64,000 nt of DNA from Oscillospiraceae bacterium (GTDB lineage: Bacteria; Bacillota; Clostridia; Oscillospirales; Oscillospiraceae). The position numbers and the translations under genes were made by a program. Each line of letters starts with the position of its first letter. Position 1 is the first letter of the stretch. Location of the stretch: contig JAFQNL010000013.1 of NCBI GenBank assembly GCA_017395935.1, positions 62,001-126,000 on the forward strand, read 5' to 3'. Positions 1-64,000 of this stretch are shown piece after piece. Below the pieces are notes generated by a model that saw only the letters and a program-made list of their open reading frames with translations, ran no database searches and was not told where the DNA came from.

Positions 1-72
1 GTAGAGCTGCCTGCCAGCCGCACTGTCTCCTTCCGCCCCGGCAAGGCTCTGAAAGAGTCGGTCGCCTTATAA
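1..72 (+). CDS. hup: HU-type DNA-binding protein, C-terminal end (partial)
   Basis: The window opens inside a reading frame that ends at a TAA at 70-72. The 23 visible residues, VELPASRTVSFRPGKALKES then VAL, match the C-terminal tail of HU/HBsu nucleoid proteins, where a P-x-F-x-x-G-K-x-L-K pattern is typical. HU is a homodimeric DNA-bending protein. It lies 19 bases before rqcP, an arrangement seen in many Clostridia, which supports the call. The N-terminal part lies outside the window. Confidence 0.8.
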   Translation, partial: VELPASRTVSFRPGKALKESVAL

Positions 73-91
73 GAAAAGGACGGTGTGACAT

Positions 92-334
92 ATGAGACTG
101 GACAAGTATCTGAAAGTCTCCCGGCTCATCAAGCGCCGGACAGTAGCCAACGAAGCTTGCGACGCAGGCCGTGTCATGGTCAATGGCCGGGTGGTCAAGG
201 CCAGCTACGACGTGAAGGTAGGCGACGAGATGGAAATCCAGTTCGGCCAGCGCTCGGTGAAGCTGAGAGTGCTGGTGGTAGCTGACAATGTAGGCAAGGC
301 AGATGCCTCTGCCATGTACGAGGAGATTGCATAA
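92..334 (+). CDS. rqcP: S4-domain RNA-binding protein RqcP (YabO family)
   Basis: An 80-residue protein starting MRLDKYLKVSRLIKRRTVAN, very close to Bacillus RqcP/YabO. It is nearly all one S4 RNA-binding domain (about residues 1-60), with the conserved G-R-V-x-V-N-G stretch near residues 26-33 and V-G-D-E near 45. In Bacillus, RqcP binds the stalled 50S-tRNA complex with RqcH and helps add C-terminal alanine tails during ribosome quality control. The overlapping frame at 85-285 is a shadow. It sits directly after HU and before a strong intrinsic terminator, so the two are probably cotranscribed. Confidence 0.92.
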   Translation: MRLDKYLKVSRLIKRRTVANEACDAGRVMVNGRVVKASYDVKVGDEMEIQFGQRSVKLRVLVVADNVGKADASAMYEEIA

Positions 335-357
335 TTCTCCCCCTATCACGCAAAGAT

Positions 358-400
358 GAGCGGCAGACCACTTCCAATCGGAAGGTCCTGCCGCTCTTTT
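358..400 (+). terminator. Intrinsic terminator after rqcP
   Basis: A stem of GAGCGGCAG (358-366) with CTGCCGCTC (388-396), extended by ACC/GGT, is followed by TTTT. It ends the HU-rqcP unit. It also shows that an in-frame ATG at 356 is not the start of the next gene, because that ATG lies at the foot of the hairpin. Confidence 0.8.
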
Positions 401-415
401 CCTGAGGTACTTCCC

Positions 416-1525
416 ATGAAATTTAACTGGTATTTCTTTGAGCAGTTTGACCCTGAGCGGGAGGCCGGAAATCCGGATAATCCCCGTCGCATCGCTGCTC
501 GGAAGGCAGATCCGCTTCTGCAAACGCTGGCAGAACATCGTCCGGGCAGTTGGCAACTGGATGCCTGCATTGCCCAGTTTGGCTCAGCGCTTCCCGCACA
601 GCTCCTTCGGGCCGGCGTAATCCGCAGTGAGTCGGGAAGGCTGTACTATGACTGTCCGGTTTTTCTTTCCTCCGACGCCCTGCCTCTCCGGGAGCAGAGC
701 ACCCTCTGGGCCCGACGAATGGCCGACCGGCTGGCGGAGGAAGAAGAGGCGCTTCTGGGCTGCTGCCGGCAGCTGAAGAGCACTTCCTCTCCCCGGCAGG
801 CTTTGTACCATGTCCTCTGCGGCATGGTACTGGACGGCGCCCTCATGGCTCCGCTGAGTGAAGCGGGGCTAATTGCCGACTCCCGACCCCACCCCTCTGG
901 TCTGGACTATCTGATCCTGCTCTATGAGCAGTGCCCCCAGCTGGAGGCGCTGTCAGAAGGACTGCTCTGCTCCTGGAACCGACTGATCGGAACTCGCTGC
1001 GCCCTGCAGTCTTTCGGCGACAGCCGGGGCACGCGCTATGACCTGTACCGCTTCTTTCGTCTCCGGGAGGCCGGACAGCTCCCGGCTGTCTTTCAACGGG
1101 CAGAGGCTCTTTTTTCTGCTTCCGGGCTGACAGCGGAGCGTCTGACAGAAGAAGCGGCCGAGTTGGTAACAACCGGCCGATGCCTCCCTGCCGCTCAGGC
1201 GCTTTTAGAGGAGTTTGGCTACTGGAGGGAGTCCAGTGCCATCGTTCCCGTCTTTTATCCCGAGGACGAGGCTGTCGTTGCACAGGCGGCGGAGGTGACT
1301 TCCGGCGCGCTGCTGGAACTTTTTTCTCAGGCGCTCAGCACCCTCTCCCATCTGGACACCCTTACAGGATCCCGTCACGGCGTCCGGACTTCTGAGATGG
1401 GGAACGAGCTGTATCATATTCTTTTCGGCAGTCTGAACGAGGAGCTGGTCCGCCGTGGCATAGCCGACGCCCCCTGCCACCGGCCCGGCCAGGGACGCTT
1501 TGCCCGGAGCATTTTGCTTTTATAA
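416..1525 (+). CDS. Protein of unknown function, 369 aa
   Basis: The start at 416 (MKFNWYFFEQFDPE) is preferred over the upstream ATG at 356 because the latter overlaps the rqcP terminator; a GAGG-like site lies just upstream of 416. The protein is soluble in appearance, with no signal peptide or clear membrane span. It is rich in Leu, Ala, Glu and Arg, suggesting a mostly helical fold. No catalytic or metal-binding motif is recognised. It stands alone between a terminator and the XpaC-like gene. I cannot assign a family. Confidence 0.7.
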   Translation: MKFNWYFFEQFDPEREAGNPDNPRRIAARKADPLLQTLAEHRPGSWQLDACIAQFGSALPAQLLRAGVIRSESGRLYYDCPVFLSSDALPLREQSTLWARRMADRLAEEEEALLGCCRQLKSTSSPRQALYHVLCGMVLDGALMAPLSEAGLIADSRPHPSGLDYLILLYEQCPQLEALSEGLLCSWNRLIGTRCALQSFGDSRGTRYDLYRFFRLREAGQLPAVFQRAEALFSASGLTAERLTEEAAELVTTGRCLPAAQALLEEFGYWRESSAIVPVFYPEDEAVVAQAAEVTSGALLELFSQALSTLSHLDTLTGSRHGVRTSEMGNELYHILFGSLNEELVRRGIADAPCHRPGQGRFARSILLL

Positions 1526-1689
1526 TCGTATTTCCTGCGGAGAGGGGGACACCCCTCTCCGCTCGCTTCTTTTTCTCTGTTCTTTTCTGCATTTTTTGCA
1601 AAAATCGCCTTTTCCTCTTTCTTTGTTTTTTATTTCGTTGTATACTGATTGTAACTGTGAATCTCATTATCCCTGCCGGAGGTTTTGCC

Positions 1690-2919
1690 ATGAACGGCTC
1701 TGATCACAACTACAACCAAACCCGCAATCAGTACCAGATCCATAAGCGTGAACCGGTCAATATCCCCTGGTGGGTGGTCATTGTCGGTTTTACCATGGCA
1801 AGCCCGCTGGGTCTCGGTCTGCTCATTTTCAAGTTGGTACAGGAGTCCAAGCCCAATCCTCAGCGCTGGGGGCAGACCGGCCCTATCCCCACTCAGAAGG
1901 TCCGGACCTCCGCCAGCAAAGCAACTTCCTCCACCTCCAAAACCGCCACTCCCCCAGCTTCGGTCTGGAAGAAGCCCAAGTATCCTCTGGTTCCCCTGAA
2001 AGAGCACCGAGGCCTCTTCTCTCTGGGCGCTGCCTTTGCCGCCTTCTGGGTCTTTGTTGCTGCCGTTATCCTCTCTGACTGGGGTCTTGGATATCTGAGT
2101 TATGCGCTGGAGGAAATCATTCCCTGTATCCCCTTTGCTCTGGCCGGCGTAGGCACCATGCTTTGGAGTCACTTCAAAACCAAAGAGGTCCGCAAGTTCA
2201 AAAACTATCTGGCCCGACTGGGCAATGAGCCTCTGGTTCCCCTGCGTCCTTTGGCAGAGTCCATTCCCGCCAGCATGGATGAGGTCTGTGAGACTCTGCA
2301 GCGGATGATTGATCGGGGCGTCTTTGGTGACAAGGCCTATTTGGATCTGTCCGCGGAGACGCTGGTACTGGACGGCAGCGCCGCCCGCCCAACTCCCAAC
2401 GCCCGTCCCGCAGCCAAACCCCAGCCTTCTCCCACCGCTTCTGAAGAAGAGATTCTCCGGCAGATCCGCACCGCCAACGACCGGATCCCCGGCGAGGAAA
2501 TCTCCCGGAAGATCCACCGGATCGAAGAGATCACCCGGCACATCCTTCTGTATTTGAAAAAGCACCCGGAGCGCGCAAGCGAACTGCATACCTTCCTGGA
2601 TTACTATCTGCCTACCACCCTGAAGATGCTCAATACCTACGCTGAGCTGGATGAACAGGGTGTGGATTCGGACAACATCTCGGCTACCAAGCGCAAGATT
2701 GAAGGCGCACTGGACAAGGTCGTAGAGGGCTTTGAGGCCCAGCTGGATAAGCTCTTTGAAGGCGAGATGCTGGATATCGCGTCCGATATTGACGTGATGG
2801 AAAAGATGCTCCATCGGGATGGTCTGTCCGCCGAAATGAAGATCCCCAAGCCTGCCGCTTCCGGCTATACCCCCCACCTCACACTGGACCCCGATGGCAC
2901 TGCCGCCGGCCAGCGCTGA
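1690..2919 (+). CDS. XpaC-like membrane protein (5-bromo-4-chloroindolyl phosphate hydrolysis family)
   Basis: The start at 1690 is set by GGAGG a few bases upstream. Residues 20-45 form one membrane segment and two further hydrophobic segments lie near 120-170. A Pro/Ser/Thr-rich linker is near 75-110. The C-terminal third (about 260-380) has the helical pattern of XpaC proteins, with I-x-R-I-E-x-I-T-R near 275 and L-D-Y-Y-L-P-T-T-L-K near 310. That domain is named for a Bacillus hydrolysis phenotype; its true role is unclear, and related proteins often sit with TelA/YceG-like tellurite-resistance proteins, which are not seen here. No phosphatase active site is visible. Confidence 0.75.
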   Translation: MNGSDHNYNQTRNQYQIHKREPVNIPWWVVIVGFTMASPLGLGLLIFKLVQESKPNPQRWGQTGPIPTQKVRTSASKATSSTSKTATPPASVWKKPKYPLVPLKEHRGLFSLGAAFAAFWVFVAAVILSDWGLGYLSYALEEIIPCIPFALAGVGTMLWSHFKTKEVRKFKNYLARLGNEPLVPLRPLAESIPASMDEVCETLQRMIDRGVFGDKAYLDLSAETLVLDGSAARPTPNARPAAKPQPSPTASEEEILRQIRTANDRIPGEEISRKIHRIEEITRHILLYLKKHPERASELHTFLDYYLPTTLKMLNTYAELDEQGVDSDNISATKRKIEGALDKVVEGFEAQLDKLFEGEMLDIASDIDVMEKMLHRDGLSAEMKIPKPAASGYTPHLTLDPDGTAAGQR

Positions 2920-2987
2920 AACTCTGCCTTTTCTCATTCCCTTTTTCTCTCTTATCTGCCCCGCCACATCATTACTGGAGGTATTTC

Positions 2988-3911
2988 ATGCGCCATCTCT
3001 TTGTGATCAACCCTACTGCCGGCAAAAACACCGACCCTCAGGAGCTGATCCATCAGATCGGCTCCGTCATGGAGCAGCGAAACGACAGCTATCAGGTACG
3101 AATTACCCAGTTTGCCCAGCACGGAGAAGAAATGATCCGCGCTGCCGCTAAGGAAAGCGATGAACCTCTCCGGGTCTACGTTTTTGGCGGAGACGGCACA
3201 CTGAACGAGGCTGTCAACGCTGCCGCTGGCTATGACCATGTAGCTATCACCGTCTGTCCCACCGGATCGGGCAACGACTTTCTCAAGATTTTCGGCCAAA
3301 CCCGGAGCCATTTCTCCAATCTGGAGGAGCTGGTGGATGGCGAGGAGGCCGTCTTTGATCTGATCGAGTGCAACGGTCGCTACTCCATCAACCTTGCCTC
3401 GGTCGGACTGGACGCTCGGATTGGCGTGGGCATGGTAGACTTTAAGCATCTGCCTCTTGTCAGCGGCAAGCTGGCCTACCTCCTGAGTCTGGTGACCAAT
3501 GTAATCAAAAAGACCAGAAATCACTTCCGGATCCGACTGGACGGCGAGGCCATTGAGGGAGACTACACGCTGGTAGCCGCCTGTAACGGCCGCTATTACG
3601 GCGGCGGCTTTTGCCCAGTCCCCACGGCCATGCCGGACGACAATACGCTGTATTTTGTTCTGGTCAAGGCTGTCAGCCGTCTGCAGATCGCCGCGCTGGT
3701 CAAAAAGTATGGCGACGGCCGGGGCGACGAATTCCCCGAGCTGATCCGAATCTGCCGTGGTAAGGAAATGATCGTGGAGTCTCCCGAGCCTACCATCGCC
3801 CAGCTGGACGGCGAGAAGATGGAGTCGAATTTACTCTCCTTCCGGCTGTCTGCTAAAAAGATCCACTTCATATATCCCCGGGAGTCCAGCTGGGCTCCGG
3901 CCAGTATCTAA
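2988..3911 (+). CDS. Diacylglycerol kinase family lipid kinase (DagK/YegS type)
   Basis: A 307-residue protein starting MRHLFVINPTAGK, the usual N-terminus of the DAGK catalytic family. The nucleotide-binding motif G-G-D-G-T-L-N-E is near residues 65-72 and P-T-G-S-G-N-D-F near 91-98. Family members phosphorylate diacylglycerol or related lipids with ATP at the membrane face, recycling lipid head-group turnover products. Length is standard. GGAGG precedes the start. The exact lipid substrate cannot be read from sequence. Confidence 0.88.
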   Translation: MRHLFVINPTAGKNTDPQELIHQIGSVMEQRNDSYQVRITQFAQHGEEMIRAAAKESDEPLRVYVFGGDGTLNEAVNAAAGYDHVAITVCPTGSGNDFLKIFGQTRSHFSNLEELVDGEEAVFDLIECNGRYSINLASVGLDARIGVGMVDFKHLPLVSGKLAYLLSLVTNVIKKTRNHFRIRLDGEAIEGDYTLVAACNGRYYGGGFCPVPTAMPDDNTLYFVLVKAVSRLQIAALVKKYGDGRGDEFPELIRICRGKEMIVESPEPTIAQLDGEKMESNLLSFRLSAKKIHFIYPRESSWAPASI

Positions 3912-3936
3912 CCCATCAGAATCCTCTCTGTCAAAA

Positions 3937-3995
3937 ACGGGAGCTTTCCACCCCCACCGATCTGGTGGAGTCGAAGGCTCCCGTATGATTTTGAA
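3937..3995 (+). terminator. Hairpin after the lipid kinase
   Basis: ACGGGAGC (3937-3944) pairs with GCTCCCGT (3977-3984), with further TTTCCACC/GGTGGA pairing inside. The T-run that follows is short and interrupted, so termination strength is uncertain. Confidence 0.6.
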
Positions 3996-4033
3996 CTTTC
4001 GGTGAATTTGCGTTAATTTCCCTCCGGGGGGTC

Positions 4034-4062
4034 TTGCTTTTTCCCGGCGGTAGGATTATTAT
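4034..4062 (+). promoter_or_regulatory. groESL promoter
   Basis: TTGCTT (4034-4039), a 17-base spacer and TATTAT (4057-4062) form a good sigma-A-type promoter. The predicted start site falls just before the CIRCE operator, as in other HrcA-controlled groE operons. Confidence 0.8.
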
Positions 4063-4072
4063 AGTAGAGAAC

Positions 4073-4099
4073 TTGGCACTCATCATTTTAGAGTGCTAG
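4073..4099 (+). promoter_or_regulatory. CIRCE operator (HrcA site) upstream of groES
   Basis: TTGGCACTC, nine bases, then GAGTGCTAG. This is the CIRCE inverted repeat (consensus TTAGCACTC-N9-GAGTGCTAA) with one mismatch in each arm. It lies in the groES leader, where HrcA binding blocks transcription until heat stress draws GroEL away from HrcA. Confidence 0.95.
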
Positions 4100-4133
4100 T
4101 TTTCCGGATTTGTTAATCTTTATTTTCTTATAG

Positions 4134-4430
<297 letters not shown>

Positions 4431-4461
4431 CAGTTCAGCATCTTATCTTTTTCGGAGGTAA

Positions 4462-6087
<1,626 letters not shown>

Positions 6088-6105
6088 TCTCCCCTGTCGC
6101 TTTCT

Positions 6106-6136
6106 CTCCCCGCCCAACCCGGCGGGGAGTTTTCTT
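6106..6136 (+). terminator. groESL terminator 1
   Basis: CTCCCCGCC (6106-6114) pairs with GGCGGGGAG (6121-6129), followed by TTTTCTTTTT. Confidence 0.88.
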
Positions 6137-6141
6137 TTTCT

Positions 6142-6166
6142 GCCCGGCCTTTGCCGGGCTTTTTTC
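6142..6166 (+). terminator. groESL terminator 2
   Basis: GCCCGGC (6142-6148) pairs with GCCGGGC (6153-6159), followed by a run of T. It backs up the terminator just upstream, giving a double stop after groEL. Confidence 0.85.
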
Positions 6167-6169
6167 TGT

Positions 6170-6197
6170 TTGAATCGCCCTCAGTCGGGCATACAAT
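6170..6197 (+). promoter_or_regulatory. Promoter of the ClpC-like gene
   Basis: TTGAAT (6170-6175), a 16-base spacer, TACAAT (6192-6197). No CIRCE or clear CtsR heptad repeat is visible beside it, so control by heat shock cannot be claimed. Confidence 0.65.
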
Positions 6198-6227
6198 AGA
6201 GCAAACACATCTGAGGAGGAGCATAAA

Positions 6228-8651
6228 ATGGGACAGACTGCCTTTTCGCCGGCGGCTCAGGAGGCCATTGGCTATTCCCGGGAGATTGCCTGTCAACTGG
6301 GGCACGGCTATGTGGGATCAGAGCACCTTCTGCTCTCTCTGCTCCATTTTGGGAGCGGAAAAGGCGCTCAGCTGCTGCTGCGCCATGGTATTCAGGAGGT
6401 TCCTCTGCGTCAGTCGGTCGTACGGCTGGTAGGCTCAGGCACTCGGGGCGTTGGCCCGGATCTGGGTCTCACGCCTTGCTGCCGTCACGTGATCCAGTTG
6501 GCCGCCGAAGAGAGTCGCCGGCTTCAGGCCGGATCGGTCACTCCTGATCATCTGATTCTGGGTCTGCTTCGGGAGCGGGATGGAATGGCCCGCCTGGTCC
6601 TCAGCCGGGCTGAGCTGGACTGTCCGGCTGTCTACCGGCAGCTGACGGTCCTGTTGGGAGACAAGTCCCCATCCTCTCCCCCGGCCAAAAAGCCGGGTCG
6701 GGAGACCGAGGCTGTCCGGGAGTCCAAGCTGTTGGATCAGTTTTCCCGCGATTTGACTCGGATGGCCGAGTCCGGGCGGCTGGACCCGGTGACTGGCAGA
6801 GAACGGGAACTGGATCGGATTATCCAGATTCTCTGCCGGCGGAGCAAGAATAACCCCATACTGCTGGGCGATCCCGGAGTAGGCAAAACCGCTCTGGCTG
6901 AGGGGCTGGCTCAGCGCATTGCCGAGGGCGCAGTTCCCTCCCTGCTGGCTGATAAGCGGGTACTGTCGGTGGATCTCTCCTCCACAGTAGCAGGCACCAA
7001 ATATCGGGGAGAATTCGAAGAGCGCTTCAAGCGGATCATACGGGAGGTCCAGCGGCTGGGCAATGTGATCCTGTTCATTGATGAGATTCACACGCTGGTC
7101 GGTGCCGGCGCCGCCGAAGGCTCTATTGACGCGGCCGATATTATCAAGCCGCCGCTCAGTCGGGGAGAACTTCAGGTCATAGGCGCTACCACTCAGGAAG
7201 AATACCGGAAGCACATCTGTAAGGATGCCGCTTTGGCACGGCGTTTTCAGCCTGTTCAGGTGGCTCCGCCCGACCGGGAGAGCGCCATCGCCATTCTTTC
7301 CTCCCTCCGTTCCCGGTATGAGGAGCATCATCATCTCACCATTGCGCCAGATGCCCTTGAGGCAGCGGTGGATTACTCCATTCGCTATCTGCCCGATCGG
7401 TATCTGCCGGACAAAGCCATTGACCTGATGGATGAAGCCGCTGCTCAGGTCCGGATCCGGCAGGAGACTCCATCCGGCCAATATCAACAGCTGGCCCGCA
7501 GACAGCAGCAGCTTCGTCAGCAGCTGGCAAGTACCATTCAGCGGCAGGACTTCGAACAGGCCGCTCTCCTCCGGGACGCGGAACTGGACTTCCTTCGTCA
7601 GATGCAGGAAGCCCGGCAGTCTGCCAAACTCGCCGACTGCCGGGTAGAGCGGGAGGATATTGCCCGGGTGGTCTCCGGATGGACGGGAATCCCTCTCTCC
7701 GCCATTACAGAGGACGAGGCAGGACGACTGCTCCGCCTGGAAGAGGAACTCTCCCGCCGGGTCATCGGGCAGCAGGAGGCTGTACACGCCGTCGCGGCGG
7801 CAATCCGCCGAAGCCGGGCCGGACTTCAGGAGGAGAGCCGACCGATCGGCTGCTTTCTCTTTGCCGGGTCCACCGGAGTGGGGAAAACTGAGCTCTGCCG
7901 GGCATTGGCACAGGCCCTGTTCGGACAGGAGGAGGCTTTGCTGCGGCTGGATATGAGTGAGTATATGGAGGCTCATGCCGTCTCCCGGCTGATCGGATCA
8001 CCGCCCGGCTATATCGGCCATGAAGAGGGGGGACAGCTCACAGAGGCAGTTCGCCGGAGACCATATCGGGTGATCCTGTTGGACGAGCTGGAAAAAGCGC
8101 ACAGCGATATCTGGAACCTGCTGCTGCAGATCATGGAAGAAGGAACACTTACCGACAGTCAGGGTAATAAGGCCGACTTTCGGAATACGGTACTGGTCAT
8201 GACCACCAATGCAGGCGCTGAAGTGCTTAACCGGCAGAAGATGGGGTTTGCTGGCCGCACTGAGCCCGACCATCAGGCTGAGGCCAGACGAGCTCTGTCC
8301 CGTCTCTTCCGGCCGGAGTTTCTCAACCGGCTGGACGAGATCATCTGTTTTCATCGTCTGGATCAGGCTGCCCGGCTGGAGATCGCCCGGCTTATGGCAG
8401 ATCAGTCGGCCAAACGCTTTGAAAAGTTGGGGATCGCCCTCTCCCTTTCCCAGCAGGCCATCGCCCTCATTGCCAGTCAGGGCGAGGCAGAAGGCTATGG
8501 TGTCCGCCCGCTCCGGCGTTATATCCGCCATCAACTGGAGGATCAGGCCTCCGCTCTCATTTTGGAAGGAAAACTCCCGCCCGGCAGCCGGCTTCAGGTC
8601 GACTGTCAGGGGACGGAACTGACGCTGAGCGCAATGGATCTGGCCTGCTGA
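6228..8651 (+). CDS. clpC: ClpC/ClpA-family AAA+ unfoldase, 807 aa
   Basis: Start set by GAGGAGGA upstream of 6228. Domains: Clp N-terminal double repeat (about 5-145); first AAA+ module with Walker A G-D-P-G-V-G-K-T near 215 and Walker B I-L-F-I-D-E-I-H near 280; a coiled UVR-like middle segment near 415-460; second AAA+ module with G-S-T-G-V-G-K-T near 545. An M-G-F tripeptide in the C-terminal module occupies the place of the ClpP-binding loop, so it probably feeds ClpP. No CtsR/McsA/McsB genes lie beside it, and groESL is next door, giving a small proteostasis cluster. ClpC is favoured over ClpB by the short middle domain. Confidence 0.88.
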
Positions 8652-8659
8652 ACGCAAGA

Positions 8660-8697
8660 AAAGACAGACTGTCTTCCTTTGGGACAGTCTGTCTTTC
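8660..8697. terminator. Bidirectional terminator between clpC and the 8701-9135 gene
   Basis: AAAGACAGACTGTC (8660-8673) pairs with GACAGTCTGTCTTT (8683-8696). T-rich ends on both strands serve two convergent genes. Confidence 0.85.
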
Positions 8698-8700
8698 TGC

Positions 8701-9135
8701 TTACAGATAGCGGCGGACCTCTTTGGCCAGCGATTCTTCCAGCAGGATCAGCCGCTTGGCAAGGTCTTTGGACTTCTCGTCCGCTGCCTTATACTCGTTG
8801 AGATACTTGCTCAGGGATTTTACACCCATATCACAGCCGTCGGTAATCAGGTCGGCCACCACCCGGTCTGAGTCGTTCATGGCCAGTTTCAGATTGGTCT
8901 TAATCCAGCTCATGCCCTGTGCCACCGGGTTAGGACTCTTCCCCTCGTCCTGATAGACACTCAGCTGAGCCCGAAGCTCACCTGCCAGCTTTTCATGCTC
9001 TGCCTTGCTGCGAGTGAGCAGACTGCGCAGAGCGCCGTCACTGATCACGTCTGTTACTTCATCGATGGAAGAGATCCCCATGCGGATCCCCGCGTCACAC
9101 TCCCGCAGGAGTCGGATCGTATCCTGTTGGATCAT
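8701..9135 (-). CDS. Small all-helical protein of unknown function (ferritin/DUF2383-like appearance)
   Basis: A 144-residue protein, MIQQDTIRLLRECDAGIRMG, almost wholly amphipathic helix: about four long helices. It contains an H-E-K near residue 47 and a D-S-D-R-V motif near 88. The pattern is like four-helix-bundle proteins of the DUF2383 sort, which are common in Clostridia and usually unannotated. There is no signal peptide. A GGAGG lies upstream. Function unknown; an iron or stress role would be only a guess. Confidence 0.7.
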   Translation of the reverse strand: MIQQDTIRLLRECDAGIRMGISSIDEVTDVISDGALRSLLTRSKAEHEKLAGELRAQLSVYQDEGKSPNPVAQGMSWIKTNLKLAMNDSDRVVADLITDGCDMGVKSLSKYLNEYKAADEKSKDLAKRLILLEESLAKEVRRYL

Positions 9136-9193
9136 TGGCCTGCTGCCTCCTTTTTCGTGATGAGGTCAGTATGCCCGGTTTTTCGCGCTTCTT

Positions 9194-9760
9194 TCAGTTC
9201 TTCTTCATTTTCAACTTTTCATTGAGCTTGGAGTAGATTCTCTGTCTGAACCAGGGTTCGGTGGAGGCTTCTACACCCTCCCGCAAGCCAAACCAGCCCA
9301 CCTGACTGTTTTCATCCGGCTTGATTCGGATGGGCTGGTCAGGATCCGCTTCCAGCAGATAGGTCAGGTTGAGGTGCAGATGGGAGGGAACGTACTCTCC
9401 CCGTTTCTCATGTCCTTCGACGGTCAGAATCTCCAGAGAGTAGATCTCCTCACTGACAGGAGCAACCTGACTGACGCCGCTCTCCTCTTTGACCTCCCGG
9501 ATCGCTACTGCCAGCAGATCTTCCTCTCCATCGGCATGGCCGCCCATCCAGCTCCAGGAGCGGTAAAGGTTATGATAGACCATAAGTACCCTGTCCCGGT
9601 CCGGGTTGGTAACCCAGGCAGAGGCAGTCAGGTGGGCAGAAAGGTTGTCCCGGCCCAGAAGAGGCTCTCCGCTCTCCAGCCGGCGAAGGATTTCCTCCTT
9701 ATCCCGCTGTTCCTGCTCGTTATAGGGCTGGTAGGCCTTGATATCCCGAATCAGTTTCAT
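9194..9760 (-). CDS. Nudix hydrolase
   Basis: A 188-residue protein with a full Nudix box beginning at G95 (G-x5-E-x7-R-E-V-K-E-E-S-G-V), the Mg-binding catalytic helix for cleaving nucleoside diphosphates linked to another group. The front half resembles the IDI-like Nudix proteins of Firmicutes, but the isomerase-specific Cys is not evident. Substrate unknown. It has its own promoter (9793-9821) and AGGAGG, and it faces away from the gene at 9887. Confidence 0.88.
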   Translation of the reverse strand: MKLIRDIKAYQPYNEQEQRDKEEILRRLESGEPLLGRDNLSAHLTASAWVTNPDRDRVLMVYHNLYRSWSWMGGHADGEEDLLAVAIREVKEESGVSQVAPVSEEIYSLEILTVEGHEKRGEYVPSHLHLNLTYLLEADPDQPIRIKPDENSQVGWFGLREGVEASTEPWFRQRIYSKLNEKLKMKKN

Positions 9761-9792
9761 GGCGCTTGGTCCTCCTTTTGATGGCTGAATTT

Positions 9793-9821
9793 AGTATAAT
9801 CTTTTTCTCTTTTTCTGTAAA
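9793..9821 (-). promoter_or_regulatory. Promoter of the Nudix gene
   Basis: Read on the minus strand: TTTACA, 17 bases, TATACT. It lies about 33 bases before the start codon. Confidence 0.75.
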
Positions 9822-9886
9822 GGCAGACTGTACCGGTCTACTTTTTGTGTTATACTGTATATATACTCTTACAGGAGGTCATTGTG

Positions 9887-10813
9887 ATGAAACGGATCTT
9901 AGATTGTCAGGCTTCGGACTTTAAGACCATGAGCAAAGAGGAGCTGCTCTACGCCATCGGCTCCTGTGAAGGCCGTGCCATCGCCTGCGAGACCATTGGC
10001 GCCATCCAGCCCATGCTGGGTGATATCAGCAACGCCGAATTTGTCACTGCCATGGGAGCGGATATCCTGCTGCTGAATATGTTCGATGTGCAGCATCCGG
10101 TCATCCGTGGTCTTCCCAAGACCGAGCCAGACCAGATTATTCACCAGCTCAAGAAGCTGACCGGCCGTCCGGTGGGCATCAATCTGGAGCCGGTAGAGCA
10201 GTCGCTGGCTTCGGAGGATCTGGACGAGAATATGTGGGCCATGACGCCGGGCCGGAAGGCCACTCTGGAAAACGGCAGACGGGCAGCTGAACTGGGCGCC
10301 AACTTTATCCTGCTTACCGGAAATCCCGGTATCGGCGTCACCAACGAGGCCATCTGCCAGACGCTAGCCGTATACAAGCGTGAGTTGGGGGACAAGCTGA
10401 TTCTTGCCGCCGGCAAGATGCACTGCTCGGGTATCCTCTCCGAAGGCGCAGAGAGCATCCTCACCCGGGAAGATGTCCGTCTTTTCCGGGAAGCTGGCGC
10501 CGATATCATCCTCATGCCTGCGCCCGGCACTGTGCCCGGTCTGACTCTGGAGTATGTCAAGTCCCTTATTGACTACGCCCACAGTCTGGGAGCTCTTACC
10601 ATTACCGCCATCGGAACCTCTCAGGAGGGCGCCGACGTAGCCACGATCCGTCAAATCGCCCTCATGTGCAAAATGGCCGGTACCGATATCCACCATCTGG
10701 GTGATGCCGGTTATGGCGGCATGGCCCTTCCGGAGAATATCCAGGCCTATTCCATTGCTGTCCGGGGCATTCGCCACACTTACCGCCGGATGGCAGGCTC
10801 TGTCAACCGCTAA
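9887..10813 (+). CDS. TIM-barrel-type protein, PEP-phosphonomutase-like family of unknown function
   Basis: Start at 9887 (MKRILDCQASDFKTMSKEEL) follows AGGAGG; the upstream in-frame start at 9845 has no ribosome site. The 308 residues show repeating strand-helix units, with G-A-D-I-L-L-L-N near 61, N-F-I-L-L-T-G-N-P-G-I near 145, a G-K-M-H-C-S-G loop near 180, and A-G-A-D-I-I-L-M-P-A-P near 205. This family is often labelled 'haloacid dehalogenase-like hydrolase' in databases, but no HAD D-x-D motif is present. It resembles isocitrate lyase/PEP mutase-like barrels. Substrate unknown. Confidence 0.7.
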   Translation: MKRILDCQASDFKTMSKEELLYAIGSCEGRAIACETIGAIQPMLGDISNAEFVTAMGADILLLNMFDVQHPVIRGLPKTEPDQIIHQLKKLTGRPVGINLEPVEQSLASEDLDENMWAMTPGRKATLENGRRAAELGANFILLTGNPGIGVTNEAICQTLAVYKRELGDKLILAAGKMHCSGILSEGAESILTREDVRLFREAGADIILMPAPGTVPGLTLEYVKSLIDYAHSLGALTITAIGTSQEGADVATIRQIALMCKMAGTDIHHLGDAGYGGMALPENIQAYSIAVRGIRHTYRRMAGSVNR

Positions 10814-10833
10814 TTGACCAAAACCCGATCAAA

Positions 10834-10863
10834 CAGCCCCGCTGATTCTGTTCAGCGGGGCTG
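10834..10863. terminator. Hairpin between converging genes
   Basis: CAGCCCCGCTGA (10834-10845) pairs with TCAGCGGGGCTG (10852-10863). The T-runs are short on both sides. Confidence 0.7.
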
Positions 10864-10872
10864 TGCTCTGTC

Positions 10873-11514
10873 TCATGGAAAGAAAATTGTCCATGGGTCT
10901 CGCCGGGGTGGATCACTTTCAAAGCGCAGCTTCTCTTCAGTCTGAGGGTGGCGGAAGGCCACTGAATGGGACCAGAGGGCAATTCCATCCATCTCCCGGG
11001 CAGGCGCGCCGTACTTTTTATCCCCCACCAGCGGCAAATCACGGGAGGAGAACTGCGCTCTGATCTGGTGGGTCCGGCCGGTCTCCAAATGGATCCGGAT
11101 CAGGCTCAGCCCCTCCCTCCGGTCCAGCACCCGGTAGCGCAGGATGGCCTCCTGCGCTTCTTTACCCGGCCGATCGGTGACATAGGTCTTTTTCTCCTCC
11201 TTACAGCGAAGGAGCAGATCACGAAAGGTCCCCTCCTCCTGCTCCGGGGATCCGTGAACAAGGGCAAGGTAGTTTTTTTCAAAGCTCCGGTCCCGCACCT
11301 GAGCGGAAAGTCTCCGGGAAGCCTCCCGGGAACGGGCCAGCACCATCACGCCACCTACTACCCGATCCAGCCGATGGACAGTCCGGACACAGCTTTTTTC
11401 CTCCCCCAGATAGTCCCGGATCAGATCCGGAAGACCGCCGGGCTCGTCTGTAGAGAGGACCCCTGCCGGTTTCAGGCAGACAATGATCCGATTGTCCTGA
11501 TAAAGAATGTCCAT
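10873..11514 (-). CDS. RluA-family RNA pseudouridine synthase
   Basis: A 213-residue protein. The catalytic motif H-R-L-D-R is near residues 47-51 with the essential Asp at about 50, followed by V-V-G-G-V-M-V where most relatives have T-S-G. The later I-x-L-x-T-G-R-T-H-Q-I-R motif is near 140-151. There is no N-terminal S4 domain, so it is a short-form RluA member, and the exact rRNA or tRNA target cannot be assigned. It converges on the TIM-barrel gene. Confidence 0.88.
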   Translation of the reverse strand: MDILYQDNRIIVCLKPAGVLSTDEPGGLPDLIRDYLGEEKSCVRTVHRLDRVVGGVMVLARSREASRRLSAQVRDRSFEKNYLALVHGSPEQEEGTFRDLLLRCKEEKKTYVTDRPGKEAQEAILRYRVLDRREGLSLIRIHLETGRTHQIRAQFSSRDLPLVGDKKYGAPAREMDGIALWSHSVAFRHPQTEEKLRFESDPPRRDPWTIFFP

Positions 11515-11570
11515 GAGATACGACCTTCCCTCGCTTTTTCTGCTATCATCATAACCTGAAACTTTCCTGT

Positions 11571-11599
11571 TTACAATCCCTTTTCTCCGGTACTATAAT
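11571..11599 (+). promoter_or_regulatory. Promoter of the EamA transporter gene
   Basis: TTACAA (11571-11576), 17 bases, TATAAT (11594-11599). Confidence 0.75.
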
Positions 11600-11632
11600 A
11601 GGTGGAAGTCTTTTACTGAGAGGGGATAGCTC

Positions 11633-12550
11633 ATGACCACCGATGCTCCCGCCGCTTTCGAAGAGGGTAAGAAAGAACATCTTCTCGCGCTGTTGGCTGT
11701 CACCGCCGGCCAGATTATCTGGGGCTTCAGCTATCTCTTTACCCGACTGGCCCTCCGGACCGCTCATCCGGATGTATTGCTGTCTATGCGTTTTCTGCTG
11801 GCTTCCGGCCTGATGACTCTAATGGTATTGACCGGCAAAGCCAAAGTCTCGTTTCGAGGCAAAAACCTTCGGCCGCTGATTCTGCTGGTGTTGACCGAGC
11901 CACTGTACTTCTATTTTGAGAGCTATGGTATCCTTTACTCCAACTCCACCTTTGCCGGCGTGGTGCTGGCAGTGGTTCCGGTGGTCTCTATTTTTATGGC
12001 CATTCTCTTTCTCCGGGAGTATCCCACCCGACATCAGGCTATTTTCTGCCTGCTGCCCATTGCCGGAGTAATCATGATGACGCTGGAAGGACAGGAGCTG
12101 GGTGTGGTCCAGCCTCTGGGGGTCTTTTTCCTCGCCGGCTGTTGTCTGGCTTCAGCCACCTTCAAGATCTGCAACCGGAAGTCATCGGAGGAGTTCACCG
12201 CTTTTGAACGGACCTACATGGTACTTCTGGTATCAGCAGTTGTTTTTACCCTCAGCGCCCTGAGAAGTACCGGAGGAGATCTGGATCTCTTTCTTGCCCC
12301 CCTCTCCCAGCCCAGCTTTCTCTTCTCGCTGATCATGCTGGCGGTCTTTTGCTCTTTTACCGCAAACCAGCTGGTCAACTATGCTGTCGCTCGGATGTCG
12401 GTTGTTAAGCTCTCTTCCTTTGGCGCTTTGACTACGCTCTGTTCCATGTTTGCCGGTGTGATCTTTCTGGACGAGCCGTTCACCCTTCTGTCTATGATTG
12501 GCGCGCTGCTCATTCTGGTCGGCATTCGGGAAGTAACCCGAGGTAAATAA
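11633..12550 (+). CDS. EamA/DMT-family transporter
   Basis: A 305-residue protein with about ten hydrophobic segments in two five-helix halves, the EamA (drug/metabolite transporter) layout. The first half begins I-I-W-G-F-S-Y-L-F-T-R, and the second ends with the conserved F-A-G-V-I-F-L-D-E-P region near residue 280. Such proteins export metabolites or amino acids through the inner membrane. Substrate is not predictable. It has its own promoter and a terminator. Confidence 0.9.
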   Translation: MTTDAPAAFEEGKKEHLLALLAVTAGQIIWGFSYLFTRLALRTAHPDVLLSMRFLLASGLMTLMVLTGKAKVSFRGKNLRPLILLVLTEPLYFYFESYGILYSNSTFAGVVLAVVPVVSIFMAILFLREYPTRHQAIFCLLPIAGVIMMTLEGQELGVVQPLGVFFLAGCCLASATFKICNRKSSEEFTAFERTYMVLLVSAVVFTLSALRSTGGDLDLFLAPLSQPSFLFSLIMLAVFCSFTANQLVNYAVARMSVVKLSSFGALTTLCSMFAGVIFLDEPFTLLSMIGALLILVGIREVTRGK

Positions 12551-12561
12551 GCGCATAAAAC

Positions 12562-12596
12562 AGACCCGTGAGACGCTTTTCGCTCACGGGTCTTTC
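12562..12596. terminator. Terminator between the transporter and lipoprotein genes
   Basis: AGACCCGTGAG (12562-12572) pairs with CTCACGGGTCT (12583-12593), then TTTCT. It serves two converging genes. Confidence 0.85.
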
Positions 12597-12603
12597 TCAT
12601 TGC

Positions 12604-13536
12604 TTATCGAAGGGTATATCCTTCAAAGGTGGCAGATGCTTTTGAAAAGGGCGCAACCAGATCATCCTTGACGATTCGATAGGAACCGTCCTCCAGATCT
12701 CCGTAGATATTCAGGTCTGCCGTCACTTCAACGCTCGCTCCATCTTCAAGCAGATAGGCTACGTCATTAAAGCCGTAGCCGGCCATCTCAACGGGAAGAA
12801 TATACCACTGACCCCCCACCTCTTTCTGGAGCGAGAAATGCTCACTGTAGCCAATCTCATGGCCGCTGTAGTTGTGAATAACCAATGTGGCAATACCGTC
12901 AGAGATCTGTTTGACGTACATTTCCGCCCCCAGCTCCATGGGCGACATGATTCCGTATTCCTCAGAATCGGCCGGCACCAAAAAGCTGCTGTTATAGTCT
13001 GCCAGATAGCCAGCGTTCGGGAAGGAAAGAATTCCACTCTCTCCCTCCAGAGCAAGCTCTTCAAGTTCCTCCCAGAGTCCGGCGAAATCCGCTTCCACAT
13101 ACCACGCCTGTCCCTCTCTATCCAGCCAAATGCCGTTGGACCAGGCCGCGTTCAGATCCCGTCCCTCTTTATCCGAAATCCAGAGCCCATAACAGGGCAG
13201 CGACCAATCCTTCAGTGTCTCCTGTTCACAGGGTTCAGCGGCAAGAGCATTGAGTCGCTCCAAAACGGCCTGCTCCTGTTCCGTCTCATAGAGGGTGCGG
13301 GTTGTCACCCGCTGTCCGTCAAAACAATAAACTACCAGCGCGCTGGTCTCAGGGCTGGCCGTCTCCAGCAAATTGCCCGGTCTGGGTGTATAGGCCTTCT
13401 CCTGCTCGTCAGCCATCTCCCCTTCCGGGGCCAGCGGAGCTCCGTCTGCCTCCCCGGCAGGGACGGGTTCTGCCCCGCAGCCGGTAAGGAGCAGAAGAGA
13501 CAGCAGGACAAGGAGTAAGGTTCGGATCTGATTCAT
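12604..13536 (-). CDS. Lipoprotein with C-terminal Ig-like domain
   Basis: Start at 13536 (MNQIRTLLLVLLSLLLLTGC) gives a clean lipobox L-T-G-C ending at Cys20; the in-frame extension to 13575 would put extra residues before the signal peptide. After an acidic, Pro-rich linker comes a mixed domain, then a beta-rich C-terminal domain (about 205-310) with a pattern like the bacterial Ig-like domain found in many clostridial lipoproteins. It should be anchored to the outer face of the membrane. Role unknown. Confidence 0.82.
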   Translation of the reverse strand: MNQIRTLLLVLLSLLLLTGCGAEPVPAGEADGAPLAPEGEMADEQEKAYTPRPGNLLETASPETSALVVYCFDGQRVTTRTLYETEQEQAVLERLNALAAEPCEQETLKDWSLPCYGLWISDKEGRDLNAAWSNGIWLDREGQAWYVEADFAGLWEELEELALEGESGILSFPNAGYLADYNSSFLVPADSEEYGIMSPMELGAEMYVKQISDGIATLVIHNYSGHEIGYSEHFSLQKEVGGQWYILPVEMAGYGFNDVAYLLEDGASVEVTADLNIYGDLEDGSYRIVKDDLVAPFSKASATFEGYTLR

Positions 13537-13605
13537 AGTATACAGCTCCTTTCTGATCGTTCTGGTAACAATCATACGAATGAGCGGCCGTTTTTGCTGC
13601 CTGGA

Positions 13606-13643
13606 ACAAAAAATTACGCCCGGAGGATATATCCTCCGGGCGT
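13606..13643 (-). terminator. Terminator of the carAB operon
   Basis: ACGCCCGGAGGAT (13616-13628) pairs with ATCCTCCGGGCGT (13631-13643). On the minus strand a T-rich run (13607-13615) follows. Confidence 0.82.
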
Positions 13644-13652
13644 TTCCGGTAA

Positions 13653-16845
<3,193 letters not shown>

Positions 16846-16853
<8 letters not shown>

Positions 16854-17940
16854 TGCGGTTACCTCCCTTGTTGTCTTCGATCATGCGGATGAACTCCACC
16901 AGCTGATGATCGGGCTTCAGGGTGCTGGAGGTCATTTCGGGCTGGAACTGGATGGTAAAGACAGGCCGGGTCAGATAGCGGAGGCCTTCCACCGTATTGT
17001 CGTGGACATGGACGTGGCTGATCTGAGCGACGGCAGGATCAATGGTATCAGCCTTGACAGCATATCCGTGGTTCTGGGTAGAGATAATGCAGCAATTCCG
17101 GGCCAGATCACGGACGGGATGGTTAGCGCCCCGGTGGCCGTAGAGCAGCTTCTCGGTCTTGGCTCCGGTGGCCAGAGCAACCAGCTGGTGGCCCAGACCC
17201 ATAGCGAAGATGGGAAGGCCGGACTCATAAAGCTTCTTCACTTCGGCAATAATAGCCTCACACTCGCTGGGATCGCCAGGGCCGTTGGAGAGGACGATGC
17301 CCTCATAGCCGCCGGAGAGAAGCTCCTCAGCCTTGACAGAGGCAGGATAGATGGTCAGATCACAGCCGTGCTTTTCATTCAGCCGCTTGATAACACTGAA
17401 CTTCTCGCCCAGATCCACCATGGCCACCTTGGGGCCCTTGCCTTCCAGATGGCTGATCTGGCTGGACGTGACACGTTCCACAGCGCCGGCAACCTTATAG
17501 TCAGCCAGCTTTGCCAGAATGGCCTGCAGGTCGTAACTCTCCTCGCAGGTGATGCAGGCATTCATAACGCCCTCGGAGCGGAGCATGCGGGTGATGGACC
17601 GGGTGTCGATGTCCTGGATACCGGTTACACCATGACGGATCAGGTAGTCGTTAAGGGTGCTGGTGCAGCGGAAATTGCTGCCCCGCTGGGCCAGATGGCG
17701 GATCACAAGGCCCTTGACCCAAACATTGTCGGACTCGTCATCTTCATTGTTGGTACCGTAGTTGCCGATAAGGGGGTAAGTCATGAGCAGGCCCTGACCC
17801 TCGTAGCAGGGATCAGTCAGAAGCTCCTGATAGCCCACCATAGAGGTATTGAACACCAGCTCGAAGACCACATCTTCGGTACTGCCGATGCTCTCACCCG
17901 TAAAAACGGCTCCATTGGCCAGAATCAGTGTTGCTTTCAT
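16846..17940 (-). CDS. carA: Carbamoyl-phosphate synthase small subunit with degenerate glutaminase site
   Basis: A 364-residue CarA with N-terminal domain and class I amidotransferase domain, starting at the ATG 17940 rather than the TTG at 17943. Overall fold motifs are kept (L-S-N-G-P-G-D-P near 218, Q-N-H-G-Y-A-V near 289). The nucleophile position is changed: the usual G-I-C-L-G-H-Q reads A-M-G-L-G-H-Q, with Gly248 for Cys. The His of the H-P-E motif is also lost: Q-F-Q-P-E, with Gln333; Glu335 remains. The P-G-P-x-D motif after it is absent. The subunit is probably structural, with the complex using free ammonia. The reading frame is full length and overlaps carB. Confidence 0.93.
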
Positions 17941-18088
17941 CAATCAAGTCCACCTTTCGCTTTTGCCGGGTTGCCAATGCTCTTTTCACCGTCTTTTCAG
18001 ACGTTTCAAGGCATTTTGGCAAAAAAAGAGAGTAAGCCCCACGCAAGGGGCCTCCTTGACGTTCGGTTTACTCTCCGGATTCACATCT
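17941..18088 (-). promoter_or_regulatory. carA leader with putative pyrimidine-responsive attenuator
   Basis: On the minus strand the leader carries AAUCCGGAGAG (18072-18082), which resembles the PyrR-binding loop consensus (ARUCCNGNGAGG). A hairpin GAGAGTAA ... TTACTCTC (18068-18075 with 18028-18035) has an inner GCCCC-TTGCGT-GGGGC stem and is followed by seven T (18021-18027). This is the layout of a transcription attenuator: an anti-antiterminator overlapping a terminator. PyrR control is inferred from the motif and from the pyrimidine gene downstream; no pyrR gene is in the window. Confidence 0.6.
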
Positions 18089-18094
18089 CGGATT

Positions 18095-18123
18095 AGAATA
18101 TCATATTTTACGTCTTTTGACAA
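18095..18123 (-). promoter_or_regulatory. carAB promoter
   Basis: On the minus strand: TTGTCA, 17 bases, TATTCT. Transcription would start near 18088 and run through the attenuator into carA. The rest of the 17,941-18,246 gap is AT-rich, with only the DUF421 ribosome site recognised at its right end. Confidence 0.8.
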
Positions 18124-18246
18124 GAAAGAATTTACTTTCTGCAATTATGCCAAATTGCTTTCTGGCGTGTTCCCGGAATCCGGCAAATTTACCACCCGCT
18201 CTTTTATCGTCCCTTTTCGCGGGGACTCCAGTTTAGAGGAGGAACC

Positions 18247-18927
18247 ATGCTGATTGCCTTTTTCCGGACTGTCATACTCTATCTGCTCATCGTTATCGGC
18301 ATCCGCCTGATGGGTAAGCGTCAGGTGGGTGAACTGGAACCGGCAGAGCTGGTACTGGCCATGCTGCTGTCCGATCTGGCCGCCGTACCTATGCAGGACT
18401 TCGGAATCCCTCTGATCTACGGTCTGATTCCCATTGTCACCCTGCTGGCGCTGACCATGCTGCTGTCGGTGCTGACACTGAAGAGTCTACGTTTCCGGCG
18501 ACTGCTGTGCGGACGGCCCAGTATTGTCGTCCGTCAGGGTGTTATTCTGCAGCAGGAACTAAGCCGGACCCGGATGACGCCGGAAGAGTTAATGGAGGAA
18601 CTGCGCCTGCAGGGAATCTCTGACCTGCGGCAGGTGAACTACGCCATTCTGGAGACCAGCGGCCAATTGTCCGTTCTGCTTCGGGCTCGGGCACAGCCGG
18701 TCACTCCGGCGGATCTGGGGCAGGAGCCCGAGGAGGCCGGTCTCCCTCTTACAATCATCAATCAGGGGCTGGTTTTTACGGACAATCTCAGTCGCCGGGG
18801 ATTGGATCAGCGTTGGCTGGCCCGGGAGCTGAGCAGCCGCGGCTTCCGATCGCCCCGCGAGGTCTTCTTTATGACGGTAGATGAAGCCGGCAATGTCTGC
18901 TGTATGGCAAAGGAGGAGGGCAAATGA
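18247..18927 (+). CDS. DUF421 (YetF-family) membrane protein
   Basis: A 226-residue protein with three membrane helices in the first 75 residues, then the soluble DUF421 domain with R-R-L-L-C-G-R-P-S near 90 and D-L-R-Q-V-N-Y-A-I-L-E near 122, both typical of YetF. Function of the family is unknown; members are often linked to sporulation or the cell envelope. AGAGGAGG precedes the start. It overlaps the DUF4363 gene by four bases, a common pairing in Clostridia. Confidence 0.88.
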   Translation: MLIAFFRTVILYLLIVIGIRLMGKRQVGELEPAELVLAMLLSDLAAVPMQDFGIPLIYGLIPIVTLLALTMLLSVLTLKSLRFRRLLCGRPSIVVRQGVILQQELSRTRMTPEELMEELRLQGISDLRQVNYAILETSGQLSVLLRARAQPVTPADLGQEPEEAGLPLTIINQGLVFTDNLSRRGLDQRWLARELSSRGFRSPREVFFMTVDEAGNVCCMAKEEGK

Positions 18928-19304
18928 GACGGATTGTGATTCCCCTTTTACTGCTGACCGGTATCTGTTTGGCCGGGAGCTGGAATCTGACCTTTCTTCG
19001 CGGCCATGTCCGATCCCTCTCCGCTCTGCTGGAACAGGCAGAGGCGGCCGCCGGCGCCGAAGACTGGCCACGGGCAGAAGCGCTTACTCAGCAGGCCCAG
19101 CAGCTCTGGCAGGCAAAACGCTCCTATATCTGTATCGTTCTTCATCAGGATCAGATTGAAGAGGCCGATGCCAGTTTCCACAGCGTCCTTGCCTTTATTC
19201 GCTGGCAGGAGCTGCCGGAATACACCTCGTCCAACGCCCTTCTATTGGCCCAACTGGAACATCTCTGGGCGGCAGAGCTGTTCACTGCCGAGAATCTGTT
19301 CTGA
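18924..19304 (+). CDS. DUF4363-family protein
   Basis: A 126-residue protein with one N-terminal hydrophobic segment (residues 5-18) and a helical extracytoplasmic part containing W-N-x-x-F near residue 16 onward and a W-x-x-A-K/E pattern. The family is of unknown function and regularly follows DUF421; the ATGA overlap here indicates coupled translation and probably a joint complex. Confidence 0.75.
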   Translation: MRRIVIPLLLLTGICLAGSWNLTFLRGHVRSLSALLEQAEAAAGAEDWPRAEALTQQAQQLWQAKRSYICIVLHQDQIEEADASFHSVLAFIRWQELPEYTSSNALLLAQLEHLWAAELFTAENLF

Positions 19305-19319
19305 AACACTGTTCCAGAC

Positions 19320-19348
19320 TTGACATTTTTCTTTTCAGGTTGTATGCT
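19320..19348 (+). promoter_or_regulatory. Promoter of the aldolase gene
   Basis: TTGACA (19320-19325), 17 bases, TATGCT (19343-19348). The in-frame ATG at 19320 lies in the -35 box, so it cannot be the real start. Confidence 0.85.
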
Positions 19349-19403
19349 TAAAAGCGAAAACTTTCGCACATTAAATCGCAATCATTTAATGGAGGTATCT
19401 CTT

Positions 19404-20381
19404 ATGAACCACAATCTGGTATCCTTCGTGCCCAATCTTCGGGTACTGGACTGTACCCTCCGGGATGGCGGTCTGGTCAATGACTCCTTCTTCTCGGATG
19501 AGTTCGCCCGAGCTCTGTACGAGGCAAACCTGAAATCGGGTGTAGACTATATGGAGATGGGCTATAAGTGCTCGAAGAAGATCTTCAGCACCGATCGATA
19601 CGGAAAATGGAAGTTCTGCGATGAGGATGATCTGCGGGCCATTGTGGGCGATAATAAGACGGGTATGAAACTCTCGGTCATGGCGGACGTCGGCCGGTGT
19701 GATTATGAGCAGGATATCCTGCCCAGATCGGAGAGCGTTATTGACATGATTCGGGTCGCTACCTATGTCAACGCCATCCCCACCGCCATTGACATGATCC
19801 AGGACGCCAAAAAGAAGGGTTATGAGACCACAGTTAATATCATGGCCGTCTCCAAAGTCAACGGCGAGGATCTGAAGAACTCGCTGGAACTGCTGGGTCA
19901 GTCGGACGTGGACGTGATCTATCTGGTGGACTCCTTCGGTTCCTTCTATCCCGAACAGATTCAGCGGCTCACCGACCAGTACATGGAGGTGGCTGTCCGG
20001 TACAACAAAAAGATCGGTATTCATGCTCACAACAATCAGCAGCTGGCCTTCGCCAATACCATTGAAGCTATGAACAAGGGCTGCGGCGCAACCTATCTGG
20101 ACGCCACCGTCAACGGTCTGGGTCGGGGCGCCGGCAATTGCCATCTGGAAAGTCTGCTCAGCTTCCTGAGAAATCCCAAATACAAGACCATTCCCCTGCT
20201 CCGTTTTATTGAGCAGTACATCCTACCCCTGAAGGCCGAGGGGCTCAAGTGGGGCTATGATATTCCCTATATGCTCACCGGCGAGCTCAACGCTCACCCT
20301 TCCTTTGCTATTAAGTTTATCAAGGAGGGTCGGTTGGATTACTACAACTTTTTTCACGAGCTGCTTGACGATACCTTCTGA
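19404..20381 (+). CDS. HMGL-like aldolase-superfamily protein
   Basis: Start 19404 follows GGAGG and the promoter. The 325 residues form a TIM barrel of the HMG-CoA lyase/4-hydroxy-2-oxovalerate aldolase type: L-D-C-T-L-R-D-G-G near residues 15-23 (metal-binding Asp and substrate-binding Arg) and I-G-I-H-A-H-N-N near 205-212 (metal-binding H-x-H). No regulatory or DRE-type leucine synthase domain follows. It catalyses aldol-type carbon bond cleavage or formation, but the substrate is unclear and no pathway neighbours help. Strong promoter and terminator suggest it is a single-gene unit. Confidence 0.85.
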   Translation: MNHNLVSFVPNLRVLDCTLRDGGLVNDSFFSDEFARALYEANLKSGVDYMEMGYKCSKKIFSTDRYGKWKFCDEDDLRAIVGDNKTGMKLSVMADVGRCDYEQDILPRSESVIDMIRVATYVNAIPTAIDMIQDAKKKGYETTVNIMAVSKVNGEDLKNSLELLGQSDVDVIYLVDSFGSFYPEQIQRLTDQYMEVAVRYNKKIGIHAHNNQQLAFANTIEAMNKGCGATYLDATVNGLGRGAGNCHLESLLSFLRNPKYKTIPLLRFIEQYILPLKAEGLKWGYDIPYMLTGELNAHPSFAIKFIKEGRLDYYNFFHELLDDTF

Positions 20382-20407
20382 TCTGATTGAGCCGGAAGAT
20401 ACAGTTA

Positions 20408-20441
20408 CCCCCTGAAAGGCACAGCCCTTCAGGGGGTTTTT
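20408..20441 (+). terminator. Terminator after the aldolase gene
   Basis: CCCCCTGAA (20408-20416) pairs with TTCAGGGGG (20428-20436), followed by TTTTT. Confidence 0.9.
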
Positions 20442-20444
20442 CTG

Positions 20445-20774
20445 TCAAAAGATATCGTTTTGTACCGGAATAATATAGTAGACCGGCTCTTCATAGGGGT
20501 GGACCCGGCGGATAATGGCCGCGGCCTCCTCTGCCCGTTCTGCCGGGCAGGGAAACTCAACTTTGAGCTCATCCGCCTGTGTGAGCTCGCCCACCGTGCC
20601 CAGCCACGGATCGCTCCCCTCAAGAGACTTCCAGTACCCACGGCTGGGCTGTACGGCCATAACATGGCTGTAATTGCCCACCCGGCAGAGGCCGGCCTGA
20701 TCCAGTGCCTGCCGGAGCGGTTCCAGCGTCTGGGGCGGAAGATAGACTTCCAGCTTGACGGTTGTACCTGCCAT
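20445..20774 (-). CDS. YqfO/CutA-like small protein
   Basis: A 109-residue protein with the pattern of the insert domain of NIF3-family proteins such as YqfO, which has a CutA-like fold: V-K-L-E-V-Y-L-P near the start, G-x-x-G-N-Y near 33, and H-P-Y-E-E-P near 93. Stand-alone copies are common in Clostridia. Possible metal or signalling role; not established. Last gene of a tightly spaced leftward cluster. Confidence 0.78.
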   Translation of the reverse strand: MAGTTVKLEVYLPPQTLEPLRQALDQAGLCRVGNYSHVMAVQPSRGYWKSLEGSDPWLGTVGELTQADELKVEFPCPAERAEEAAAIIRRVHPYEEPVYYIIPVQNDIF

Positions 20775-20778
20775 GGCA

Positions 20779-21792
20779 TCAGTCCCTCAGCACGTTTTGG
20801 ATGGACTGGTAGCAGTCGATGACCCGATCACACCAGCGGTCAAACTCCGGATCCATGGTCTGCATCTCCGGATGGTCAGCCATAGCCCGGGCTGCCCGGG
20901 TCAGGCCTTCCGCCATGGACACGCTGCAGATGAATTCGGGCACCGTCCGCTTGATCTTGCTGTTATCAAAGATTACATTGGCTGACTTATCGCCCAGAAG
21001 TGCTCCCTGCAGATCGTACTCCTTGCCCCAGTGGGCCAGCAGGTCGGAGGGGATATGGACAGCATGCAGCTCAACGTTCAGCGCTTTGGCAATAACCTGA
21101 TAGATCTGGTTCCATGTAAGGCCTTCATCGCTGGTGATGTGGTAGGCGTTGGCCAGCGCGCGAGGATTTCCCATCAGCCCCACATAACCCTTTGCAAAGT
21201 CGGAAGCGTGGGTCAAAGTCCAGAGCGCGGTACCATCACCGGGGATAATGACGCTCTTTCCTTGAAGCATCCGCCACAGGGTCTGCCAGCTGCCCTTTTT
21301 CCCGTGCAGCGCCACCGGGCAGGAACGCTCCCAGTAGGTATGGCTGGGCCGGACGATAGTTACCGGGAAGCCGGTCTCCCGATGCGCCTTCATAAGCGTC
21401 TCTTCAGCGGCCGCCTTATTTCTGGAATAGGCCCAGTAAGGATTGACCAGAGGGGTGCTCTCGGTGATAGGCAGGGCGGCAATCGGTTTTTGGTAGGCAG
21501 AGGCGCTGGAGATAAAGATATACTGGCCGCATTTGCCGGAGAAGAGCCGGATATCCCGCTCCACGTCCTCCGGAGTATAGGAGACAAACTGTCCCACCAC
21601 ATCAAAGCGCCGGCCCTCCAGCAGGCGGGCGACAGCCGCTTCGTCATGAATATCTCCCACCAGGTTCTCTACCCCATCGGGCACAGGGCGGCTGCCTCGG
21701 TTGAGCAGGGTCACTTCCCAGCCTTTTTTCAGACAGTGAGCCACTACAGAGGTACTTATGGTGCCGGTTCCGCCAATGAACAGCGCTTTCAT
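20779..21792 (-). CDS. NAD-dependent epimerase/dehydratase-family protein (extended SDR)
   Basis: A 337-residue extended short-chain dehydrogenase/reductase: nucleotide-binding G-G-T-G-T-I-S at residues 7-13, and the later Y-W-A-Y-S-R-N-K-A catalytic-type tyrosine/lysine region near 138-146. It resembles plant CSP41-like and sugar-nucleotide epimerase relatives. Substrate unknown. Downstream of queH by 28 bases. Confidence 0.85.
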   Translation of the reverse strand: MKALFIGGTGTISTSVVAHCLKKGWEVTLLNRGSRPVPDGVENLVGDIHDEAAVARLLEGRRFDVVGQFVSYTPEDVERDIRLFSGKCGQYIFISSASAYQKPIAALPITESTPLVNPYWAYSRNKAAAEETLMKAHRETGFPVTIVRPSHTYWERSCPVALHGKKGSWQTLWRMLQGKSVIIPGDGTALWTLTHASDFAKGYVGLMGNPRALANAYHITSDEGLTWNQIYQVIAKALNVELHAVHIPSDLLAHWGKEYDLQGALLGDKSANVIFDNSKIKRTVPEFICSVSMAEGLTRAARAMADHPEMQTMDPEFDRWCDRVIDCYQSIQNVLRD

Positions 21793-21820
21793 CCTTTTGC
21801 TCCTTTCTTAAACGTGTCTT

Positions 21821-22366
21821 TCAGGGAATCAGTTTTTTCGGTTTGATATAGCGCTCTTCCTCAGAAAAAACGCATCCACAATACTTTTGCATATACATAC
21901 CCAGCTCCCGGGCCCGGTCCTGTCCGGCCCGGAAAAGGGGGCGGAAATCCCGGTAGAGAAACTCTACCTGAAACTCCTCCGCTGCCCGCTGGGCCACCTG
22001 ATACATGAGCTCATGCTTCTGATAGGGACTGATAAAAAGACTGGAGGTGAAGCTATCAAAGCCATTCTCCGCCGCGTATTGAGCTGTTCGGTACAGGCGC
22101 ATCTCATAGCACTTGACGCACCGTCCGGCGATGTTGTCAGCTACTGCCCGAACAAAGGGGCGCAGGGCATACTCGTTCTGGATAACGAGGGGCATTTCAA
22201 TAGCTTTGGCGTATTCTTCCAGCGTATTGCGCCGGGCCCGAAACTCGGTAACCGGGTGGATATTGGGATTATACCAGAAGCCGGTGACCTCCCGTCCCTC
22301 CTCCCGGAGGGTGTCGATGCACATATTGGCGCAGGGAGCGCAGCAGCAGTGAAGCAGCGTTTTCAT
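21821..22366 (-). CDS. queH: Epoxyqueuosine reductase QueH
   Basis: Start at 22366 (MKTLLHCCCAPCANM) follows AAGGAGA; the longer frame to 22468 overlaps the upstream relic. Conserved cysteine clusters of QueH are present: H-C-C-C-A-P-C (residues 6-12), C-V-K-C-Y-E-M-R-L near 85, and Y-C-G-C-V-F-S near 167. QueH is the non-cobalamin enzyme that reduces epoxyqueuosine to queuosine in tRNA, the last step of the wobble-base modification. The rest of the queuosine pathway is not nearby; it may use salvaged precursor. Confidence 0.93.
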   Translation of the reverse strand: MKTLLHCCCAPCANMCIDTLREEGREVTGFWYNPNIHPVTEFRARRNTLEEYAKAIEMPLVIQNEYALRPFVRAVADNIAGRCVKCYEMRLYRTAQYAAENGFDSFTSSLFISPYQKHELMYQVAQRAAEEFQVEFLYRDFRPLFRAGQDRARELGMYMQKYCGCVFSEEERYIKPKKLIP

Positions 22367-22379
22367 ATTGTCTTCTCCT

Positions 22380-22622
22380 TTACCATACAAAGGGAATCTG
22401 TCGGTATTTGACTCGCTGTTTGTAGTCGGAATACCCTGCCAGTTCCCGCTCCAGCAGCGCTTCCTCATGGCGGATCCGCTTTGCCATGAGCAGCGGATAG
22501 GTCAAAAAGACCAGAAATCCCCAGAATAAGCCCAGTACCAGCGGAATAGAAAGAAAGAGCAGGAGCAGGACCAGCAGCAGGCCGGCCAGATATTTTGTCA
22601 GCGCGTTCAGAATCAGTTACAT
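22380..22622 (-). pseudogene. Relic of an isoprenylcysteine methyltransferase (ICMT)-family gene
   Basis: On the minus strand an ATG (22622) is followed at once by TAA, then an open frame. It begins L-I-L-N-A-L-T-K-Y-L-A-G, like the N-terminus of ICMT/PEMT-type membrane methyltransferases. It then runs straight into the family's C-terminus: P-L-V-L-G, A-K-R-I-R-H-E-E-A-L-L-E, and the closing K-Y-R-Q-I-P-F-V-W. The central third, with the SAM-binding region, is missing. The two parts meet in a Leu/Phe-rich stretch that both ends share, suggesting deletion by recombination. It sits in the leftward cluster between bioY and queH. Confidence 0.72.
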
Positions 22623-22627
22623 TTTTC

Positions 22628-23170
22628 TTAGTCCTCCATCCGTCCTGCCCGTTCCAGCGCCCGTTTCAAAGCGGGAGTAAAGGCAAGAGCAAGGGCTATT
22701 TTAACCCCATCTCCCGGAAGGAACGGCAGTACGCAGACCACTACACTTCCCCACAGGGTCGTCCCGAAGCGCAGGGCATACCAGAAGCTTCCCATCAGAT
22801 ACAGCAGCGCCGTACCTGCAAGCATTGCAAGCAGTTGTCCCACTCGGCCTCTTCCCTTTCCCAGCCCGGAGAGAAACGCCAGTGGAAGATAGCCCAGCAG
22901 ATAGCCACCGGTGGGGCCAAAGAGCTGGCCCAGCCCCCCGGCAAAACCGGAAAAGACAGGCAAACCCACTGCGCCAATAGCCAAATAGACTCCGGCTGTG
23001 AGCAGGCCTCCCTTCGGCCCCAGAAGGCCGGAGGCGAGATAGATCACCAGCGTAGCCAGAGAGAGCGGCAGCGGTCCTGCCGGCAGGGTGACCGGCCCCG
23101 CTACGCACAGCAGCGCCGCCAGCAGGGCGGGAGCGGCCATGGACCGGGCAGGAGATATATGGTTTTCCAT
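22628..23170 (-). CDS. bioY: Biotin transporter BioY (ECF S-component)
   Basis: A 180-residue protein with about six membrane segments and BioY hallmarks: P-V-T-L-P-A-G-P-L-P near residues 26-35 (consensus v-P-f-t-l-q), L-L-G-P-K-G-G near 49, and F-G-P-T-G-G-Y-L-L-G-Y near 84. It captures biotin for the shared ECF energising module. No EcfA/T genes are adjacent, so it would draw on a general module or act alone. The cell is thus likely to rely on external biotin. Confidence 0.92.
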   Translation of the reverse strand: MENHISPARSMAAPALLAALLCVAGPVTLPAGPLPLSLATLVIYLASGLLGPKGGLLTAGVYLAIGAVGLPVFSGFAGGLGQLFGPTGGYLLGYLPLAFLSGLGKGRGRVGQLLAMLAGTALLYLMGSFWYALRFGTTLWGSVVVCVLPFLPGDGVKIALALAFTPALKRALERAGRMED

Positions 23171-23233
23171 GGCGCTTCTTCCTTTCAGGTTGGTCCGTTT
23201 TGCCGGACCATGGGTATGATAAGATAGGGCAGA

Positions 23234-23851
23234 TCAGCTCTGTCTGATGATCAGGACACCACCGCAGTAGGAGACCGGAACATAGTCGGAGGCAGGAAAC
23301 TGCTCTTTCATCTCCTCGTAAGTGAAGTAGCTCTCCTCCTCGTCCCAGTCCTCCGCACCACTCCGGCAGAGTTCCATCTGCTCTGCCGTCTCAAACGAGA
23401 TATCTCCCACATAAATCGCTCCTCCGTCCTTCAACAGGGGCAGCAGACTCCGGAGGAAGGTCAGCTTGTCCTCATGGGAAAGATGGTGCAGGGCATAGGT
23501 AGAGACAATTGCGTCATAGCGCTGCTCCAGCAGCGGTTGAGCCAGTCCCTGGGCAAAGTTTCCTCCAAAGAGATGGGCATGGGGCATCCGCTCTCCGGCA
23601 AGACGGCGCATCTGGTCAGAATAGTCCTGACCCCAGATCTCCACACCGGTTTCGTACAGGGCGCAGGCCAGTTTTCCGGTTCCAAAGCCGATATCCAGTA
23701 CCCGCTTTCCGCCGGCGGCAAGAACAGCATCCACAATTTTATCCAGCACAGCCTGATAGCCGGCGAAGGGGAACTCTCCCTCCCGGTCAGAACGGGACAC
23801 GTCAGCGTCATATTCCGGAGCCCAGCTGTCAAATCCATGGTTATCGTACAT
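23234..23851 (-). CDS. SAM-dependent methyltransferase
   Basis: A 205-residue class I methyltransferase: V-L-D-I-G-F-G-T-G near residues 51-59 (SAM motif I), D-Y-S-D-Q-M near 75, and D-A-I-V-S-T-Y-A-L-H-H near 112. The closest pattern is the YrrT-like small-molecule methyltransferases. Substrate unknown. Confidence 0.85.
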   Translation of the reverse strand: MYDNHGFDSWAPEYDADVSRSDREGEFPFAGYQAVLDKIVDAVLAAGGKRVLDIGFGTGKLACALYETGVEIWGQDYSDQMRRLAGERMPHAHLFGGNFAQGLAQPLLEQRYDAIVSTYALHHLSHEDKLTFLRSLLPLLKDGGAIYVGDISFETAEQMELCRSGAEDWDEEESYFTYEEMKEQFPASDYVPVSYCGGVLIIRQS

Positions 23852-23933
23852 CGGTTTTTCCTCCCTCAGGGGATGTTTTTCTTCATTTTATGCTCCCTGC
23901 CTTACCCCCGTCAAGTGCGCAGCTCCCCTTTTC

Positions 23934-23962
23934 TTGACAGAAAGAGGGTTTGCGGTTAGAAT
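23934..23962 (+). promoter_or_regulatory. Promoter of the topoisomerase operon
   Basis: TTGACA (23934-23939), 17 bases, TAGAAT (23957-23962). Confidence 0.85.
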
Positions 23963-23995
23963 TAGCATGAAATATTATGGAGTGTGAGAGTTTTT

Positions 23996-25981
23996 ATGGC
24001 AGCTAGAAAGAAAAAAGCAGAATACGGCAACGAGTCCATCTCCTCCCTCAAGGGCGCCGAGCGGGTACGCAAGCGCCCGGGCGTTATCTTTGGCTCGGAC
24101 AATCTGGAGGGCTGCGAGCATGCCGTCTTTGAGATCCTGTCCAACGCGGTGGACGAAGCCAGAGAGGGTCATGGCGATCTGATCATTGTCACCCGCTACA
24201 ACGACCGCTCTATCGAAGTGGAAGACTTCGGCCGTGGCTGTCCTGTAGACTGGAACCCCAAGGAGAACCGCTGGAATTGGGAGCTGGTATTCTGTGAGCT
24301 CTATGCCGGCGGCAAATACGGCGACGAGTACGGCTTCTCTCTGGGTCTTAACGGTCTGGGCTCCTGCGCTACCCAGTATGCCTCAGAGTATTTTGACGCC
24401 GTGATCCATCGGGATAATAAGCGCTACACGCTGCACTTTGAGAAGGGAGAAAATATCGGCGGCCTGCAGACAGAGGACTGCCCCCGGCACAAGACCGGCT
24501 CCCGTTTCCGCTGGAAGCCCGATCCCGAAGTCTTTACTGATATTGATATTCCCTCTGAGTACTTTACCGACGTGCTCAAGCGCCAGGCTGTAGTCAACGC
24601 CGGCATCACCTTCCGGTTCCGGGATCAGGTCGGCAATAAGTTTGAGGTTACCGACTACCGCTATGAGCAGGGCATTATGGACTATATTTCCGAGCTGGCT
24701 GGAGAGAATCCCCTGACCGCTCCCGTCCTGTTCCAAGCCGAGCGTCAGGGCCGGGACCAGGCTGACCGCCCGGAATACAAGGTGAAGATGAACCTCGCCT
24801 TCTGCTGCTCCAATACGGTAAGCGTGGTAGAACACTACCATAACTCCTCCTTTCTGGAGCACGGCGGGTCGCCGGAGAAAGCCCTTCGCTCCGCCTTTGT
24901 CTCGGCGGTGGACAGCTACCTGAAAAAGCAGAATAAGTATCAGAAGAACGAGAGCAAGATCACCTGGAACGACGTTCAGGACTGTCTGGTCTTCCTGTCC
25001 AACAACTTCTCCACCCAGACCTCCTACGAAAACCAGACCAAGAAGGCCATCAACAATAAGTTTATTCAGGAGGCCATGACCGACTTCCTCCGGGCTCAGC
25101 TGGAGGTCTACTTCATCGAAAATCCCCTCGACGCTGAGAAGATGGCCGGTCAGGTACTGATCAATAAGCGCAGCCGGGAGACGGCCGAGAAGAGCCGCCT
25201 GAACATCAAACAGAAGCTCTCCGGCTCGCTGGATATTACCAACCGGGTCCAGAAGTTCGTGGATTGCCGGAGCAGGGATGTCAGCCGCCGGGAGCTGTAT
25301 ATCGTAGAGGGTGACTCGGCTATGGGTGCAGTCAAACAGAGCCGCGACGCCGAGTTCCAGGGGATTATGCCCGTCCGGGGTAAGATCCTCAACTGTCTGA
25401 AAGCTGACTTCAACCGGATTTTCAAGAGCGAGATTATTACCGACCTGATCAAGGTCATGGGCTGCGGCGTGGAGCTGCCCTCTTCCGCCCGGAGCAAGAA
25501 CAGGGATCTGTCCACCTTCGATCTGGCCAATCTCCGCTGGAACAAAATCATTATCTGTACCGACGCCGACGTGGACGGCTTCCAGATCCGGACACTGATT
25601 CTGACGATGCTCTATCGGCTCACTCCCCAGCTCATTCAGCAGGGCTATGTCTATATCGCCGAGTCTCCCCTTTATGAGATTACCTGGAAGGAGAAGACCT
25701 GGTTTGCCTACTCCGACAAGGAGAAAAACGATATCGTGGCCGAAAACGCCGGCAAGAAGCTGGACGTCCAGCGCTCCAAAGGTCTGGGCGAAAACGAACC
25801 TGAGATGATGTGGCTGACTACCATGAATCCGGAGACCCGGCGTCTGATCAAGGTCATGCCTGAGGATGTGGAGCGGACAGCTCAGATGTTTGATCTGCTT
25901 CTGGGAGACAATCTGGCCGGCCGAAAGAGCCATATTGCCGATCACGGACACGAGTATCTGGATCTGGCGGATATTTCCTGA
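23996..25981 (+). CDS. Type IIA topoisomerase B subunit, ParE/GyrB-like, divergent
   Basis: A 661-residue GHKL ATPase-transducer-Toprim protein. The Bergerat ATP site shows E-I-L-S-N-A-V-D-E-A near residues 46-55 and L-G-L-N-G-L-G-S near 118. The Toprim acidic motif reads E-G-D-S-A-M-G-A-V where GyrB/ParE have E-G-D-S-A-G-G-S, and the metal-binding D-A-D-V-D-G near 525 is kept. It pairs with the A subunit 93 bases downstream. The length and missing insert favour a topo IV type. Divergence suggests the extra, third type IIA pair seen in some Clostridia rather than the main gyrase. Confidence 0.85.
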   Translation: MAARKKKAEYGNESISSLKGAERVRKRPGVIFGSDNLEGCEHAVFEILSNAVDEAREGHGDLIIVTRYNDRSIEVEDFGRGCPVDWNPKENRWNWELVFCELYAGGKYGDEYGFSLGLNGLGSCATQYASEYFDAVIHRDNKRYTLHFEKGENIGGLQTEDCPRHKTGSRFRWKPDPEVFTDIDIPSEYFTDVLKRQAVVNAGITFRFRDQVGNKFEVTDYRYEQGIMDYISELAGENPLTAPVLFQAERQGRDQADRPEYKVKMNLAFCCSNTVSVVEHYHNSSFLEHGGSPEKALRSAFVSAVDSYLKKQNKYQKNESKITWNDVQDCLVFLSNNFSTQTSYENQTKKAINNKFIQEAMTDFLRAQLEVYFIENPLDAEKMAGQVLINKRSRETAEKSRLNIKQKLSGSLDITNRVQKFVDCRSRDVSRRELYIVEGDSAMGAVKQSRDAEFQGIMPVRGKILNCLKADFNRIFKSEIITDLIKVMGCGVELPSSARSKNRDLSTFDLANLRWNKIIICTDADVDGFQIRTLILTMLYRLTPQLIQQGYVYIAESPLYEITWKEKTWFAYSDKEKNDIVAENAGKKLDVQRSKGLGENEPEMMWLTTMNPETRRLIKVMPEDVERTAQMFDLLLGDNLAGRKSHIADHGHEYLDLADIS

Positions 25982-26074
25982 CCCGCGTCCCGTCGGGCAG
26001 GGTCCCGCCTCATCCATTTTCAGGAGCAGCAGTCTGGCTGCCCACTGTACCGATAAACAAAAGGAAGGTATTCC

Positions 26075-28309
26075 ATGGCAAAAAAGAAAACACCCAAGGA
26101 TACAACCAGAAAAAACAACCCCAACGTCATGGGTCTGCGCCCGGAGGTATTGGAGCAGCCCATTACCCAAACGCTGGAAGTTAACTATATGCCCTACGCA
26201 ATGAGCGTCATCGTCTCCCGGGCTATTCCGGAAATTGACGGCTTTAAGCCCAGCCACCGGAAACTGCTCTACACCATGTATCAGATGCACTTGCTCAATG
26301 GTCCCCGAACCAAGTCGGCCAACGTGGTGGGCGCTACCATGAAGCTCAATCCCCACGGCGACATGGCCATCTACGAAACCATGGTCCGCCTCTCCCGGGG
26401 CTATGGGGCCCTGCTCCACCCGCTGGTAGACTCCAAGGGCAATTTCGGCAAGGTCTACTCCCGTGATATGGCCTTTGCCGCCAGCCGGTATACCGAGGTC
26501 CGTCTGGACCCCATCTGCGCCGAGCTGTTTAAGGATATCGACAAAGATACGGTAGACTTCGTCGACAACTACGACGGACGAATGAAAGAGCCTACCCTGC
26601 TGCCCACCACCTTCCCCAACGTTCTGGTCTCCGCCAATCAGGGTATTGCCGTCGGCATGGCTTCCAATCTCTGCGGCTTCAATCTGGGCGAAGTGTGCGA
26701 CGCTGCCATTGCCAGAATCAAGGATCCGGAAGTGGATCTGCTCTCCGTCCTGAAAGCGCCCGACTTCCCCACCGGCGGTCAGCTTCTCTACAATGAGCAG
26801 GAGCTGCGTCAGATCTATGAAACAGGCAGAGGCTCCTTTAAGGTGAGAGCCAAGTGGCGCTATCTCAAGAGCGAAAATCTGATCGAAGTCTATGAGATTC
26901 CCTATACCACTACGGTGGAAGCTATTATCGACAAGGTGGAAGAGCTGGTCAAGGCAGGAAAGCTGAAAGAGATTTCTGACATCAGAGACGAAACCGATCT
27001 GTCCGGTCTGAAGCTGGCCATTGACCTGAAGCGTGGGACCGATCCGGAAAAGCTCATGCAGAAGCTGTTCAAATCCACCCCCTTGCAGGACTCTTCCTCC
27101 TGTAACTTCAATATTCTGATTGCCGGCTCTCCCCGGGTTATGGGTGTGGGCGAGATTCTGGAAGAGTGGACGGCATGGCGTCTGGAGAGCGTCCGCCGCC
27201 GGGCCTACTTTGACATGGAGAAGAAGGAGGAGAAGCTCCATCTTCTCAAAGGCCTCGCCCGGATCCTGCTGGACATCGACAAGGCCATTGCCATCATTCG
27301 CGAAACCGAATCGGACGCCGAAGTAGTGCCCAATCTGATGGTAGGCTTCGGTATCGACCAGACTCAGGCCGAGTTTGTAGCCGAGATTAAGCTGCGCAAC
27401 ATCAACAAAGAATATATCCTTCGCCGCACTCAGGAGATCGACCAGCTCTTCAATGATATTGCCGATCTCAGAGACATTGTGGCCCGTCCTGCCCGGCGAA
27501 AGAAGATTATCACCGAAGAGCTGAAGGCCGTCAAAAAGAAGTATGCCATGGAGCGCCGGACTGAGATTCTCTATGATTTTGAGGAGGAGACGGCCGAACC
27601 TGTGGCTGAGATCCCTGACTATCCCGTCCATCTCTTTCTCTCCCGGGAGGGCTACTTCAAGAAAATCACGCCTCAGTCCCTGCGAATGTCCGGCGAACAC
27701 AAGTACAAAGAGGGAGACGGCCCCTTCCTCCAGTGGGAAGCCAGCAATCGGGATGAGATCATGTTCTTTACCGACCGTCAGCAATGCTACAAGACCTTCC
27801 TGTATGAGTTTGCGGACACGAAGGCCAGCGTACTGGGCAGCTTCCTACCCTCGGCACTGGGCATGGAGGAGGGCGAGAGCGTCCTCTGGGCCTGTCTGCC
27901 CGGGGACTACACAGGCAATCTGCTCTTCTTCTTTGCCAACGGCAAAGCTGCCCGGGTAGAGCTGAGCAAGTACCAGACCCTCACCCGCCGGAAGAAGCTG
28001 ACCGGCGCATTCTCTGACAAGAGTCCTCTGAAGGCGGCCATGCTGATCCGGGAGGATCTGGAGCTGGCAGTCGTCTCCTCTGAGGGTCGCTGCCTCACCT
28101 TCCATACGGCTCTGCTCACTCCCAAGACTACCCGCAATACGCAGGGTGTCTCTCTGATGACCCTCAAGAGCAAGTATCAGCTGGAAACCGTCCACCCCCT
28201 GGAGGAAAGCCAGATCAAAAACAGAAGCCGCTATCGGGCCAGAAATATACCCGCTGCCGGTGCTCTGCTTCGTCCGGAAGACCGGGGAGAGGAGCAGATG
28301 ATGCTCTGA
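26075..28309 (+). CDS. Type IIA topoisomerase A subunit, ParC/GyrA-like, divergent
   Basis: A 744-residue DNA cleavage subunit. The catalytic tyrosine is Tyr139 in A-S-R-Y-T-E-V-R-L. The winged-helix start reads D-G-F-K-P-S-H-R-K rather than the usual D-G-L-K-P-V-H-R-R. In the quinolone region, Met97 and Glu101 stand where E. coli GyrA has Ser83 and Asp87 (N-P-H-G-D-M-A-I-Y-E-T). The C-terminal beta-pinwheel part is weak and lacks a clear GyrA box, which fits a decatenase rather than a supercoiling enzyme. It acts with the B subunit just upstream. Confidence 0.85.
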   Translation: MAKKKTPKDTTRKNNPNVMGLRPEVLEQPITQTLEVNYMPYAMSVIVSRAIPEIDGFKPSHRKLLYTMYQMHLLNGPRTKSANVVGATMKLNPHGDMAIYETMVRLSRGYGALLHPLVDSKGNFGKVYSRDMAFAASRYTEVRLDPICAELFKDIDKDTVDFVDNYDGRMKEPTLLPTTFPNVLVSANQGIAVGMASNLCGFNLGEVCDAAIARIKDPEVDLLSVLKAPDFPTGGQLLYNEQELRQIYETGRGSFKVRAKWRYLKSENLIEVYEIPYTTTVEAIIDKVEELVKAGKLKEISDIRDETDLSGLKLAIDLKRGTDPEKLMQKLFKSTPLQDSSSCNFNILIAGSPRVMGVGEILEEWTAWRLESVRRRAYFDMEKKEEKLHLLKGLARILLDIDKAIAIIRETESDAEVVPNLMVGFGIDQTQAEFVAEIKLRNINKEYILRRTQEIDQLFNDIADLRDIVARPARRKKIITEELKAVKKKYAMERRTEILYDFEEETAEPVAEIPDYPVHLFLSREGYFKKITPQSLRMSGEHKYKEGDGPFLQWEASNRDEIMFFTDRQQCYKTFLYEFADTKASVLGSFLPSALGMEEGESVLWACLPGDYTGNLLFFFANGKAARVELSKYQTLTRRKKLTGAFSDKSPLKAAMLIREDLELAVVSSEGRCLTFHTALLTPKTTRNTQGVSLMTLKSKYQLETVHPLEESQIKNRSRYRARNIPAAGALLRPEDRGEEQMML

Positions 28310-28348
28310 CGGTAAGCCGCCTGTATAGAGAAAGGAGGTTCCTTCGCT

Positions 28349-29464
28349 GTGAAGAAAAAGCTGCTGATCCTGCTGCTGAGTTTCTCCCTGCTGCTTACCG
28401 GCTGTTCCGGGCTGCTGGAACGGGAGTACCGCTCGGTCAGCACCCACATCTCTCACACCTCCGAAGAGGACGACTCGGCTGCGCTGCGGGCAGAGAGCTA
28501 TTCCGATCTGGTCAACGGCGTGCAGTATTTTGTCTCTACCGGTCAGGAGGAGGGGATTATCCACCTCTATCATCATACCGGAGACATAGAGCAGGAACTG
28601 GCGCAGGCCTGTCAGGAGGTTTTGACCCAAGATCCTCTGGGCAACTGGGCTCTGACAGATATCCAGTTTCAGACCAGTCGGATCATTTCTTACGATGAAT
28701 GCCTCTTCTCCTTCAGCTACCGCCGCTCTCCTCAGGAGATGGAGCGGCTGCAGAGTATCGTCGGCACCTACGCCCTGCGGCAGGCCATTAACCGGTGTAT
28801 GTCTGACTACGACTCTCCTCTGCTGCTGGAGACCAACAGTTATTACGCTGACAAAGAGCTGCTGCTCTCTCTGGTTCAGGAGGCCTACTATGCCGCTCCC
28901 GGCTTCGCCATGGGTTATCCCAAAGTGAGCATCTCTGTCTACCCGGAAGACGCCCCCTCTGTTTTGAAGATTGTGGAGATCAGCTTCACTTATCCTCAGT
29001 CCCGGCAGACCCTTCAGCAACAGGCCCAGCAGGTAACGGCCCAGGCCGCTGCCCTGACCGGCGTAGCGCCCGGCGAAGGTGAGGTTGGCTGCTGGCTCCT
29101 CTGCTCCCGGCTGAAAGAGGTACTCAACTACGCCGAGGATGGACAGGCAAGTGTCTATGCCGCCCTGTCCGGTGAAAGCGCCGACAGCCAAGCTGCCGCC
29201 CTCGCCTATCATCTGCTTTGCTCCCGGGTAGGCATCGAGTGCATGACCATTCATGGGACCAGAGATGGCTCCGCCCACTGGTGGAATCTGGTACTGGTAG
29301 ACGACGTCTGGTATCATGTGGATGTAACAGCGGAAAGCAGCGAGGATTCCCTGCTTCATACTGGGGAGGAAATGCTCTCCGGTTATACCTGGGACGAGAG
29401 CGCTTATCCGGATACCCGGTCTGAACAGCCAGTGAAAGCGCAGACCCCATCTGTCTCCGGCTAG
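28349..29464 (+). CDS. Lipoprotein with transglutaminase-like domain, nucleophile replaced
   Basis: A GTG start at 28349 is placed by AAAGGAGG. Signal peptide and lipobox L-T-G-C end at Cys19. The C-terminal domain (about 250-340) matches transglutaminase/protease-like folds: I-H-G-T, S-A-H-W-W-N-L-V, and W-Y-H-V-D-V-T supply the His and Asp. The Cys expected about 35 residues earlier is Ser in S-A-D-S-Q-A-A-A-L-A-Y. So it is probably non-enzymatic or uses Ser. It lies 39 bases after the topoisomerase A gene, with its own ribosome site. Confidence 0.82.
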   Translation: MKKKLLILLLSFSLLLTGCSGLLEREYRSVSTHISHTSEEDDSAALRAESYSDLVNGVQYFVSTGQEEGIIHLYHHTGDIEQELAQACQEVLTQDPLGNWALTDIQFQTSRIISYDECLFSFSYRRSPQEMERLQSIVGTYALRQAINRCMSDYDSPLLLETNSYYADKELLLSLVQEAYYAAPGFAMGYPKVSISVYPEDAPSVLKIVEISFTYPQSRQTLQQQAQQVTAQAAALTGVAPGEGEVGCWLLCSRLKEVLNYAEDGQASVYAALSGESADSQAAALAYHLLCSRVGIECMTIHGTRDGSAHWWNLVLVDDVWYHVDVTAESSEDSLLHTGEEMLSGYTWDESAYPDTRSEQPVKAQTPSVSG

Positions 29465-29516
29465 GATCGCCCTGAGGCCGGTTAATGAGTCCAGCTGCCC
29501 AACAGATCAAATGAAC

Positions 29517-29550
29517 AAGCTCCCTCTGATGCAACGATCAGAGGGAGCTT
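29517..29550. terminator. Bidirectional terminator before serA
   Basis: AAGCTCCCTCTGAT (29517-29530) pairs with ATCAGAGGGAGCTT (29537-29550), with T-rich flanks on both strands. Confidence 0.88.
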
Positions 29551-29568
29551 TCTGTTTTCTTGACCAGA

Positions 29569-30732
29569 TCAGAGGATACGGACCCGGATAACGGTATTCA
29601 TAGCGTTAAGCTCGGCACGAACCTCATCGCCAACCACAGTGTTCAAGTCCACCATAGTATAGGCGTATTCGCCCCGGGACTTGTTGACCATATTTTCAAC
29701 GTTGATGCCCAGCTTGGCAAAGATAGCGATAATATTGGCCAGAACAGAATGGACGTTCCGGTGCATAATGGTCACGCGGCAGACACCGGAGCGAGGCATG
29801 GAGACGGCAGGATAGTTGACAGAGTTGGAGATGTTGCCGTTTTCCAGGAAGTCCTTCAGTTCACGGGCAGCCATGACAGCGCAGTTTTCCTCGCTCTCAG
29901 GCGTAGATGCACCCAGATGGGGCGTACCGATAACGTTCTTGGTCTTAATCAGAGCGTTGGTGGGAAAGTCGGTGACATAGCGGCTGACCTTGCCCTGTTC
30001 CAGCGCCTGAATCATGTCCTCATCTTTGACCAGACCACCGCGGGCAAAGTTCAGGATGCGGACCCCGTCCTTCATACGGACGATAGAGTCAGAGTTGATC
30101 ATGCCAGCCGTATCCTTGTTGTAGGGGACATGGAGGGAGATATAGTCAGCCTCACGGTAGATGTCGTCCAGATTGGTGGTGTGGCGGACATGCGTATCCA
30201 GCAGAAGAGCAGCATGGACGGTCAGGAAGGGATCATAGCCGATGACCTTCATGCCCAGTGCGATGGCAGCATTGGCCACCTTGGCACCGATGGCGCCAAG
30301 GCCCACGATACCCAGCGTCTTGCCGTAGATCTCGGGACCCACAAAGGCAGACTTGCCCTTCTCCACAACAGTGGACACTTCTACGCCCTCCAGCATCCGG
30401 TTATTCACCCACTGGCTGCCGCCGAAGATATCCCGGGAAGAGTAGAGCAGCGCGGCAAGGACCAGTTCCTTAACTGCGTTGGCATTGGCGCCGGGCGTGT
30501 TGAAAACGGCGATACCCTGCTCAGAGCATCTTTCAATGGGGATATTATTTACGCCCGCGCCGGCACGGGCAATGACCCGCAGTTCCTCGGGGAATTCCAC
30601 ATCGTGGAGGCTGGCGGAGCGGACAAGGACTGCGTCATAGTGTTCCAGATCGTCTCCCACACGGAAGTTGCTGGCAGGGAGCTGATCCAGACCGACCTGG
30701 GCGATCTTGTTCATGGTCTTTACGCGATACAT
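29569..30732 (-). CDS. serA: D-3-phosphoglycerate dehydrogenase
   Basis: A 387-residue 2-hydroxyacid dehydrogenase of the short SerA type. NAD-binding G-L-G-A-I-G-A-K-V near residues 144-152, catalytic Arg in A-R-G-G-L near 232, and G-T-P-H-L-G-A-S near 278 with the catalytic His. A C-terminal ACT domain (about 315-387) could sense serine. It oxidises 3-phosphoglycerate in the first step of serine synthesis. GAAGGAGA precedes the ATG; a consensus promoter lies upstream. No serine aminotransferase gene is adjacent. Confidence 0.92.
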   Translation of the reverse strand: MYRVKTMNKIAQVGLDQLPASNFRVGDDLEHYDAVLVRSASLHDVEFPEELRVIARAGAGVNNIPIERCSEQGIAVFNTPGANANAVKELVLAALLYSSRDIFGGSQWVNNRMLEGVEVSTVVEKGKSAFVGPEIYGKTLGIVGLGAIGAKVANAAIALGMKVIGYDPFLTVHAALLLDTHVRHTTNLDDIYREADYISLHVPYNKDTAGMINSDSIVRMKDGVRILNFARGGLVKDEDMIQALEQGKVSRYVTDFPTNALIKTKNVIGTPHLGASTPESEENCAVMAARELKDFLENGNISNSVNYPAVSMPRSGVCRVTIMHRNVHSVLANIIAIFAKLGINVENMVNKSRGEYAYTMVDLNTVVGDEVRAELNAMNTVIRVRIL

Positions 30733-30794
30733 GAGTTTCGTCTCCTTCCGCCGGACCGGAATCCGGCGACAATATCACTTTAACAAGCTACTTT

Positions 30795-30823
30795 ATTATA
30801 TCAGCCTCCTCCCGTCTTTTCAA
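30795..30823 (-). promoter_or_regulatory. serA promoter
   Basis: On the minus strand: TTGAAA, 17 bases, TATAAT. A short GC hairpin lies in the leader near 30,755-30,775; no riboswitch or T-box is recognised. Confidence 0.85.
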
Positions 30824-30936
30824 TGCCACTCTTGTCTGAAAAAGCCGGCGGATCGCGGCAGATACTGTTACTTTTGCTCATATTGCCTCCTCTGCCCGGG
30901 AGCGGGAGGAAACTTCCCCGCTTTTCCCTTCCTTTC

Positions 30937-30965
30937 TTGAAACAGAAAGGGAACTGTGCTAGTAT
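30937..30965 (+). promoter_or_regulatory. Promoter of the pyrophosphatase gene
   Basis: TTGAAA (30937-30942), 17 bases, TAGTAT (30960-30965). Confidence 0.75.
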
Positions 30966-31025
30966 AGCTGTATCAAGACTGGGCAGGGTCTTCCGGCCCG
31001 TTCAGGAAAGGAGTCAACGATCAAT

Positions 31026-32672
31026 ATGAAACCTGTTTTTGTCATCGGACACAAGAACCCCGATACCGACTCCATCTGCTCTGCCATCTGTTATGCCCAC
31101 CTGAAACAGAAGCTGACGGGCAACGAGTATATTCCCTGCCGGGCCGGCGAGGTCAACGGCGAGACCAGATACGTTCTCGACCATTTTGGTGTGGAAGCCC
31201 CTCGCCTGTTGGAGTCTCTGGAGCCCCGGATCTATGACGTCCAGCTCCGTAAGGTCCCCGGTGTCAGTTCCCACACCTCCCTGCGCCGGGCATGGGAGTG
31301 TATGAGAGACCACCATGTTCAGACCATCCCTGTTCTCAACGACCACAACCAGCTTAAGGGAATTCTGACTCTGGGCGATGTGGCCCGGTTCTATATGGAG
31401 GATCAGGACGCCACTGCTCTGGCTGAAGCTCAGACCAGCTACCGCAATATTGTCGATACGCTTGACGGAAGACTGGTGGTCGGCGATCCGCGCGGCCACT
31501 TCACCAAGGGCAAGGTGGTAGTAGCTGCCGCCAACCCGGACGTGATGGAGGACTATATCGCTGAAAATGACATGGTCATTCTGGGCAACCGCTACGAGTC
31601 CCAGCTCTGCTCCATTGAGATGAAGGCCGGCTGCATTATTGTCGGTCTCGGCGCACCTGTCTCCCGCACCATTCAGAAGCTGGCTCGGGAGTCCAACTGC
31701 ACCATTGTAGCCTCTCCTCTGGACACCTATGCCTGCTCGAAGCTGATCAACCAGTCGGTGCCCGTCCGCCATGTAATGCGCACCAAGGGACTGATCACCT
31801 TCCGCCATGACGATCTGGTCTCCGAGGTCAAGGCCATTGTCTCCAAGCTGCGTATCCGCTACTTCCCTATTCTGGACGCCGACGGCAACTATCTGGGTCT
31901 AATCTCCCAGCGTAACCTGCTGGATCTGGAGCGGCAGCAGGTCGTTCTGGTAGACCACAATGAGAAAGATCAGGCTGTAGACGGTATCCGCTCTGCTGAG
32001 GTAGTAGAGGTCATCGACCATCATCGGATCGACGCTGTAGAGACCCCTAACCCCATCTATTTCCGCAACCAGCCCCTCGGCTGCACCGCCACTATTATCG
32101 CCCTTATGTATCAGGAGAATCATGTGGAGATCGAGCCCTGGGTAGCAGGCTTGCTCTGCTCGGCTATTCTGTCGGATACCCTCATGTTCCGCTCTCCTAC
32201 CTGTACTGTGATCGACCAGCACATGGCCGGTCAGCTGGCTGCCATTGCCGGCATTGATATCCACGAGCATGCTACCTCCATGTTCAACGCCGGCTCTCAG
32301 CTGGGCGACCGGACTCCGGACGAAATTTTCCATCTGGACTACAAGCGTTTCACCGCCGAGGATGTCACTCTGGCGGTAGCTCAGGTGGCCAGTGTCAGCC
32401 AGAGTGAGCTGGAGCGACTCCGGGAGGAGATGCTGGTCTACTTAAAGCAGCTTCACCCTACCAGCGGGCTGAATATGCTCTTCCTTATGCTGACCAATAT
32501 TATCGACGAATCCACCGACCTGATCTTTGTAGGTCGGAGCGCTGCCGAGGTGGTAGAGGCCGCATTTGGTCAGGAGTGCCATGACAACTGGGTCCATCTG
32601 CCTGGCGTAGTCAGCCGGAAAAAGCAAATGATGACTCCTCTGCTGGCCGCCATCGAACGGGCCGCATTGTAA
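31026..32672 (+). CDS. Manganese-dependent inorganic pyrophosphatase with CBS and DRTGG domains
   Basis: A 548-residue family II pyrophosphatase. The N-terminal DHH part has G-H-K-N-P-D-T-D-S near residues 7-15. A regulatory insert follows: one CBS motif near 75-125, a DRTGG domain near 130-245, and a second CBS near 250-300. The catalytic D-H-N, V-I-D-H-H-R and DHHA2 parts then resume, with a late S-R-K-K-Q substrate motif near 530. It cleaves pyrophosphate. In characterised CBS-PPases, AMP/ADP inhibit and diadenosine polyphosphates activate through this insert. Confidence 0.93.
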   Translation: MKPVFVIGHKNPDTDSICSAICYAHLKQKLTGNEYIPCRAGEVNGETRYVLDHFGVEAPRLLESLEPRIYDVQLRKVPGVSSHTSLRRAWECMRDHHVQTIPVLNDHNQLKGILTLGDVARFYMEDQDATALAEAQTSYRNIVDTLDGRLVVGDPRGHFTKGKVVVAAANPDVMEDYIAENDMVILGNRYESQLCSIEMKAGCIIVGLGAPVSRTIQKLARESNCTIVASPLDTYACSKLINQSVPVRHVMRTKGLITFRHDDLVSEVKAIVSKLRIRYFPILDADGNYLGLISQRNLLDLERQQVVLVDHNEKDQAVDGIRSAEVVEVIDHHRIDAVETPNPIYFRNQPLGCTATIIALMYQENHVEIEPWVAGLLCSAILSDTLMFRSPTCTVIDQHMAGQLAAIAGIDIHEHATSMFNAGSQLGDRTPDEIFHLDYKRFTAEDVTLAVAQVASVSQSELERLREEMLVYLKQLHPTSGLNMLFLMLTNIIDESTDLIFVGRSAAEVVEAAFGQECHDNWVHLPGVVSRKKQMMTPLLAAIERAAL

Positions 32673-32794
32673 GTCTGTTCACAGCTTATTTATAATTTCT
32701 TCGCACTTTCTTCACCACTGGAGAGGCCGTTTCCGATATACTTTCAGCATAGGATATCAATCCGACCTCCCTCTCTTTTCTTTCTTTTCTTTTT

Positions 32795-32840
32795 AAGCAA
32801 AAGCGCGTCGCTTCCCACGGCGCGCTTTTGCTTTTTCTTT
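32795..32840 (+). terminator. Terminator after the pyrophosphatase gene
   Basis: AAGCAAAAGCGCG (32795-32807) pairs with CGCGCTTTTGCTT (32821-32833), followed by T. It lies 120 bases past the stop; the stretch between is AT-rich. Confidence 0.85.
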
Positions 32841-33084
32841 TTTCCTTCGACCGTTTCCGACCTTCTTTTCCAGCCGGTTCTGGTATGGTTATAGAAAGTT
32901 AATTTCTTTCAGTTCTTCTAACATTCTGGAGAAATTGTCTGTAATTCTAAACAAATCTTTAATCTTATTAAATCATATTGACTCTTTCCCACTTTGAGTA
33001 TACATTGTCAAAGAAAATACAATCCTGCTGTCCGAAGCTATGGCCTGTCGCGTGTGGCAGAAGAGCGTCAGAGAGGAGAAAACT
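32841..33084 (+). promoter_or_regulatory. abrB upstream region with promoter at 32978-33006
   Basis: The gap 32,673-33,084 holds the pyrophosphatase terminator and then this AT-rich leader. TTGACT (32978-32983), 17 bases and TACATT (33001-33006) form the likely abrB promoter. GAGAGGAGA before 33085 is the ribosome site. No further feature is recognised. Confidence 0.65.
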
Positions 33085-33327
33085 ATGAAATCCACCGGAA
33101 TTGTACGTAAAGTTGACTAGCTGGGCCGCATTGTGCTCCCCATCGAACTGCGGCGCACTCTTGAGATCACCGAGCGCGACGCGCTGGAGATCTATGTCGA
33201 CGGCTCCTCTATCGTTCTGCGAAAGTATCAGCCCTCGTGTATCTTCTGCGGCAACGCCAGAAACGTGATCCGTTATAAGAACAAAAATCTCTGCCCGACC
33301 TGCCTGAAGCAGATCAAGGCCCTGTAA
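33085..33327 (+). pseudogene. abrB: AbrB-family transition-state regulator interrupted by an amber codon
   Basis: The frame from ATG 33085 reads MKSTGIVRKVD, then TAG at 33118-33120, then LGRIVLPIELRRTLEI and on to a normal end at 33327. AbrB/SpoVT proteins have Glu at that place (K-V-D-E-L-G-R), so one base change (GAG to TAG) explains the stop. The rest is intact: the D-A-L-E-I-Y-V-D-G region and a C-terminal C-I-F-C-x(13)-C-P-T-C zinc-type cluster. A GTG at 33133 is in frame, but has no ribosome site and would lose the first DNA-binding strand. TAG ends other genes here (29464, 38655, 39236), so it is a true stop codon in this genome. Confidence 0.88.
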
Positions 33328-33337
33328 AAAAGTTGAA

Positions 33338-33372
33338 AACCGTCCCCGATTCAATCGGGGACGGTTTTTTTG
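33338..33372. terminator. Terminator between abrB and rsmI
   Basis: AACCGTCCCCGATT (33338-33351) pairs with AATCGGGGACGGTT (33353-33366), followed by T. It serves converging genes. Confidence 0.92.
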
Positions 33373-33373
33373 T

Positions 33374-34204
33374 TTACCGATCCAATGCCTGGTGATAGAG
33401 CTCATTCTTGGGAAGTCCGGTTTCCTTGGCTACCTTTTTAGCCGCGTCCTTCATGGACATTCCCTCCTCACGAAGTCGGAGGACCTTCTCCACCGCCTCC
33501 TCCAGACTGATCTCCTCCTGCTGCTCCTCCTCGGCTCCTTCCACCACCAGGACGAACTCGCCCTTGGGACTGTTGTCCCGATACCAGAGGACGGCCTCTC
33601 CCAGCGTGGTTCGACGAACCTCCTCGTGAAGCTTGGTCAGTTCCCGGCAAAGGGAGATTCTCCGGTCAGCGCCGAACGTCTCCTCAAAGTCCTCCAGCGT
33701 AGACAACAGCTTATGAGGCGCCTCATAAAAGATCATAGTCCGGTTTTCCTTCTTCAGGCTCTCCAGATGGCTCTTTCGGTTCTTTTTATTCATAGCCAAG
33801 AAACCCTCAAAGGTAAATCGGCCGGTCGGCAGGCCGGAAACAGCCAGTGCAGTAATCAGTGCACAGGGGCCCGGAATAGCCACTACCGGGATCTCCTCCC
33901 GGGCGCAGAGAGCAACCAGTTCCTCACCGGGGTCACTAATGGCAGGTGTTCCGGCGTCAGTGACCAGCGCGCAGCTCTCTCCATCCAGCAGACGGCGAAC
34001 AATCGCCGGGCCGCTGGTCTCTGTATTGTGACGATAATAGCTGACCATGGGCTTTTTGATTTCCAGATGGTTCAGAATCTTCACCGACACCCGGGTATCT
34101 TCGGCAGCGATAAAATCCACCTGCTCCAGCGTCTCTACAATCCGCCGGGACAGGTCGCCCAGATTGCCAATAGGGGTGGGGACCAGATACAATGTTCCGC
34201 TCAT
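33374..34204 (-). CDS. rsmI: 16S rRNA (cytidine-1402-2'-O)-methyltransferase RsmI
   Basis: A 276-residue tetrapyrrole-methylase-fold enzyme: L-Y-L-V-P-T-P-I-G-N-L-G-D at residues 5-17, A-A-E-D-T-R near 34, and the S-D-A-G-T-P-A-I-S-D-P-G-type motif (here T-D-A-G-T-P) near 82. All are RsmI signatures. It methylates C1402 in the ribosomal decoding centre. It lies 4 bases after trmN6, and next to abrB, as in the Bacillus yabB-yabC-abrB neighbourhood. Confidence 0.95.
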   Translation of the reverse strand: MSGTLYLVPTPIGNLGDLSRRIVETLEQVDFIAAEDTRVSVKILNHLEIKKPMVSYYRHNTETSGPAIVRRLLDGESCALVTDAGTPAISDPGEELVALCAREEIPVVAIPGPCALITALAVSGLPTGRFTFEGFLAMNKKNRKSHLESLKKENRTMIFYEAPHKLLSTLEDFEETFGADRRISLCRELTKLHEEVRRTTLGEAVLWYRDNSPKGEFVLVVEGAEEEQQEEISLEEAVEKVLRLREEGMSMKDAAKKVAKETGLPKNELYHQALDR

Positions 34205-34208
34205 ATAG

Positions 34209-34862
34209 TTACCTCACGATCCGCACCGGGAGGACCTCCAGACCGGGCCGTCCCTGTGCCATTGCTTCCAGCAGTACCAGATTTGGTTTTTTCTCCTCTG
34301 CCGTCTGAATCAGCTGCATCCGCTTGGGCGTCAGACCGTCTTTAGAGAGCCAAACCATTAATTCTCCCAGAGTTTCCGGACGGCAGCAGAGGGCAAAGCG
34401 GCCTCCGTTTTTCAGCCCCCAGCGGGCAGCGCCACACCAGGGTGCAAGTCCCTCGCTTCCGATTGTCCGGGCCACTCCCCGGCTGCCAGCTGCCGTCGCT
34501 CCTCTGCCGGTCTGAAAATACGGCGGGTTACAGAGGATCAAATCATAGCCGCCAGCAGGGATGAGGCTTCGGATCTCTTCCACCCTGCCTTCCCAAATAC
34601 GGCCGGAAAGGCCGTTGGCAGACAGATTTTCCCGGGCCAGCACGGCACACTCCGGCTGCAGCTCCAGACCGTCCAGGGTCAAATCCGGCTTTCGTCCGGC
34701 CAGACAAATCCCCAGTACTCCTACACCGCAGCCCAAATCCAGTACCCGGTCACCTCGGTGCAGCGTGACAAACTCTGCCAGTAACAGCGAGTCTCGACTC
34801 ACCTTGGGCAGCCCTTCCCGCTGGCTCAGAAGATAGGGGCCCAGCCGTTCCGTTTGCAGCAT
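34209..34862 (-). CDS. TrmN6-like tRNA/DNA adenine-N6 methyltransferase
   Basis: Start at 34862 (MLQTERLGPYLLSQREG) follows GGGAGGGG; the frame up to 34919 overlaps the promoter. The 217 residues have SAM motif I V-L-D-L-G-C-G-V-G near 43 and the adenine-N6 motif N-P-P-Y near 113. Relatives modify A37 of tRNA1(Val). It is the first gene of a two-gene unit with rsmI. Confidence 0.88.
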   Translation of the reverse strand: MLQTERLGPYLLSQREGLPKVSRDSLLLAEFVTLHRGDRVLDLGCGVGVLGICLAGRKPDLTLDGLELQPECAVLARENLSANGLSGRIWEGRVEEIRSLIPAGGYDLILCNPPYFQTGRGATAAGSRGVARTIGSEGLAPWCGAARWGLKNGGRFALCCRPETLGELMVWLSKDGLTPKRMQLIQTAEEKKPNLVLLEAMAQGRPGLEVLPVRIVR

Positions 34863-34890
34863 AATTTCCCCTCCCTCTTCATCTGATTGT

Positions 34891-34919
34891 ATTATGCCAC
34901 AAAGCTTTCTCAGGGGCAA
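34891..34919 (-). promoter_or_regulatory. Promoter of trmN6-rsmI
   Basis: On the minus strand: TTGCCC, 17 bases, CATAAT. Confidence 0.6.
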
Positions 34920-35042
34920 CCTCTTTTACCGGCATGATATTTCACCGAGCAGGCTGCCGTTTCTTTCGGTTTTACCCCTTTCCCCTGCCTTCCGGATCTC
35001 GTGCTTTTTTGACACAATTAGTAAACTCGCACAAGAAAATTG

Positions 35043-35071
35043 TTGCATTCGCCAAACTTCACTGGTATACT
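35043..35071 (+). promoter_or_regulatory. Promoter of the PfkB kinase gene
   Basis: TTGCAT (35043-35048), 17 bases, TATACT (35066-35071). The gap 34,863-35,174 holds this promoter and the divergent trmN6 promoter; a run of about 100 AT-rich leader bases follows without a recognised element. Confidence 0.78.
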
Positions 35072-35174
35072 ATACGATGAAGATGGGGAGTGTTTCCAAA
35101 ACCTTTTTTACCGTTTTGTTTGAAACATTATTTCGTTAGATTCGAGAGAAATTGACAGTAAAGGAGAGATCCCT

Positions 35175-36116
35175 ATGGCCGCCATTGTCTCTATCGGTGA
35201 AATATTGATCGACCTGACGCAGGTCGATGTCAACGATGCCGGTGTGCCCGTGTTTGCTGCCTATCCCGGCGGCGCGCCTGCCAATCTGGCGGTAGCTGCT
35301 GCCCGTCTGGGTGGTGACGCTGCCTTTGTGGGCAAGGTGGGCGACGATAATTTCGGCGAGCTGCTGCGCAAAACGCTGGAAGAAAACCATGTGGATACCT
35401 CCTGCCTCTATACTGCCGAGACGGAAAAGACGACTCTGGCTGTTGTAGCACTGGACGAGGCGGGTGAGCGTTCCTTTACCTTCTACCGCTCTCCCGGTGC
35501 TGATACACTATTGACCCAGAAGGAGGCAGCTGCCGGCCTTGCCAAGCACCCCCAGATCCTCCATTTCGGTTCGGTAGCCCTGACAGAGGAGCCGGCCAAA
35601 TCGGCCGTTCTGGCTGTGGCTGCCATGGCTCGCCGGATGGGCGCACTGGTCACCTTTGATCCCAATTACCGGGCGAATCTTTGGCCCAGCGAGGCGGACG
35701 CTGTTTACAGCATTAAGCGGGCCCTTCCTCTGTGCGATATCGTCAAGCTCAGCGACGAGGAGCTCAAGCTGCTCACCGGCACCTCTGATCTGGTCAAGGG
35801 TGCCAGAGAGCTCACGGAGACCGGCATCATTATGGTACTGGTTACCTTGGGTGAAAAGGGCGTATTCTACTACTACCGTGGTCAGACAGGTACCATTCCC
35901 GGTGTGCCGTGTAAGGTAGCCGACACCAACGGCGCGGGAGATACTTTCTTCGGTGCGTTCCTGGCCCGGCTTACCAAGCTGGATCTGAGTCTTCCGATTC
36001 CGATTCCTGAGCTCCATGATATGCTGGCCTTCTCCAACAAGGCGGCTTCCATCACTGTCAGCCGCAGCGGCGCCATTCCTGCTATGCCCACGCTGGCAGA
36101 GGTGCTGGGAGAATAA
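35175..36116 (+). CDS. PfkB-family carbohydrate kinase (fructokinase-like)
   Basis: A 313-residue ribokinase-family kinase. The sugar-binding start reads S-I-G-E-I-L-I-D near 6, with G-G-A-P-A-N-L-A near 32-39. The C-terminal D-T-N-G-A-G-D-T-F-F near 249-258 carries the catalytic Asp and anion hole. The pattern is closest to bacterial fructokinases. It phosphorylates a sugar with ATP in the cytoplasm; no transporter or glycosidase is nearby to fix the sugar. AAGGAGAG precedes the start. Confidence 0.88.
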   Translation: MAAIVSIGEILIDLTQVDVNDAGVPVFAAYPGGAPANLAVAAARLGGDAAFVGKVGDDNFGELLRKTLEENHVDTSCLYTAETEKTTLAVVALDEAGERSFTFYRSPGADTLLTQKEAAAGLAKHPQILHFGSVALTEEPAKSAVLAVAAMARRMGALVTFDPNYRANLWPSEADAVYSIKRALPLCDIVKLSDEELKLLTGTSDLVKGARELTETGIIMVLVTLGEKGVFYYYRGQTGTIPGVPCKVADTNGAGDTFFGAFLARLTKLDLSLPIPIPELHDMLAFSNKAASITVSRSGAIPAMPTLAEVLGE

Positions 36117-36118
36117 GT

Positions 36119-36400
36119 ATGGGAAACGGGCTCTTAATCTATCTGGCGGTCATAAATTTGGCTGCCTTTCTTCTCTACGGGATTGATAAGCTTAAGGCAC
36201 AGCGGGGTGCCTGGCGGATCAGCGAGGCGACCCTTCTCCTCTCCGCTCTCGTTGGCGGCAGCGTCGGCGCTCTTCTGGGCATGAAGCTCTTTCGCCACAA
36301 GACCCTGCATCCCAAGTTTACCATCGGTGTACCTGCCATTCTGATTCTGCAGATTGCGCTGGTTGGAATGCTGATTTTCCGTGGACTGCTGCCTTTGTAA
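36119..36400 (+). CDS. DUF1294 membrane protein
   Basis: A 93-residue protein with three membrane helices and the DUF1294 signature G-I-D-K-L-K-A near residue 21, a W-R-I-S-E near 32, and a K-L-F-R-H-K-T near 56. Function unknown. Its ATG lies 2 bases after the kinase stop, so the two are cotranscribed. Confidence 0.88.
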   Translation: MGNGLLIYLAVINLAAFLLYGIDKLKAQRGAWRISEATLLLSALVGGSVGALLGMKLFRHKTLHPKFTIGVPAILILQIALVGMLIFRGLLPL

Positions 36401-36420
36401 TAAGCACACTGGAATATACC

Positions 36421-36450
36421 AAAAAGACCTGACATAGTCAGGTCTTTTTT
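36421..36450 (+). terminator. Terminator after DUF1294
   Basis: AGACCTGAC (36425-36433) pairs with GTCAGGTCT (36437-36445), flanked by A-run and T-run. Confidence 0.9.
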
Positions 36451-36518
36451 CTCTGGGCGTTCGACCGATTTTACGGCGCTCCGCGCCTCAAGAGTCCGCT
36501 GGTTCGGACCAACTTCAA

Positions 36519-36553
36519 CAAAAAAGAAAAGCACCTGCTTCTCTGCAAGTGCT
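36519..36553 (-). terminator. Terminator downstream of the tRNA-Pro fragment
   Basis: On the minus strand AGCACTTGC (36545-36553) pairs with GCAGGTGCT (36530-36538) with one wobble, and a T-rich run follows (36519-36529). It is what a tRNA gene ending at 36561 would need, supporting a once intact tRNA here. The gap 36,401-36,772 holds this, the DUF1294 terminator, the tRNA fragment and the repeats at 36644-36664. Confidence 0.72.
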
Positions 36554-36560
36554 CTTCATA

Positions 36561-36607
36561 TCCGAGTGACTGGAGTCGAACCAGCGGCCTCTTGAACCCC
36601 ATTCAAA
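36561..36607 (-). tRNA. 3' half of tRNA-Pro(GGG), attachment-site remnant
   Basis: On the minus strand there is an anticodon arm TTTGA-ATGGGGT-TCAAG, whose loop reads GGG at the anticodon position, then variable loop AGGCC, T-arm GCTGG-TTCGACT-CCAGT, 3' acceptor strand CACTCGG and discriminator A. The D-arm and 5' acceptor (a CCGAGTG-like strand) are absent; the sequence turns AT-rich just before the anticodon arm. Tyrosine integrases often use the 3' half of tRNA genes as attachment sites, leaving one such orphan half. CCA is not encoded. Identification of the amino acid rests on the GGG loop. Confidence 0.72.
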
Positions 36608-36643
36608 GCAAAACCCTTTATTTTCAAGGGTTTCCCGGCCCGA

Positions 36644-36664
36644 ATGAGCAATACATGAGCAATA
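36644..36664 (+). repeat. Tandem 10-base direct repeats next to the attachment remnant
   Basis: ATGAGCAATA occurs at 36644-36653 and again at 36655-36664, an 11-base period, flanked by CCCGG and CCGGG. Position 40-60 bases inside the element edge fits integrase arm-type or excisionase sites, but this is inferred only from location. Confidence 0.5.
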
Positions 36665-36772
36665 GACCGGGTCAGAAAAAACAGAAAAAATCCCTCATCC
36701 CTCTTGTCGATTTCTGCCATTTCCTGTATCATTATTTGTATTATTTCACGAAAGATATGGGCGTGATCACTT

Positions 36773-37297
36773 TTGAAGACCAATGACCATTACAACCGAG
36801 ATACGGAACGCTTTGAGCAGCTCTACCGGGAGCACTTCCCGGCGCTGCTCCGTTTTGCTATGGCCCGGCTGAGAGCCCGCGGCAGCACGGGGACCCATCT
36901 GCAGGGGCAGGCGGAAGAGGCGGTACAGGAGACCTTCAGCTTCGCGTGGGTCAACAGAGGGACTCTCTTTGCCAGTCCCGCCCCTCTCGGCTGGCTCATC
37001 AACGTCTGCCATTACAAAGTGCTGGAGCTGCTGCGGGAGGAGCATATGTGGAGCAAGCGTCTCCTGCGGGTCTCCGAGCGCATTACGGAAGGCGGGTCAG
37101 ACGGCGGTCTCCGCCTCCGGGCCGAAATGCGGAGCATCCTGTCGGAAGAAGAGTATACGCTGCTGAAAAAGCTCTATCTGGACGGCTATACATACCGTGA
37201 GCTGAGCCAGGAGATGGGTCTGAAGCAATCGGCTCTGGCCATGCGCATCAAGCGGCTCAAGGAAAGGGTCAGCAGAGAATGGAAAGAAGAAAAATAA
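36773..37297 (+). CDS. Sigma-70/ECF-like RNA polymerase sigma factor
   Basis: A 174-residue protein, apparently from a TTG at 36773 with a weak ribosome site. Region 2-like sequence is near 10-85 (Y-R-E-H-F-P-A-L-L-R-F-A, E-E-A-V-Q-E-T-F-S-F-A-W) and a region 4 helix-turn-helix near 115-165 (E-Y-T-L-L-K-K-L-Y-L-D-G-Y-T-Y-R-E-L). These are hallmarks of small group 4 sigma factors. It is 61 bases before an anti-sigma-like membrane protein, the standard regulatory pair. It may direct the secreted-protein gene that follows. Confidence 0.82.
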   Translation: MKTNDHYNRDTERFEQLYREHFPALLRFAMARLRARGSTGTHLQGQAEEAVQETFSFAWVNRGTLFASPAPLGWLINVCHYKVLELLREEHMWSKRLLRVSERITEGGSDGGLRLRAEMRSILSEEEYTLLKKLYLDGYTYRELSQEMGLKQSALAMRIKRLKERVSREWKEEK

Positions 37298-37358
37298 AAT
37301 TGACAGCCTGTGAAAAAACAGCGCACAGAATGTCATTACCGGATAAGGAGGTTCCAGG

Positions 37359-38216
37359 ATGCGAGTCAACGGGCACAAACACAACTCTGATCTGATGCTG
37401 GACCGGCTCAGCACACAAGAGCTGGAACGGCTGCTCTACACCCCTGAGGGGGAGGAGCCGGATACTGAATTGATTTCCGATGTACTGGAGGTGATCATGG
37501 CCAGGGAAGCAGAGGAGACAGACGCTCCGGCGGTGGATGTAGACGCCGCCTGGGAGGATTTTAAGGAACGCTGCATGGAACAGGACGAGGCCTGTGCGCT
37601 CGCGGACGAAGAACCCCAAAACAAAAAATTGAAAACGGGCAATCATAGCGTCCTTGTTCTTCTGCGTCGTTTCGCCGCTGCCGTTGCCGTGCTCATCCTT
37701 ATGTGCGGCACTGCCTCCGCCTTCGGACTGGATATTTTCCACTGGCTGGCCAGCTGGACCGCCGAGACCTTCCGGTTCTCCGGTCTGGACGATCTGCCGA
37801 TCAGTCAGGATATTCCGGAGGAGGACCCCTATCAGGATCTGAGAGCCGCCGTGGCCGAAGAGACGGATCTCCCCGTCGTCCCCACCAGAGCACCCTTCGA
37901 GGCTGCGGAAGAGGTCACTGTAACCCAGAGACTGGACAGCGTATTCATTCACGGAGAATACAAAAGCGAAGACAAAGAATATACTATTTCAGTAATCGTT
38001 TATGACTCGATAGATTTAATAGGCACAGATTCAATCTTTCTTAAAGATGACTCCATTATTGATAGGCATGAAATCAACCATATCGAGCACTATGTGATGA
38101 AAAACTATGATCACTTCTCATGCGTATGGCATAATGAAAATGTTCAGGTACAGATTCAGGGAAGCCTCACACCAGAGGATCTGGAAAGCATGATTGCATC
38201 GGTATACTGGGAGTGA
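37359..38216 (+). CDS. Membrane anti-sigma-like protein (DUF4367-type)
   Basis: A 285-residue protein with a cytoplasmic acidic N-terminus (about 1-100), one membrane span near 105-125, and an outer domain that resembles DUF4367 proteins at its end (V-M-K-N-Y-D-H-F-S-C-V-W and L-E-S-M-I-A-S-V-Y-W). The last 90 codons are clearly richer in A and T than the first two thirds, so the outer domain may have been exchanged. GGAGG precedes the ATG. Probably holds the upstream sigma factor. Confidence 0.75.
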   Translation: MRVNGHKHNSDLMLDRLSTQELERLLYTPEGEEPDTELISDVLEVIMAREAEETDAPAVDVDAAWEDFKERCMEQDEACALADEEPQNKKLKTGNHSVLVLLRRFAAAVAVLILMCGTASAFGLDIFHWLASWTAETFRFSGLDDLPISQDIPEEDPYQDLRAAVAEETDLPVVPTRAPFEAAEEVTVTQRLDSVFIHGEYKSEDKEYTISVIVYDSIDLIGTDSIFLKDDSIIDRHEINHIEHYVMKNYDHFSCVWHNENVQVQIQGSLTPEDLESMIASVYWE

Positions 38217-38220
38217 TTTT

Positions 38221-38655
38221 GTGCGCCTTGCAATCCAGAAAGCAGGAACTCTGTTTTTAGCCTTCCTGATGATTATTGCCCTGTTTCCGACTGCTCAAGC
38301 TGCCGAAGCCAGAGCCAGCTATTACTTTAGCAGATTTGAGGATTCCGTCACCGCGCTGGGAAACGGTAAGATCGCGGTGGAATTTGATGTCGTTTCCACC
38401 CACACCATGACCACACTGGGCGCCAGCACGGTCTACATTTATGAGAAGCAGTCTGACGGCTCCTACGAAAAGGTCAAGACCTATACCAGAGCCACCGTCA
38501 GCAATATGCTTCAGTCAAACACGACCCACGCCTATTGCTGCATCACCTATCAGGGCAAAGCCGGGACCAAATACTACGCCGTGGTCAACTACTACGCCAA
38601 GGATGCCTCGGGCTACGAAAATTACAAATGCACCACCAACACCGTCACAGCCTAG
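38221..38655 (+). CDS. Secreted beta-rich protein of unknown function
   Basis: A GTG at 38221 following GGGAG gives a 144-residue protein with a signal peptide and A-Q-A-A-type cleavage site near residue 25. An ATG at 38194 overlaps the previous gene and would give a longer, less usual signal. The mature part is Tyr/Thr-rich with no catalytic motif; it may be an Ig-like surface or secreted protein. It is probably in one unit with the sigma/anti-sigma pair. Confidence 0.7.
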   Translation: MRLAIQKAGTLFLAFLMIIALFPTAQAAEARASYYFSRFEDSVTALGNGKIAVEFDVVSTHTMTTLGASTVYIYEKQSDGSYEKVKTYTRATVSNMLQSNTTHAYCCITYQGKAGTKYYAVVNYYAKDASGYENYKCTTNTVTA

Positions 38656-38771
38656 CTTGACGAAACAGGAAGGGAGACTCCGGTCTCCCTTCTTTTTTGT
38701 CCCCGCTGTGAAAATTCCGGTAAAAACTGTCATTCCATCATAGATGACTTCAAACGAGAGCAGTGTATCCC

Positions 38772-39236
38772 ATGGCAGTATCAGCACCGGAGCGGGGAGG
38801 TCCGACCCTCACCTACCCCAGTCTGGAGGAAGCCGCTCTCGCCTTTGCCAAAGCCTACTATCCCCTCACCCGGATCTCCGGCCGTGAATGGTACGCAAAC
38901 CTCTATCAGATCCCCCACCGGGACCCGCCGGAATACTACTATGATGACACCACCGAGGGTGATACCTGCTCTGTCGCCCTGATCCTGCCTCTGTGCTGGG
39001 TCGAATCCTGTCAAATTTACGCAGGGAACATCCACACCCACCCGGCAGGGCCCCGGAGCTTCAATCGGTTTTCCATCCACGACATTACCGCCTATCAATA
39101 CCTGTTGTCACAAAAGCCGGAACACTGCTCCTTCGAGGGCTATCTGGCCACACAGCAACAGATCGTGTACCGCTACAACCTAAACTCAGAAGACAATTGG
39201 CGCCTCCCATGGGAGATCAAGGTGGGGGAGTTTTAG
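38772..39236 (+). CDS. JAB/DUF4329-like protein
   Basis: Start at 38772 (MAVSAPERGGPTLTYPSLEE); a GTG at 38763 is possible. The 154 residues include I-H-T-H-P-A-G at 87-93 and F-S-I-H-D at 100-104, i.e. H-x-H-P followed by S-x-x-D, the metal-binding pattern of JAB-type hydrolases and the DUF4329 family. Such domains occur as toxins or peptide-processing enzymes. No signal peptide is seen. Ribosome site is weak. Role here unknown. Confidence 0.62.
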   Translation: MAVSAPERGGPTLTYPSLEEAALAFAKAYYPLTRISGREWYANLYQIPHRDPPEYYYDDTTEGDTCSVALILPLCWVESCQIYAGNIHTHPAGPRSFNRFSIHDITAYQYLLSQKPEHCSFEGYLATQQQIVYRYNLNSEDNWRLPWEIKVGEF

Positions 39237-39325
39237 GGAGATGCGTTTCCCACAATAGCGATCTGATAGTAAATCAGCATCGCCGAAATCCGTTAGAACA
39301 ATCATTTTATAAGGAGTTGACAAGT

Positions 39326-39826
39326 ATGTGCGTTTCTACACCATCACCACACAGCACAGGCTCAGGCCACAGTCCTGCCAATTCAGACAAGTGGTCTGAC
39401 TTCCCATTCTACACAACATTCCAGAACCAACGTGCTTACTATAGTTCCAAGAGCAAATCTGCTCAAAAGGAATACTACTTTCTATCTTCCTGCAGTCTTT
39501 TTTCCATGGCTTTGGTTCCTGTCGTGAGCTTGGCAACTGATGATTACACACTCGCCAAATATGTAGTTGCTCTGCTGGGTTCAATATCCACCATTTGCAC
39601 TGGCCTCCTCCATCTGAAGCGTCACAAAGATCGCTGGATCCAATCTCGGTCTGTTTGCCAAAGGCTGGATGCAGAATGTAGCCAATTTGAAAACGAAGTT
39701 GGTCCTTACAGTAATCTCCATTCCGATGCCGCCAAGAAACTCTTTACAGAGAACTGTCTGAAACTCATGGGGCAAGAGTTAAGTGAATGGTCCACGACTG
39801 CACAGAACTCCAGCCACCAGAAATGA
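39326..39826 (+). CDS. Two-TM SLATT/DUF4231-like membrane protein, candidate defence effector
   Basis: Start at 39326 (MCVSTPSPHSTGSGHSPANS) is placed by AAGGAG; the longer frame from 38993 is a shadow of the JAB-like gene. Two hydrophobic segments, about 51-71 and 76-97, are separated by a short polar turn (T-D-D-Y-T) and followed by a basic stretch K-R-H-K-D-R-W and a helical tail. This is the SLATT/DUF4231 layout. In known conflict systems SLATT proteins are pore-type effectors partnered with nucleotide-signal or TIR proteins. Base composition is richer in A/T than its flanks. A TIR gene lies 236 bases on. Confidence 0.72.
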   Translation: MCVSTPSPHSTGSGHSPANSDKWSDFPFYTTFQNQRAYYSSKSKSAQKEYYFLSSCSLFSMALVPVVSLATDDYTLAKYVVALLGSISTICTGLLHLKRHKDRWIQSRSVCQRLDAECSQFENEVGPYSNLHSDAAKKLFTENCLKLMGQELSEWSTTAQNSSHQK

Positions 39827-39835
39827 CAGCATCTG

Positions 39836-40033
39836 TCATACTTCGCTTACTGGTTCATATGTCAAACGAAAAATATCTGGTTTGCACGGATATTTCTCCC
39901 CTTTTATTCCGGTAATGATGTAGTCACCCACTTCTGCCTGCATCGTTCCTTCCAGCGTCTCTATCTTAATCGGCTTATCCGTTTGATAGGCTTCGATGAC
40001 AACAGGCTTCTTTTTGTATTTCTTTACTTCCAT
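39836..40033 (-). CDS. Small phage-type protein, 65 aa, unknown function
   Basis: A 65-residue protein, [20 protein letters not shown], with the [21 protein letters not shown] motif that recurs in small proteins of Gram-positive phages. Function unknown. It runs opposite to, and between, the SLATT-like and TIR genes, with GAGGTG before its ATG; its start is only 29 bases from the TIR start, so their control regions overlap. Confidence 0.72.
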
Positions 40034-40062
40034 TTTTTCACCTCAAGAAAGGAGCATAATCT

Positions 40063-40491
40063 ATGCCAAGTCTCCGACCTTATCACTTATTCATCAGCCA
40101 CGCTTGGAAATACGGCGCGGACTATGACCGCTTAGTATCCCTTTTGGACAATGCCCCCAATTTTCAATACTACAATTATTCCGCTCCGAAAGATAAACCA
40201 TTGCACAATCTAGACGAGACCAGTGTAGGAACTGTATTGGAAATCAAAGCTGCGATAGATCGCAAGATCAAACTATGCAGCTGTATTCTCGTTATTTCAG
40301 GTATGTACTATAACAACCGGCGCTGGATGCGATACGAGTTAGAGTCTGCGTCTAAATTCGGCAAGCCAATCATCGCCATCCGTCCATACGGAAATACCGT
40401 TACCCCCAGCGATGTCCAGCAATGCGCAGATGTCATCGTGGGTTGGAATACCAACAGTATCGTTTCTGCCATCAGAGAACACAGCCTATAA
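40063..40491 (+). CDS. TIR-like protein (ThsB/DUF1863, MTH538-type), candidate antiphage sensor
   Basis: A 142-residue protein. The first strand reads Y-H-L-F-I-S-H-A-W (7-15). A second conserved block, S-C-I-L-V-I-S-G-M-Y-Y-N-N-R-R-W (73-88), is followed by M-R-Y-E-L-E-S-A, with Glu92 at the TIR catalytic position, and K-P-I-I-A-I-R-P near 101. This is the MTH538 TIR-like family that includes Thoeris ThsB, which senses phage and makes a nucleotide signal from NAD. No ThsA (SIR2-SLOG) is adjacent; the SLATT-like gene could be the effector. AAAGGAG precedes the ATG. Confidence 0.85.
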   Translation: MPSLRPYHLFISHAWKYGADYDRLVSLLDNAPNFQYYNYSAPKDKPLHNLDETSVGTVLEIKAAIDRKIKLCSCILVISGMYYNNRRWMRYELESASKFGKPIIAIRPYGNTVTPSDVQQCADVIVGWNTNSIVSAIREHSL

Positions 40492-40539
40492 GCGTCTTCT
40501 TCCTTTGACAGGAATCACAGGCCATACAAACCCAGAAAG

Positions 40540-40582
40540 CAACCTCCCTCTCCCATGATATCAGCACGGAAGAGGGAGGTTG
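40540..40582. terminator. Inverted repeat between TIR gene and endolysin
   Basis: CAACCTCCCTCT (40540-40551) pairs with AGAGGGAGGTTG (40571-40582), loop 19 bases. T-runs are weak, but its place between converging genes fits a terminator. Confidence 0.6.
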
Positions 40583-40629
40583 TACGCCGTCTTGGCAGCT
40601 AAGTATCCGTCGGACATGAGCGTCAAAGC

Positions 40630-41310
40630 TCACCCAACCCCCAGCATCTCCCCGAAGGTCTTTTCCCCGGCTACGCCGTCGTCAGCGAGTTTGTGGGTCT
40701 CCTGGAAGTCTTTCAGGGCTCGCTCGGTGGCCGGGCCGAAATCCCCGTCCGCGCTGACGGAGTAGCCATAGCCCTTCAGCAGGCGCTGCAGGCCCCGGAC
40801 GGGGTCGCCCTTGCTGCCCCGTTTCAGTGTTTTGAGTGTCATTTCAAATTCCTCCTCCCGGTCCGGGGTGGTGGCTGTCCGGCAGGGCGTGAGAAACAGC
40901 TCCCGCTCGGCTTGTCTGCGCCGGGTGAGACCTGCCAGCACTTTGCCGCCGGCCTTGTTGTACCGGAGCATGGCCCCGGCGATCTCCGCCCGGCTGCGTT
41001 TGCCGTTTGCGGTGAGCTGGGCGATGGAGCCCACGTTGTAAGTAAAGCTCACCAACGCGTCAAACTCATTCTGGTTCCACTGGTATCCGACATACTTCGA
41101 CACATGCGCCTCGAACCGGGCGCAGTCGGAGCGCAGCAGCTCTGTGGCCTTGTCTTTGGTGATCTTCATGCCCTTGCCGATCTTCACCCCGTCCACAGTG
41201 CCCGTATGGCCGTAGCCAATGGTCCAAACGCCTGCCGGGCACTTGTAGGCAGTCAGCCGGCAGCCCTCAAACTGCCGGAGCAGGGCAAGGCCATTATCGC
41301 TGATCTTCAT
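40630..41310 (-). CDS. Phage endolysin: GH24 lysozyme with peptidoglycan-binding domain
   Basis: Start at 41310 (MKISDNGLALLRQFEGCRLT) overlaps the holin end; the frame to 41439 is not used. The lysozyme domain (about 1-140) has catalytic Glu15 in R-Q-F-E-G and the G-V-W-T-I-G-Y-G-H-T motif at 27-36. The C-terminal part (about 160-225) is a peptidoglycan-binding repeat, with G-D-P-V-R-G-L-Q-R-L-L near 167 and D-G-D-F-G-P-A-T near 185. It cuts the cell wall at lysis after the holin opens the membrane. Last gene of the late operon. Confidence 0.93.
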   Translation of the reverse strand: MKISDNGLALLRQFEGCRLTAYKCPAGVWTIGYGHTGTVDGVKIGKGMKITKDKATELLRSDCARFEAHVSKYVGYQWNQNEFDALVSFTYNVGSIAQLTANGKRSRAEIAGAMLRYNKAGGKVLAGLTRRRQAERELFLTPCRTATTPDREEEFEMTLKTLKRGSKGDPVRGLQRLLKGYGYSVSADGDFGPATERALKDFQETHKLADDGVAGEKTFGEMLGVG

Positions 41311-41650
41311 AGGCACTGTCCTCAGTTGCGACGCCACCGAAGAGTCGATGAAGCTTGTCCGGCATAAGCTCGGGGTTGATCTTGCAGAGATTCTCCAGAA
41401 TGGAGCCCAGCTCCATGAGGGTGATATACACACTAGCACCTCCCACCACGGGAATCGTTATGCCCAGTTCCATAAAGCCCTGAGCGTACTCTACAAGAAG
41501 CGCAAGGATGATCAGCAGCACGAGGCTTGCCTTATGCCAGAGCCCCTCCCGCATCTTGCCGGAGGAGAAGGTGTTGGTGCAGATGGCCTTTACCAGTCCG
41601 GTGATAAAGTCCAGCACGATAAACGCAAACACAACGATGTAGATGTTCAT
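41294..41650 (-). CDS. Phage holin
   Basis: A 118-residue protein with F-I-V-L-D-F-I-T-G-L-V-K-A near residues 9-21 and three hydrophobic segments, the class I holin 4_1 (toxin secretion/lysis) family pattern. It forms lysis holes in the membrane. Its end overlaps the lysozyme start. Confidence 0.92.
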   Translation of the reverse strand: MNIYIVVFAFIVLDFITGLVKAICTNTFSSGKMREGLWHKASLVLLIILALLVEYAQGFMELGITIPVVGGASVYITLMELGSILENLCKINPELMPDKLHRLFGGVATEDSAYEDQR

Positions 41651-41674
41651 AGCAGAGTCCTTTCTCGGATAAGG

Positions 41675-42925
41675 TCAGGAAGCGTCAGTAAACCACGCTC
41701 GGACATAGACCGGGACGCAGACCGCATCGTCTGTCGCTCCGTCTCTAAGCCCGTCTTTGATTTCCAGCACACGCCCGTTAGTCCGGGCATACATGAGCCG
41801 CTCATAGTGCTCGATTTTGCCACCGCTGTACATTGCGACAGTGGCTGCAGTGCCGTGATTAACCCGGCAGAGGATATTGGCAGTTCTGCCGCCGTCAGAG
41901 GCGAGATGCCGAACCTCGACGACCAGATAGTTCACGTCACACCCCTCAAGCTGATCGCTCAAGTCAATGGTCTGGGCGCTCAGACCGCCGGCGGGACTGG
42001 GGTTGCTCCAGACCGTCTTCTCCCGCAGCGCTCCGGCCGCCAGGTTGACCGGCGCCCAGTGTCCGGACGGGCTGCCGCCAGAGACGCTCATATACTGGTC
42101 CAGAGCACGGTCCGTTGGATCTTCCAGCGTAATTCGGAGATTGTCGTGGCCCATCTTTCGGATCGAGAGCAAACCGCCGGAAAAGGGCAGCGACCAGCCG
42201 GCATCGGTAAGCAGATCGGCGCTGGCGAAAAACACTGCCCCCGCCGGCAGGGCCGCGCAGAGAGCTTCCGGGCTGTCCGTCCATGCCGCGCCAAAGCCGG
42301 CCGGATCGGTGTAGCTATGGATCTGATGACTGACGCTTGGCGCAAAGGCAGATCCGTCATGCACCCCTGCGATCTCGGCCCGCAGCTGATCAATCAAAGC
42401 ATAGAGCTGGGCGCTGATTGCGTCTGTATCCACCCGTGTAACGGCGTCAGCCATCAGGCCGCAGTGTTCTGCGCTCAGGCGACGGTCGGTCACATCGGCC
42501 GATGTGACCACCGTAGATCCCGGATTCCGGTAGATCTCGAACAGACAAAGTTCGTAAATAGCCGTAGTTCGGGACAGCTGCGGCGCGGCAGGATTTGACG
42601 CCGCAACGCCGGTCTTGACGATCAGCTCGGTCCGGTTGCTGTTGGCGTCAAATCGCAGCACGACGGCGTCGATCCTGGGCCAGACGCTGTCCGGCAGACT
42701 CAGCTCCAGCGCCATGGCCGACTTCAGGGCCGCCACCTTGCCGGAAAACCGGCTGTTGCGGATCCAGGCAAGCCCGGGGGCGATGGTCACGGTATTGTCT
42801 GCACCGGTGACGGAGCAGGAAAAGTCGTCTCCGGCGTAAATGCCGCTGGCACGGGTACAGCAATAGAGCTCGGCATCCTCGGCGGTGTAGTCGATCTGGT
42901 TGAGTGGGTAAGTTACAATTGCCAT
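41675..42925 (-). CDS. Phage tail-tip/fibre-like structural protein
   Basis: A 416-residue protein, MAIVTYPLNQIDYTAEDAEL, starting at 42925 after GAGGTG. The N-terminal half resembles baseplate upper-protein-like regions (A-G-L-A-W-I-R-N-S-R, I-D-A-V-V-L-R-F-D) that anchor to the tail tip; the second half is beta-rich and may contact the host surface. It follows the Gp37-like gene and precedes the holin, the usual place for the receptor-binding part. Function by position and pattern. Confidence 0.75.
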   Translation of the reverse strand: MAIVTYPLNQIDYTAEDAELYCCTRASGIYAGDDFSCSVTGADNTVTIAPGLAWIRNSRFSGKVAALKSAMALELSLPDSVWPRIDAVVLRFDANSNRTELIVKTGVAASNPAAPQLSRTTAIYELCLFEIYRNPGSTVVTSADVTDRRLSAEHCGLMADAVTRVDTDAISAQLYALIDQLRAEIAGVHDGSAFAPSVSHQIHSYTDPAGFGAAWTDSPEALCAALPAGAVFFASADLLTDAGWSLPFSGGLLSIRKMGHDNLRITLEDPTDRALDQYMSVSGGSPSGHWAPVNLAAGALREKTVWSNPSPAGGLSAQTIDLSDQLEGCDVNYLVVEVRHLASDGGRTANILCRVNHGTAATVAMYSGGKIEHYERLMYARTNGRVLEIKDGLRDGATDDAVCVPVYVRAWFTDAS

Positions 42926-42930
42926 CCTTG

Positions 42931-43911
42931 TCACCTCACTATGGTTATGGTCCCGACCTCCACGGTCGTCTTAGTCTGGTTGTTCTGCTCTTTCTGGGTA
43001 AAGCGGACGACTCTGGCCCGGAGCTTCAGGCCGTACTCCGGCAGGAGCACGGTGAGCACATCGCCCAGCTCATAGCTCCGGCCGAACTGCCCTGCCAACG
43101 GGACGAAGGTGCATTCCCACGTTCCACAGCGCTCCAGCAGCTTCTCCCGGCCCCGGGCTTCCAGCCGGGCCAGATAGGATGCCTCTGTCTCCCCGTCCTC
43201 CCGGGTCAGATCCCGGGCATCTACAATGAGAGATCGCTTTTGCCCGCCTCCGCTCAGATCTGCCTCCGCCACTGCCCGGGCCTCTCCCTCCCCCGCGCCC
43301 AGCACAATGGCATGGTTTTTCAGGTTCTGGGTGGAGAGGGTGACGGAGACGTCGGAAATGGTGCCGAACCGGCGGGAGAGCACCCGGTCAGGGTCTGCCT
43401 CCGGGCGGTAGAATTCCAGCTCCGCTCCGGCACCGCCCCGGACCACCCGGAAACCGGTATCTGTCTCCTGACACATGGTCCGGCACAGCTCCAGCACAGA
43501 TCGGTTGCTGATCTGGTAGTCATAGGGGGTGCGCAGATCGGAGGCGGGAACGGAAAAGCCCTCATAGCCCCCGGCCGTCTCATAGGCCCCCTGAATGGCA
43601 GAGGGCAGGTCACTCCCGGCAGGGATGGTGCCGATAAAGGCCAGATCCTCCAGACAGCGCCCGGCCTGAAAGCCGTTGGCGATCAGCCGCCCGCCCTGAC
43701 AGCGGACGGACTTGATGACCATAAGACTCTTCCGGTCCGACCGGCCCACATAGCAGTCCGGCCGGACCCTCTGACGGTAAAAATCTGTCTCCGGCAGCTC
43801 CAGAGCAAAGGGCTCCACCGTATTGTAGCCCTCTGTCCAGAGGCAGGAGATAAATTGACCGCCGATCACGGCGATGCGCTCCATGGCGCTGTTATACAGG
43901 TTAAGTCTCAT
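42931..43911 (-). CDS. Siphovirus Gp37-like tail protein
   Basis: A 326-residue protein from 43911 (MRLNLYNSAMERIAVIGGQF). The pattern fits the ReqiPepy6 Gp37-like family of tail-tip hub proteins: an early beta-domain with W-T-E-G-Y-N near 27 and a later L-G-D-V-L-T-V-L-L-P-E-Y-G near 290. It overlaps the distal-tail gene by 11 bases. Confidence 0.82.
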   Translation of the reverse strand: MRLNLYNSAMERIAVIGGQFISCLWTEGYNTVEPFALELPETDFYRQRVRPDCYVGRSDRKSLMVIKSVRCQGGRLIANGFQAGRCLEDLAFIGTIPAGSDLPSAIQGAYETAGGYEGFSVPASDLRTPYDYQISNRSVLELCRTMCQETDTGFRVVRGGAGAELEFYRPEADPDRVLSRRFGTISDVSVTLSTQNLKNHAIVLGAGEGEARAVAEADLSGGGQKRSLIVDARDLTREDGETEASYLARLEARGREKLLERCGTWECTFVPLAGQFGRSYELGDVLTVLLPEYGLKLRARVVRFTQKEQNNQTKTTVEVGTITIVR

Positions 43912-44752
43912 AGAGTGCCGCCACCGCCGGCGAGAAGGCAAAGCGGGCTGTCAGGCTGCCCCCGCCCTCGTCGTCATTTGCCGAGATGAGATTATCTCCC
44001 ACCTCCAGCTGGAAGAGATCGGAGGCCTCATCCACCCAGGAGAGGATGTCCGTTTTCACCCCCTCCCGGGTCAGCTCTGCCCGGAACACATGATCCTCGT
44101 CCCGCCAGAGCTCCACCTGATCCCCTGCGGACAGCGTCCCATTGAGCCGGAGCATGGCAAAGGTGCGGAGGTTGGACAGCACCACATTGCTGCACGTCCC
44201 CTCAGAGCGCAGACTCACCCGGAAGGGAACAGCCACGTCGCCGCTGTTGATCAGGTTGGTATATCGCCCTGCCGCCCGGCTGCCGAATCGGTGGGGCTGG
44301 GCATAGTTGACCGGGAATCGGAACTGAGCCTTCATAGCGCCGATGTAGTGCAGCTCCTCCACCAGCGTCCGATAAAAGGGATAGGGGGCAAAGAACTGCA
44401 TCTTGAACAGCCCGTTCTTCCGCACAGCAGAGAAGGTGGGAGCCGCCTTCACGTATACGCGCAGATAATGGGTCCCCCGAAAGATGAGCCGGCCGGCGGT
44501 AAAGGGGGCGCAGACCCGGCGCAGCGCGTTCTTCCGGCCGGGAATATCCCTGCCGTAGATCTCCCCGGTCACATCGACGACCCGGCCGGAGACCGACTGG
44601 GTCTCCACCGTCTCGCCCACCTGAGCAAAGCCCTGAGCGGTACCCAGAGAGACGGCTATGCCGTTTCCCACGCTCATCCCGAACCAGGTATTCCCTCCCT
44701 TGCCAAAGAGGTATTTCCCGCCGTAATCGGCCTCAAAAATCACGTCAAACAC
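43901..44752 (-). CDS. Phage distal tail protein
   Basis: A 283-residue protein of the siphovirus tail-component (Dit-like) family: an early beta-rich ring domain (about 1-130), P-F-T-A-G-R-L-I-F-R-G near 80, and a galectin-like second part (S-G-D-V-A-V-P-F-R near 170). It links tape measure, tube and tip. It overlaps the tape-measure gene by 8 bases. Confidence 0.85.
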   Translation of the reverse strand: MFDVIFEADYGGKYLFGKGGNTWFGMSVGNGIAVSLGTAQGFAQVGETVETQSVSGRVVDVTGEIYGRDIPGRKNALRRVCAPFTAGRLIFRGTHYLRVYVKAAPTFSAVRKNGLFKMQFFAPYPFYRTLVEELHYIGAMKAQFRFPVNYAQPHRFGSRAAGRYTNLINSGDVAVPFRVSLRSEGTCSNVVLSNLRTFAMLRLNGTLSAGDQVELWRDEDHVFRAELTREGVKTDILSWVDEASDLFQLEVGDNLISANDDEGGGSLTARFAFSPAVAALYET

Positions 44753-46529
44753 CCAACAGCACCGCCCTTTCTTGCTGATAAATTGCTTCTTGCATCAAAT
44801 CTGCTGCTGTCTTTGCTTCGCTGTAAATGTTTTGAACCACGGTCACCGCCTGCTGCCGGCTTCCGCCGGCCAAGACTGCCCGGGAGGCGCTCACGCCCAG
44901 CGCCAGCTCAGAGGAGAGCATCTCCTCAGAGACCTCATCCATGGCCGAGGCCACCAGCCCCCGGTTGTCCCGCAGCCCCAACGCAATACCGGCAGCGGAC
45001 TGTTTACCCACCTCCTCCCGGAAGCGCCGGGAGGGAGACTGGATGCCCAGAAAATCCTTGGCCGCGTCCAGCGCGGCTTTAGCAGCCTCTTTGGCCGCCT
45101 CCACAATGGTGCCTACACCGTTGTAGAGACCCCGGGCGATGCCCTCCAGGATATCCGCGCCCACCTGCAGCCAGTCATAATCCAAAAAAGCCCACACCAT
45201 CTCATCGATGGTCTGGGAAATGGAGACGACGGCGTCCGGGATGCCGGCGATGAGACCGGCAGCCAGTTCGCAGATCAGGGTGATGCCCTGTTCCAGCAGC
45301 TCGGGCAGATGGGAGGCGATCTCAAAGAGCAGCCCGCCGATCAGCTCGCCTGCCGTTACCAGGATCTCCGGCAAGGCCAAGCCCAGCCCGGAGGCCAGAT
45401 TGACAATGAGCTGATAGCCGCCGGAGAGCAGGCTGGGCAGGGCAGACAGGATCGCCGAGAGCAGCTGCTCCAGCAGACCTGCCGCCGCCGTCAAAAAGCC
45501 GGGGATCCCGGTCAGAAAACCGTTGGCCAGCTCGGTGACCATGCCGACCCCCTGCTCCAGCAGGAGGGGGAGCTGCTCCGTCAGAAACAGCGAGAGCTGT
45601 CCCACCCCTTCGGTAACCAGCGCCAGCGCGTTTTCCGGGATCAGCTGCCCGATCAGGCTGACCAGCGCCCCCGGCAGCGCGGAAACAATATTCCACACCG
45701 CCGGTATAAAATTGCCGGTCAGATAGGTCAGTGCCGTCTCGGCCAGTGCCGCAATGGGGCCGGACAGATCGCCGCCCAGGGTGAGCTGCCCCAGCACATT
45801 GGACCAGGCCGCCTGCACCGCCCCCAGAGATCCGGCAAGGGTCTCCTCTGATTCGCGGGCAAAATTTCCCGCGTACTGCTCGGTCCGGTCAAAGAACATC
45901 TTCATGGCCAGCTCTGCCTTTTCGGCATTGCTGGCCGTGTTCCATTTAAAATTCAGTCCTTTCTCCAGTGCGTAGGCCTCCAGAGTGGCGGCGTTCATGC
46001 TGACGCCCAGGTTGTCCATCATGGTAAAGTTTCCCTTAGCGGCGCCCGCTATAGATTCCATCGCCGCATTCATGTCAAGGCCCATGACGGAGGCTACATC
46101 CGCCGCCCGCTGCATGGCCTGAGCGGTCAGCTCCATCGCCCGCTGCTGTTCCAGTCCGGAGCCCTGGAAGAGGGAGCCCATCTTGTTGGCCGTAGCCATG
46201 TAGTCCGAGGCAGACAGACCCATATTTTGATAGGCCTGCTGCGCGCTGGACTGGATCTGCTGAGCGAAATCGCCGAATACCGCTGCGGTACCGCCCAGAT
46301 TCTGCTCCAGCTCCATGCCCTCGCTGAGGGCATTCTTGACCGCCGCCCCCAATCCCGCCGAGGCAATGACCGTTTTCAGAGTGCCCACCAGATTTCCGCC
46401 CAGCAGGCTGCCGGCGCTCTGACCGGCCGAGGGCATGGAGGCGCTGAACATCTCTGACAGCTTTCCCTTCAGGCCGTCGGCCGAGGGGACGATCTGGACG
46501 TAGCTGGTGGCAATGCTGTTTTTAGCCAT
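44745..46529 (-). CDS. Phage tail tape measure protein
   Basis: A 594-residue protein from 46529 (MAKNSIATSYVQIVPSADGL). It has the TP901-type core near 60-240 (M-E-L-E-Q-N-L-G-G, S-A-S-D-Y-M-A-T-A) and long hydrophobic helical repeats near 240-480. It sets the tail length and passes DNA through the membrane. It is short compared with many siphoviruses, which predicts a short tail. Start overlaps the frameshift extension before it. Confidence 0.9.
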   Translation of the reverse strand: MAKNSIATSYVQIVPSADGLKGKLSEMFSASMPSAGQSAGSLLGGNLVGTLKTVIASAGLGAAVKNALSEGMELEQNLGGTAAVFGDFAQQIQSSAQQAYQNMGLSASDYMATANKMGSLFQGSGLEQQRAMELTAQAMQRAADVASVMGLDMNAAMESIAGAAKGNFTMMDNLGVSMNAATLEAYALEKGLNFKWNTASNAEKAELAMKMFFDRTEQYAGNFARESEETLAGSLGAVQAAWSNVLGQLTLGGDLSGPIAALAETALTYLTGNFIPAVWNIVSALPGALVSLIGQLIPENALALVTEGVGQLSLFLTEQLPLLLEQGVGMVTELANGFLTGIPGFLTAAAGLLEQLLSAILSALPSLLSGGYQLIVNLASGLGLALPEILVTAGELIGGLLFEIASHLPELLEQGITLICELAAGLIAGIPDAVVSISQTIDEMVWAFLDYDWLQVGADILEGIARGLYNGVGTIVEAAKEAAKAALDAAKDFLGIQSPSRRFREEVGKQSAAGIALGLRDNRGLVASAMDEVSEEMLSSELALGVSASRAVLAGGSRQQAVTVVQNIYSEAKTAADLMQEAIYQQERAVLLGV

Positions 46530-46914
46530 GGGACACCCCCGTTCTTCTGGTCCACTCCGCCTCAAAGTCCCGGGCGGAGTCAAAGGCGATCACATCCCCC
46601 TCCGGCCTGCTGTCAGGGGCCAGCAGCGCTTCGGCGATGGACCGGGGCCGATTGACGCCCCGCCGGCCGTCCTCGGTCTGGAACCAGACCAGCAGCCCCA
46701 GCCGGTCGGCGAGGATCGCCAGCAGCAGCTCTGTCCTGCTGCCTCTCATGCCGGAGAGGCTCATTTTGATCCGGGAATCCTCCCTCAAACCGGCAGCAAG
46801 CTCTGCCAGCACGGTGGCCGGCAGAGCCTGCATATCATAGATCCCGTAGCTCTCGGCCAGATCGCAGCGCAAAGCGGCGCGGTCATGGGCGAGCATGCCG
46901 GCGAGGGTCAGGAG
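46522..46914 (-). CDS. Tail assembly chaperone frameshift extension (DUF5361-like)
   Basis: This frame is open from 46914 to the stop at 46522 and is -1 relative to the gene before it. It begins L-L-T-L-A-G-M-L-A-H-D-R, and contains D-L-A-E-S-Y-G-I-Y-D-M, which fits DUF5361-type tail proteins. A separate start at 46896 is possible, but has no clear ribosome site. It is best read as the second part of a fusion of about 217 residues with 46908-47174, as in the G/GT chaperones of many siphoviruses. Confidence 0.78.
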   Translation of the reverse strand, partial: LLTLAGMLAHDRAALRCDLAESYGIYDMQALPATVLAELAAGLREDSRIKMSLSGMRGSRTELLLAILADRLGLLVWFQTEDGRRGVNRPRSIAEALLAPDSRPEGDVIAFDSARDFEAEWTRRTGVSHG

Positions 46915-47174
46915 TTTTTTCCCTGATTCAGGGCGCGGAAGATCTCTGCCACAGCGGCGTAGATCTCCTGCACGGGGACACGCCCCTGCTCATTCCGCAG
47001 GTGATCGTACAGCTTCTTCCGCTCAGCGGGAGAGAGCAGCAGCCGGATCAGCCGGACAGAGGCTTTGTGATCCCCCTCATCGGCGTCGATGAGGGCATCC
47101 AGCAGCTCCATATTATCCAGCGCGTCCCTGTCCAGCTCCAGCTCGCAGCCGGAGGAGAGTCTGATCCGTTCCAT
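46908..47174 (-). CDS. Tail assembly chaperone, first part
   Basis: An 88-residue protein, MERIRLSSGCELELDRDALD, rich in charged helix, between the tail-tube gene and the tape measure, where the first tail chaperone lies in siphoviruses. Its last codons carry a slippery heptamer (46914-46920) that would fuse it to the DUF5361-like frame. It binds the tape measure during tail building. Confidence 0.75.
   Translation of the reverse strand: MERIRLSSGCELELDRDALDNMELLDALIDADEGDHKASVRLIRLLLSPAERKKLYDHLRNEQGRVPVQEIYAAVAEIFRALNQGKNS
46914..46920 (-). promoter_or_regulatory. Slippery site for programmed -1 frameshift, A-AAA-AAC
   Basis: On the minus strand the codons GGA-AAA-AAC before TCC-TGA form the heptamer A-AAA-AAC in the correct register. 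A -1 slip leads into CTC-CTG-ACC, the DUF5361-like frame. The stop of the first frame is two codons on. Confidence 0.82.
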
Positions 47175-47740
47175 CAGCTCTCACCTCCGGATGCAGAGGT
47201 GCCCTTGATGTATTCGTAGTGGGTATAGCCCCCATCATCCGCCGTTGCCGAGAGGGTGACACCGTAGCCCACGGCGGCAGAGTCCTTGTAGGTGATCTCG
47301 GCCAACTCGGTGACCTTGGCCTGAGGGATCACCACCCGCTTCACCGCCTCCTTCAGCAGCATATCGATGACCCAGACATACTCCTGATACTCCTGGCTGC
47401 CCGCCTTGACGGTAATGCCGGAGGCAAGGTTGCCGGTGACGTTGCCGTCGCCATAGGCCACCTTGAGTACATTGGGGTTCAGCGCCTCGATGAGGGTCAG
47501 CTTGAAGGTGTCAGGCTTCTCGGTCTGATAATTCAGCACGATATCCCCGCCCCAGGCCTTGACCTTGTCAGAGGAGGGGCTGTTGGCGTTGATGAAGCCG
47601 TCCTCCGAGCAGTAGCCCAGAGGCGTAAAGTCGCTCGCCAGAGCGGTGACGGCATCCGTGGGCAGCGCGGTGCCCAGAGGGGCGCGGAAAACAGCGCCGC
47701 CGGTTTTGGGCTTGCTGGCAGTTACGTTTTTCGTATCCAT
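47174..47740 (-). CDS. Phage major tail (tube) protein
   Basis: A 188-residue protein with the tail-tube pattern: G-G-A-V-F-R-A-P-L-G near residue 14, D-F-T-P-L-G-Y-C-S-E-D-G near 37, and W-G-G-D-I-V near 63. It polymerises into the tail tube. It overlaps the first tail chaperone start by one base. Confidence 0.86.
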   Translation of the reverse strand: MDTKNVTASKPKTGGAVFRAPLGTALPTDAVTALASDFTPLGYCSEDGFINANSPSSDKVKAWGGDIVLNYQTEKPDTFKLTLIEALNPNVLKVAYGDGNVTGNLASGITVKAGSQEYQEYVWVIDMLLKEAVKRVVIPQAKVTELAEITYKDSAAVGYGVTLSATADDGGYTHYEYIKGTSASGGES

Positions 47741-47757
47741 AAGGTTTCATCCCCTTT

Positions 47758-48093
47758 TCAGTAGTGTGTGATATCGTACACGGCCTGATAGCAGTGCCGT
47801 TTGATGGATGTATCCGGGAAGGGATAGTCCCCATTCAGCCGGGCAGAGGCCACCGCATCCAGCTCAGAGATCCGGTCCACGGCCGCCTTGACCTGCTCAT
47901 TGAGCCGGGCGGCCTCCAGCAGGCTCTCACCGTAGGAGCGGAAGGTGAACATTGCGGAATAAATAAAATTCTCCCGGCCGCTGTCTGCTTTCCGAAGCAC
48001 GACGAAACGGTCGGGGGCGCCGGAGGGCAGTTCCATGTACACCGGCACAGTGAGCTGCTCCGACAGATGATCCAATACCGTCAGCTCGATCAT
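47758..48093 (-). CDS. Tail terminator-like protein
   Basis: A 111-residue protein, MIELTVLDHLSEQLTVPVYM, with the DUF3168/tail-terminator style: early P-V-Y-M-E-L-P and mid V-V-L-R-K. Its place between connector and tube genes agrees. Confidence rests mainly on position. Confidence 0.65.
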   Translation of the reverse strand: MIELTVLDHLSEQLTVPVYMELPSGAPDRFVVLRKADSGRENFIYSAMFTFRSYGESLLEAARLNEQVKAAVDRISELDAVASARLNGDYPFPDTSIKRHCYQAVYDITHY

Positions 48094-48293
48094 GCTTCCT
48101 CCTCCTGTCTCTTGCCCGCGTCATAGCCGCCGGCATTGACGCGGTTTTTGCCCACATGGACGTCGGTGGTGTATTTCATGCCGGTGGCAAGGGTCATCCT
48201 CCGGGCCTGATACTCACAGACCCGGCCGATCTCAGCGCTCTGCAGCAGCGCCCGGACCCCTTTTCTGTCGAGCTCGATGCGACCGTCAGCCAT
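48090..48293 (-). CDS. Neck/HK97 gp10-like small protein
   Basis: A 67-residue protein, with A-R-R-M-T-L-A-T-G and a G-G-Y-D-A-G-K end, like phage minor neck proteins of the head-tail region. It overlaps the next gene by four bases. Assigned by position and length. Confidence 0.6.
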   Translation of the reverse strand: MADGRIELDRKGVRALLQSAEIGRVCEYQARRMTLATGMKYTTDVHVGKNRVNAGGYDAGKRQEEEA

Positions 48294-48627
48294 ACCGCTC
48301 CACCTTCACCTTCCGGTTCCAGTCCAGGGGCACCTGCTCCTCCTGCCAGAGCTGGGAAAAGCCAAAGGTACGCCACATCCGGCCGAAGAACTCCACCCTC
48401 CGGTCTTCCCAGATATGGCTGTCCCCCTTGGGGATGGAGAGCTCATACTCGGCCCGCTTGCCGTAAAGCTGCAGGTCGCTGACCACATCTGAGGCCGCTG
48501 TGGGCGCTACCAGCACGTTTTCCACCTCCACCGGGGTCTCGGTATAAACCGGTGCGTGGAAGGCGTCTGTACCCGTCTGTGTCCGCTCATAGAGCCGGAC
48601 GGTCATTCCCTTAATCAGAGAGTCCAT
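48286..48627 (-). CDS. Head-tail adaptor-like protein
   Basis: A 113-residue protein with V-R-L-Y-E-R-T near residue 10 and a G-D-S-H-I-W-E-D near 67, as in phage head closure/adaptor proteins. It overlaps its neighbours, consistent with a tight connector operon. Confidence 0.68.
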   Translation of the reverse strand: MDSLIKGMTVRLYERTQTGTDAFHAPVYTETPVEVENVLVAPTAASDVVSDLQLYGKRAEYELSIPKGDSHIWEDRRVEFFGRMWRTFGFSQLWQEEQVPLDWNRKVKVERYG

Positions 48628-49009
48628 AGATGTCCATCCCCCCGTATTTCTGTCTCCGGAGACCCAGCCGGGCCAGCTCCGACTTTTTGATAAACAGTCC
48701 GCCGCCGGGGACCAGAAAGGTGCCGGAGGCGGAATAGCCTCCGGCGCTCTGGGTGAACTGGGTCAGCGGCTCCTGCCGGGTGGAGGTCATCAGCGTCCGG
48801 GCGCAGATATCCACGGTCACCCCCATGGCCACGGCAGCCAGATCCGGGTCTGCGGCGATCATCTCGTCCAGATCCCGGCCCACCCGCCGGGCCTCAGATC
48901 GCAGGGAGGCGGAGATCAGCTCCAGCAGAGGAGCGGCCCGGCGCCGCTCCTCCTCGGTGAGCTCCCGCCACAGCTGGATCAGATCGCTGACTGTGGCATA
49001 GCTGCTCAT
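48611..49009 (-). CDS. Head-tail connector protein (Gp19/Gp15/Gp42-like)
   Basis: A 132-residue protein, MSSYATVSDLIQLWRELTEE. The helical start with A-T-V-x-D-L and L-L-x-x-A-S-x-x-L-R resembles Gp15-type connectors of SPP1-like phages. It binds portal below the head. Start overlaps the stop of the 34-residue gene before it. Confidence 0.72.
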   Translation of the reverse strand: MSSYATVSDLIQLWRELTEEERRRAAPLLELISASLRSEARRVGRDLDEMIAADPDLAAVAMGVTVDICARTLMTSTRQEPLTQFTQSAGGYSASGTFLVPGGGLFIKKSELARLGLRRQKYGGMDIYGLSD

Positions 49010-49110
49010 TTCTTGCCGCCCTTCTCCTTCAGCCGCTTCCAGCCGCCGCCGGAGATCACGCAGTCCGTCCGGATCACCGCGCCGGTGGCCTCATTGATCC
49101 AGATGGCCAT
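49006..49110 (-). CDS. 34-residue phage protein of unknown function
   Basis: A short gene of 35 codons, MAIWINEATGAVIRTDCVIS followed by a Gly- and Lys-rich end. Very similar peptides (M-A-I-W-I-N-E-x-T-G) sit right after the capsid gene in many clostridial phages. The ATGA overlap with the connector gene supports translation. Function unknown. Confidence 0.68.
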   Translation of the reverse strand: MAIWINEATGAVIRTDCVISGGGWKRLKEKGGKK

Positions 49111-49111
49111 A

Positions 49112-49984
49112 TTACTCATCCTCCACGATGCGGGCAAAGGCGGCCTTATTCAGCACCGCCCAGCCGATCCAGGCCTCGGCCCGGAGCACGATCTCATTGG
49201 TGCGCTTCAGGTCGCCCTGACCGTCGGGATCGCCGAACTGGATCACCTCCATGGGGATCTGATCGGCATAGCCCCAGCGGAAGGCGGATGCAAAGTCGCC
49301 TACATAGGCCAGAGCCTTGCTGTTGCCCTTGTTTACGGTGGAGTTGACGTCGCAGGCAGTGCCCACCAGCTTGCCGGGGTTGGCGCCCAGCTTGAACTCG
49401 GGATACTGGCTGACGCCGTTTTCCTTGTAGCTGCCCAGAGCGGCGGCAAAGCCCTTGCTCAGGGCGTAGCCGGTGACGTCATTGTCGCCGATGACGGCTA
49501 CAGCGGCAGTCAGCGCCTCTTCGGGCTTGCCCTCGGTGTAGGAAACGCTGGTGACGGTGTCCAGATGGTTGCCGCCGATCTTGTCGGAGGCGGCCAGGTC
49601 GGCGGGATTGACGCCGTGGAAGGCCATAATGTCGATACCTCTGGCGATCTTGGCGGCAAAGCCGTCAGTGAAGGCGGTGAGCATATTCAGCGCCTTTTCC
49701 TCAGAGGCCCGGAGGAACTCATCGGACATGCGGTGCTGGTAGATCACCTTGATGGGAGCCACCTTGACGGGCTCCACAGTTGCCTCGCCCGCGGGCTTGC
49801 TGCCGCCCTCACCCACGATGGCCACCTCGCCGTCCAGGCTGAAGGTGAAAATATCATTGCCGGAGAAGGCAATGGGCATCTGACGGGCCAGCTTGACCAG
49901 GCTGGAGTGGCCCTTGACCTTGGAGAATACCTCCTTGACGGTCTCGGGGGCGAAATTGCTCTGCATCGTAGTTTTGGTTGCCAT
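49112..49984 (-). CDS. Phage major capsid protein (HK97 fold)
   Basis: A 290-residue protein of the short HK97-type capsid family: F-A-P-E-T-V-K-E-V-F-S-K near 11, F-S-L-D-G-E-V-A-I-V-G-E-G near 47, a long P-domain, and a C-terminal I-V-L-R-A-E-A-W-I-G-W end. No N-terminal delta or protease domain; scaffolding is supplied by the gene before it. Builds the icosahedral head. Confidence 0.9.
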   Translation of the reverse strand: MATKTTMQSNFAPETVKEVFSKVKGHSSLVKLARQMPIAFSGNDIFTFSLDGEVAIVGEGGSKPAGEATVEPVKVAPIKVIYQHRMSDEFLRASEEKALNMLTAFTDGFAAKIARGIDIMAFHGVNPADLAASDKIGGNHLDTVTSVSYTEGKPEEALTAAVAVIGDNDVTGYALSKGFAAALGSYKENGVSQYPEFKLGANPGKLVGTACDVNSTVNKGNSKALAYVGDFASAFRWGYADQIPMEVIQFGDPDGQGDLKRTNEIVLRAEAWIGWAVLNKAAFARIVEDE

Positions 49985-49987
49985 TTT

Positions 49988-50386
49988 TTACTCTCCTCTC
50001 AGATCATTGAGCATGCTCAGCATGCCCGCGTGCTTGCTGCCGGCTGCGTCAGGCTCGGGGTTTGCCAGAGGGGCGGGCCCCTTGACCGATTTCAGCAGCT
50101 CAGCCATGGTGTCGGCATCCTTCTGGATGTCCTTCTCGGTCTCGCCGGTGAGTCGGGAGGCCAGCTCAAAGGGCAGGCCCTTCTCCCGGGCGATCCGCTG
50201 CCGGAGGGCAGCGGTCTCGTGGCCCTTGATCTGGCCTTTCAGCTCCTCGATGGTCTTAGCGTGGGTATCCCGCTGGCCGGTCACAGTCTGGAGCTGCTGC
50301 TGGAGGGTCGCCACATCGCCATAGCGCGCTGCCACAGCGGCGGCGAACTCCTCCTCTGTGTTGATAGGTGTAAATGCTTCTGCCAT
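49988..50386 (-). CDS. Phage scaffolding-like protein (DUF4355-type)
   Basis: A 132-residue protein with a predicted coiled coil (Q-Q-Q-L-Q-T-V-T-G-Q-R, about 25-65) and a Leu/Lys-rich C-terminus, placed just before the capsid gene. These features are shared with DUF4355 scaffolds, which guide capsid assembly and then leave or are cut. AGGAGG precedes the start. Confidence 0.75.
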   Translation of the reverse strand: MAEAFTPINTEEEFAAAVAARYGDVATLQQQLQTVTGQRDTHAKTIEELKGQIKGHETAALRQRIAREKGLPFELASRLTGETEKDIQKDADTMAELLKSVKGPAPLANPEPDAAGSKHAGMLSMLNDLRGE

Positions 50387-50441
50387 TTTGGCTTCCTCCT
50401 GTTCTCAGGGTCGATCTATTGCCACCGGCACATGGCGCCGG

Positions 50442-51884
50442 TCAGCATCGTATTTTCTGCTTCTTCTTTTCCTTGCCCGCGCCGCACTTCCAGACGGCCA
50501 GGATCATGCTGTCCATGAGCTCGATCCGGTCTCCCTCCCGGAGGGCACGAAAGCCATACCCCCCGCCAGAGCCGATGGGCCGCTTGTCGCAGTTGGAGAC
50601 CACCCGGGTGACTCCGGGTTGATCTCCGTGCCGGAGCTGACCGACAGAGAGGGCCTGATAAAAGGCGGCATTGGCGGCTATGATCTCTTTCACCGTGGGC
50701 AGCAGCGGCTTCAGCCGCAGCCCCCGGCGCTTCATCCCCTCGGCCAATAGCTGCTGGCCGGAAGCGCCGTCGATGACCACCGCCTCCAGATCGGCCCGGG
50801 ACAAAAAATCAAGCAGCCAACCGTCTCCGGCCCGTATGGGCTGACAGTTCACTGCTTCTGTGAATATATGTCCGTCTGTTGTCCTGACCGCCACGGATAG
50901 AGCCGCATACTCCCCGTCCCTGCCGTATTTCACCCCGGCAAAGAGCTTTCCGGTGAGTTGGGGCAGAGTGGGGCAGGCCAGTTCCTGCCATTGGGTCTTG
51001 CTGATGGCGGATTTTTGGTTGTACCGCAGCCAGAGCCCCAGACGCTGGATATTAAAGTCCACCGCATCGGAGCCGATCTCGTCGGCCACCGATCGCTCGG
51101 TGAAGATCGTCCCCAGGGAGGGGTTGGTCTCGTACCAGGCTTCCCGGTCTTTGGGGTCGGTCTGGTGCTCCACCGACCACTCAGCCCAGCCGGTACGCTC
51201 CGTCTCTCCCCGGAGGGCGTTGTTCCGCAGCTTGAGAAACACGGTGCCCGAGGAGACGGGGGTAGGCGGGGTGCCGCAGAAGAGGGTCTGGGGATTTTTG
51301 CTGTCCGTCACCACGTACTTCAGGGCGCTCTCCTGATCGTCGGTGTACTCCTGCGCCTCATCGATCACCAGCAGGTCAAAGCCCTCGCCCAGACCGCCCT
51401 TGGCCGACCGGGTGCGGAAGTCGCAGCTTCCGCCGCCTTCCCCCAGCAGGACGATCCGCTCCAGACCGAGCTGCTTGGAGTAGGTATAGTGCTTATCGTA
51501 AGCCTGTCCCTTTTTCTGCCGGATGACCTCGGTATAGCCGGCCGCGTCCAGCAGCGCGGCCAGTCGCCGGGCAGCCGAGGCGCTGGTGGTGGTCCGGTGG
51601 GCCGTGTGCAGGATGCGCTCGCCATGGGTCAGGCCGTACAGCTCCCGGATGGCCACGATCTCATTCTTGCCGTTTCGCCGGGGGACAGAGTAGCCGTATT
51701 TGGTGTGGACCCACAGACCGTCCGACCGGACAGACAGAATGTCATACAGCTGCAGCTCCTGCCACTGCTGGGCCACGCGGCCGGTGGAGTTGTAAAGGTC
51801 AATGGCCTCCTGTCCGTGCGTCCGGTCATAGGGCAGCACAATGGCGCGGGTGGGGGTCTGGCGGCCCTTTCTCTGTTCGTCCAC
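50442..51884 (-). CDS. Phage terminase large subunit
   Basis: A 480-residue packaging motor from a GTG at 51884 (AAGGAGG upstream). The ATPase has the Walker A-like P-R-R-N-G-K-N-E at 68-75 and Walker B L-L-V-I-D-E-A-Q-E near 172. A nuclease domain follows, with G-V-K-Y-G-R-D-G near 300 and V-V-I-D-G-A-S near 355. Unusually it comes after portal and MuF rather than before portal. No small subunit is recognised nearby. Confidence 0.9.
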   Translation of the reverse strand: MDEQRKGRQTPTRAIVLPYDRTHGQEAIDLYNSTGRVAQQWQELQLYDILSVRSDGLWVHTKYGYSVPRRNGKNEIVAIRELYGLTHGERILHTAHRTTTSASAARRLAALLDAAGYTEVIRQKKGQAYDKHYTYSKQLGLERIVLLGEGGGSCDFRTRSAKGGLGEGFDLLVIDEAQEYTDDQESALKYVVTDSKNPQTLFCGTPPTPVSSGTVFLKLRNNALRGETERTGWAEWSVEHQTDPKDREAWYETNPSLGTIFTERSVADEIGSDAVDFNIQRLGLWLRYNQKSAISKTQWQELACPTLPQLTGKLFAGVKYGRDGEYAALSVAVRTTDGHIFTEAVNCQPIRAGDGWLLDFLSRADLEAVVIDGASGQQLLAEGMKRRGLRLKPLLPTVKEIIAANAAFYQALSVGQLRHGDQPGVTRVVSNCDKRPIGSGGGYGFRALREGDRIELMDSMILAVWKCGAGKEKKKQKIRC

Positions 51885-51945
51885 CAGTTACCTCCTTGTT
51901 TTGGGTGTGAAAAAACCACCTTCTGCCGGCAGGCAAAGGGTGGTT

Positions 51946-52173
51946 TTAATTATTTTGTTGATAACGCTCTGGAACCGGGATTCGAAGGCGAACAAAACAA
52001 TGGATCTTTTGATCCTCAGTCAGAAGCGGTAACCCGGACTTAATTCTGTTTTCGTTGGTCATCGAAATATAGTTTTCGATTTCTGTTTGAGCTCTCGTGA
52101 TCTCCTCTGGTGTCTTCGGGGTCATGCGATACTGGGGAACACGATGCGTATCATTCTCATAGAACGTATTCAA
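51946..52173 (-). CDS. Small 75-aa gene beside the MuF-toxin gene, candidate immunity protein
   Basis: Starts at a TTG (52173) after GAGGAGG. The protein, MNTFYENDTHRVPQYRMTPK, is hydrophilic, with no known domain. It begins 7 bases after the MuF-fusion stop and shares that gene's AT-rich 3' composition, unlike portal or terminase. Its place right after a likely toxin domain suggests an immunity role; another small head protein is the alternative. Confidence 0.58.
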   Translation of the reverse strand: MNTFYENDTHRVPQYRMTPKTPEEITRAQTEIENYISMTNENRIKSGLPLLTEDQKIHCFVRLRIPVPERYQQNN

Positions 52174-52179
52174 CCGATT

Positions 52180-53505
52180 CTACCTCCTCTCCATCTTCAG
52201 ACCATTTTCACCCATCAATTCAAGCCAAATATCAGAAATTTCATCATAATCATTCAGGAAGCCACACTGATACGAAACAGAATCATGAATTGCATCGCAT
52301 TCATCCATGGAAATATAACGTGATGCCGGATAATATATATACAGCGATCCATTATGTCCACAAACCACACCCGCAGTATATCCGTGATAAGCAGCCGATA
52401 CGCAATCATCCGCCGTAGGCGGAAGGCCTTCCGGATGGTTATGAATCGCGATGATCCTTATCCCCTGATTCTGTGCTGATTGTATCGCAGCGATGATTTG
52501 CTCAGAGTAACTGACTTGATTGTCCTTCTTGGAGTCAAATACTGTACCGAGCATTGTACCGGTATCATAATTGAGCAGGACAAGCGATTCTTTCAAAGTT
52601 CCTGAGCGTGCTTTCAGAACTCTTCTGCACTGCTCCACGATCCGGTCCTCTACCTTATCGTCGCCTGTGATCCCCCGGAATCGCATCCGGTACTCCTGCG
52701 ACTGGATATAGTCTTCATCGACTACAATAGCCTCTCTGCCGAATCGTGTTCCGTTCGATGCAGAACGCGGGGATTCAGTAACAGTTTCCCCATCTTTTGA
52801 ACTCAGTTTAGCACGATTGCTTGTTTCTGTCCACTGTTTCGTATGAACATTCCGAACATTTTTCCCATCCCCCGGATCATACTCCACCACGCAGCCGCAG
52901 TTGGCGTGGCGGCGGAAGACGTCTTTGGGGACGTCGGGGTAGTCATACACCCCGGCCAGCCGGGAGCACCATTCACAGCACTTGCCGTCTGTCATCCGGC
53001 GGATCTTCGGCCGGAGCCCGGCCTTGTACTGGAAGTCAGCGTTGGCCTGCACCGTGCTGTCCACGATGCTCCGGGCGTAATTCTCTGCCAGAGCGGGGAG
53101 CTGGGCCTGACGGTCGGGGTCGGAGGCCACTTGTACCAGCCCCTCCGCCCGGCTCCGGTCTTTCTTTGCCCGCTGGGCCTTCAGGCCGATGCTGGCTTTC
53201 CGGTTCAGCTCCTGCTGGACCTGCTGAGCGTAGGCGCTGACCAGCTCGTAATTTTCATCCAGCACATTCCGGGTGAGCTGAGCGGCCACCCGGCGGCGGG
53301 CCTCGTCATCCGGCAGATCGGCTGGGAAGAGCCAGGTCTCCCAGATCGCCGTCTGGAGGCCCATGGTCTCCCGGACGTAGTCCTGGGCGTCTGCGTAGGT
53401 GGCCGTCCCGCTCTCCACCTTCTCCAGCAGCCGCCGGATGGCAGCGCTGCTGTCGTACCGGCGCCGGAAGTCGGCGACGGCCGCCTCGATGATCTGCCGC
53501 TCCAT
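52180..53505 (-). CDS. MuF-type minor head protein with C-terminal JAB-like domain
   Basis: A 441-residue fusion. Residues 1-210 are the phage Mu gpF-like head protein, with its cysteine/His cluster C-x-x-C ... R-R-H-A-N-C-G-C at 177-205. From residue about 215 (base 52,860) codon use shifts to A/T-rich. The extension has I-A-I-H-N-H-P-E-G at 352-360 and T-A-D-D at 364-367, the metal-binding H-x-H-P plus acidic residue of JAB/RadC-type hydrolases. MuF proteins of this kind are carriers of polymorphic toxins that enter with the phage DNA. The enzyme's target is unknown. Confidence 0.85.
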   Translation of the reverse strand: MERQIIEAAVADFRRRYDSSAAIRRLLEKVESGTATYADAQDYVRETMGLQTAIWETWLFPADLPDDEARRRVAAQLTRNVLDENYELVSAYAQQVQQELNRKASIGLKAQRAKKDRSRAEGLVQVASDPDRQAQLPALAENYARSIVDSTVQANADFQYKAGLRPKIRRMTDGKCCEWCSRLAGVYDYPDVPKDVFRRHANCGCVVEYDPGDGKNVRNVHTKQWTETSNRAKLSSKDGETVTESPRSASNGTRFGREAIVVDEDYIQSQEYRMRFRGITGDDKVEDRIVEQCRRVLKARSGTLKESLVLLNYDTGTMLGTVFDSKKDNQVSYSEQIIAAIQSAQNQGIRIIAIHNHPEGLPPTADDCVSAAYHGYTAGVVCGHNGSLYIYYPASRYISMDECDAIHDSVSYQCGFLNDYDEISDIWLELMGENGLKMERR

Positions 53506-53506
53506 A

Positions 53507-54739
53507 TCAGCCCTCGGCCTCGATGCCGGTCAGATCCCGGAGGTTGTCCCGGCCGAAGTAGCCCGGCACCGCCTGATTGAGCTTGATAGCTCCGTCCCCG
53601 ATGCCGGAGAGCATGGCCGCGTCCGGCTCAAACACAGGCTCCCAGACAGGCTTTGTCAGATAGAGCTGGCTGCGTTTGTAGGCAAATTCATCCCGGACGC
53701 AGGCGGCCAGATAGCCCACATTGAGCAGGCCGCTGCCAAAGGTGCGCTGAGCCTTCCGGGCTGCCAGACGCAGATTCTCATGGCTCGCCTTGATGGCCTC
53801 GGCACTGGAGGGGTTATCCGTCACAAAGCCCAGATCGTCCAGCGTCAGTCCGGTCTCCCCGGCAAAGAGGGAGGCAAAGGTCCTCAGCTGCTCGGTATAG
53901 GGGCTCATGGACTGCTGGGAGAACTGTCCCAGCTTGGGGCTGTCCCCCTCCTGATCCTTGTCAAAGCGCAGGAAGCTGGACATGGTGGCCTGCCACTTGT
54001 CCATCTCCTCTGCCTCCGGATCCAGCCCCACCACATACTTCTGGGGGAAGGAGTAAAATTCTGCGCTCACCTCTGCCCGGAGCAGGGTACGCAGCGCCCC
54101 CTGAGTCAGATCCATACAGGCCCGGCTGATCCGGGAGTGGCCGAAGGGCCGCTTGGCGTCGGGCCGGTACACGATGGGTACCAGCAGCGGATAGGGGGCA
54201 TGGCTCCGGTCGCTGCGGATCAGCTTCCCGCCCCGATAGTATTTCGTCTCCCCGGCGGTGAACCAGGCCTCCAGAGCAGGCCGGTTGTGGTCATCCCGCT
54301 CCAGCACGGCATAGCCCTCGGTGAGCAGTCCGGTCACCGGGTCGGAGATGCCGGTGGCGTTGTCTCCGGTGATCACCTGCAGCCGGGGAAAGCCTGTCTC
54401 GTCAGGTGTGATATACACAAAGCAGCAGGAGCCGATCAGCGCGCTCAGCACAGCGCTCCCCGGCAGCACGTCGGCGTTGTTCATCTGGAAAATGCCGTTC
54501 AGGTCGAAGTTGTCCTCCCGGAACTCCCGGAACATAAGCCGGTCAGCCAGACTGTCCACCGCCCGTCCGCACCAGCCCAGCGTCTGAGCCATCCACATAA
54601 ACTGCGGGGGGATCAGCGTCCGGATGTATCGGGTGCCGTGCTTCATGTCATAAAACTTGTATCTCAGCAGCACCCGGGAGCGCTTGAGCGCCAGGCGGTT
54701 CCTCAGGTACTCCATGCCTCTGTATTCGGTCATTTCCAT
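53507..54739 (-). CDS. Phage portal protein (SPP1-type)
   Basis: A 410-residue portal: V-D-S-L-A-D-R-L near 62, G-D-N-A-T-G near 124, S-R-I-S-R-A near 203, and D-D-L-G-F-V-T-D-N-P-S-S-A-E-A near 304-318. This is the stem-and-clip pattern of SPP1-like portals, forming the DNA gate of the head. It ends one base before the MuF start. Confidence 0.92.
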   Translation of the reverse strand: MEMTEYRGMEYLRNRLALKRSRVLLRYKFYDMKHGTRYIRTLIPPQFMWMAQTLGWCGRAVDSLADRLMFREFREDNFDLNGIFQMNNADVLPGSAVLSALIGSCCFVYITPDETGFPRLQVITGDNATGISDPVTGLLTEGYAVLERDDHNRPALEAWFTAGETKYYRGGKLIRSDRSHAPYPLLVPIVYRPDAKRPFGHSRISRACMDLTQGALRTLLRAEVSAEFYSFPQKYVVGLDPEAEEMDKWQATMSSFLRFDKDQEGDSPKLGQFSQQSMSPYTEQLRTFASLFAGETGLTLDDLGFVTDNPSSAEAIKASHENLRLAARKAQRTFGSGLLNVGYLAACVRDEFAYKRSQLYLTKPVWEPVFEPDAAMLSGIGDGAIKLNQAVPGYFGRDNLRDLTGIEAEG

Positions 54740-54817
54740 TTCCTTTCTGTCCCGCTTCTCAGCGAGAAATATTCACAGTGACGGCGCTTGAATGACAGGG
54801 GGCAGAGCGGGAGGGGG

Positions 54818-55162
54818 TCATGGCCCCTTGCTCCGGTAGGCCGCCCAGTCCGTGGACTGAGGCAGCTCCTGTCCCTCCTCTTCCTGCTCCCGTTCCTCCG
54901 GATGATAGAGCAGCTTGTCCGACTTCTGCCGGTTGCAGGCGAAGTGAGCAAGCTGCAGATTCTCCAGGTCAGAGGGGTGGCCCCCCTTGGCCACCGGGAT
55001 AATATGATCGATGCAGGGCGACAGGGGATGAGGGAAGCGCCGCTCAAAGTCCACCGGCAGCCCGCAGATCCCGCACACCGTCCGGGTGGCGTATATCTTC
55101 TTTTTGGCCCGTTCAAAGGCCAGCCGGTGGGTCCCGTCCCGGTCCGGTCTGTGTGTTGCCAT
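54818..55162 (-). CDS. HNH endonuclease
   Basis: A 114-residue protein from 55162 (MATHRPDRDGTHRLAFERAK). It has C-G-I-C-G near 37, and the HNH core D-H-I-I-P-V-A-K-G-G ... L-Q-L-A-H-F-A-C-N-R-Q-K-S near 60-90. HNH proteins beside portal and terminase act in DNA packaging in HK97-like phages. The longer frame into 55354 crosses a terminator and is not likely used. Confidence 0.88.
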   Translation of the reverse strand: MATHRPDRDGTHRLAFERAKKKIYATRTVCGICGLPVDFERRFPHPLSPCIDHIIPVAKGGHPSDLENLQLAHFACNRQKSDKLLYHPEEREQEEEGQELPQSTDWAAYRSKGP

Positions 55163-55212
55163 ATTGTATGTACCCACCCTGTCCCCGCCGGCGATTCGAG
55201 TCCGGCACACCG

Positions 55213-55248
55213 CAAAAACAAGAGAGCCGGCCCGGAGGCCCGCTCTCT
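55213..55248 (-). terminator. Terminator between ArpU and HNH genes
   Basis: AGAGAGC (55221-55227) and GCTCTCT (55242-55248) enclose further GC pairs. On the minus strand a T-rich run follows (55213-55218). It may separate early from late transcripts; an ArpU-dependent late promoter would be expected near 55,165-55,212. The rest of 55,163-55,401 shows no gene I can support. Confidence 0.72.
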
Positions 55249-55401
55249 GCGTCTGTTTGTTTTGCCGCCTATCCGCGCCTGTCAGGGCGACCGTCTCGGC
55301 CGGCGATGTCCGGTTATCGCAAAAAGGAGGTGTTACATGAGATCCGTCCCACAATCCACGGTATCATTAAACCACCGTTTCGGGGCTTTTTTGGGTAATG
55401 C

Positions 55402-55800
55402 TCACGAGTAGCCCAGCTCGGCCTGCACCGCCCGGACGAAGTCGCCGGATGCGTTCCGGGCCCACTCCGGGCTGTAATGGACAGCGAGGGCGGCTCCGGC
55501 CAGGGTGTGGGTCTTGCGGAAGAAGCGCAGCTCAATCACCGTCATCACCGCCTCCCCCTCACTCCGCCGGAGGGTGCGGTCAATGACCCGCTCCACCGCC
55601 TCCAGCTCCTCCTGCTGCTTGCCCGGGAGGGTCCGGGTAGCCGCCTGAGCGGTGGGATCGCCGGGGCTGCCTCCGCCGGAGGCCAGGCCATAGGCCGGGG
55701 TAATGCAGGCCGAACGCAGCTGGCGCAGCCGCTCCCGCCGCTCCGGATAGGCCTTAATGGCAAGCAGCGCCTGCCGGAACTCAGTGGTCGTCCGGCTCAT
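55402..55800 (-). CDS. ArpU/RinA-like late transcription regulator
   Basis: A 132-residue protein from 55800 after GAGGTGAGG. Features of the ArpU family of sigma-like phage regulators: I-D-R-T-L-R-R near 80 and an HTH-like end with F-F-R-K-T-H-T-L-A-G-A-A near 96. It sits last in the early operon, just before the head genes, the place from which ArpU controls late expression. Confidence 0.82.
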   Translation of the reverse strand: MSRTTTEFRQALLAIKAYPERRERLRQLRSACITPAYGLASGGGSPGDPTAQAATRTLPGKQQEELEAVERVIDRTLRRSEGEAVMTVIELRFFRKTHTLAGAALAVHYSPEWARNASGDFVRAVQAELGYS

Positions 55801-55894
55801 CGGCCTCACCTCCCCCCTCCACAAAGGGATCTTTGATATACCCCAGCAGTACGAAGGGGATGGCGAAGAGGTATTGGACGAGGCGCCTTAACAT
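55781..55894 (-). CDS. 37-residue membrane peptide
   Basis: Starts at ATG 55894, after a GGAGG-like site within the end of the DUF551 gene, and overlaps the ArpU start. Residues 5-18 (L-V-Q-Y-L-F-A-I-P-F-V-L-L-G) are one hydrophobic span, with an acidic tail. Plausible but unproven. Confidence 0.5.
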   Translation of the reverse strand: MLRRLVQYLFAIPFVLLGYIKDPFVEGGGEADEPDDH

Positions 55895-56088
55895 GGCAGG
55901 GCCTCCGGCCCCTGGGGCAGGGGCATCCAGTGGGTGACGGACTTGGTGCGGGTGCCGTAGACCTTCCACCAGCCGTTTACATCCAGTGATCCCGACTCCA
56001 CCTTGCCGCCTTTCCGGCAGACGATCACCGGCTGGAATTGTTCCGGCAGCCGGTCGGTGACGGGGATCCATTGTTCTTTGGTTATCAT
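55888..56088 (-). CDS. DUF551-family phage protein
   Basis: A 66-residue protein from 56088 (MITKEQWIPVTDRLPEQFQP). The W-I-P-V-x-D-R-L-P and V-x-H-W-M-P-L-P-x-x-P motifs define DUF551, common in phages and of unknown function. Confidence 0.88.
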   Translation of the reverse strand: MITKEQWIPVTDRLPEQFQPVIVCRKGGKVESGSLDVNGWWKVYGTRTKSVTHWMPLPQGPEALPC

Positions 56089-56092
56089 GTGC

Positions 56093-56302
56093 TTACCTCC
56101 TGAGTCTGTCATGCACCGAGTCCCGGCGCGTTGTCTTGTTTCGGCTGGCCGCCTGCACCTCGCTTACGGCGGTCTCCCGCTGTCTGCGCGCCTGGCGGCG
56201 CTCCAGATCGGCGTCTCTGTCCCGGCGGTAGGCCAAATAGTCCGGGCAGGCGCTGTGGCAGCAGGGGGCGCGGCGGGGGCAGCGGTGGCAGGGGGAGGTC
56301 AT
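56093..56302 (-). CDS. Small Cys-rich phage protein
   Basis: A 69-residue protein with C-H-R-C-P-R-R-A-P-C-C-H-S-A-C-P-D-Y at residues 5-22, a likely zinc knuckle, and a basic helical tail. Similar proteins recur in clostridial phages. Function unknown. It overlaps the gene before it. Confidence 0.72.
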   Translation of the reverse strand: MTSPCHRCPRRAPCCHSACPDYLAYRRDRDADLERRQARRQRETAVSEVQAASRNKTTRRDSVHDRLRR

Positions 56303-56697
56303 TGCTGCCCCTCCCGCCAGCGCTTGAAGTCCGCCTCATAGAGATACTCGATGTGGGTGCCGGTGACCTTCTCCGCCCTGACCCGGAGCTTCTCGTAGGC
56401 GTACTCCTCGCCGTTTTCCGCCTGCATACGGTTCAGCTCCTCGGTATTGGCCTGCAGGGCTGAGAAAAAGGGCTCCATGCGCTTGGGGCCGAAGCCGTAA
56501 GCGTCGGCGATGGAGCAGACCATGAGCCACATGGCCCGCTGGGTGGCGGTGTCGGCCTCGTACTGCACGGTGGCGTCCCGGGCCGCCTTCTCCAGTCCGG
56601 TGTGGATGGCTCTGTCCTGCGCCAGCCGCTGGGCGTAGGGGATGTGGGAGGCCCGCTTCTGCCGGTGAGCGGCAGCTCTGCGCTGCTGACGGTTCAT
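56299..56697 (-). CDS. Phage protein of unknown function, 132 aa
   Basis: From 56697 (MNRQQRRAAAHRQKRASHIP), with overlap of four bases with the gene before it. A basic N-terminus leads to helical sequence with a D-A-Y-G-F-G-P-K-R near 66. No known domain. The frame upstream of 56697 is a shadow. Confidence 0.68.
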   Translation of the reverse strand: MNRQQRRAAAHRQKRASHIPYAQRLAQDRAIHTGLEKAARDATVQYEADTATQRAMWLMVCSIADAYGFGPKRMEPFFSALQANTEELNRMQAENGEEYAYEKLRVRAEKVTGTHIEYLYEADFKRWREGQQ

Positions 56698-56879
56698 GGG
56701 CGGGGCCTCCTCATGGGAAAGCACTCGCTGAAGCTCTCCGTCTCCGTCCGCCCGAAGAGCCCCTTGCGCCGGAATGGGAAGCGGGCGGCGAAGAATCGCC
56801 CCTCCGGGTGGATGTAGATCACGGTTCCGGTCAGCCTGCCCACCGCGGTGGGGCAGACGATCTTGTCGCCGAGGGTCAT
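56694..56879 (-). CDS. Small phage protein, 61 aa
   Basis: From 56879 (MTLGDKIVCPTAVGRLTGTV) after AAGGAGG. Compact beta-type pattern (V-I-Y-I-H-P-E-G-R-F-F) often seen in small phage proteins with an SH3-like appearance. Function unknown. Confidence 0.65.
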   Translation of the reverse strand: MTLGDKIVCPTAVGRLTGTVIYIHPEGRFFAARFPFRRKGLFGRTETESFSECFPMRRPRP

Positions 56880-56893
56880 TTTTGTTTCCTCCT

Positions 56894-57523
56894 TTATTTC
56901 CAATCCTCCAGCCCCGCCGGCCAGCCGTGCTCCAGGGAGCTCTCGTGCCATTCCTGCAGCTTTCTCGGCCAATTGATGGGGGCTCCGCTTGCGGTGTGCC
57001 AGTTGAGGTCCTGGTAGTAAAAGAAAAATTCATTCACATCCACTCTCAACCCATGCTGGCAGATATAGTCATCTACAGCGTCAATGTCAGGCGGAGCCGC
57101 CCGCCAGTCCGGCGGGCCGGAGTCATGGTCATTATCATGTTCACGTTCATGGTCAGGGTCAGGATCATGTTCATGGTCATGTTCATGGTCAGGGTCAGGA
57201 TCATGTTCATGATCGGTATGTTTCGTATACGGTCGTATACGACTTGTACCAGTGGTATGTTTCGTATCGCTTCCCCAACGCTTTTCTATGTTCTTCCGAT
57301 TTTTCTCGCAGCGCTCCCGGTACTTGATCTTGTTTCGGTCCATGGCGCCCTGAATGTTGATCATAGCCATGGCGACAGCGATATCATCGCCGGTATATTC
57401 CCGCCCCTCGATCTCATAGGCAAACATGGCATCCAACAGTACGCCCTTCTGCTCCAGAGACAGCATCTTCAGATAGTTCCGCCAGTCGTAGTAGACGATA
57501 AAGCTGTCTTTCTCCTTGGCCAC
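56894..57523 (-). CDS. DUF6291-like phage replication protein with acidic repeat region
   Basis: Starts at GTG 57523 after AAAGGGGTGAG. The N-terminal part (K-D-S-F-I-V-Y-Y-D-W-R near 4-14, L-D-A-M-F-A-Y near 30) matches DUF6291, which occupies the replisome-organiser position in many clostridial phages. Residues 100-140 are a His/Asp/Glu/Pro repeat tract encoded by direct DNA repeats. The C-terminus ends with W-P-R-K-L-Q-E-W near 188. I infer origin binding from family position and repeats. Confidence 0.72.
   Translation of the reverse strand: MAKEKDSFIVYYDWRNYLKMLSLEQKGVLLDAMFAYEIEGREYTGDDIAVAMAMINIQGAMDRNKIKYRERCEKNRKNIEKRWGSDTKHTTGTSRIRPYTKHTDHEHDPDPDHEHDHEHDPDPDHEREHDNDHDSGPPDWRAAPPDIDAVDDYICQHGLRVDVNEFFFYYQDLNWHTASGAPINWPRKLQEWHESSLEHGWPAGLEDWK
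57145..57267. repeat. Iteron-like repeat cluster, possible phage replication origin
   Basis: A 31-base direct repeat lies at 57145-57175 and 57181-57211 (36-base period). Beside it, GGTATGTTTCGTAT is repeated at 57215-57228 and 57254-57267, and CGTATACG (a perfect palindrome) at 57224-57231 and 57234-57241. This mix of iterons and palindromes inside a replication gene is how many phages, lambda among them, build an origin. Confidence 0.6.
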
Positions 57524-57527
57524 TCTC

Positions 57528-58250
57528 TCACCCCTTTCCCGCAGCCCGGACGGCGATCCCCGGACCGACAGCCCGCTCCGCCAGATCGATGAACCGGCTC
57601 TCATTGCTGGAGGCGTCGGACAGATGGAGCAGCCAGAGCTCTTTGCAGTGGGAGAGGTCCAGCCCCTCCAGCCATTGGCAGAGCCGGTTGATCTCCATGT
57701 GGCTGTTGCGTACCCGCTTGATCCGGCTCTCCGGCAGCCGGGTATTTCGACTCAGGATCTCATCGTCGTAGTTGGCCTCCACGGCCAGAATGGTGACGCC
57801 GGGGAACCGATAGGCAAGCCCCACCGTATCGGTGGCAAAGATCAGCTGCTCCCCACCGGCGGCAATGAGATAGCCCACCGGCTCGGCCGCGTCGTGGAAC
57901 GTCCGGAAGGCCACCACCGTAAAGGGTCCCAGCCGGAAGGGCGGGGACATATTCTTCCCCTCCGCCAGAGGAAATGGGATGATCTCCTGCTCCTCCAGCG
58001 TCCGGGCAGTGCCAGGGGAAGCGTACACCCGGACGCCGTTTTCCAGCAGTTTTTTCACATGGCCGGAGTGATCCTTGTGCTCGTGGGTGATGAGGCAGCC
58101 CTCCAGCCGCTGAGCCTGATAGTCCGTGGCCTGCTGGATGCGCCGGAAGGAGACGCCCGCTTCCAGCAGCAGACAGCTCTCACCCTCTGTCACCAGATAG
58201 GCGTTTCCCGCCGAGCTGGAGGCGATTGGCGTAAAGATCAAAAGGGGCAC
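57528..58250 (-). CDS. MBL-fold metallohydrolase
   Basis: A 240-residue protein with the zinc-site motif T-H-E-H-K-D-H-S-G-H at residues 55-64 and later D-T-V near 141 and L-H-L-S near 208. It resembles the PhnP/RNase Z-like small MBL proteins in phages. It lies between replication and ssDNA-type genes, so nuclease activity on DNA or RNA is likely; exact substrate unknown. Confidence 0.82.
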   Translation of the reverse strand: MPLLIFTPIASSSAGNAYLVTEGESCLLLEAGVSFRRIQQATDYQAQRLEGCLITHEHKDHSGHVKKLLENGVRVYASPGTARTLEEQEIIPFPLAEGKNMSPPFRLGPFTVVAFRTFHDAAEPVGYLIAAGGEQLIFATDTVGLAYRFPGVTILAVEANYDDEILSRNTRLPESRIKRVRNSHMEINRLCQWLEGLDLSHCKELWLLHLSDASSNESRFIDLAERAVGPGIAVRAAGKG

Positions 58251-58861
58251 TCCTCTCCGTCGTCGGCATCCTCAGCGGCCTGAATGGCGGCGGCGGCCAC
58301 GCTGACCTCCTCACTGGGCAGATGCCGGTTTTTATACTGGGTGGACTTTTTGAGCTGCTCCTGCAGATATTCCGGCAGGGCGGCAAACAGTTCCTCCTCC
58401 CACTCCGTGGTATCAAAGCGGAGATAGGCTGACTTTGCGCTGGGAGCGGCCATTCCCCGGGCCAGAGCCATAGCGCCGCCCACATTGGCATATTGTCCGT
58501 CCTCCGAGTGGACAACGGACAGCAGCCCGGGCTTGCCAAGCAGCTCGAAGAGCTCAAACTCAGAAAACTCTCCGTCTGTAAAGCTGCGGCCCAGCCAGCT
58601 CGATACAAACTGCCGCAGGGCGCTCTTGGACGAGGAGGAGAAGGTGAAGTTCCGGGAGAGCTGACGGGGCAGGTCCTCTCCGTCCACCTCAATGGTCTCG
58701 CCCGGCAGCTCAAAAATGAGCTTTACCTTGTCGCTGTACCGGGTTTTTCCCTTCCAGATGGACTCCTGCTCCCCCATGTCGATGACGCCCACGCAGACAA
58801 AGGGATAGACTCCCTCTGCCACTGGGGGCAGCTTGGGCCGTGTTCTGCTTCCTGCTTTCAT
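58238..58861 (-). CDS. Phage OB-fold-like protein with SSB-type acidic C-terminus
   Basis: A 207-residue protein from 58861, overlapping the ATPase gene by four bases. The first part has beta-strand pattern V-Y-P-F-V-C-V-G-V-I-D and Y-S-D-K-V-K-L-I-F-E-L-P, as in phage single-strand-binding or recombination accessory proteins. The end, D-A-D-D-G-E-E-C-P-F, mimics the acidic D-D-x-x-P-F tip with which SSB recruits partners. No SSB domain is directly recognised; function is inferred. Confidence 0.7.
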   Translation of the reverse strand: MKAGSRTRPKLPPVAEGVYPFVCVGVIDMGEQESIWKGKTRYSDKVKLIFELPGETIEVDGEDLPRQLSRNFTFSSSSKSALRQFVSSWLGRSFTDGEFSEFELFELLGKPGLLSVVHSEDGQYANVGGAMALARGMAAPSAKSAYLRFDTTEWEEELFAALPEYLQEQLKKSTQYKNRHLPSEEVSVAAAAIQAAEDADDGEECPF

Positions 58862-60801
58862 TCCGTTTCCAGCCTCACTTTCTCGTCTGTATACGTCACC
58901 GTGAGCCGGATGCACTGAGCCTCCTCCGGCATCAGCGGCTCATTGACGCTCTCGGCGCCATCCACAAACACGGGCACAGAGCAGCCGTAATGCCGGGACA
59001 GGGTGCTGATGATATCCAGTCCGACGTTGATCTTCGCGCCGGTATTGAGCCCGGCGTGGTAGGGCACGCCCTGATACAGGATGTCGCAGCAGTCGGCCAG
59101 ACCTCCATTGACCTGCACCCGGAAGAGCTGGAACCGGGCCAGCCGGAACCGGCTGTTAATGGTCTCGGTCACATAGCCCGCCCGGTAGCGGGTAAACTGC
59201 TCGATCAGATCCAGCATCCGGTCAGCCATGGCGATCCGGTCGGAGATGTCCCGGGTCTGCCGGTGCAGCTCCTCCTGCCGCTCCTTTGCCCGGAGCAGAG
59301 TACCCTCTCTCGCGATCTGAGCCTGCAGGGCCCGGATGGAGTCGGCGAGGACAGTCCTCTTCTGCCGGAGCGCGAAGGTCTGCTCCTCATAGTCGGCGCG
59401 GAAGGCATCCCGCAGACTGCGCTGTTCCTCCAGCTCCCGCTGGATGGTCTCCAGCCGCTGCTCATAGTCCGGGAGATCACGCACCTCCGGGGCGACGAAC
59501 GCTTCCGCCTCCGCCAGCTCGTCCTTCGCCCGGGCAATGTCATTTTCAAGCTGGATCATGCGCTCTTTCACGCTCTCCAACTGGGCTTTTGCCCGATCAT
59601 GGAGGACAGAGTACCGCCTGCCCTCTTCCATGGCCCGGTCCAGTCGCTGCTGCCGGTGCTCTTCCCATGCACGCTTTGCCTCCTGCTGCTTATCGGAGGG
59701 GAGCTCCTGCCCGCAGGTGGGGCAGAGGGCCGTGCCGGGATACCGCTCCACCTTCAGCGCCCGCCAGTCAGAGCGGCGCTCACCGGTCTCTTTTTCGCAC
59801 CGGCGCACCTCCCGCTGGGCCTCCTGGTACCGCTTGCTCTCAGCGAGGAAGGCTACCTCAAGCCGTGTCAGCTCCCGCTTCAGCCCTTTGGTATCCGGGG
59901 CAGATACCTGCTGAGCCCCTCGGAATCGCTCGTTTTCCAGATGCAGAGCCATGCGCTGCTTTTCCAGCTCGCTGATCTTCAGCCGGATCGGATCGCTCAG
60001 ATCCGCCACACCGGCAAGCTGAGCCTCCAGCCCGGCCTTTTCCTCCTCCAGATCCGCCGCGCTCCGGCGCAGTTCCTCAAAGGGGATCTCCTCCAGCTCG
60101 GCAATGGACTGCTTCACCTCATCCAGCCGAGCCGGGATATGGCTGCGCTGCTCATTGAGCTTGCGCCGCTGGGTCTGCTGCTGTTTCTGGTAGTCAGCCA
60201 GACTGAGCCGATCCATGGCCGTCAGCAGGGGAGCAAACCGCTCATCTGTTTTCAGGATGGCCCGCTCGTCCCCCAGCGCCGCCAGATCAAAGAGGATCTC
60301 CCGACGCTCCTTGTCGGGCAGCCGGGCAAAAGCGGTGACGTCGGAGAGCAGCCGCAGACGATCCAGAGGGACCAGCTCGGACACCAGCTCCTCATACTGC
60401 CGCTTGCTTCTGGGCACTTCGTCGATGTAATAGTCGGTGGTATTGCCGTCATAGCTCAGTTCCGCGGCGCCCCGCTTCTCTGTCCAGCGCTCGTAGTATT
60501 CTTTCCGCAGTACCATCTCCCGGCCGTCCACGTCCAGAACGGCCTCTACCACTGTCCGGGCCGCCCGGTCGGCTACACTGCCGTCAGGGGCCAGCGGCTT
60601 GATGGCAAATCCGCCGCTGTCAGCGGGTACTCTGCCCTGGCTGTCCTTGCCGGTCATCAGCCAGCACCAGGCATCGCAGACCGAGCTCTTGCCGGTGCCG
60701 TTGCGGCCGAAAAGCACTGCGTCTCGTCCCCCGAAGGAATAAGAGGCATAGCCGATCCCTTTGAACTGCTCCAGCGTCAGCCGATCGATCCTGATTTTCA
60801 T
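58858..60801 (-). CDS. SbcC/Rad50-like ATPase with zinc hook
   Basis: A 647-residue ABC-type ATPase: Walker A F-G-R-N-G-T-G-K-S-S at 31-40, long coiled coils from about 180 to 560, a central C-P-T-C-G-Q zinc hook near 362, and a C-terminal Walker B-like V-F-V-D-G-A-E near 610. It resembles a short SbcC. No SbcD phosphoesterase partner is adjacent; instead the MBL protein and SSB-like protein share the operon. Likely role in DNA end processing or recombination. Confidence 0.85.
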   Translation of the reverse strand: MKIRIDRLTLEQFKGIGYASYSFGGRDAVLFGRNGTGKSSVCDAWCWLMTGKDSQGRVPADSGGFAIKPLAPDGSVADRAARTVVEAVLDVDGREMVLRKEYYERWTEKRGAAELSYDGNTTDYYIDEVPRSKRQYEELVSELVPLDRLRLLSDVTAFARLPDKERREILFDLAALGDERAILKTDERFAPLLTAMDRLSLADYQKQQQTQRRKLNEQRSHIPARLDEVKQSIAELEEIPFEELRRSAADLEEEKAGLEAQLAGVADLSDPIRLKISELEKQRMALHLENERFRGAQQVSAPDTKGLKRELTRLEVAFLAESKRYQEAQREVRRCEKETGERRSDWRALKVERYPGTALCPTCGQELPSDKQQEAKRAWEEHRQQRLDRAMEEGRRYSVLHDRAKAQLESVKERMIQLENDIARAKDELAEAEAFVAPEVRDLPDYEQRLETIQRELEEQRSLRDAFRADYEEQTFALRQKRTVLADSIRALQAQIAREGTLLRAKERQEELHRQTRDISDRIAMADRMLDLIEQFTRYRAGYVTETINSRFRLARFQLFRVQVNGGLADCCDILYQGVPYHAGLNTGAKINVGLDIISTLSRHYGCSVPVFVDGAESVNEPLMPEEAQCIRLTVTYTDEKVRLETE

Positions 60802-61124
60802 ACCGGTTCACCCCCGCAGGCGCTGCCCAACTGCCACAGGCTGTAGCCGGCGGCGGCGCACTGGGCGGCGAAGGTCAGGCTGTCGGCCATGAGGCCCCGG
60901 ACCTGGCACACTTCGGCCAGCAGGGCGGCGGCGAGGGCGAGGCCCAGCCGGCAGATGAGGGTATAGCGACGGGCCCGGGCGGCTTTCCGTGCCTGGCGCT
61001 CCGCGGCGGCGGCGCGGATCCGGGAGCGGAAGTCGGAGTGGTCGTTGACCAGGGCGTCCAGGGCCCGGTTTTCGGTCTCAACGCTCTCGGGGAGGGCGTA
61101 GAGGTTGGTGGTTGTGGTAGTCAT
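60798..61124 (-). CDS. Phage protein with membrane segments, 108 aa
   Basis: From 61124 (MTTTTTNLYALPESVETENR) after AAAGGAGG. A basic helix near 40-55 is followed by two hydrophobic stretches near 56-75 and 80-95. No known family. It overlaps the ATPase start by four bases. Confidence 0.62.
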   Translation of the reverse strand: MTTTTTNLYALPESVETENRALDALVNDHSDFRSRIRAAAAERQARKAARARRYTLICRLGLALAAALLAEVCQVRGLMADSLTFAAQCAAAGYSLWQLGSACGGEPV

Positions 61125-61143
61125 GGTGGTCCTCCTTTTGGTG

Positions 61144-61362
61144 TCAGTCAATGAGATGGTCAATGATATTGAGTGGGCAGCGGTCGCAGGGGGCAGGGTC
61201 CTTACTGGGGCCGTATTTGCAGATATAGTCGCAGAGGCGGTTTAGCTGGTCGGGGAGCTGTTCCTCGATGGGGCCCAGCTTCTCAATCAGCTCGTCCATT
61301 TTCGCCGGAGACCAGTAGCCGGTCTTAATGCCGTTTACACGGGGGTGGGTCAGTCTTGCCAT
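61144..61362 (-). CDS. Small phage protein, 72 aa
   Basis: From 61362 (MARLTHPRVNGIKTGYWSPA) after GAGGTGGGAG. This N-terminus is widespread in clostridial phages. C-D-x-C and C-P-L-N near the end could bind metal. Function unknown. Confidence 0.75.
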   Translation of the reverse strand: MARLTHPRVNGIKTGYWSPAKMDELIEKLGPIEEQLPDQLNRLCDYICKYGPSKDPAPCDRCPLNIIDHLID

Positions 61363-61999
61363 CTCTCCCACCTCGCATCTGCAGATAGTCGCCCTTGCTG
61401 CCCAGCACGGCCACAGCGGGCGCGCCGCATTTATGGCAGCTCAGCTCCACCAGCTCGTCGCTGATATTGGTGAGATAACGGGGGCTGAAGCCGCATTTGC
61501 AGCGGATCTCCATCCGGCGCAGAGCCTCGGGCAGCGCGGTCTCTTTGCCGCACGTCCGGCAGGTCAGCGTCTTGATGCGCCCGGCAGAGTAAAACCCTGT
61601 CACCCCGCCGCAATGAGCGCAGCGACAATACAGGAAGCCCTTGTGGCCGTCCGGACAGGCTTTGGAGGGAGGCGGCGCGGCCTGTGTCTCAGGCTCCGGC
61701 TCTGTCGTCTTCGGCCGGATGCCGAACAGCCGCTCCTTCCGGCTCATGGGTCGTGCCGGCTCAGCCGGAGCGTGCTCCTGTTTTGCCGGCTCAGGCTCCT
61801 GTTTTGCTAACTCCGGAGCCGATTGAGCAAAGGTCTCTTTGCTGATCTCTTTGCTGATCTCTTTGCTCATCTCATTACTCCCCGGCACGCATCCGGCCAC
61901 GCCGTACCAGCGCTCGGCAAACTCCAGCAGCTTCACTGTCTGCCCGGTGAAGAGGTCAAACTCCCGGCAGCCGAAGATCGTTCGGATCTCAACGTTCAT
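61325..61999 (-). CDS. Phage zinc-ribbon protein, 224 aa
   Basis: From 61999 (MNVEIRTIFGCREFDLFTGQ). The middle has a threefold S-K-E-I repeat (about 44-55) and Pro/Glu-rich linker. The C-terminal half holds several C-x-x-C pairs (C-R-C-A-H-C-G-G, C-R-T-C, C-K-C-G, C-H-K-C) forming about two zinc ribbons. A nucleic-acid-binding role is plausible. It overlaps the next gene by 38 bases. Confidence 0.68.
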   Translation of the reverse strand: MNVEIRTIFGCREFDLFTGQTVKLLEFAERWYGVAGCVPGSNEMSKEISKEISKETFAQSAPELAKQEPEPAKQEHAPAEPARPMSRKERLFGIRPKTTEPEPETQAAPPPSKACPDGHKGFLYCRCAHCGGVTGFYSAGRIKTLTCRTCGKETALPEALRRMEIRCKCGFSPRYLTNISDELVELSCHKCGAPAVAVLGSKGDYLQMRGGRDGKTDPPPCKRH

Positions 62000-62121
62000 A
62001 CTTTTTTTCTTCCCTTTCCGCCGTCGGTGTGGTATCATGTCTGCGACGGCTCTTTCGTGTTTTGTCGTCTCTTGCCCTTGTCGGAGGTGGTGCTCCGGCA
62101 GGGGCGCTTTTTTATGCCTGC

Positions 62122-62349
62122 TCACGGCTCCACGCCGTAATGGCGCAGGAATGGGATGCGTGGGATTTTTACCCGGGCACCATAGAGCCTCTCGGTATCA
62201 CTGCTGATAACAGTCACCGGAAAGCCCAGCAGCTCCGGCCGCTGCTTTGCCAAATTGCGGATGGTGTGCGCGTTGGAGCCCACCACCTCCTCCGCCTCTT
62301 TGGCCGTAATGTATGGCTTGCTCAGCCTCCGGATCTCTTCAAGGGTCAT
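62122..62349 (-). CDS. Helix-turn-helix DNA-binding protein (excisionase-like)
   Basis: A 75-residue protein: I-T-A-K-E-A-E-E-V-V-G-S-N near 14-26 gives an MerR/excisionase-type HTH. Small proteins like this act in excision or early regulation. Overlaps its neighbour by four bases. Confidence 0.68.
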   Translation of the reverse strand: MTLEEIRRLSKPYITAKEAEEVVGSNAHTIRNLAKQRPELLGFPVTVISSDTERLYGARVKIPRIPFLRHYGVEP

Positions 62350-62546
62350 ACGCAGGTCTCCTTATGCAGGCTCCTAAACTCTACGCAGAACACCCGCTGC
62401 CAATCGTGGCAGAATACGCAGGGATTCCCGGTATCAGAGCTGAAGCCCACGACCACTCCCCTGCCCAGGTCGCTGCTGCGGACCAGATCTCCCAGCCGCA
62501 AGGGCATATCAGGGTCAGCGGGTCTTCTGTTGATGTAATCGAGCAT
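62346..62546 (-). CDS. Small phage protein, 66 aa
   Basis: MLDYINRRPADPDMPLRLGD; AAAGGAGG precedes the start. Beta-type pattern R-G-V-V-V-G-F near 29 and C-x(3)-W near 46. No known family. Confidence 0.6.
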   Translation of the reverse strand: MLDYINRRPADPDMPLRLGDLVRSSDLGRGVVVGFSSDTGNPCVFCHDWQRVFCVEFRSLHKETCV

Positions 62547-62590
62547 GGTTTCCTCCTTTTGCGATAAGTACAGATTATGGGACTAATACC

Positions 62591-63256
62591 TCACGACGCT
62601 CTGCCCGCTTTCTGGGCCAGCAGCTTCGTCTTGTACCATTCCAGATGCCGTTTTCTGGCTTCATAGTTGGGCTCAGAAATCAGAAGTCCGATGTCTGCCT
62701 TCTGGAGCGTATTCATCAGCCAGATCTGCTCCTCATCTAGATAGGGTCGGATGCTTGCTCCAGGCTTTACGCCCCGAGCCTTGCGGAACTCTTTCGCTGT
62801 CATACCGGTCACCAGACGATTGATCAGGTCGCACTCGTTGCTGAAATGGTGCGGCTTGGGATTCTCATGCAGCAGCTTGATGTTCTCTGTCAGCAGAGGA
62901 TAATCTTTCCGGGTTGCCACTAGCGTGCGGATAAATGTTTCCATTTGGTTAAACCGCCGGATGTAGGCCTCCTTAAAGCGGGCCGCTTTCTTGCCCCGAT
63001 AACCCATGACCAGAAAGGTGAAGCCGTCCCGGGTCATGGCGTAGCAGGGCTGTTTCTTCCCCTGCTGATTCAGGTACGAGGACTCCGCAAAGTTGCGGAG
63101 TCGGAATTCCTCCGAACAGTCAAGGTTCCGAATGGACTTAAGTACATCGTCATGCCTCTTGTTGAACATCTGCGCCACATACAGGCTGTCCACCCTTACA
63201 GTGTCGTGGATGTCGGCAAATATGCCGTAGTTGTCTTTGGGAATAAGCTCTTTCAT
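62591..63256 (-). CDS. Rha-family phage regulatory protein
   Basis: A 221-residue protein. The N-terminal Rha domain (about 15-110) has R-V-D-S-L-Y-V-A-Q-M-F-N-K-R-H near 21-35 and M-T-R-D-G-F-T-F-L-V-M-G near 74-85. Rha proteins act as regulators or antirepressors in temperate phages. AAAGGAGG precedes the ATG. It follows the Cro-like gene in the lytic transcript. Confidence 0.9.
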   Translation of the reverse strand: MKELIPKDNYGIFADIHDTVRVDSLYVAQMFNKRHDDVLKSIRNLDCSEEFRLRNFAESSYLNQQGKKQPCYAMTRDGFTFLVMGYRGKKAARFKEAYIRRFNQMETFIRTLVATRKDYPLLTENIKLLHENPKPHHFSNECDLINRLVTGMTAKEFRKARGVKPGASIRPYLDEEQIWLMNTLQKADIGLLISEPNYEARKRHLEWYKTKLLAQKAGRAS

Positions 63257-63281
63257 TGGTTTCCTCCTTTTTACTAGCGTA

Positions 63282-63297
63282 TTCGCAATAATGCGAA
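63282..63297. promoter_or_regulatory. Operator palindrome TTCGCA-ATAA-TGCGAA
   Basis: Perfect 6+6 inverted repeat between the Cro-like and rha genes; same half-sites as the site at 63528-63543. Confidence 0.75.
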
Positions 63298-63299
63298 TC

Positions 63300-63509
63300 C
63301 TAGGCCAAAAAAATTTGACTGGCCTCTTCCCGGGTCAGGGACAGGATATCCGCGATCCGGTGCATCTCGCCAATGGAGAACTCCAGTGCCTCACTTTTCA
63401 TCTTGCGGGAGAAGGTGCTCCGGTCCATGGAAACCATGCCAGCCACCTTCTCCTGTGTCAGGCCCTTCTCCATGATCTTCCCCCTGAGCTTGTCTACATT
63501 CACACGCAA
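63300..63509 (-). CDS. XRE-family Cro-like regulator
   Basis: Start placed at TTG 63509 by AAAGGAGG (a GTG at 63503 is possible); longer frames cross the promoter. The 69 residues hold one HTH (L-T-Q-E-K-V-A-G-M-V-S-M-D-R-S-T-F-S near 17-34). First gene of the leftward lytic operon, opposite the repressor at 63683, so a Cro counterpart. Confidence 0.82.
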   Translation of the reverse strand: MRVNVDKLRGKIMEKGLTQEKVAGMVSMDRSTFSRKMKSEALEFSIGEMHRIADILSLTREEASQIFLA

Positions 63510-63527
63510 CGGGATTCGCCTCCTTTC

Positions 63528-63543
63528 TTCGCATTTCTGCGAA
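63528..63543. promoter_or_regulatory. Operator palindrome TTCGCA-TTTC-TGCGAA
   Basis: Perfect 6+6 inverted repeat just downstream of the Cro promoter's -10 box; a bound repressor would block transcript start. Confidence 0.8.
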
Positions 63544-63554
63544 TTTCTGGCTAT

Positions 63555-63583
63555 AAGATACCACCAACTGTCATTCGTGTCAA
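63555..63583 (-). promoter_or_regulatory. Leftward lytic (Cro-side) promoter
   Basis: On the minus strand: TTGACA, 17 bases, TATCTT. It lies between two operator sites. Confidence 0.85.
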
Positions 63584-63590
63584 GAGCATT

Positions 63591-63606
63591 TTCGCATTTT
63601 TGAAAA
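63591..63606. promoter_or_regulatory. Degenerate operator TTCGCA-TTTT-TGAAAA
   Basis: One half-site matches the operator consensus; the other is decayed. It sits just upstream of the Cro promoter -35. Confidence 0.6.
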
Positions 63607-63633
63607 ATTTTTTGATTCCATCGCAAAATCGTG

Positions 63634-63662
63634 TTGCATTTTTGCAAAAACAGTGATAGGAT
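63634..63662 (+). promoter_or_regulatory. Repressor-side promoter with overlapping operator
   Basis: TTGCAT (63634-63639), 17 bases, TAGGAT (63657-63662), a weak promoter. TTGCA-TTTT-TGCAA (63634-63647) overlaps its -35 and looks like a variant operator, suggesting self-control. Confidence 0.6.
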
Positions 63663-63682
63663 AGGTGCAAGAGGTGAGAACT

Positions 63683-64000
63683 ATGACAACCGGCGCACGA
63701 ATGAAGATGAGAAGAAAAGAACTGGGGGTTCCTGTAGATCGGGTGGCTGCCGCTCTGGGTGTTTCCGTGGCTACGGTATACCGCTACGAGAAAGGGGACA
63801 TCGAGAAGGTTCCCGGCGCTCTGCTGGAACCTCTGGCCAGAGTGCTGCAGACCACCGCAGCCTGGCTGATGGGCTGGAGCGACGACGTAAATACTTCAAA
63901 AGAGAAAGGTGTGACTGTTGGATCGAGAGTAAAACCTTTCGTGTCCAACAAGGGTGTGCGGCTAGTCTGCAAGATCGACTCAAAGCTGTATAACGAGTTG
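63683..64000 (+). CDS. XRE-family phage repressor, N-terminal part (runs off window)
   Basis: From ATG 63683 after GAGGTGAG, an open frame of 106 codons reaches the window edge without a stop: MTTGARMKMRRKELGVPVDR and on. An HTH is near residues 15-37 (V-D-R-V-A-A-A-L-G-V-S-V-A-T-V-Y-R-Y-E-K), then W-L-M-G-W near 70. The layout is that of CI-like lysogeny repressors with a C-terminal dimer or peptidase domain still to come. Divergent from the Cro-like gene across the operators. Confidence 0.87.
   Translation, partial: MTTGARMKMRRKELGVPVDRVAAALGVSVATVYRYEKGDIEKVPGALLEPLARVLQTTAAWLMGWSDDVNTSKEKGVTVGSRVKPFVSNKGVRLVCKIDSKLYNEL

Follow-up and report, generated by a model that had tools for sequence, protein, structure and literature searches.

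The cargo region of a prophage in an Oscillospiraceae bacterium encodes a two-helix membrane protein of the SLATT/DUF4231 type, a ThsB-type TIR protein and, on the opposite strand, a small PGDYG-like protein (PGDYG in the following). Comparison of loci gives good support to the view that the three genes belong together as a unit, part of the counting being biased by the choice of seeds. The PGDYG gene is the main new element, a regular opposite-strand partner of TIR-SLATT pairs that was described in no paper found (for the survey PMC9503650, this refers to its main text). We give about an even chance to the reading that the three genes are a phage-borne immune module, in which a signal made by the TIR protein would cause membrane disturbance by the SLATT protein while PGDYG restrains the pair and so protects the carrying phage from its own defence.

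Locus and prophage setting

The window, i.e. the whole stretch of 64,000 nucleotides that was analysed (contig JAFQNL010000013.1, positions 62,001 to 126,000), contains a prophage, with its late genes (portal, terminase, major head, major tail, tape measure, holin and lysozyme) all located on the minus strand. The initial annotation had placed the SLATT-like and TIR genes in an AT-richer island at the lysis end of a prophage. Both parts of this description hold: lysozyme, holin and structural genes were matched, with the three-gene cargo just past the lysozyme gene, and the GC content is 0.43–0.46 between positions 39250 and 40500 compared to about 0.55–0.66 in the phage genes beyond. The cargo genes are arranged in the order SLATT (plus), PGDYG (minus) and TIR (plus), with the coordinates and strands of the open reading frames as annotated initially:

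39326..39826, plus strand: SLATT/DUF4231 protein with two transmembrane helices (P0001, 166 aa), candidate membrane effector (from profiles and structural model)
39836..40033, minus strand: PGDYG-like small protein (P0003, phrog_419, 65 aa), recurrent third component and candidate brake
40034..40062: 29-bp gap between the divergent start codons of the PGDYG and TIR genes (from the sequence)
40063..40491, plus strand: ThsB-type TIR protein (P0002, 142 aa) with W88-x3-E92, candidate maker of an NAD-derived signal
40539..40583: strong hairpin in the intergenic stretch where the TIR and lysozyme genes converge (from folding energy)
40630..41316, minus strand: phage lysozyme with peptidoglycan-binding domain (Phage_lysozyme, 1.5e-39), marking the lysis end
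41294..41650, minus strand: holin (Phage_holin_4_1, 5.2e-17)

In the window, the SLATT and PGDYG genes lie tail to tail with their ends 9 bp apart, and the PGDYG and TIR genes head to head with their starts 29 bp apart. Because the 29-bp gap contains both Shine-Dalgarno-like stretches, it would not accommodate a full promoter, and each promoter is therefore probably located inside or beyond the gene on the opposite strand. From this layout it follows that transcripts of both strands must overlap, and such transcripts would be expected to counteract each other. A promoter scan of positions 39100–40800 was uninformative (one site compared to 1.8 expected from shuffled sequences). The stretch from 40510 to 40620 has a folding energy of -44.6 kcal/mol on the minus strand (z -3.42) and of -34 kcal/mol on the plus strand (z -2.54); the hairpin within it is a possible transcription insulator. 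Read-through from the late operon was considered as a route for PGDYG expression, given that both the window and Enterococcus phage IME197 encode lysozyme and holin on the strand of PGDYG. It was rejected as a general rule, since the strong hairpin intervenes and since an integrase gene of opposite direction adjoins PGDYG elsewhere.

The gene directly upstream of SLATT (38763–39236, plus strand) encodes a protein of 157 aa (P0004), for which a PADLOC JAB match with an E-value of 0.0097 and no Pfam match was obtained. Its HxHP...SxxD motif is presumably JAMM-like. The protein was rejected as a fourth member of the module, no copy being present in the other loci compared.

The SLATT and TIR proteins

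The assignment of P0001 as a SLATT/DUF4231 protein with two transmembrane helices was corroborated by scores above the curated cut-offs for DUF4231 (PF14015, 63.7 bits, cut-off 24.7) and NCBIfam SLATT_1 (NF033634, 79.2 bits, cut-off 41), while the Pfam families SLATT_3 (22) and SLATT_1 (15.9) scored below their cut-off of 26.3. Two hydrophobic stretches of membrane length, predicted to be transmembrane helices, are found within the modelled helices 27–70 and 75–98 (AlphaFold2, pLDDT 86.3). Pfam and NCBIfam profiles gave no match to a separate ligand-binding domain in P0001. The start codon (ATG) of its gene is preceded by AAGGAG.

P0002 is a TIR protein of the ThsB/MTH538 type with the W..E region described initially, according to ThsB_TIR (PF08937, 45.7 bits, cut-off 21.2), PADLOC ThsB (2.5e-14) and a profile of P0002 and ten relatives, which matched MTH538 (1eiw, 1.7e-10) and ThsB structures. 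W88 and E92 are invariant in all 11 aligned TIR sequences including that of the window, and E92 is kept in 38 of 41 TIR proteins of the module, the other three having a gap at this position. The glutamate of W-x3-E is taken here to be catalytic, as in TIR NADases. None of the 10 proteins scanned at 35175–41650 (the pair included) matched SIR2, SLOG, macro or caspase domains, in line with the absence of a ThsA beside the pair noted earlier.

Two further claims of the initial annotation, that the module consists of two genes and that this make-up was undescribed, were not supported. The opposite-strand PGDYG gene recurs as a third component, and TIR-SLATT pairs of firmicute phages are already treated in a survey of 2022 (PMC9503650). 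According to that survey, TIR domains of firmicute phages typically adjoin a SLATT gene, sometimes accompanied by an HTH factor or a zincin-like peptidase, and the SLATT protein is predicted to be a membrane effector regulated by an ADP-ribose derivative; the TIR-SLATT pair is thus of an already predicted kind. Our literature search found nothing joining DUF4231 with TIR. The pair was seen directly in Enterococcus phage IME197 and Staphylococcus phage S-CoN_Ph24. The two accompanying genes named in the survey were rejected as members of the module: the two zincin-like neighbours scanned (L065 and L168) are of the IrrE/M78 type, L174 has an HTH gene of the repressor type, and all were read as lysogeny genes.

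Recurrence of the PGDYG gene

A small phage-type gene on the opposite strand between the pair had been mentioned in the initial annotation. The gene is real and located as described (phrog_419, 7.5e-26), and it recurs as a third component. P0003 itself scored 23.5 bits against PGDYG (PF14083), for which the curated cut-off is 27; its homologues in L260 (51.1 bits) and L186 (32.1 bits) exceed this value, and its best BFVD matches bear the name PGDYG. A search of titles and abstracts for PGDYG, PF14083 or phrog 419 returned plant-related papers only, and no function of PGDYG was found there.

Profiles for SLATT, TIR and PGDYG were run over six-frame translations of fetched loci. Three scans with SLATT seeds yielded 27, 19 and 2 viral loci on 44 distinct contigs (four shared). 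PGDYG was found in 41 of these 44 contigs and TIR in 43, most seeds having come from PGDYG-bearing loci; for this SLATT type, and with the same seed bias, a recurrent pairing of SLATT with TIR is thereby supported. All three genes were present in 27/27 loci of the first scan (with PGDYG on the opposite strand in all 27), in 17/19 of the second (the misses being L282, with SLATT alone, and L284, with TIR-SLATT-TIR) and in one of two in the third (PGDYG is lacking on the contig of L174), so that the SLATT-selected contigs without PGDYG are those of L174/L266, L282 and L284. Among 13 viral contigs selected by TIR, 11 contained both other genes, the misses being L168 (TIR alone) and L174. The seeds of the first and second SLATT scans and of the viral TIR scan were all taken from PGDYG-bearing loci, and these figures are therefore biased upward; two of the three seeds of the third SLATT scan came from loci without PGDYG.

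A survey of genomic TIR relatives and a search of phage records with the window's proteins were independent of these seeds, the genomic seeds coming mostly from PGDYG-less loci. All five phage records matched by P0001 also had a PGDYG match. Among the best 80 of 350 genomic TIR relatives, four loci have a single SLATT gene; PGDYG was found in three of these four, and in none of the other 76. In the opposite direction, the best 80 of at least 556 confirmed viral PGDYG relatives had both partners in 27 cases and neither in 53, in the stretch examined. Within the phylum, a SLATT match was obtained in four of 398 genomes, two of them with PGDYG. The window's own genome contains all three genes, and G485 (L260/L265) contains SLATT with a double PGDYG and no TIR detected by profile within 9 kb. 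The other two are G414, with a SLATT gene interrupted by internal stops, a TIR gene and no PGDYG within 3 kb, and G640, with a weak SLATT match and neither TIR nor PGDYG.

As a background, 798 of 50,697 phage records (1.6%) have a PGDYG match, as do three of 200 genomes of the host family, the window's own included. The matches are spread over phages of many bacterial host genera and include a haloarchaeal virus. One three-gene case (L083) is located in a Latescibacteria chromosome assembly, where no phage gene was noticed among the open reading frames listed, as judged by reading and not by phage-family profiles. By the same kind of reading, a large neighbour in L083 is a gene of the restriction-methylase type. 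As many loci stem from related phages, none of these counts represents independent events.

Layout across loci

SLATT and TIR genes within 3 kb of each other were found in 78 loci, among which several places, including that of the window, are represented more than once. Joining loci more than 0.9 alike in both proteins left 43 non-redundant loci. With PGDYG reversed relative to the other two genes, the order SLATT-PGDYG-TIR was found in 23 of them, SLATT-TIR-PGDYG in 16 and TIR-SLATT-PGDYG in two, while the remaining two (L086 and L174) have TIR-SLATT without PGDYG. In this set, which includes loci found via PGDYG, the PGDYG gene is located on the opposite strand in 41/41 cases, and in every one it terminates -37 to +11 bp from where the preceding sense gene ends (overlap by 4 in 15/41). 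Between the two main layouts, TIR proteins are on average only 21% alike, SLATT proteins 35% and PGDYG proteins 56%, so that the association of SLATT with PGDYG spans two TIR groups. The cysteine of the Y-P-C stretch is replaced by valine in 17 of 43 distinct PGDYG proteins of the module compared to one of 49 others; part of the module's PGDYG proteins thus form a distinct group. An integrase-like gene is encoded downstream on the TIR strand, within about 2.5 kb, in 25 of the 43 loci.

Possible function of the PGDYG protein

For the proposed immune module, a competing phage would activate the TIR protein, which would convert NAD+ to a nucleotide signal, as suggested by its family and the conserved Glu92. 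The signal would switch on the SLATT membrane protein, whereupon the membrane would be disturbed and the infected cell stopped. That the TIR protein signals to SLATT is inferred from the two families and their pairing. PGDYG would restrain the pair, most likely by binding either the signal or SLATT, and the carrying phage would be spared its own defence. A role of PGDYG as a brake or off-switch is our preferred, still unproven, interpretation.

Small phage proteins soaking up TIR-made signals are known from Tad2 and other sponges (PMC12657218, PMC12043709), and a Tad2-like (anti-Thoeris) domain is fused to PGDYG in two of 92 distinct PGDYG proteins, both of phages (L199:5004-5486 and L241:5007-5474; 1e-22 and 7.4e-22). 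Ten long PGDYG proteins were scanned in total, of which these two contain the Tad2-like domain, one DUF551 and seven no other Pfam match. P0003 itself, modelled with five strands and a C-terminal helix (AlphaFold2, pLDDT 93.3), gave no match to Tad2 (PF11195). On one contig, that of L174, a SLOG cluster4-like protein (5843-6250, minus strand) occupies the PGDYG slot, tail to tail with SLATT and overlapping it by 6 bp; its score of 24.7 bits lies below the curated cut-off of 26.3 (1.9e-5). Viral SLOG domains have been proposed in PMC9503650 to counter cADPR-like signals. Both the Tad2 fusions and the SLOG protein in the slot hint at a handling of the TIR signal. The eight long PGDYG proteins that lack a Tad2-like domain count against this, and so do, for the module as a whole, the 53 of the best 80 viral PGDYG loci with neither partner in the stretch examined. 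Two newer sponge families are 'Sequestin' and 'Lockin', on which our literature search returned nothing, and PGDYG may belong to one of them.

A different division of labour is rather unlikely, in our estimate, and survives best among the alternatives: SLATT would be a toxin neutralised by the PGDYG protein or by antisense RNA of its gene, with the TIR protein acting as a sensor that upsets the balance. It is suggested by the distance test, carried out with 41 loci (L086 and L174, lacking PGDYG, were left out; loci found via PGDYG are included). PGDYG distances correlate better with those of SLATT (r 0.86 with PGDYG last, 0.43 with PGDYG in the middle) than with those of TIR (0.65 and 0.15, respectively), values to which shared phage descent contributes. 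In L260/L265, SLATT is retained in the absence of a TIR match by profile within 9 kb, and a tandem PGDYG-PGDYG gene on the opposite strand overlaps its end tail to tail; the two genes (L260:1450-2360) lie beside tRNA-Glu and tRNA-Met genes. TIR loci whose effector is a caspase or an 8xMP protein lack PGDYG. Both the closer tie to SLATT and the TIR-less case are as compatible with an antitoxin acting on SLATT as with a sponge. Against the toxin-antitoxin form, shared phage descent alone yields such a correlation and the difference in r is a nominal one; L282 is a SLATT gene with neither PGDYG nor TIR, and 53 of the best 80 viral PGDYG loci have no SLATT in the stretch examined.

Quite improbable is a positive role, in which PGDYG would be the module's copy of a common phage protein, serving as bait or sensor that reports an incoming phage to the TIR protein. 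Relatives in 798 of 50,697 phage records from many host genera could mark an infection, and phage proteins are described as triggers of TIR proteins (PMC12847820). However, a trigger made within the module should switch the module on in the lysogen, and the opposite-strand layout would favour separate over joint expression.

Relatives of the TIR protein

If the TIR protein depleted NAD+ directly, SLATT would not be a receiver of a signal and the two would be separate cargo. TIR proteins can act in this way (PMC12847820), and P0001 has the above-mentioned lack of a matched ligand-binding domain. We nevertheless consider this very unlikely, as TIR accompanies SLATT closely in 43 of 44 contigs and the two genes overlap or almost touch in one layout, and as the same TIR subfamily adjoins caspase-like and membrane proteins elsewhere, as expected of a signal maker. 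The latter was seen with the best 80 of 350 genomic relatives, sorted by neighbours within 2.5 kb using profiles for caspase, 8xMP, SLATT and double-SLATT built from two to seven seeds each. A caspase-like neighbour was found in 35 loci, an 8xMP membrane protein in 30, a double-SLATT protein in six, a single SLATT with PGDYG in three, 8xMP together with a single SLATT in one and none of these in five. By swapping its neighbours, the window's TIR type behaves as expected of a maker of a diffusible signal. The subfamily occurs in bacteria and archaea; the closest relative of P0002 in the one-genome-per-species scan, among the best 80 of 350, is 61% identical and encoded in Ruminococcus sp. (L057).

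Several arrangements are observations in their own right. A common pair of TIR and membrane protein is that of the window's TIR subfamily with 8xMP (PF24838 by seed), found in 30 of the 80 loci, in bacteria and archaea (L059, L060, L066, L081 and others). Proteins in which two SLATT domains are fused adjoin the same TIR type, without PGDYG, in L012, L016, L017, L063, L076, L079, L085, L094 and L118; they consist of SLATT_3 and SLATT_1 by Pfam in the first three and were assigned by local profile in the others. In plasmid records of Rhizobium, Klebsiella and Serratia, TIR genes of this kind adjoin DUF4231 genes in either relative orientation. A genome of the window's family encodes a caspase-domain protein, a TIR protein of the window's subfamily and a second TIR protein in a row (L004:490-2421), a locus that is type IV Thoeris-like.

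It is highly improbable that TIR-SLATT cargo simply happens to land alongside PGDYG as a regular phage gene close to the attachment site. The downstream integrase-like genes (25/43 loci) and the presence of PGDYG in many phages might suggest this. However, PGDYG separates SLATT from TIR in 23 of the 43 loci and follows both in 18, with the opposite strand and the tail-to-tail arrangement kept in 41/41; it occurs in L083 without a phage gene noticed among the open reading frames listed, and its background frequency is 1.6% of phage records.

Comparison with known systems

The nearest relatives of the module are the TIR-SLATT pairs of the firmicute phages Javan281 and SN10 (PMC9503650), in which a TIR gene is likewise located beside a gene for a SLATT protein with two transmembrane helices. 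The main text of that survey names HTH and zincin genes and contains no occurrence of PGDYG; the records of both phages have a PGDYG match. Type IV Thoeris consists of a TIR protein and a caspase-like protease and uses N7-cADPR (Rousset 2025, via PMC12847820). The window's TIR groups with TIR proteins that often adjoin caspase-domain proteins (35 of the best 80 relatives; examples are L006, L011 and L004), whereas SLATT and PGDYG are encoded in place of the protease.

TIR proteins are described as producers of signals that act on effectors, membrane proteins among them (PMC11204291, PMC12847820). In type II Thoeris, as outlined in PMC11204291, the TIR signal likewise acts on a membrane effector, a ThsA with transmembrane and macro domains; the window has SLATT instead of a macro match, plus the extra opposite-strand gene. 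A phage-borne TIR with membrane proteins is also reported for the P2-like E. coli phage AC1, from which three cloned genes protect (PMC9122126); the window's prophage shares this combination, AC1 being a phage of E. coli. In DRT10, a reverse transcriptase is combined with a SLATT protein needed for defence (PMC12632851), and the proposed SLATT regulator there is a repeat cDNA, in contrast to the TIR product proposed here. The sponge Tad2 is linked to PGDYG by the two fusions, while P0003 itself has no Tad2-like match.

Type I Thoeris combines ThsB with a SIR2-SLOG ThsA. The ThsB-type TIR is common to both systems, and neither SIR2 nor SLOG was matched among the proteins scanned at 35175–41650.

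Implications

More tentatively than for the module itself, PGDYG proteins might be seen as forming a large family that counteracts TIR signalling (or SLATT effectors), and temperate phages as carrying weapon and opposite-strand antidote as a unit, each expressed at the expense of the other. Prophages must repel competitors without harming themselves, and the three-gene unit would be a concrete and testable answer to this problem. If the proposed role of PGDYG is correct, it would be the first role for a small-protein family spread over bacterial phages and an archaeal virus, and inspection of the slot beside the effector gene would provide a new route to anti-TIR proteins.
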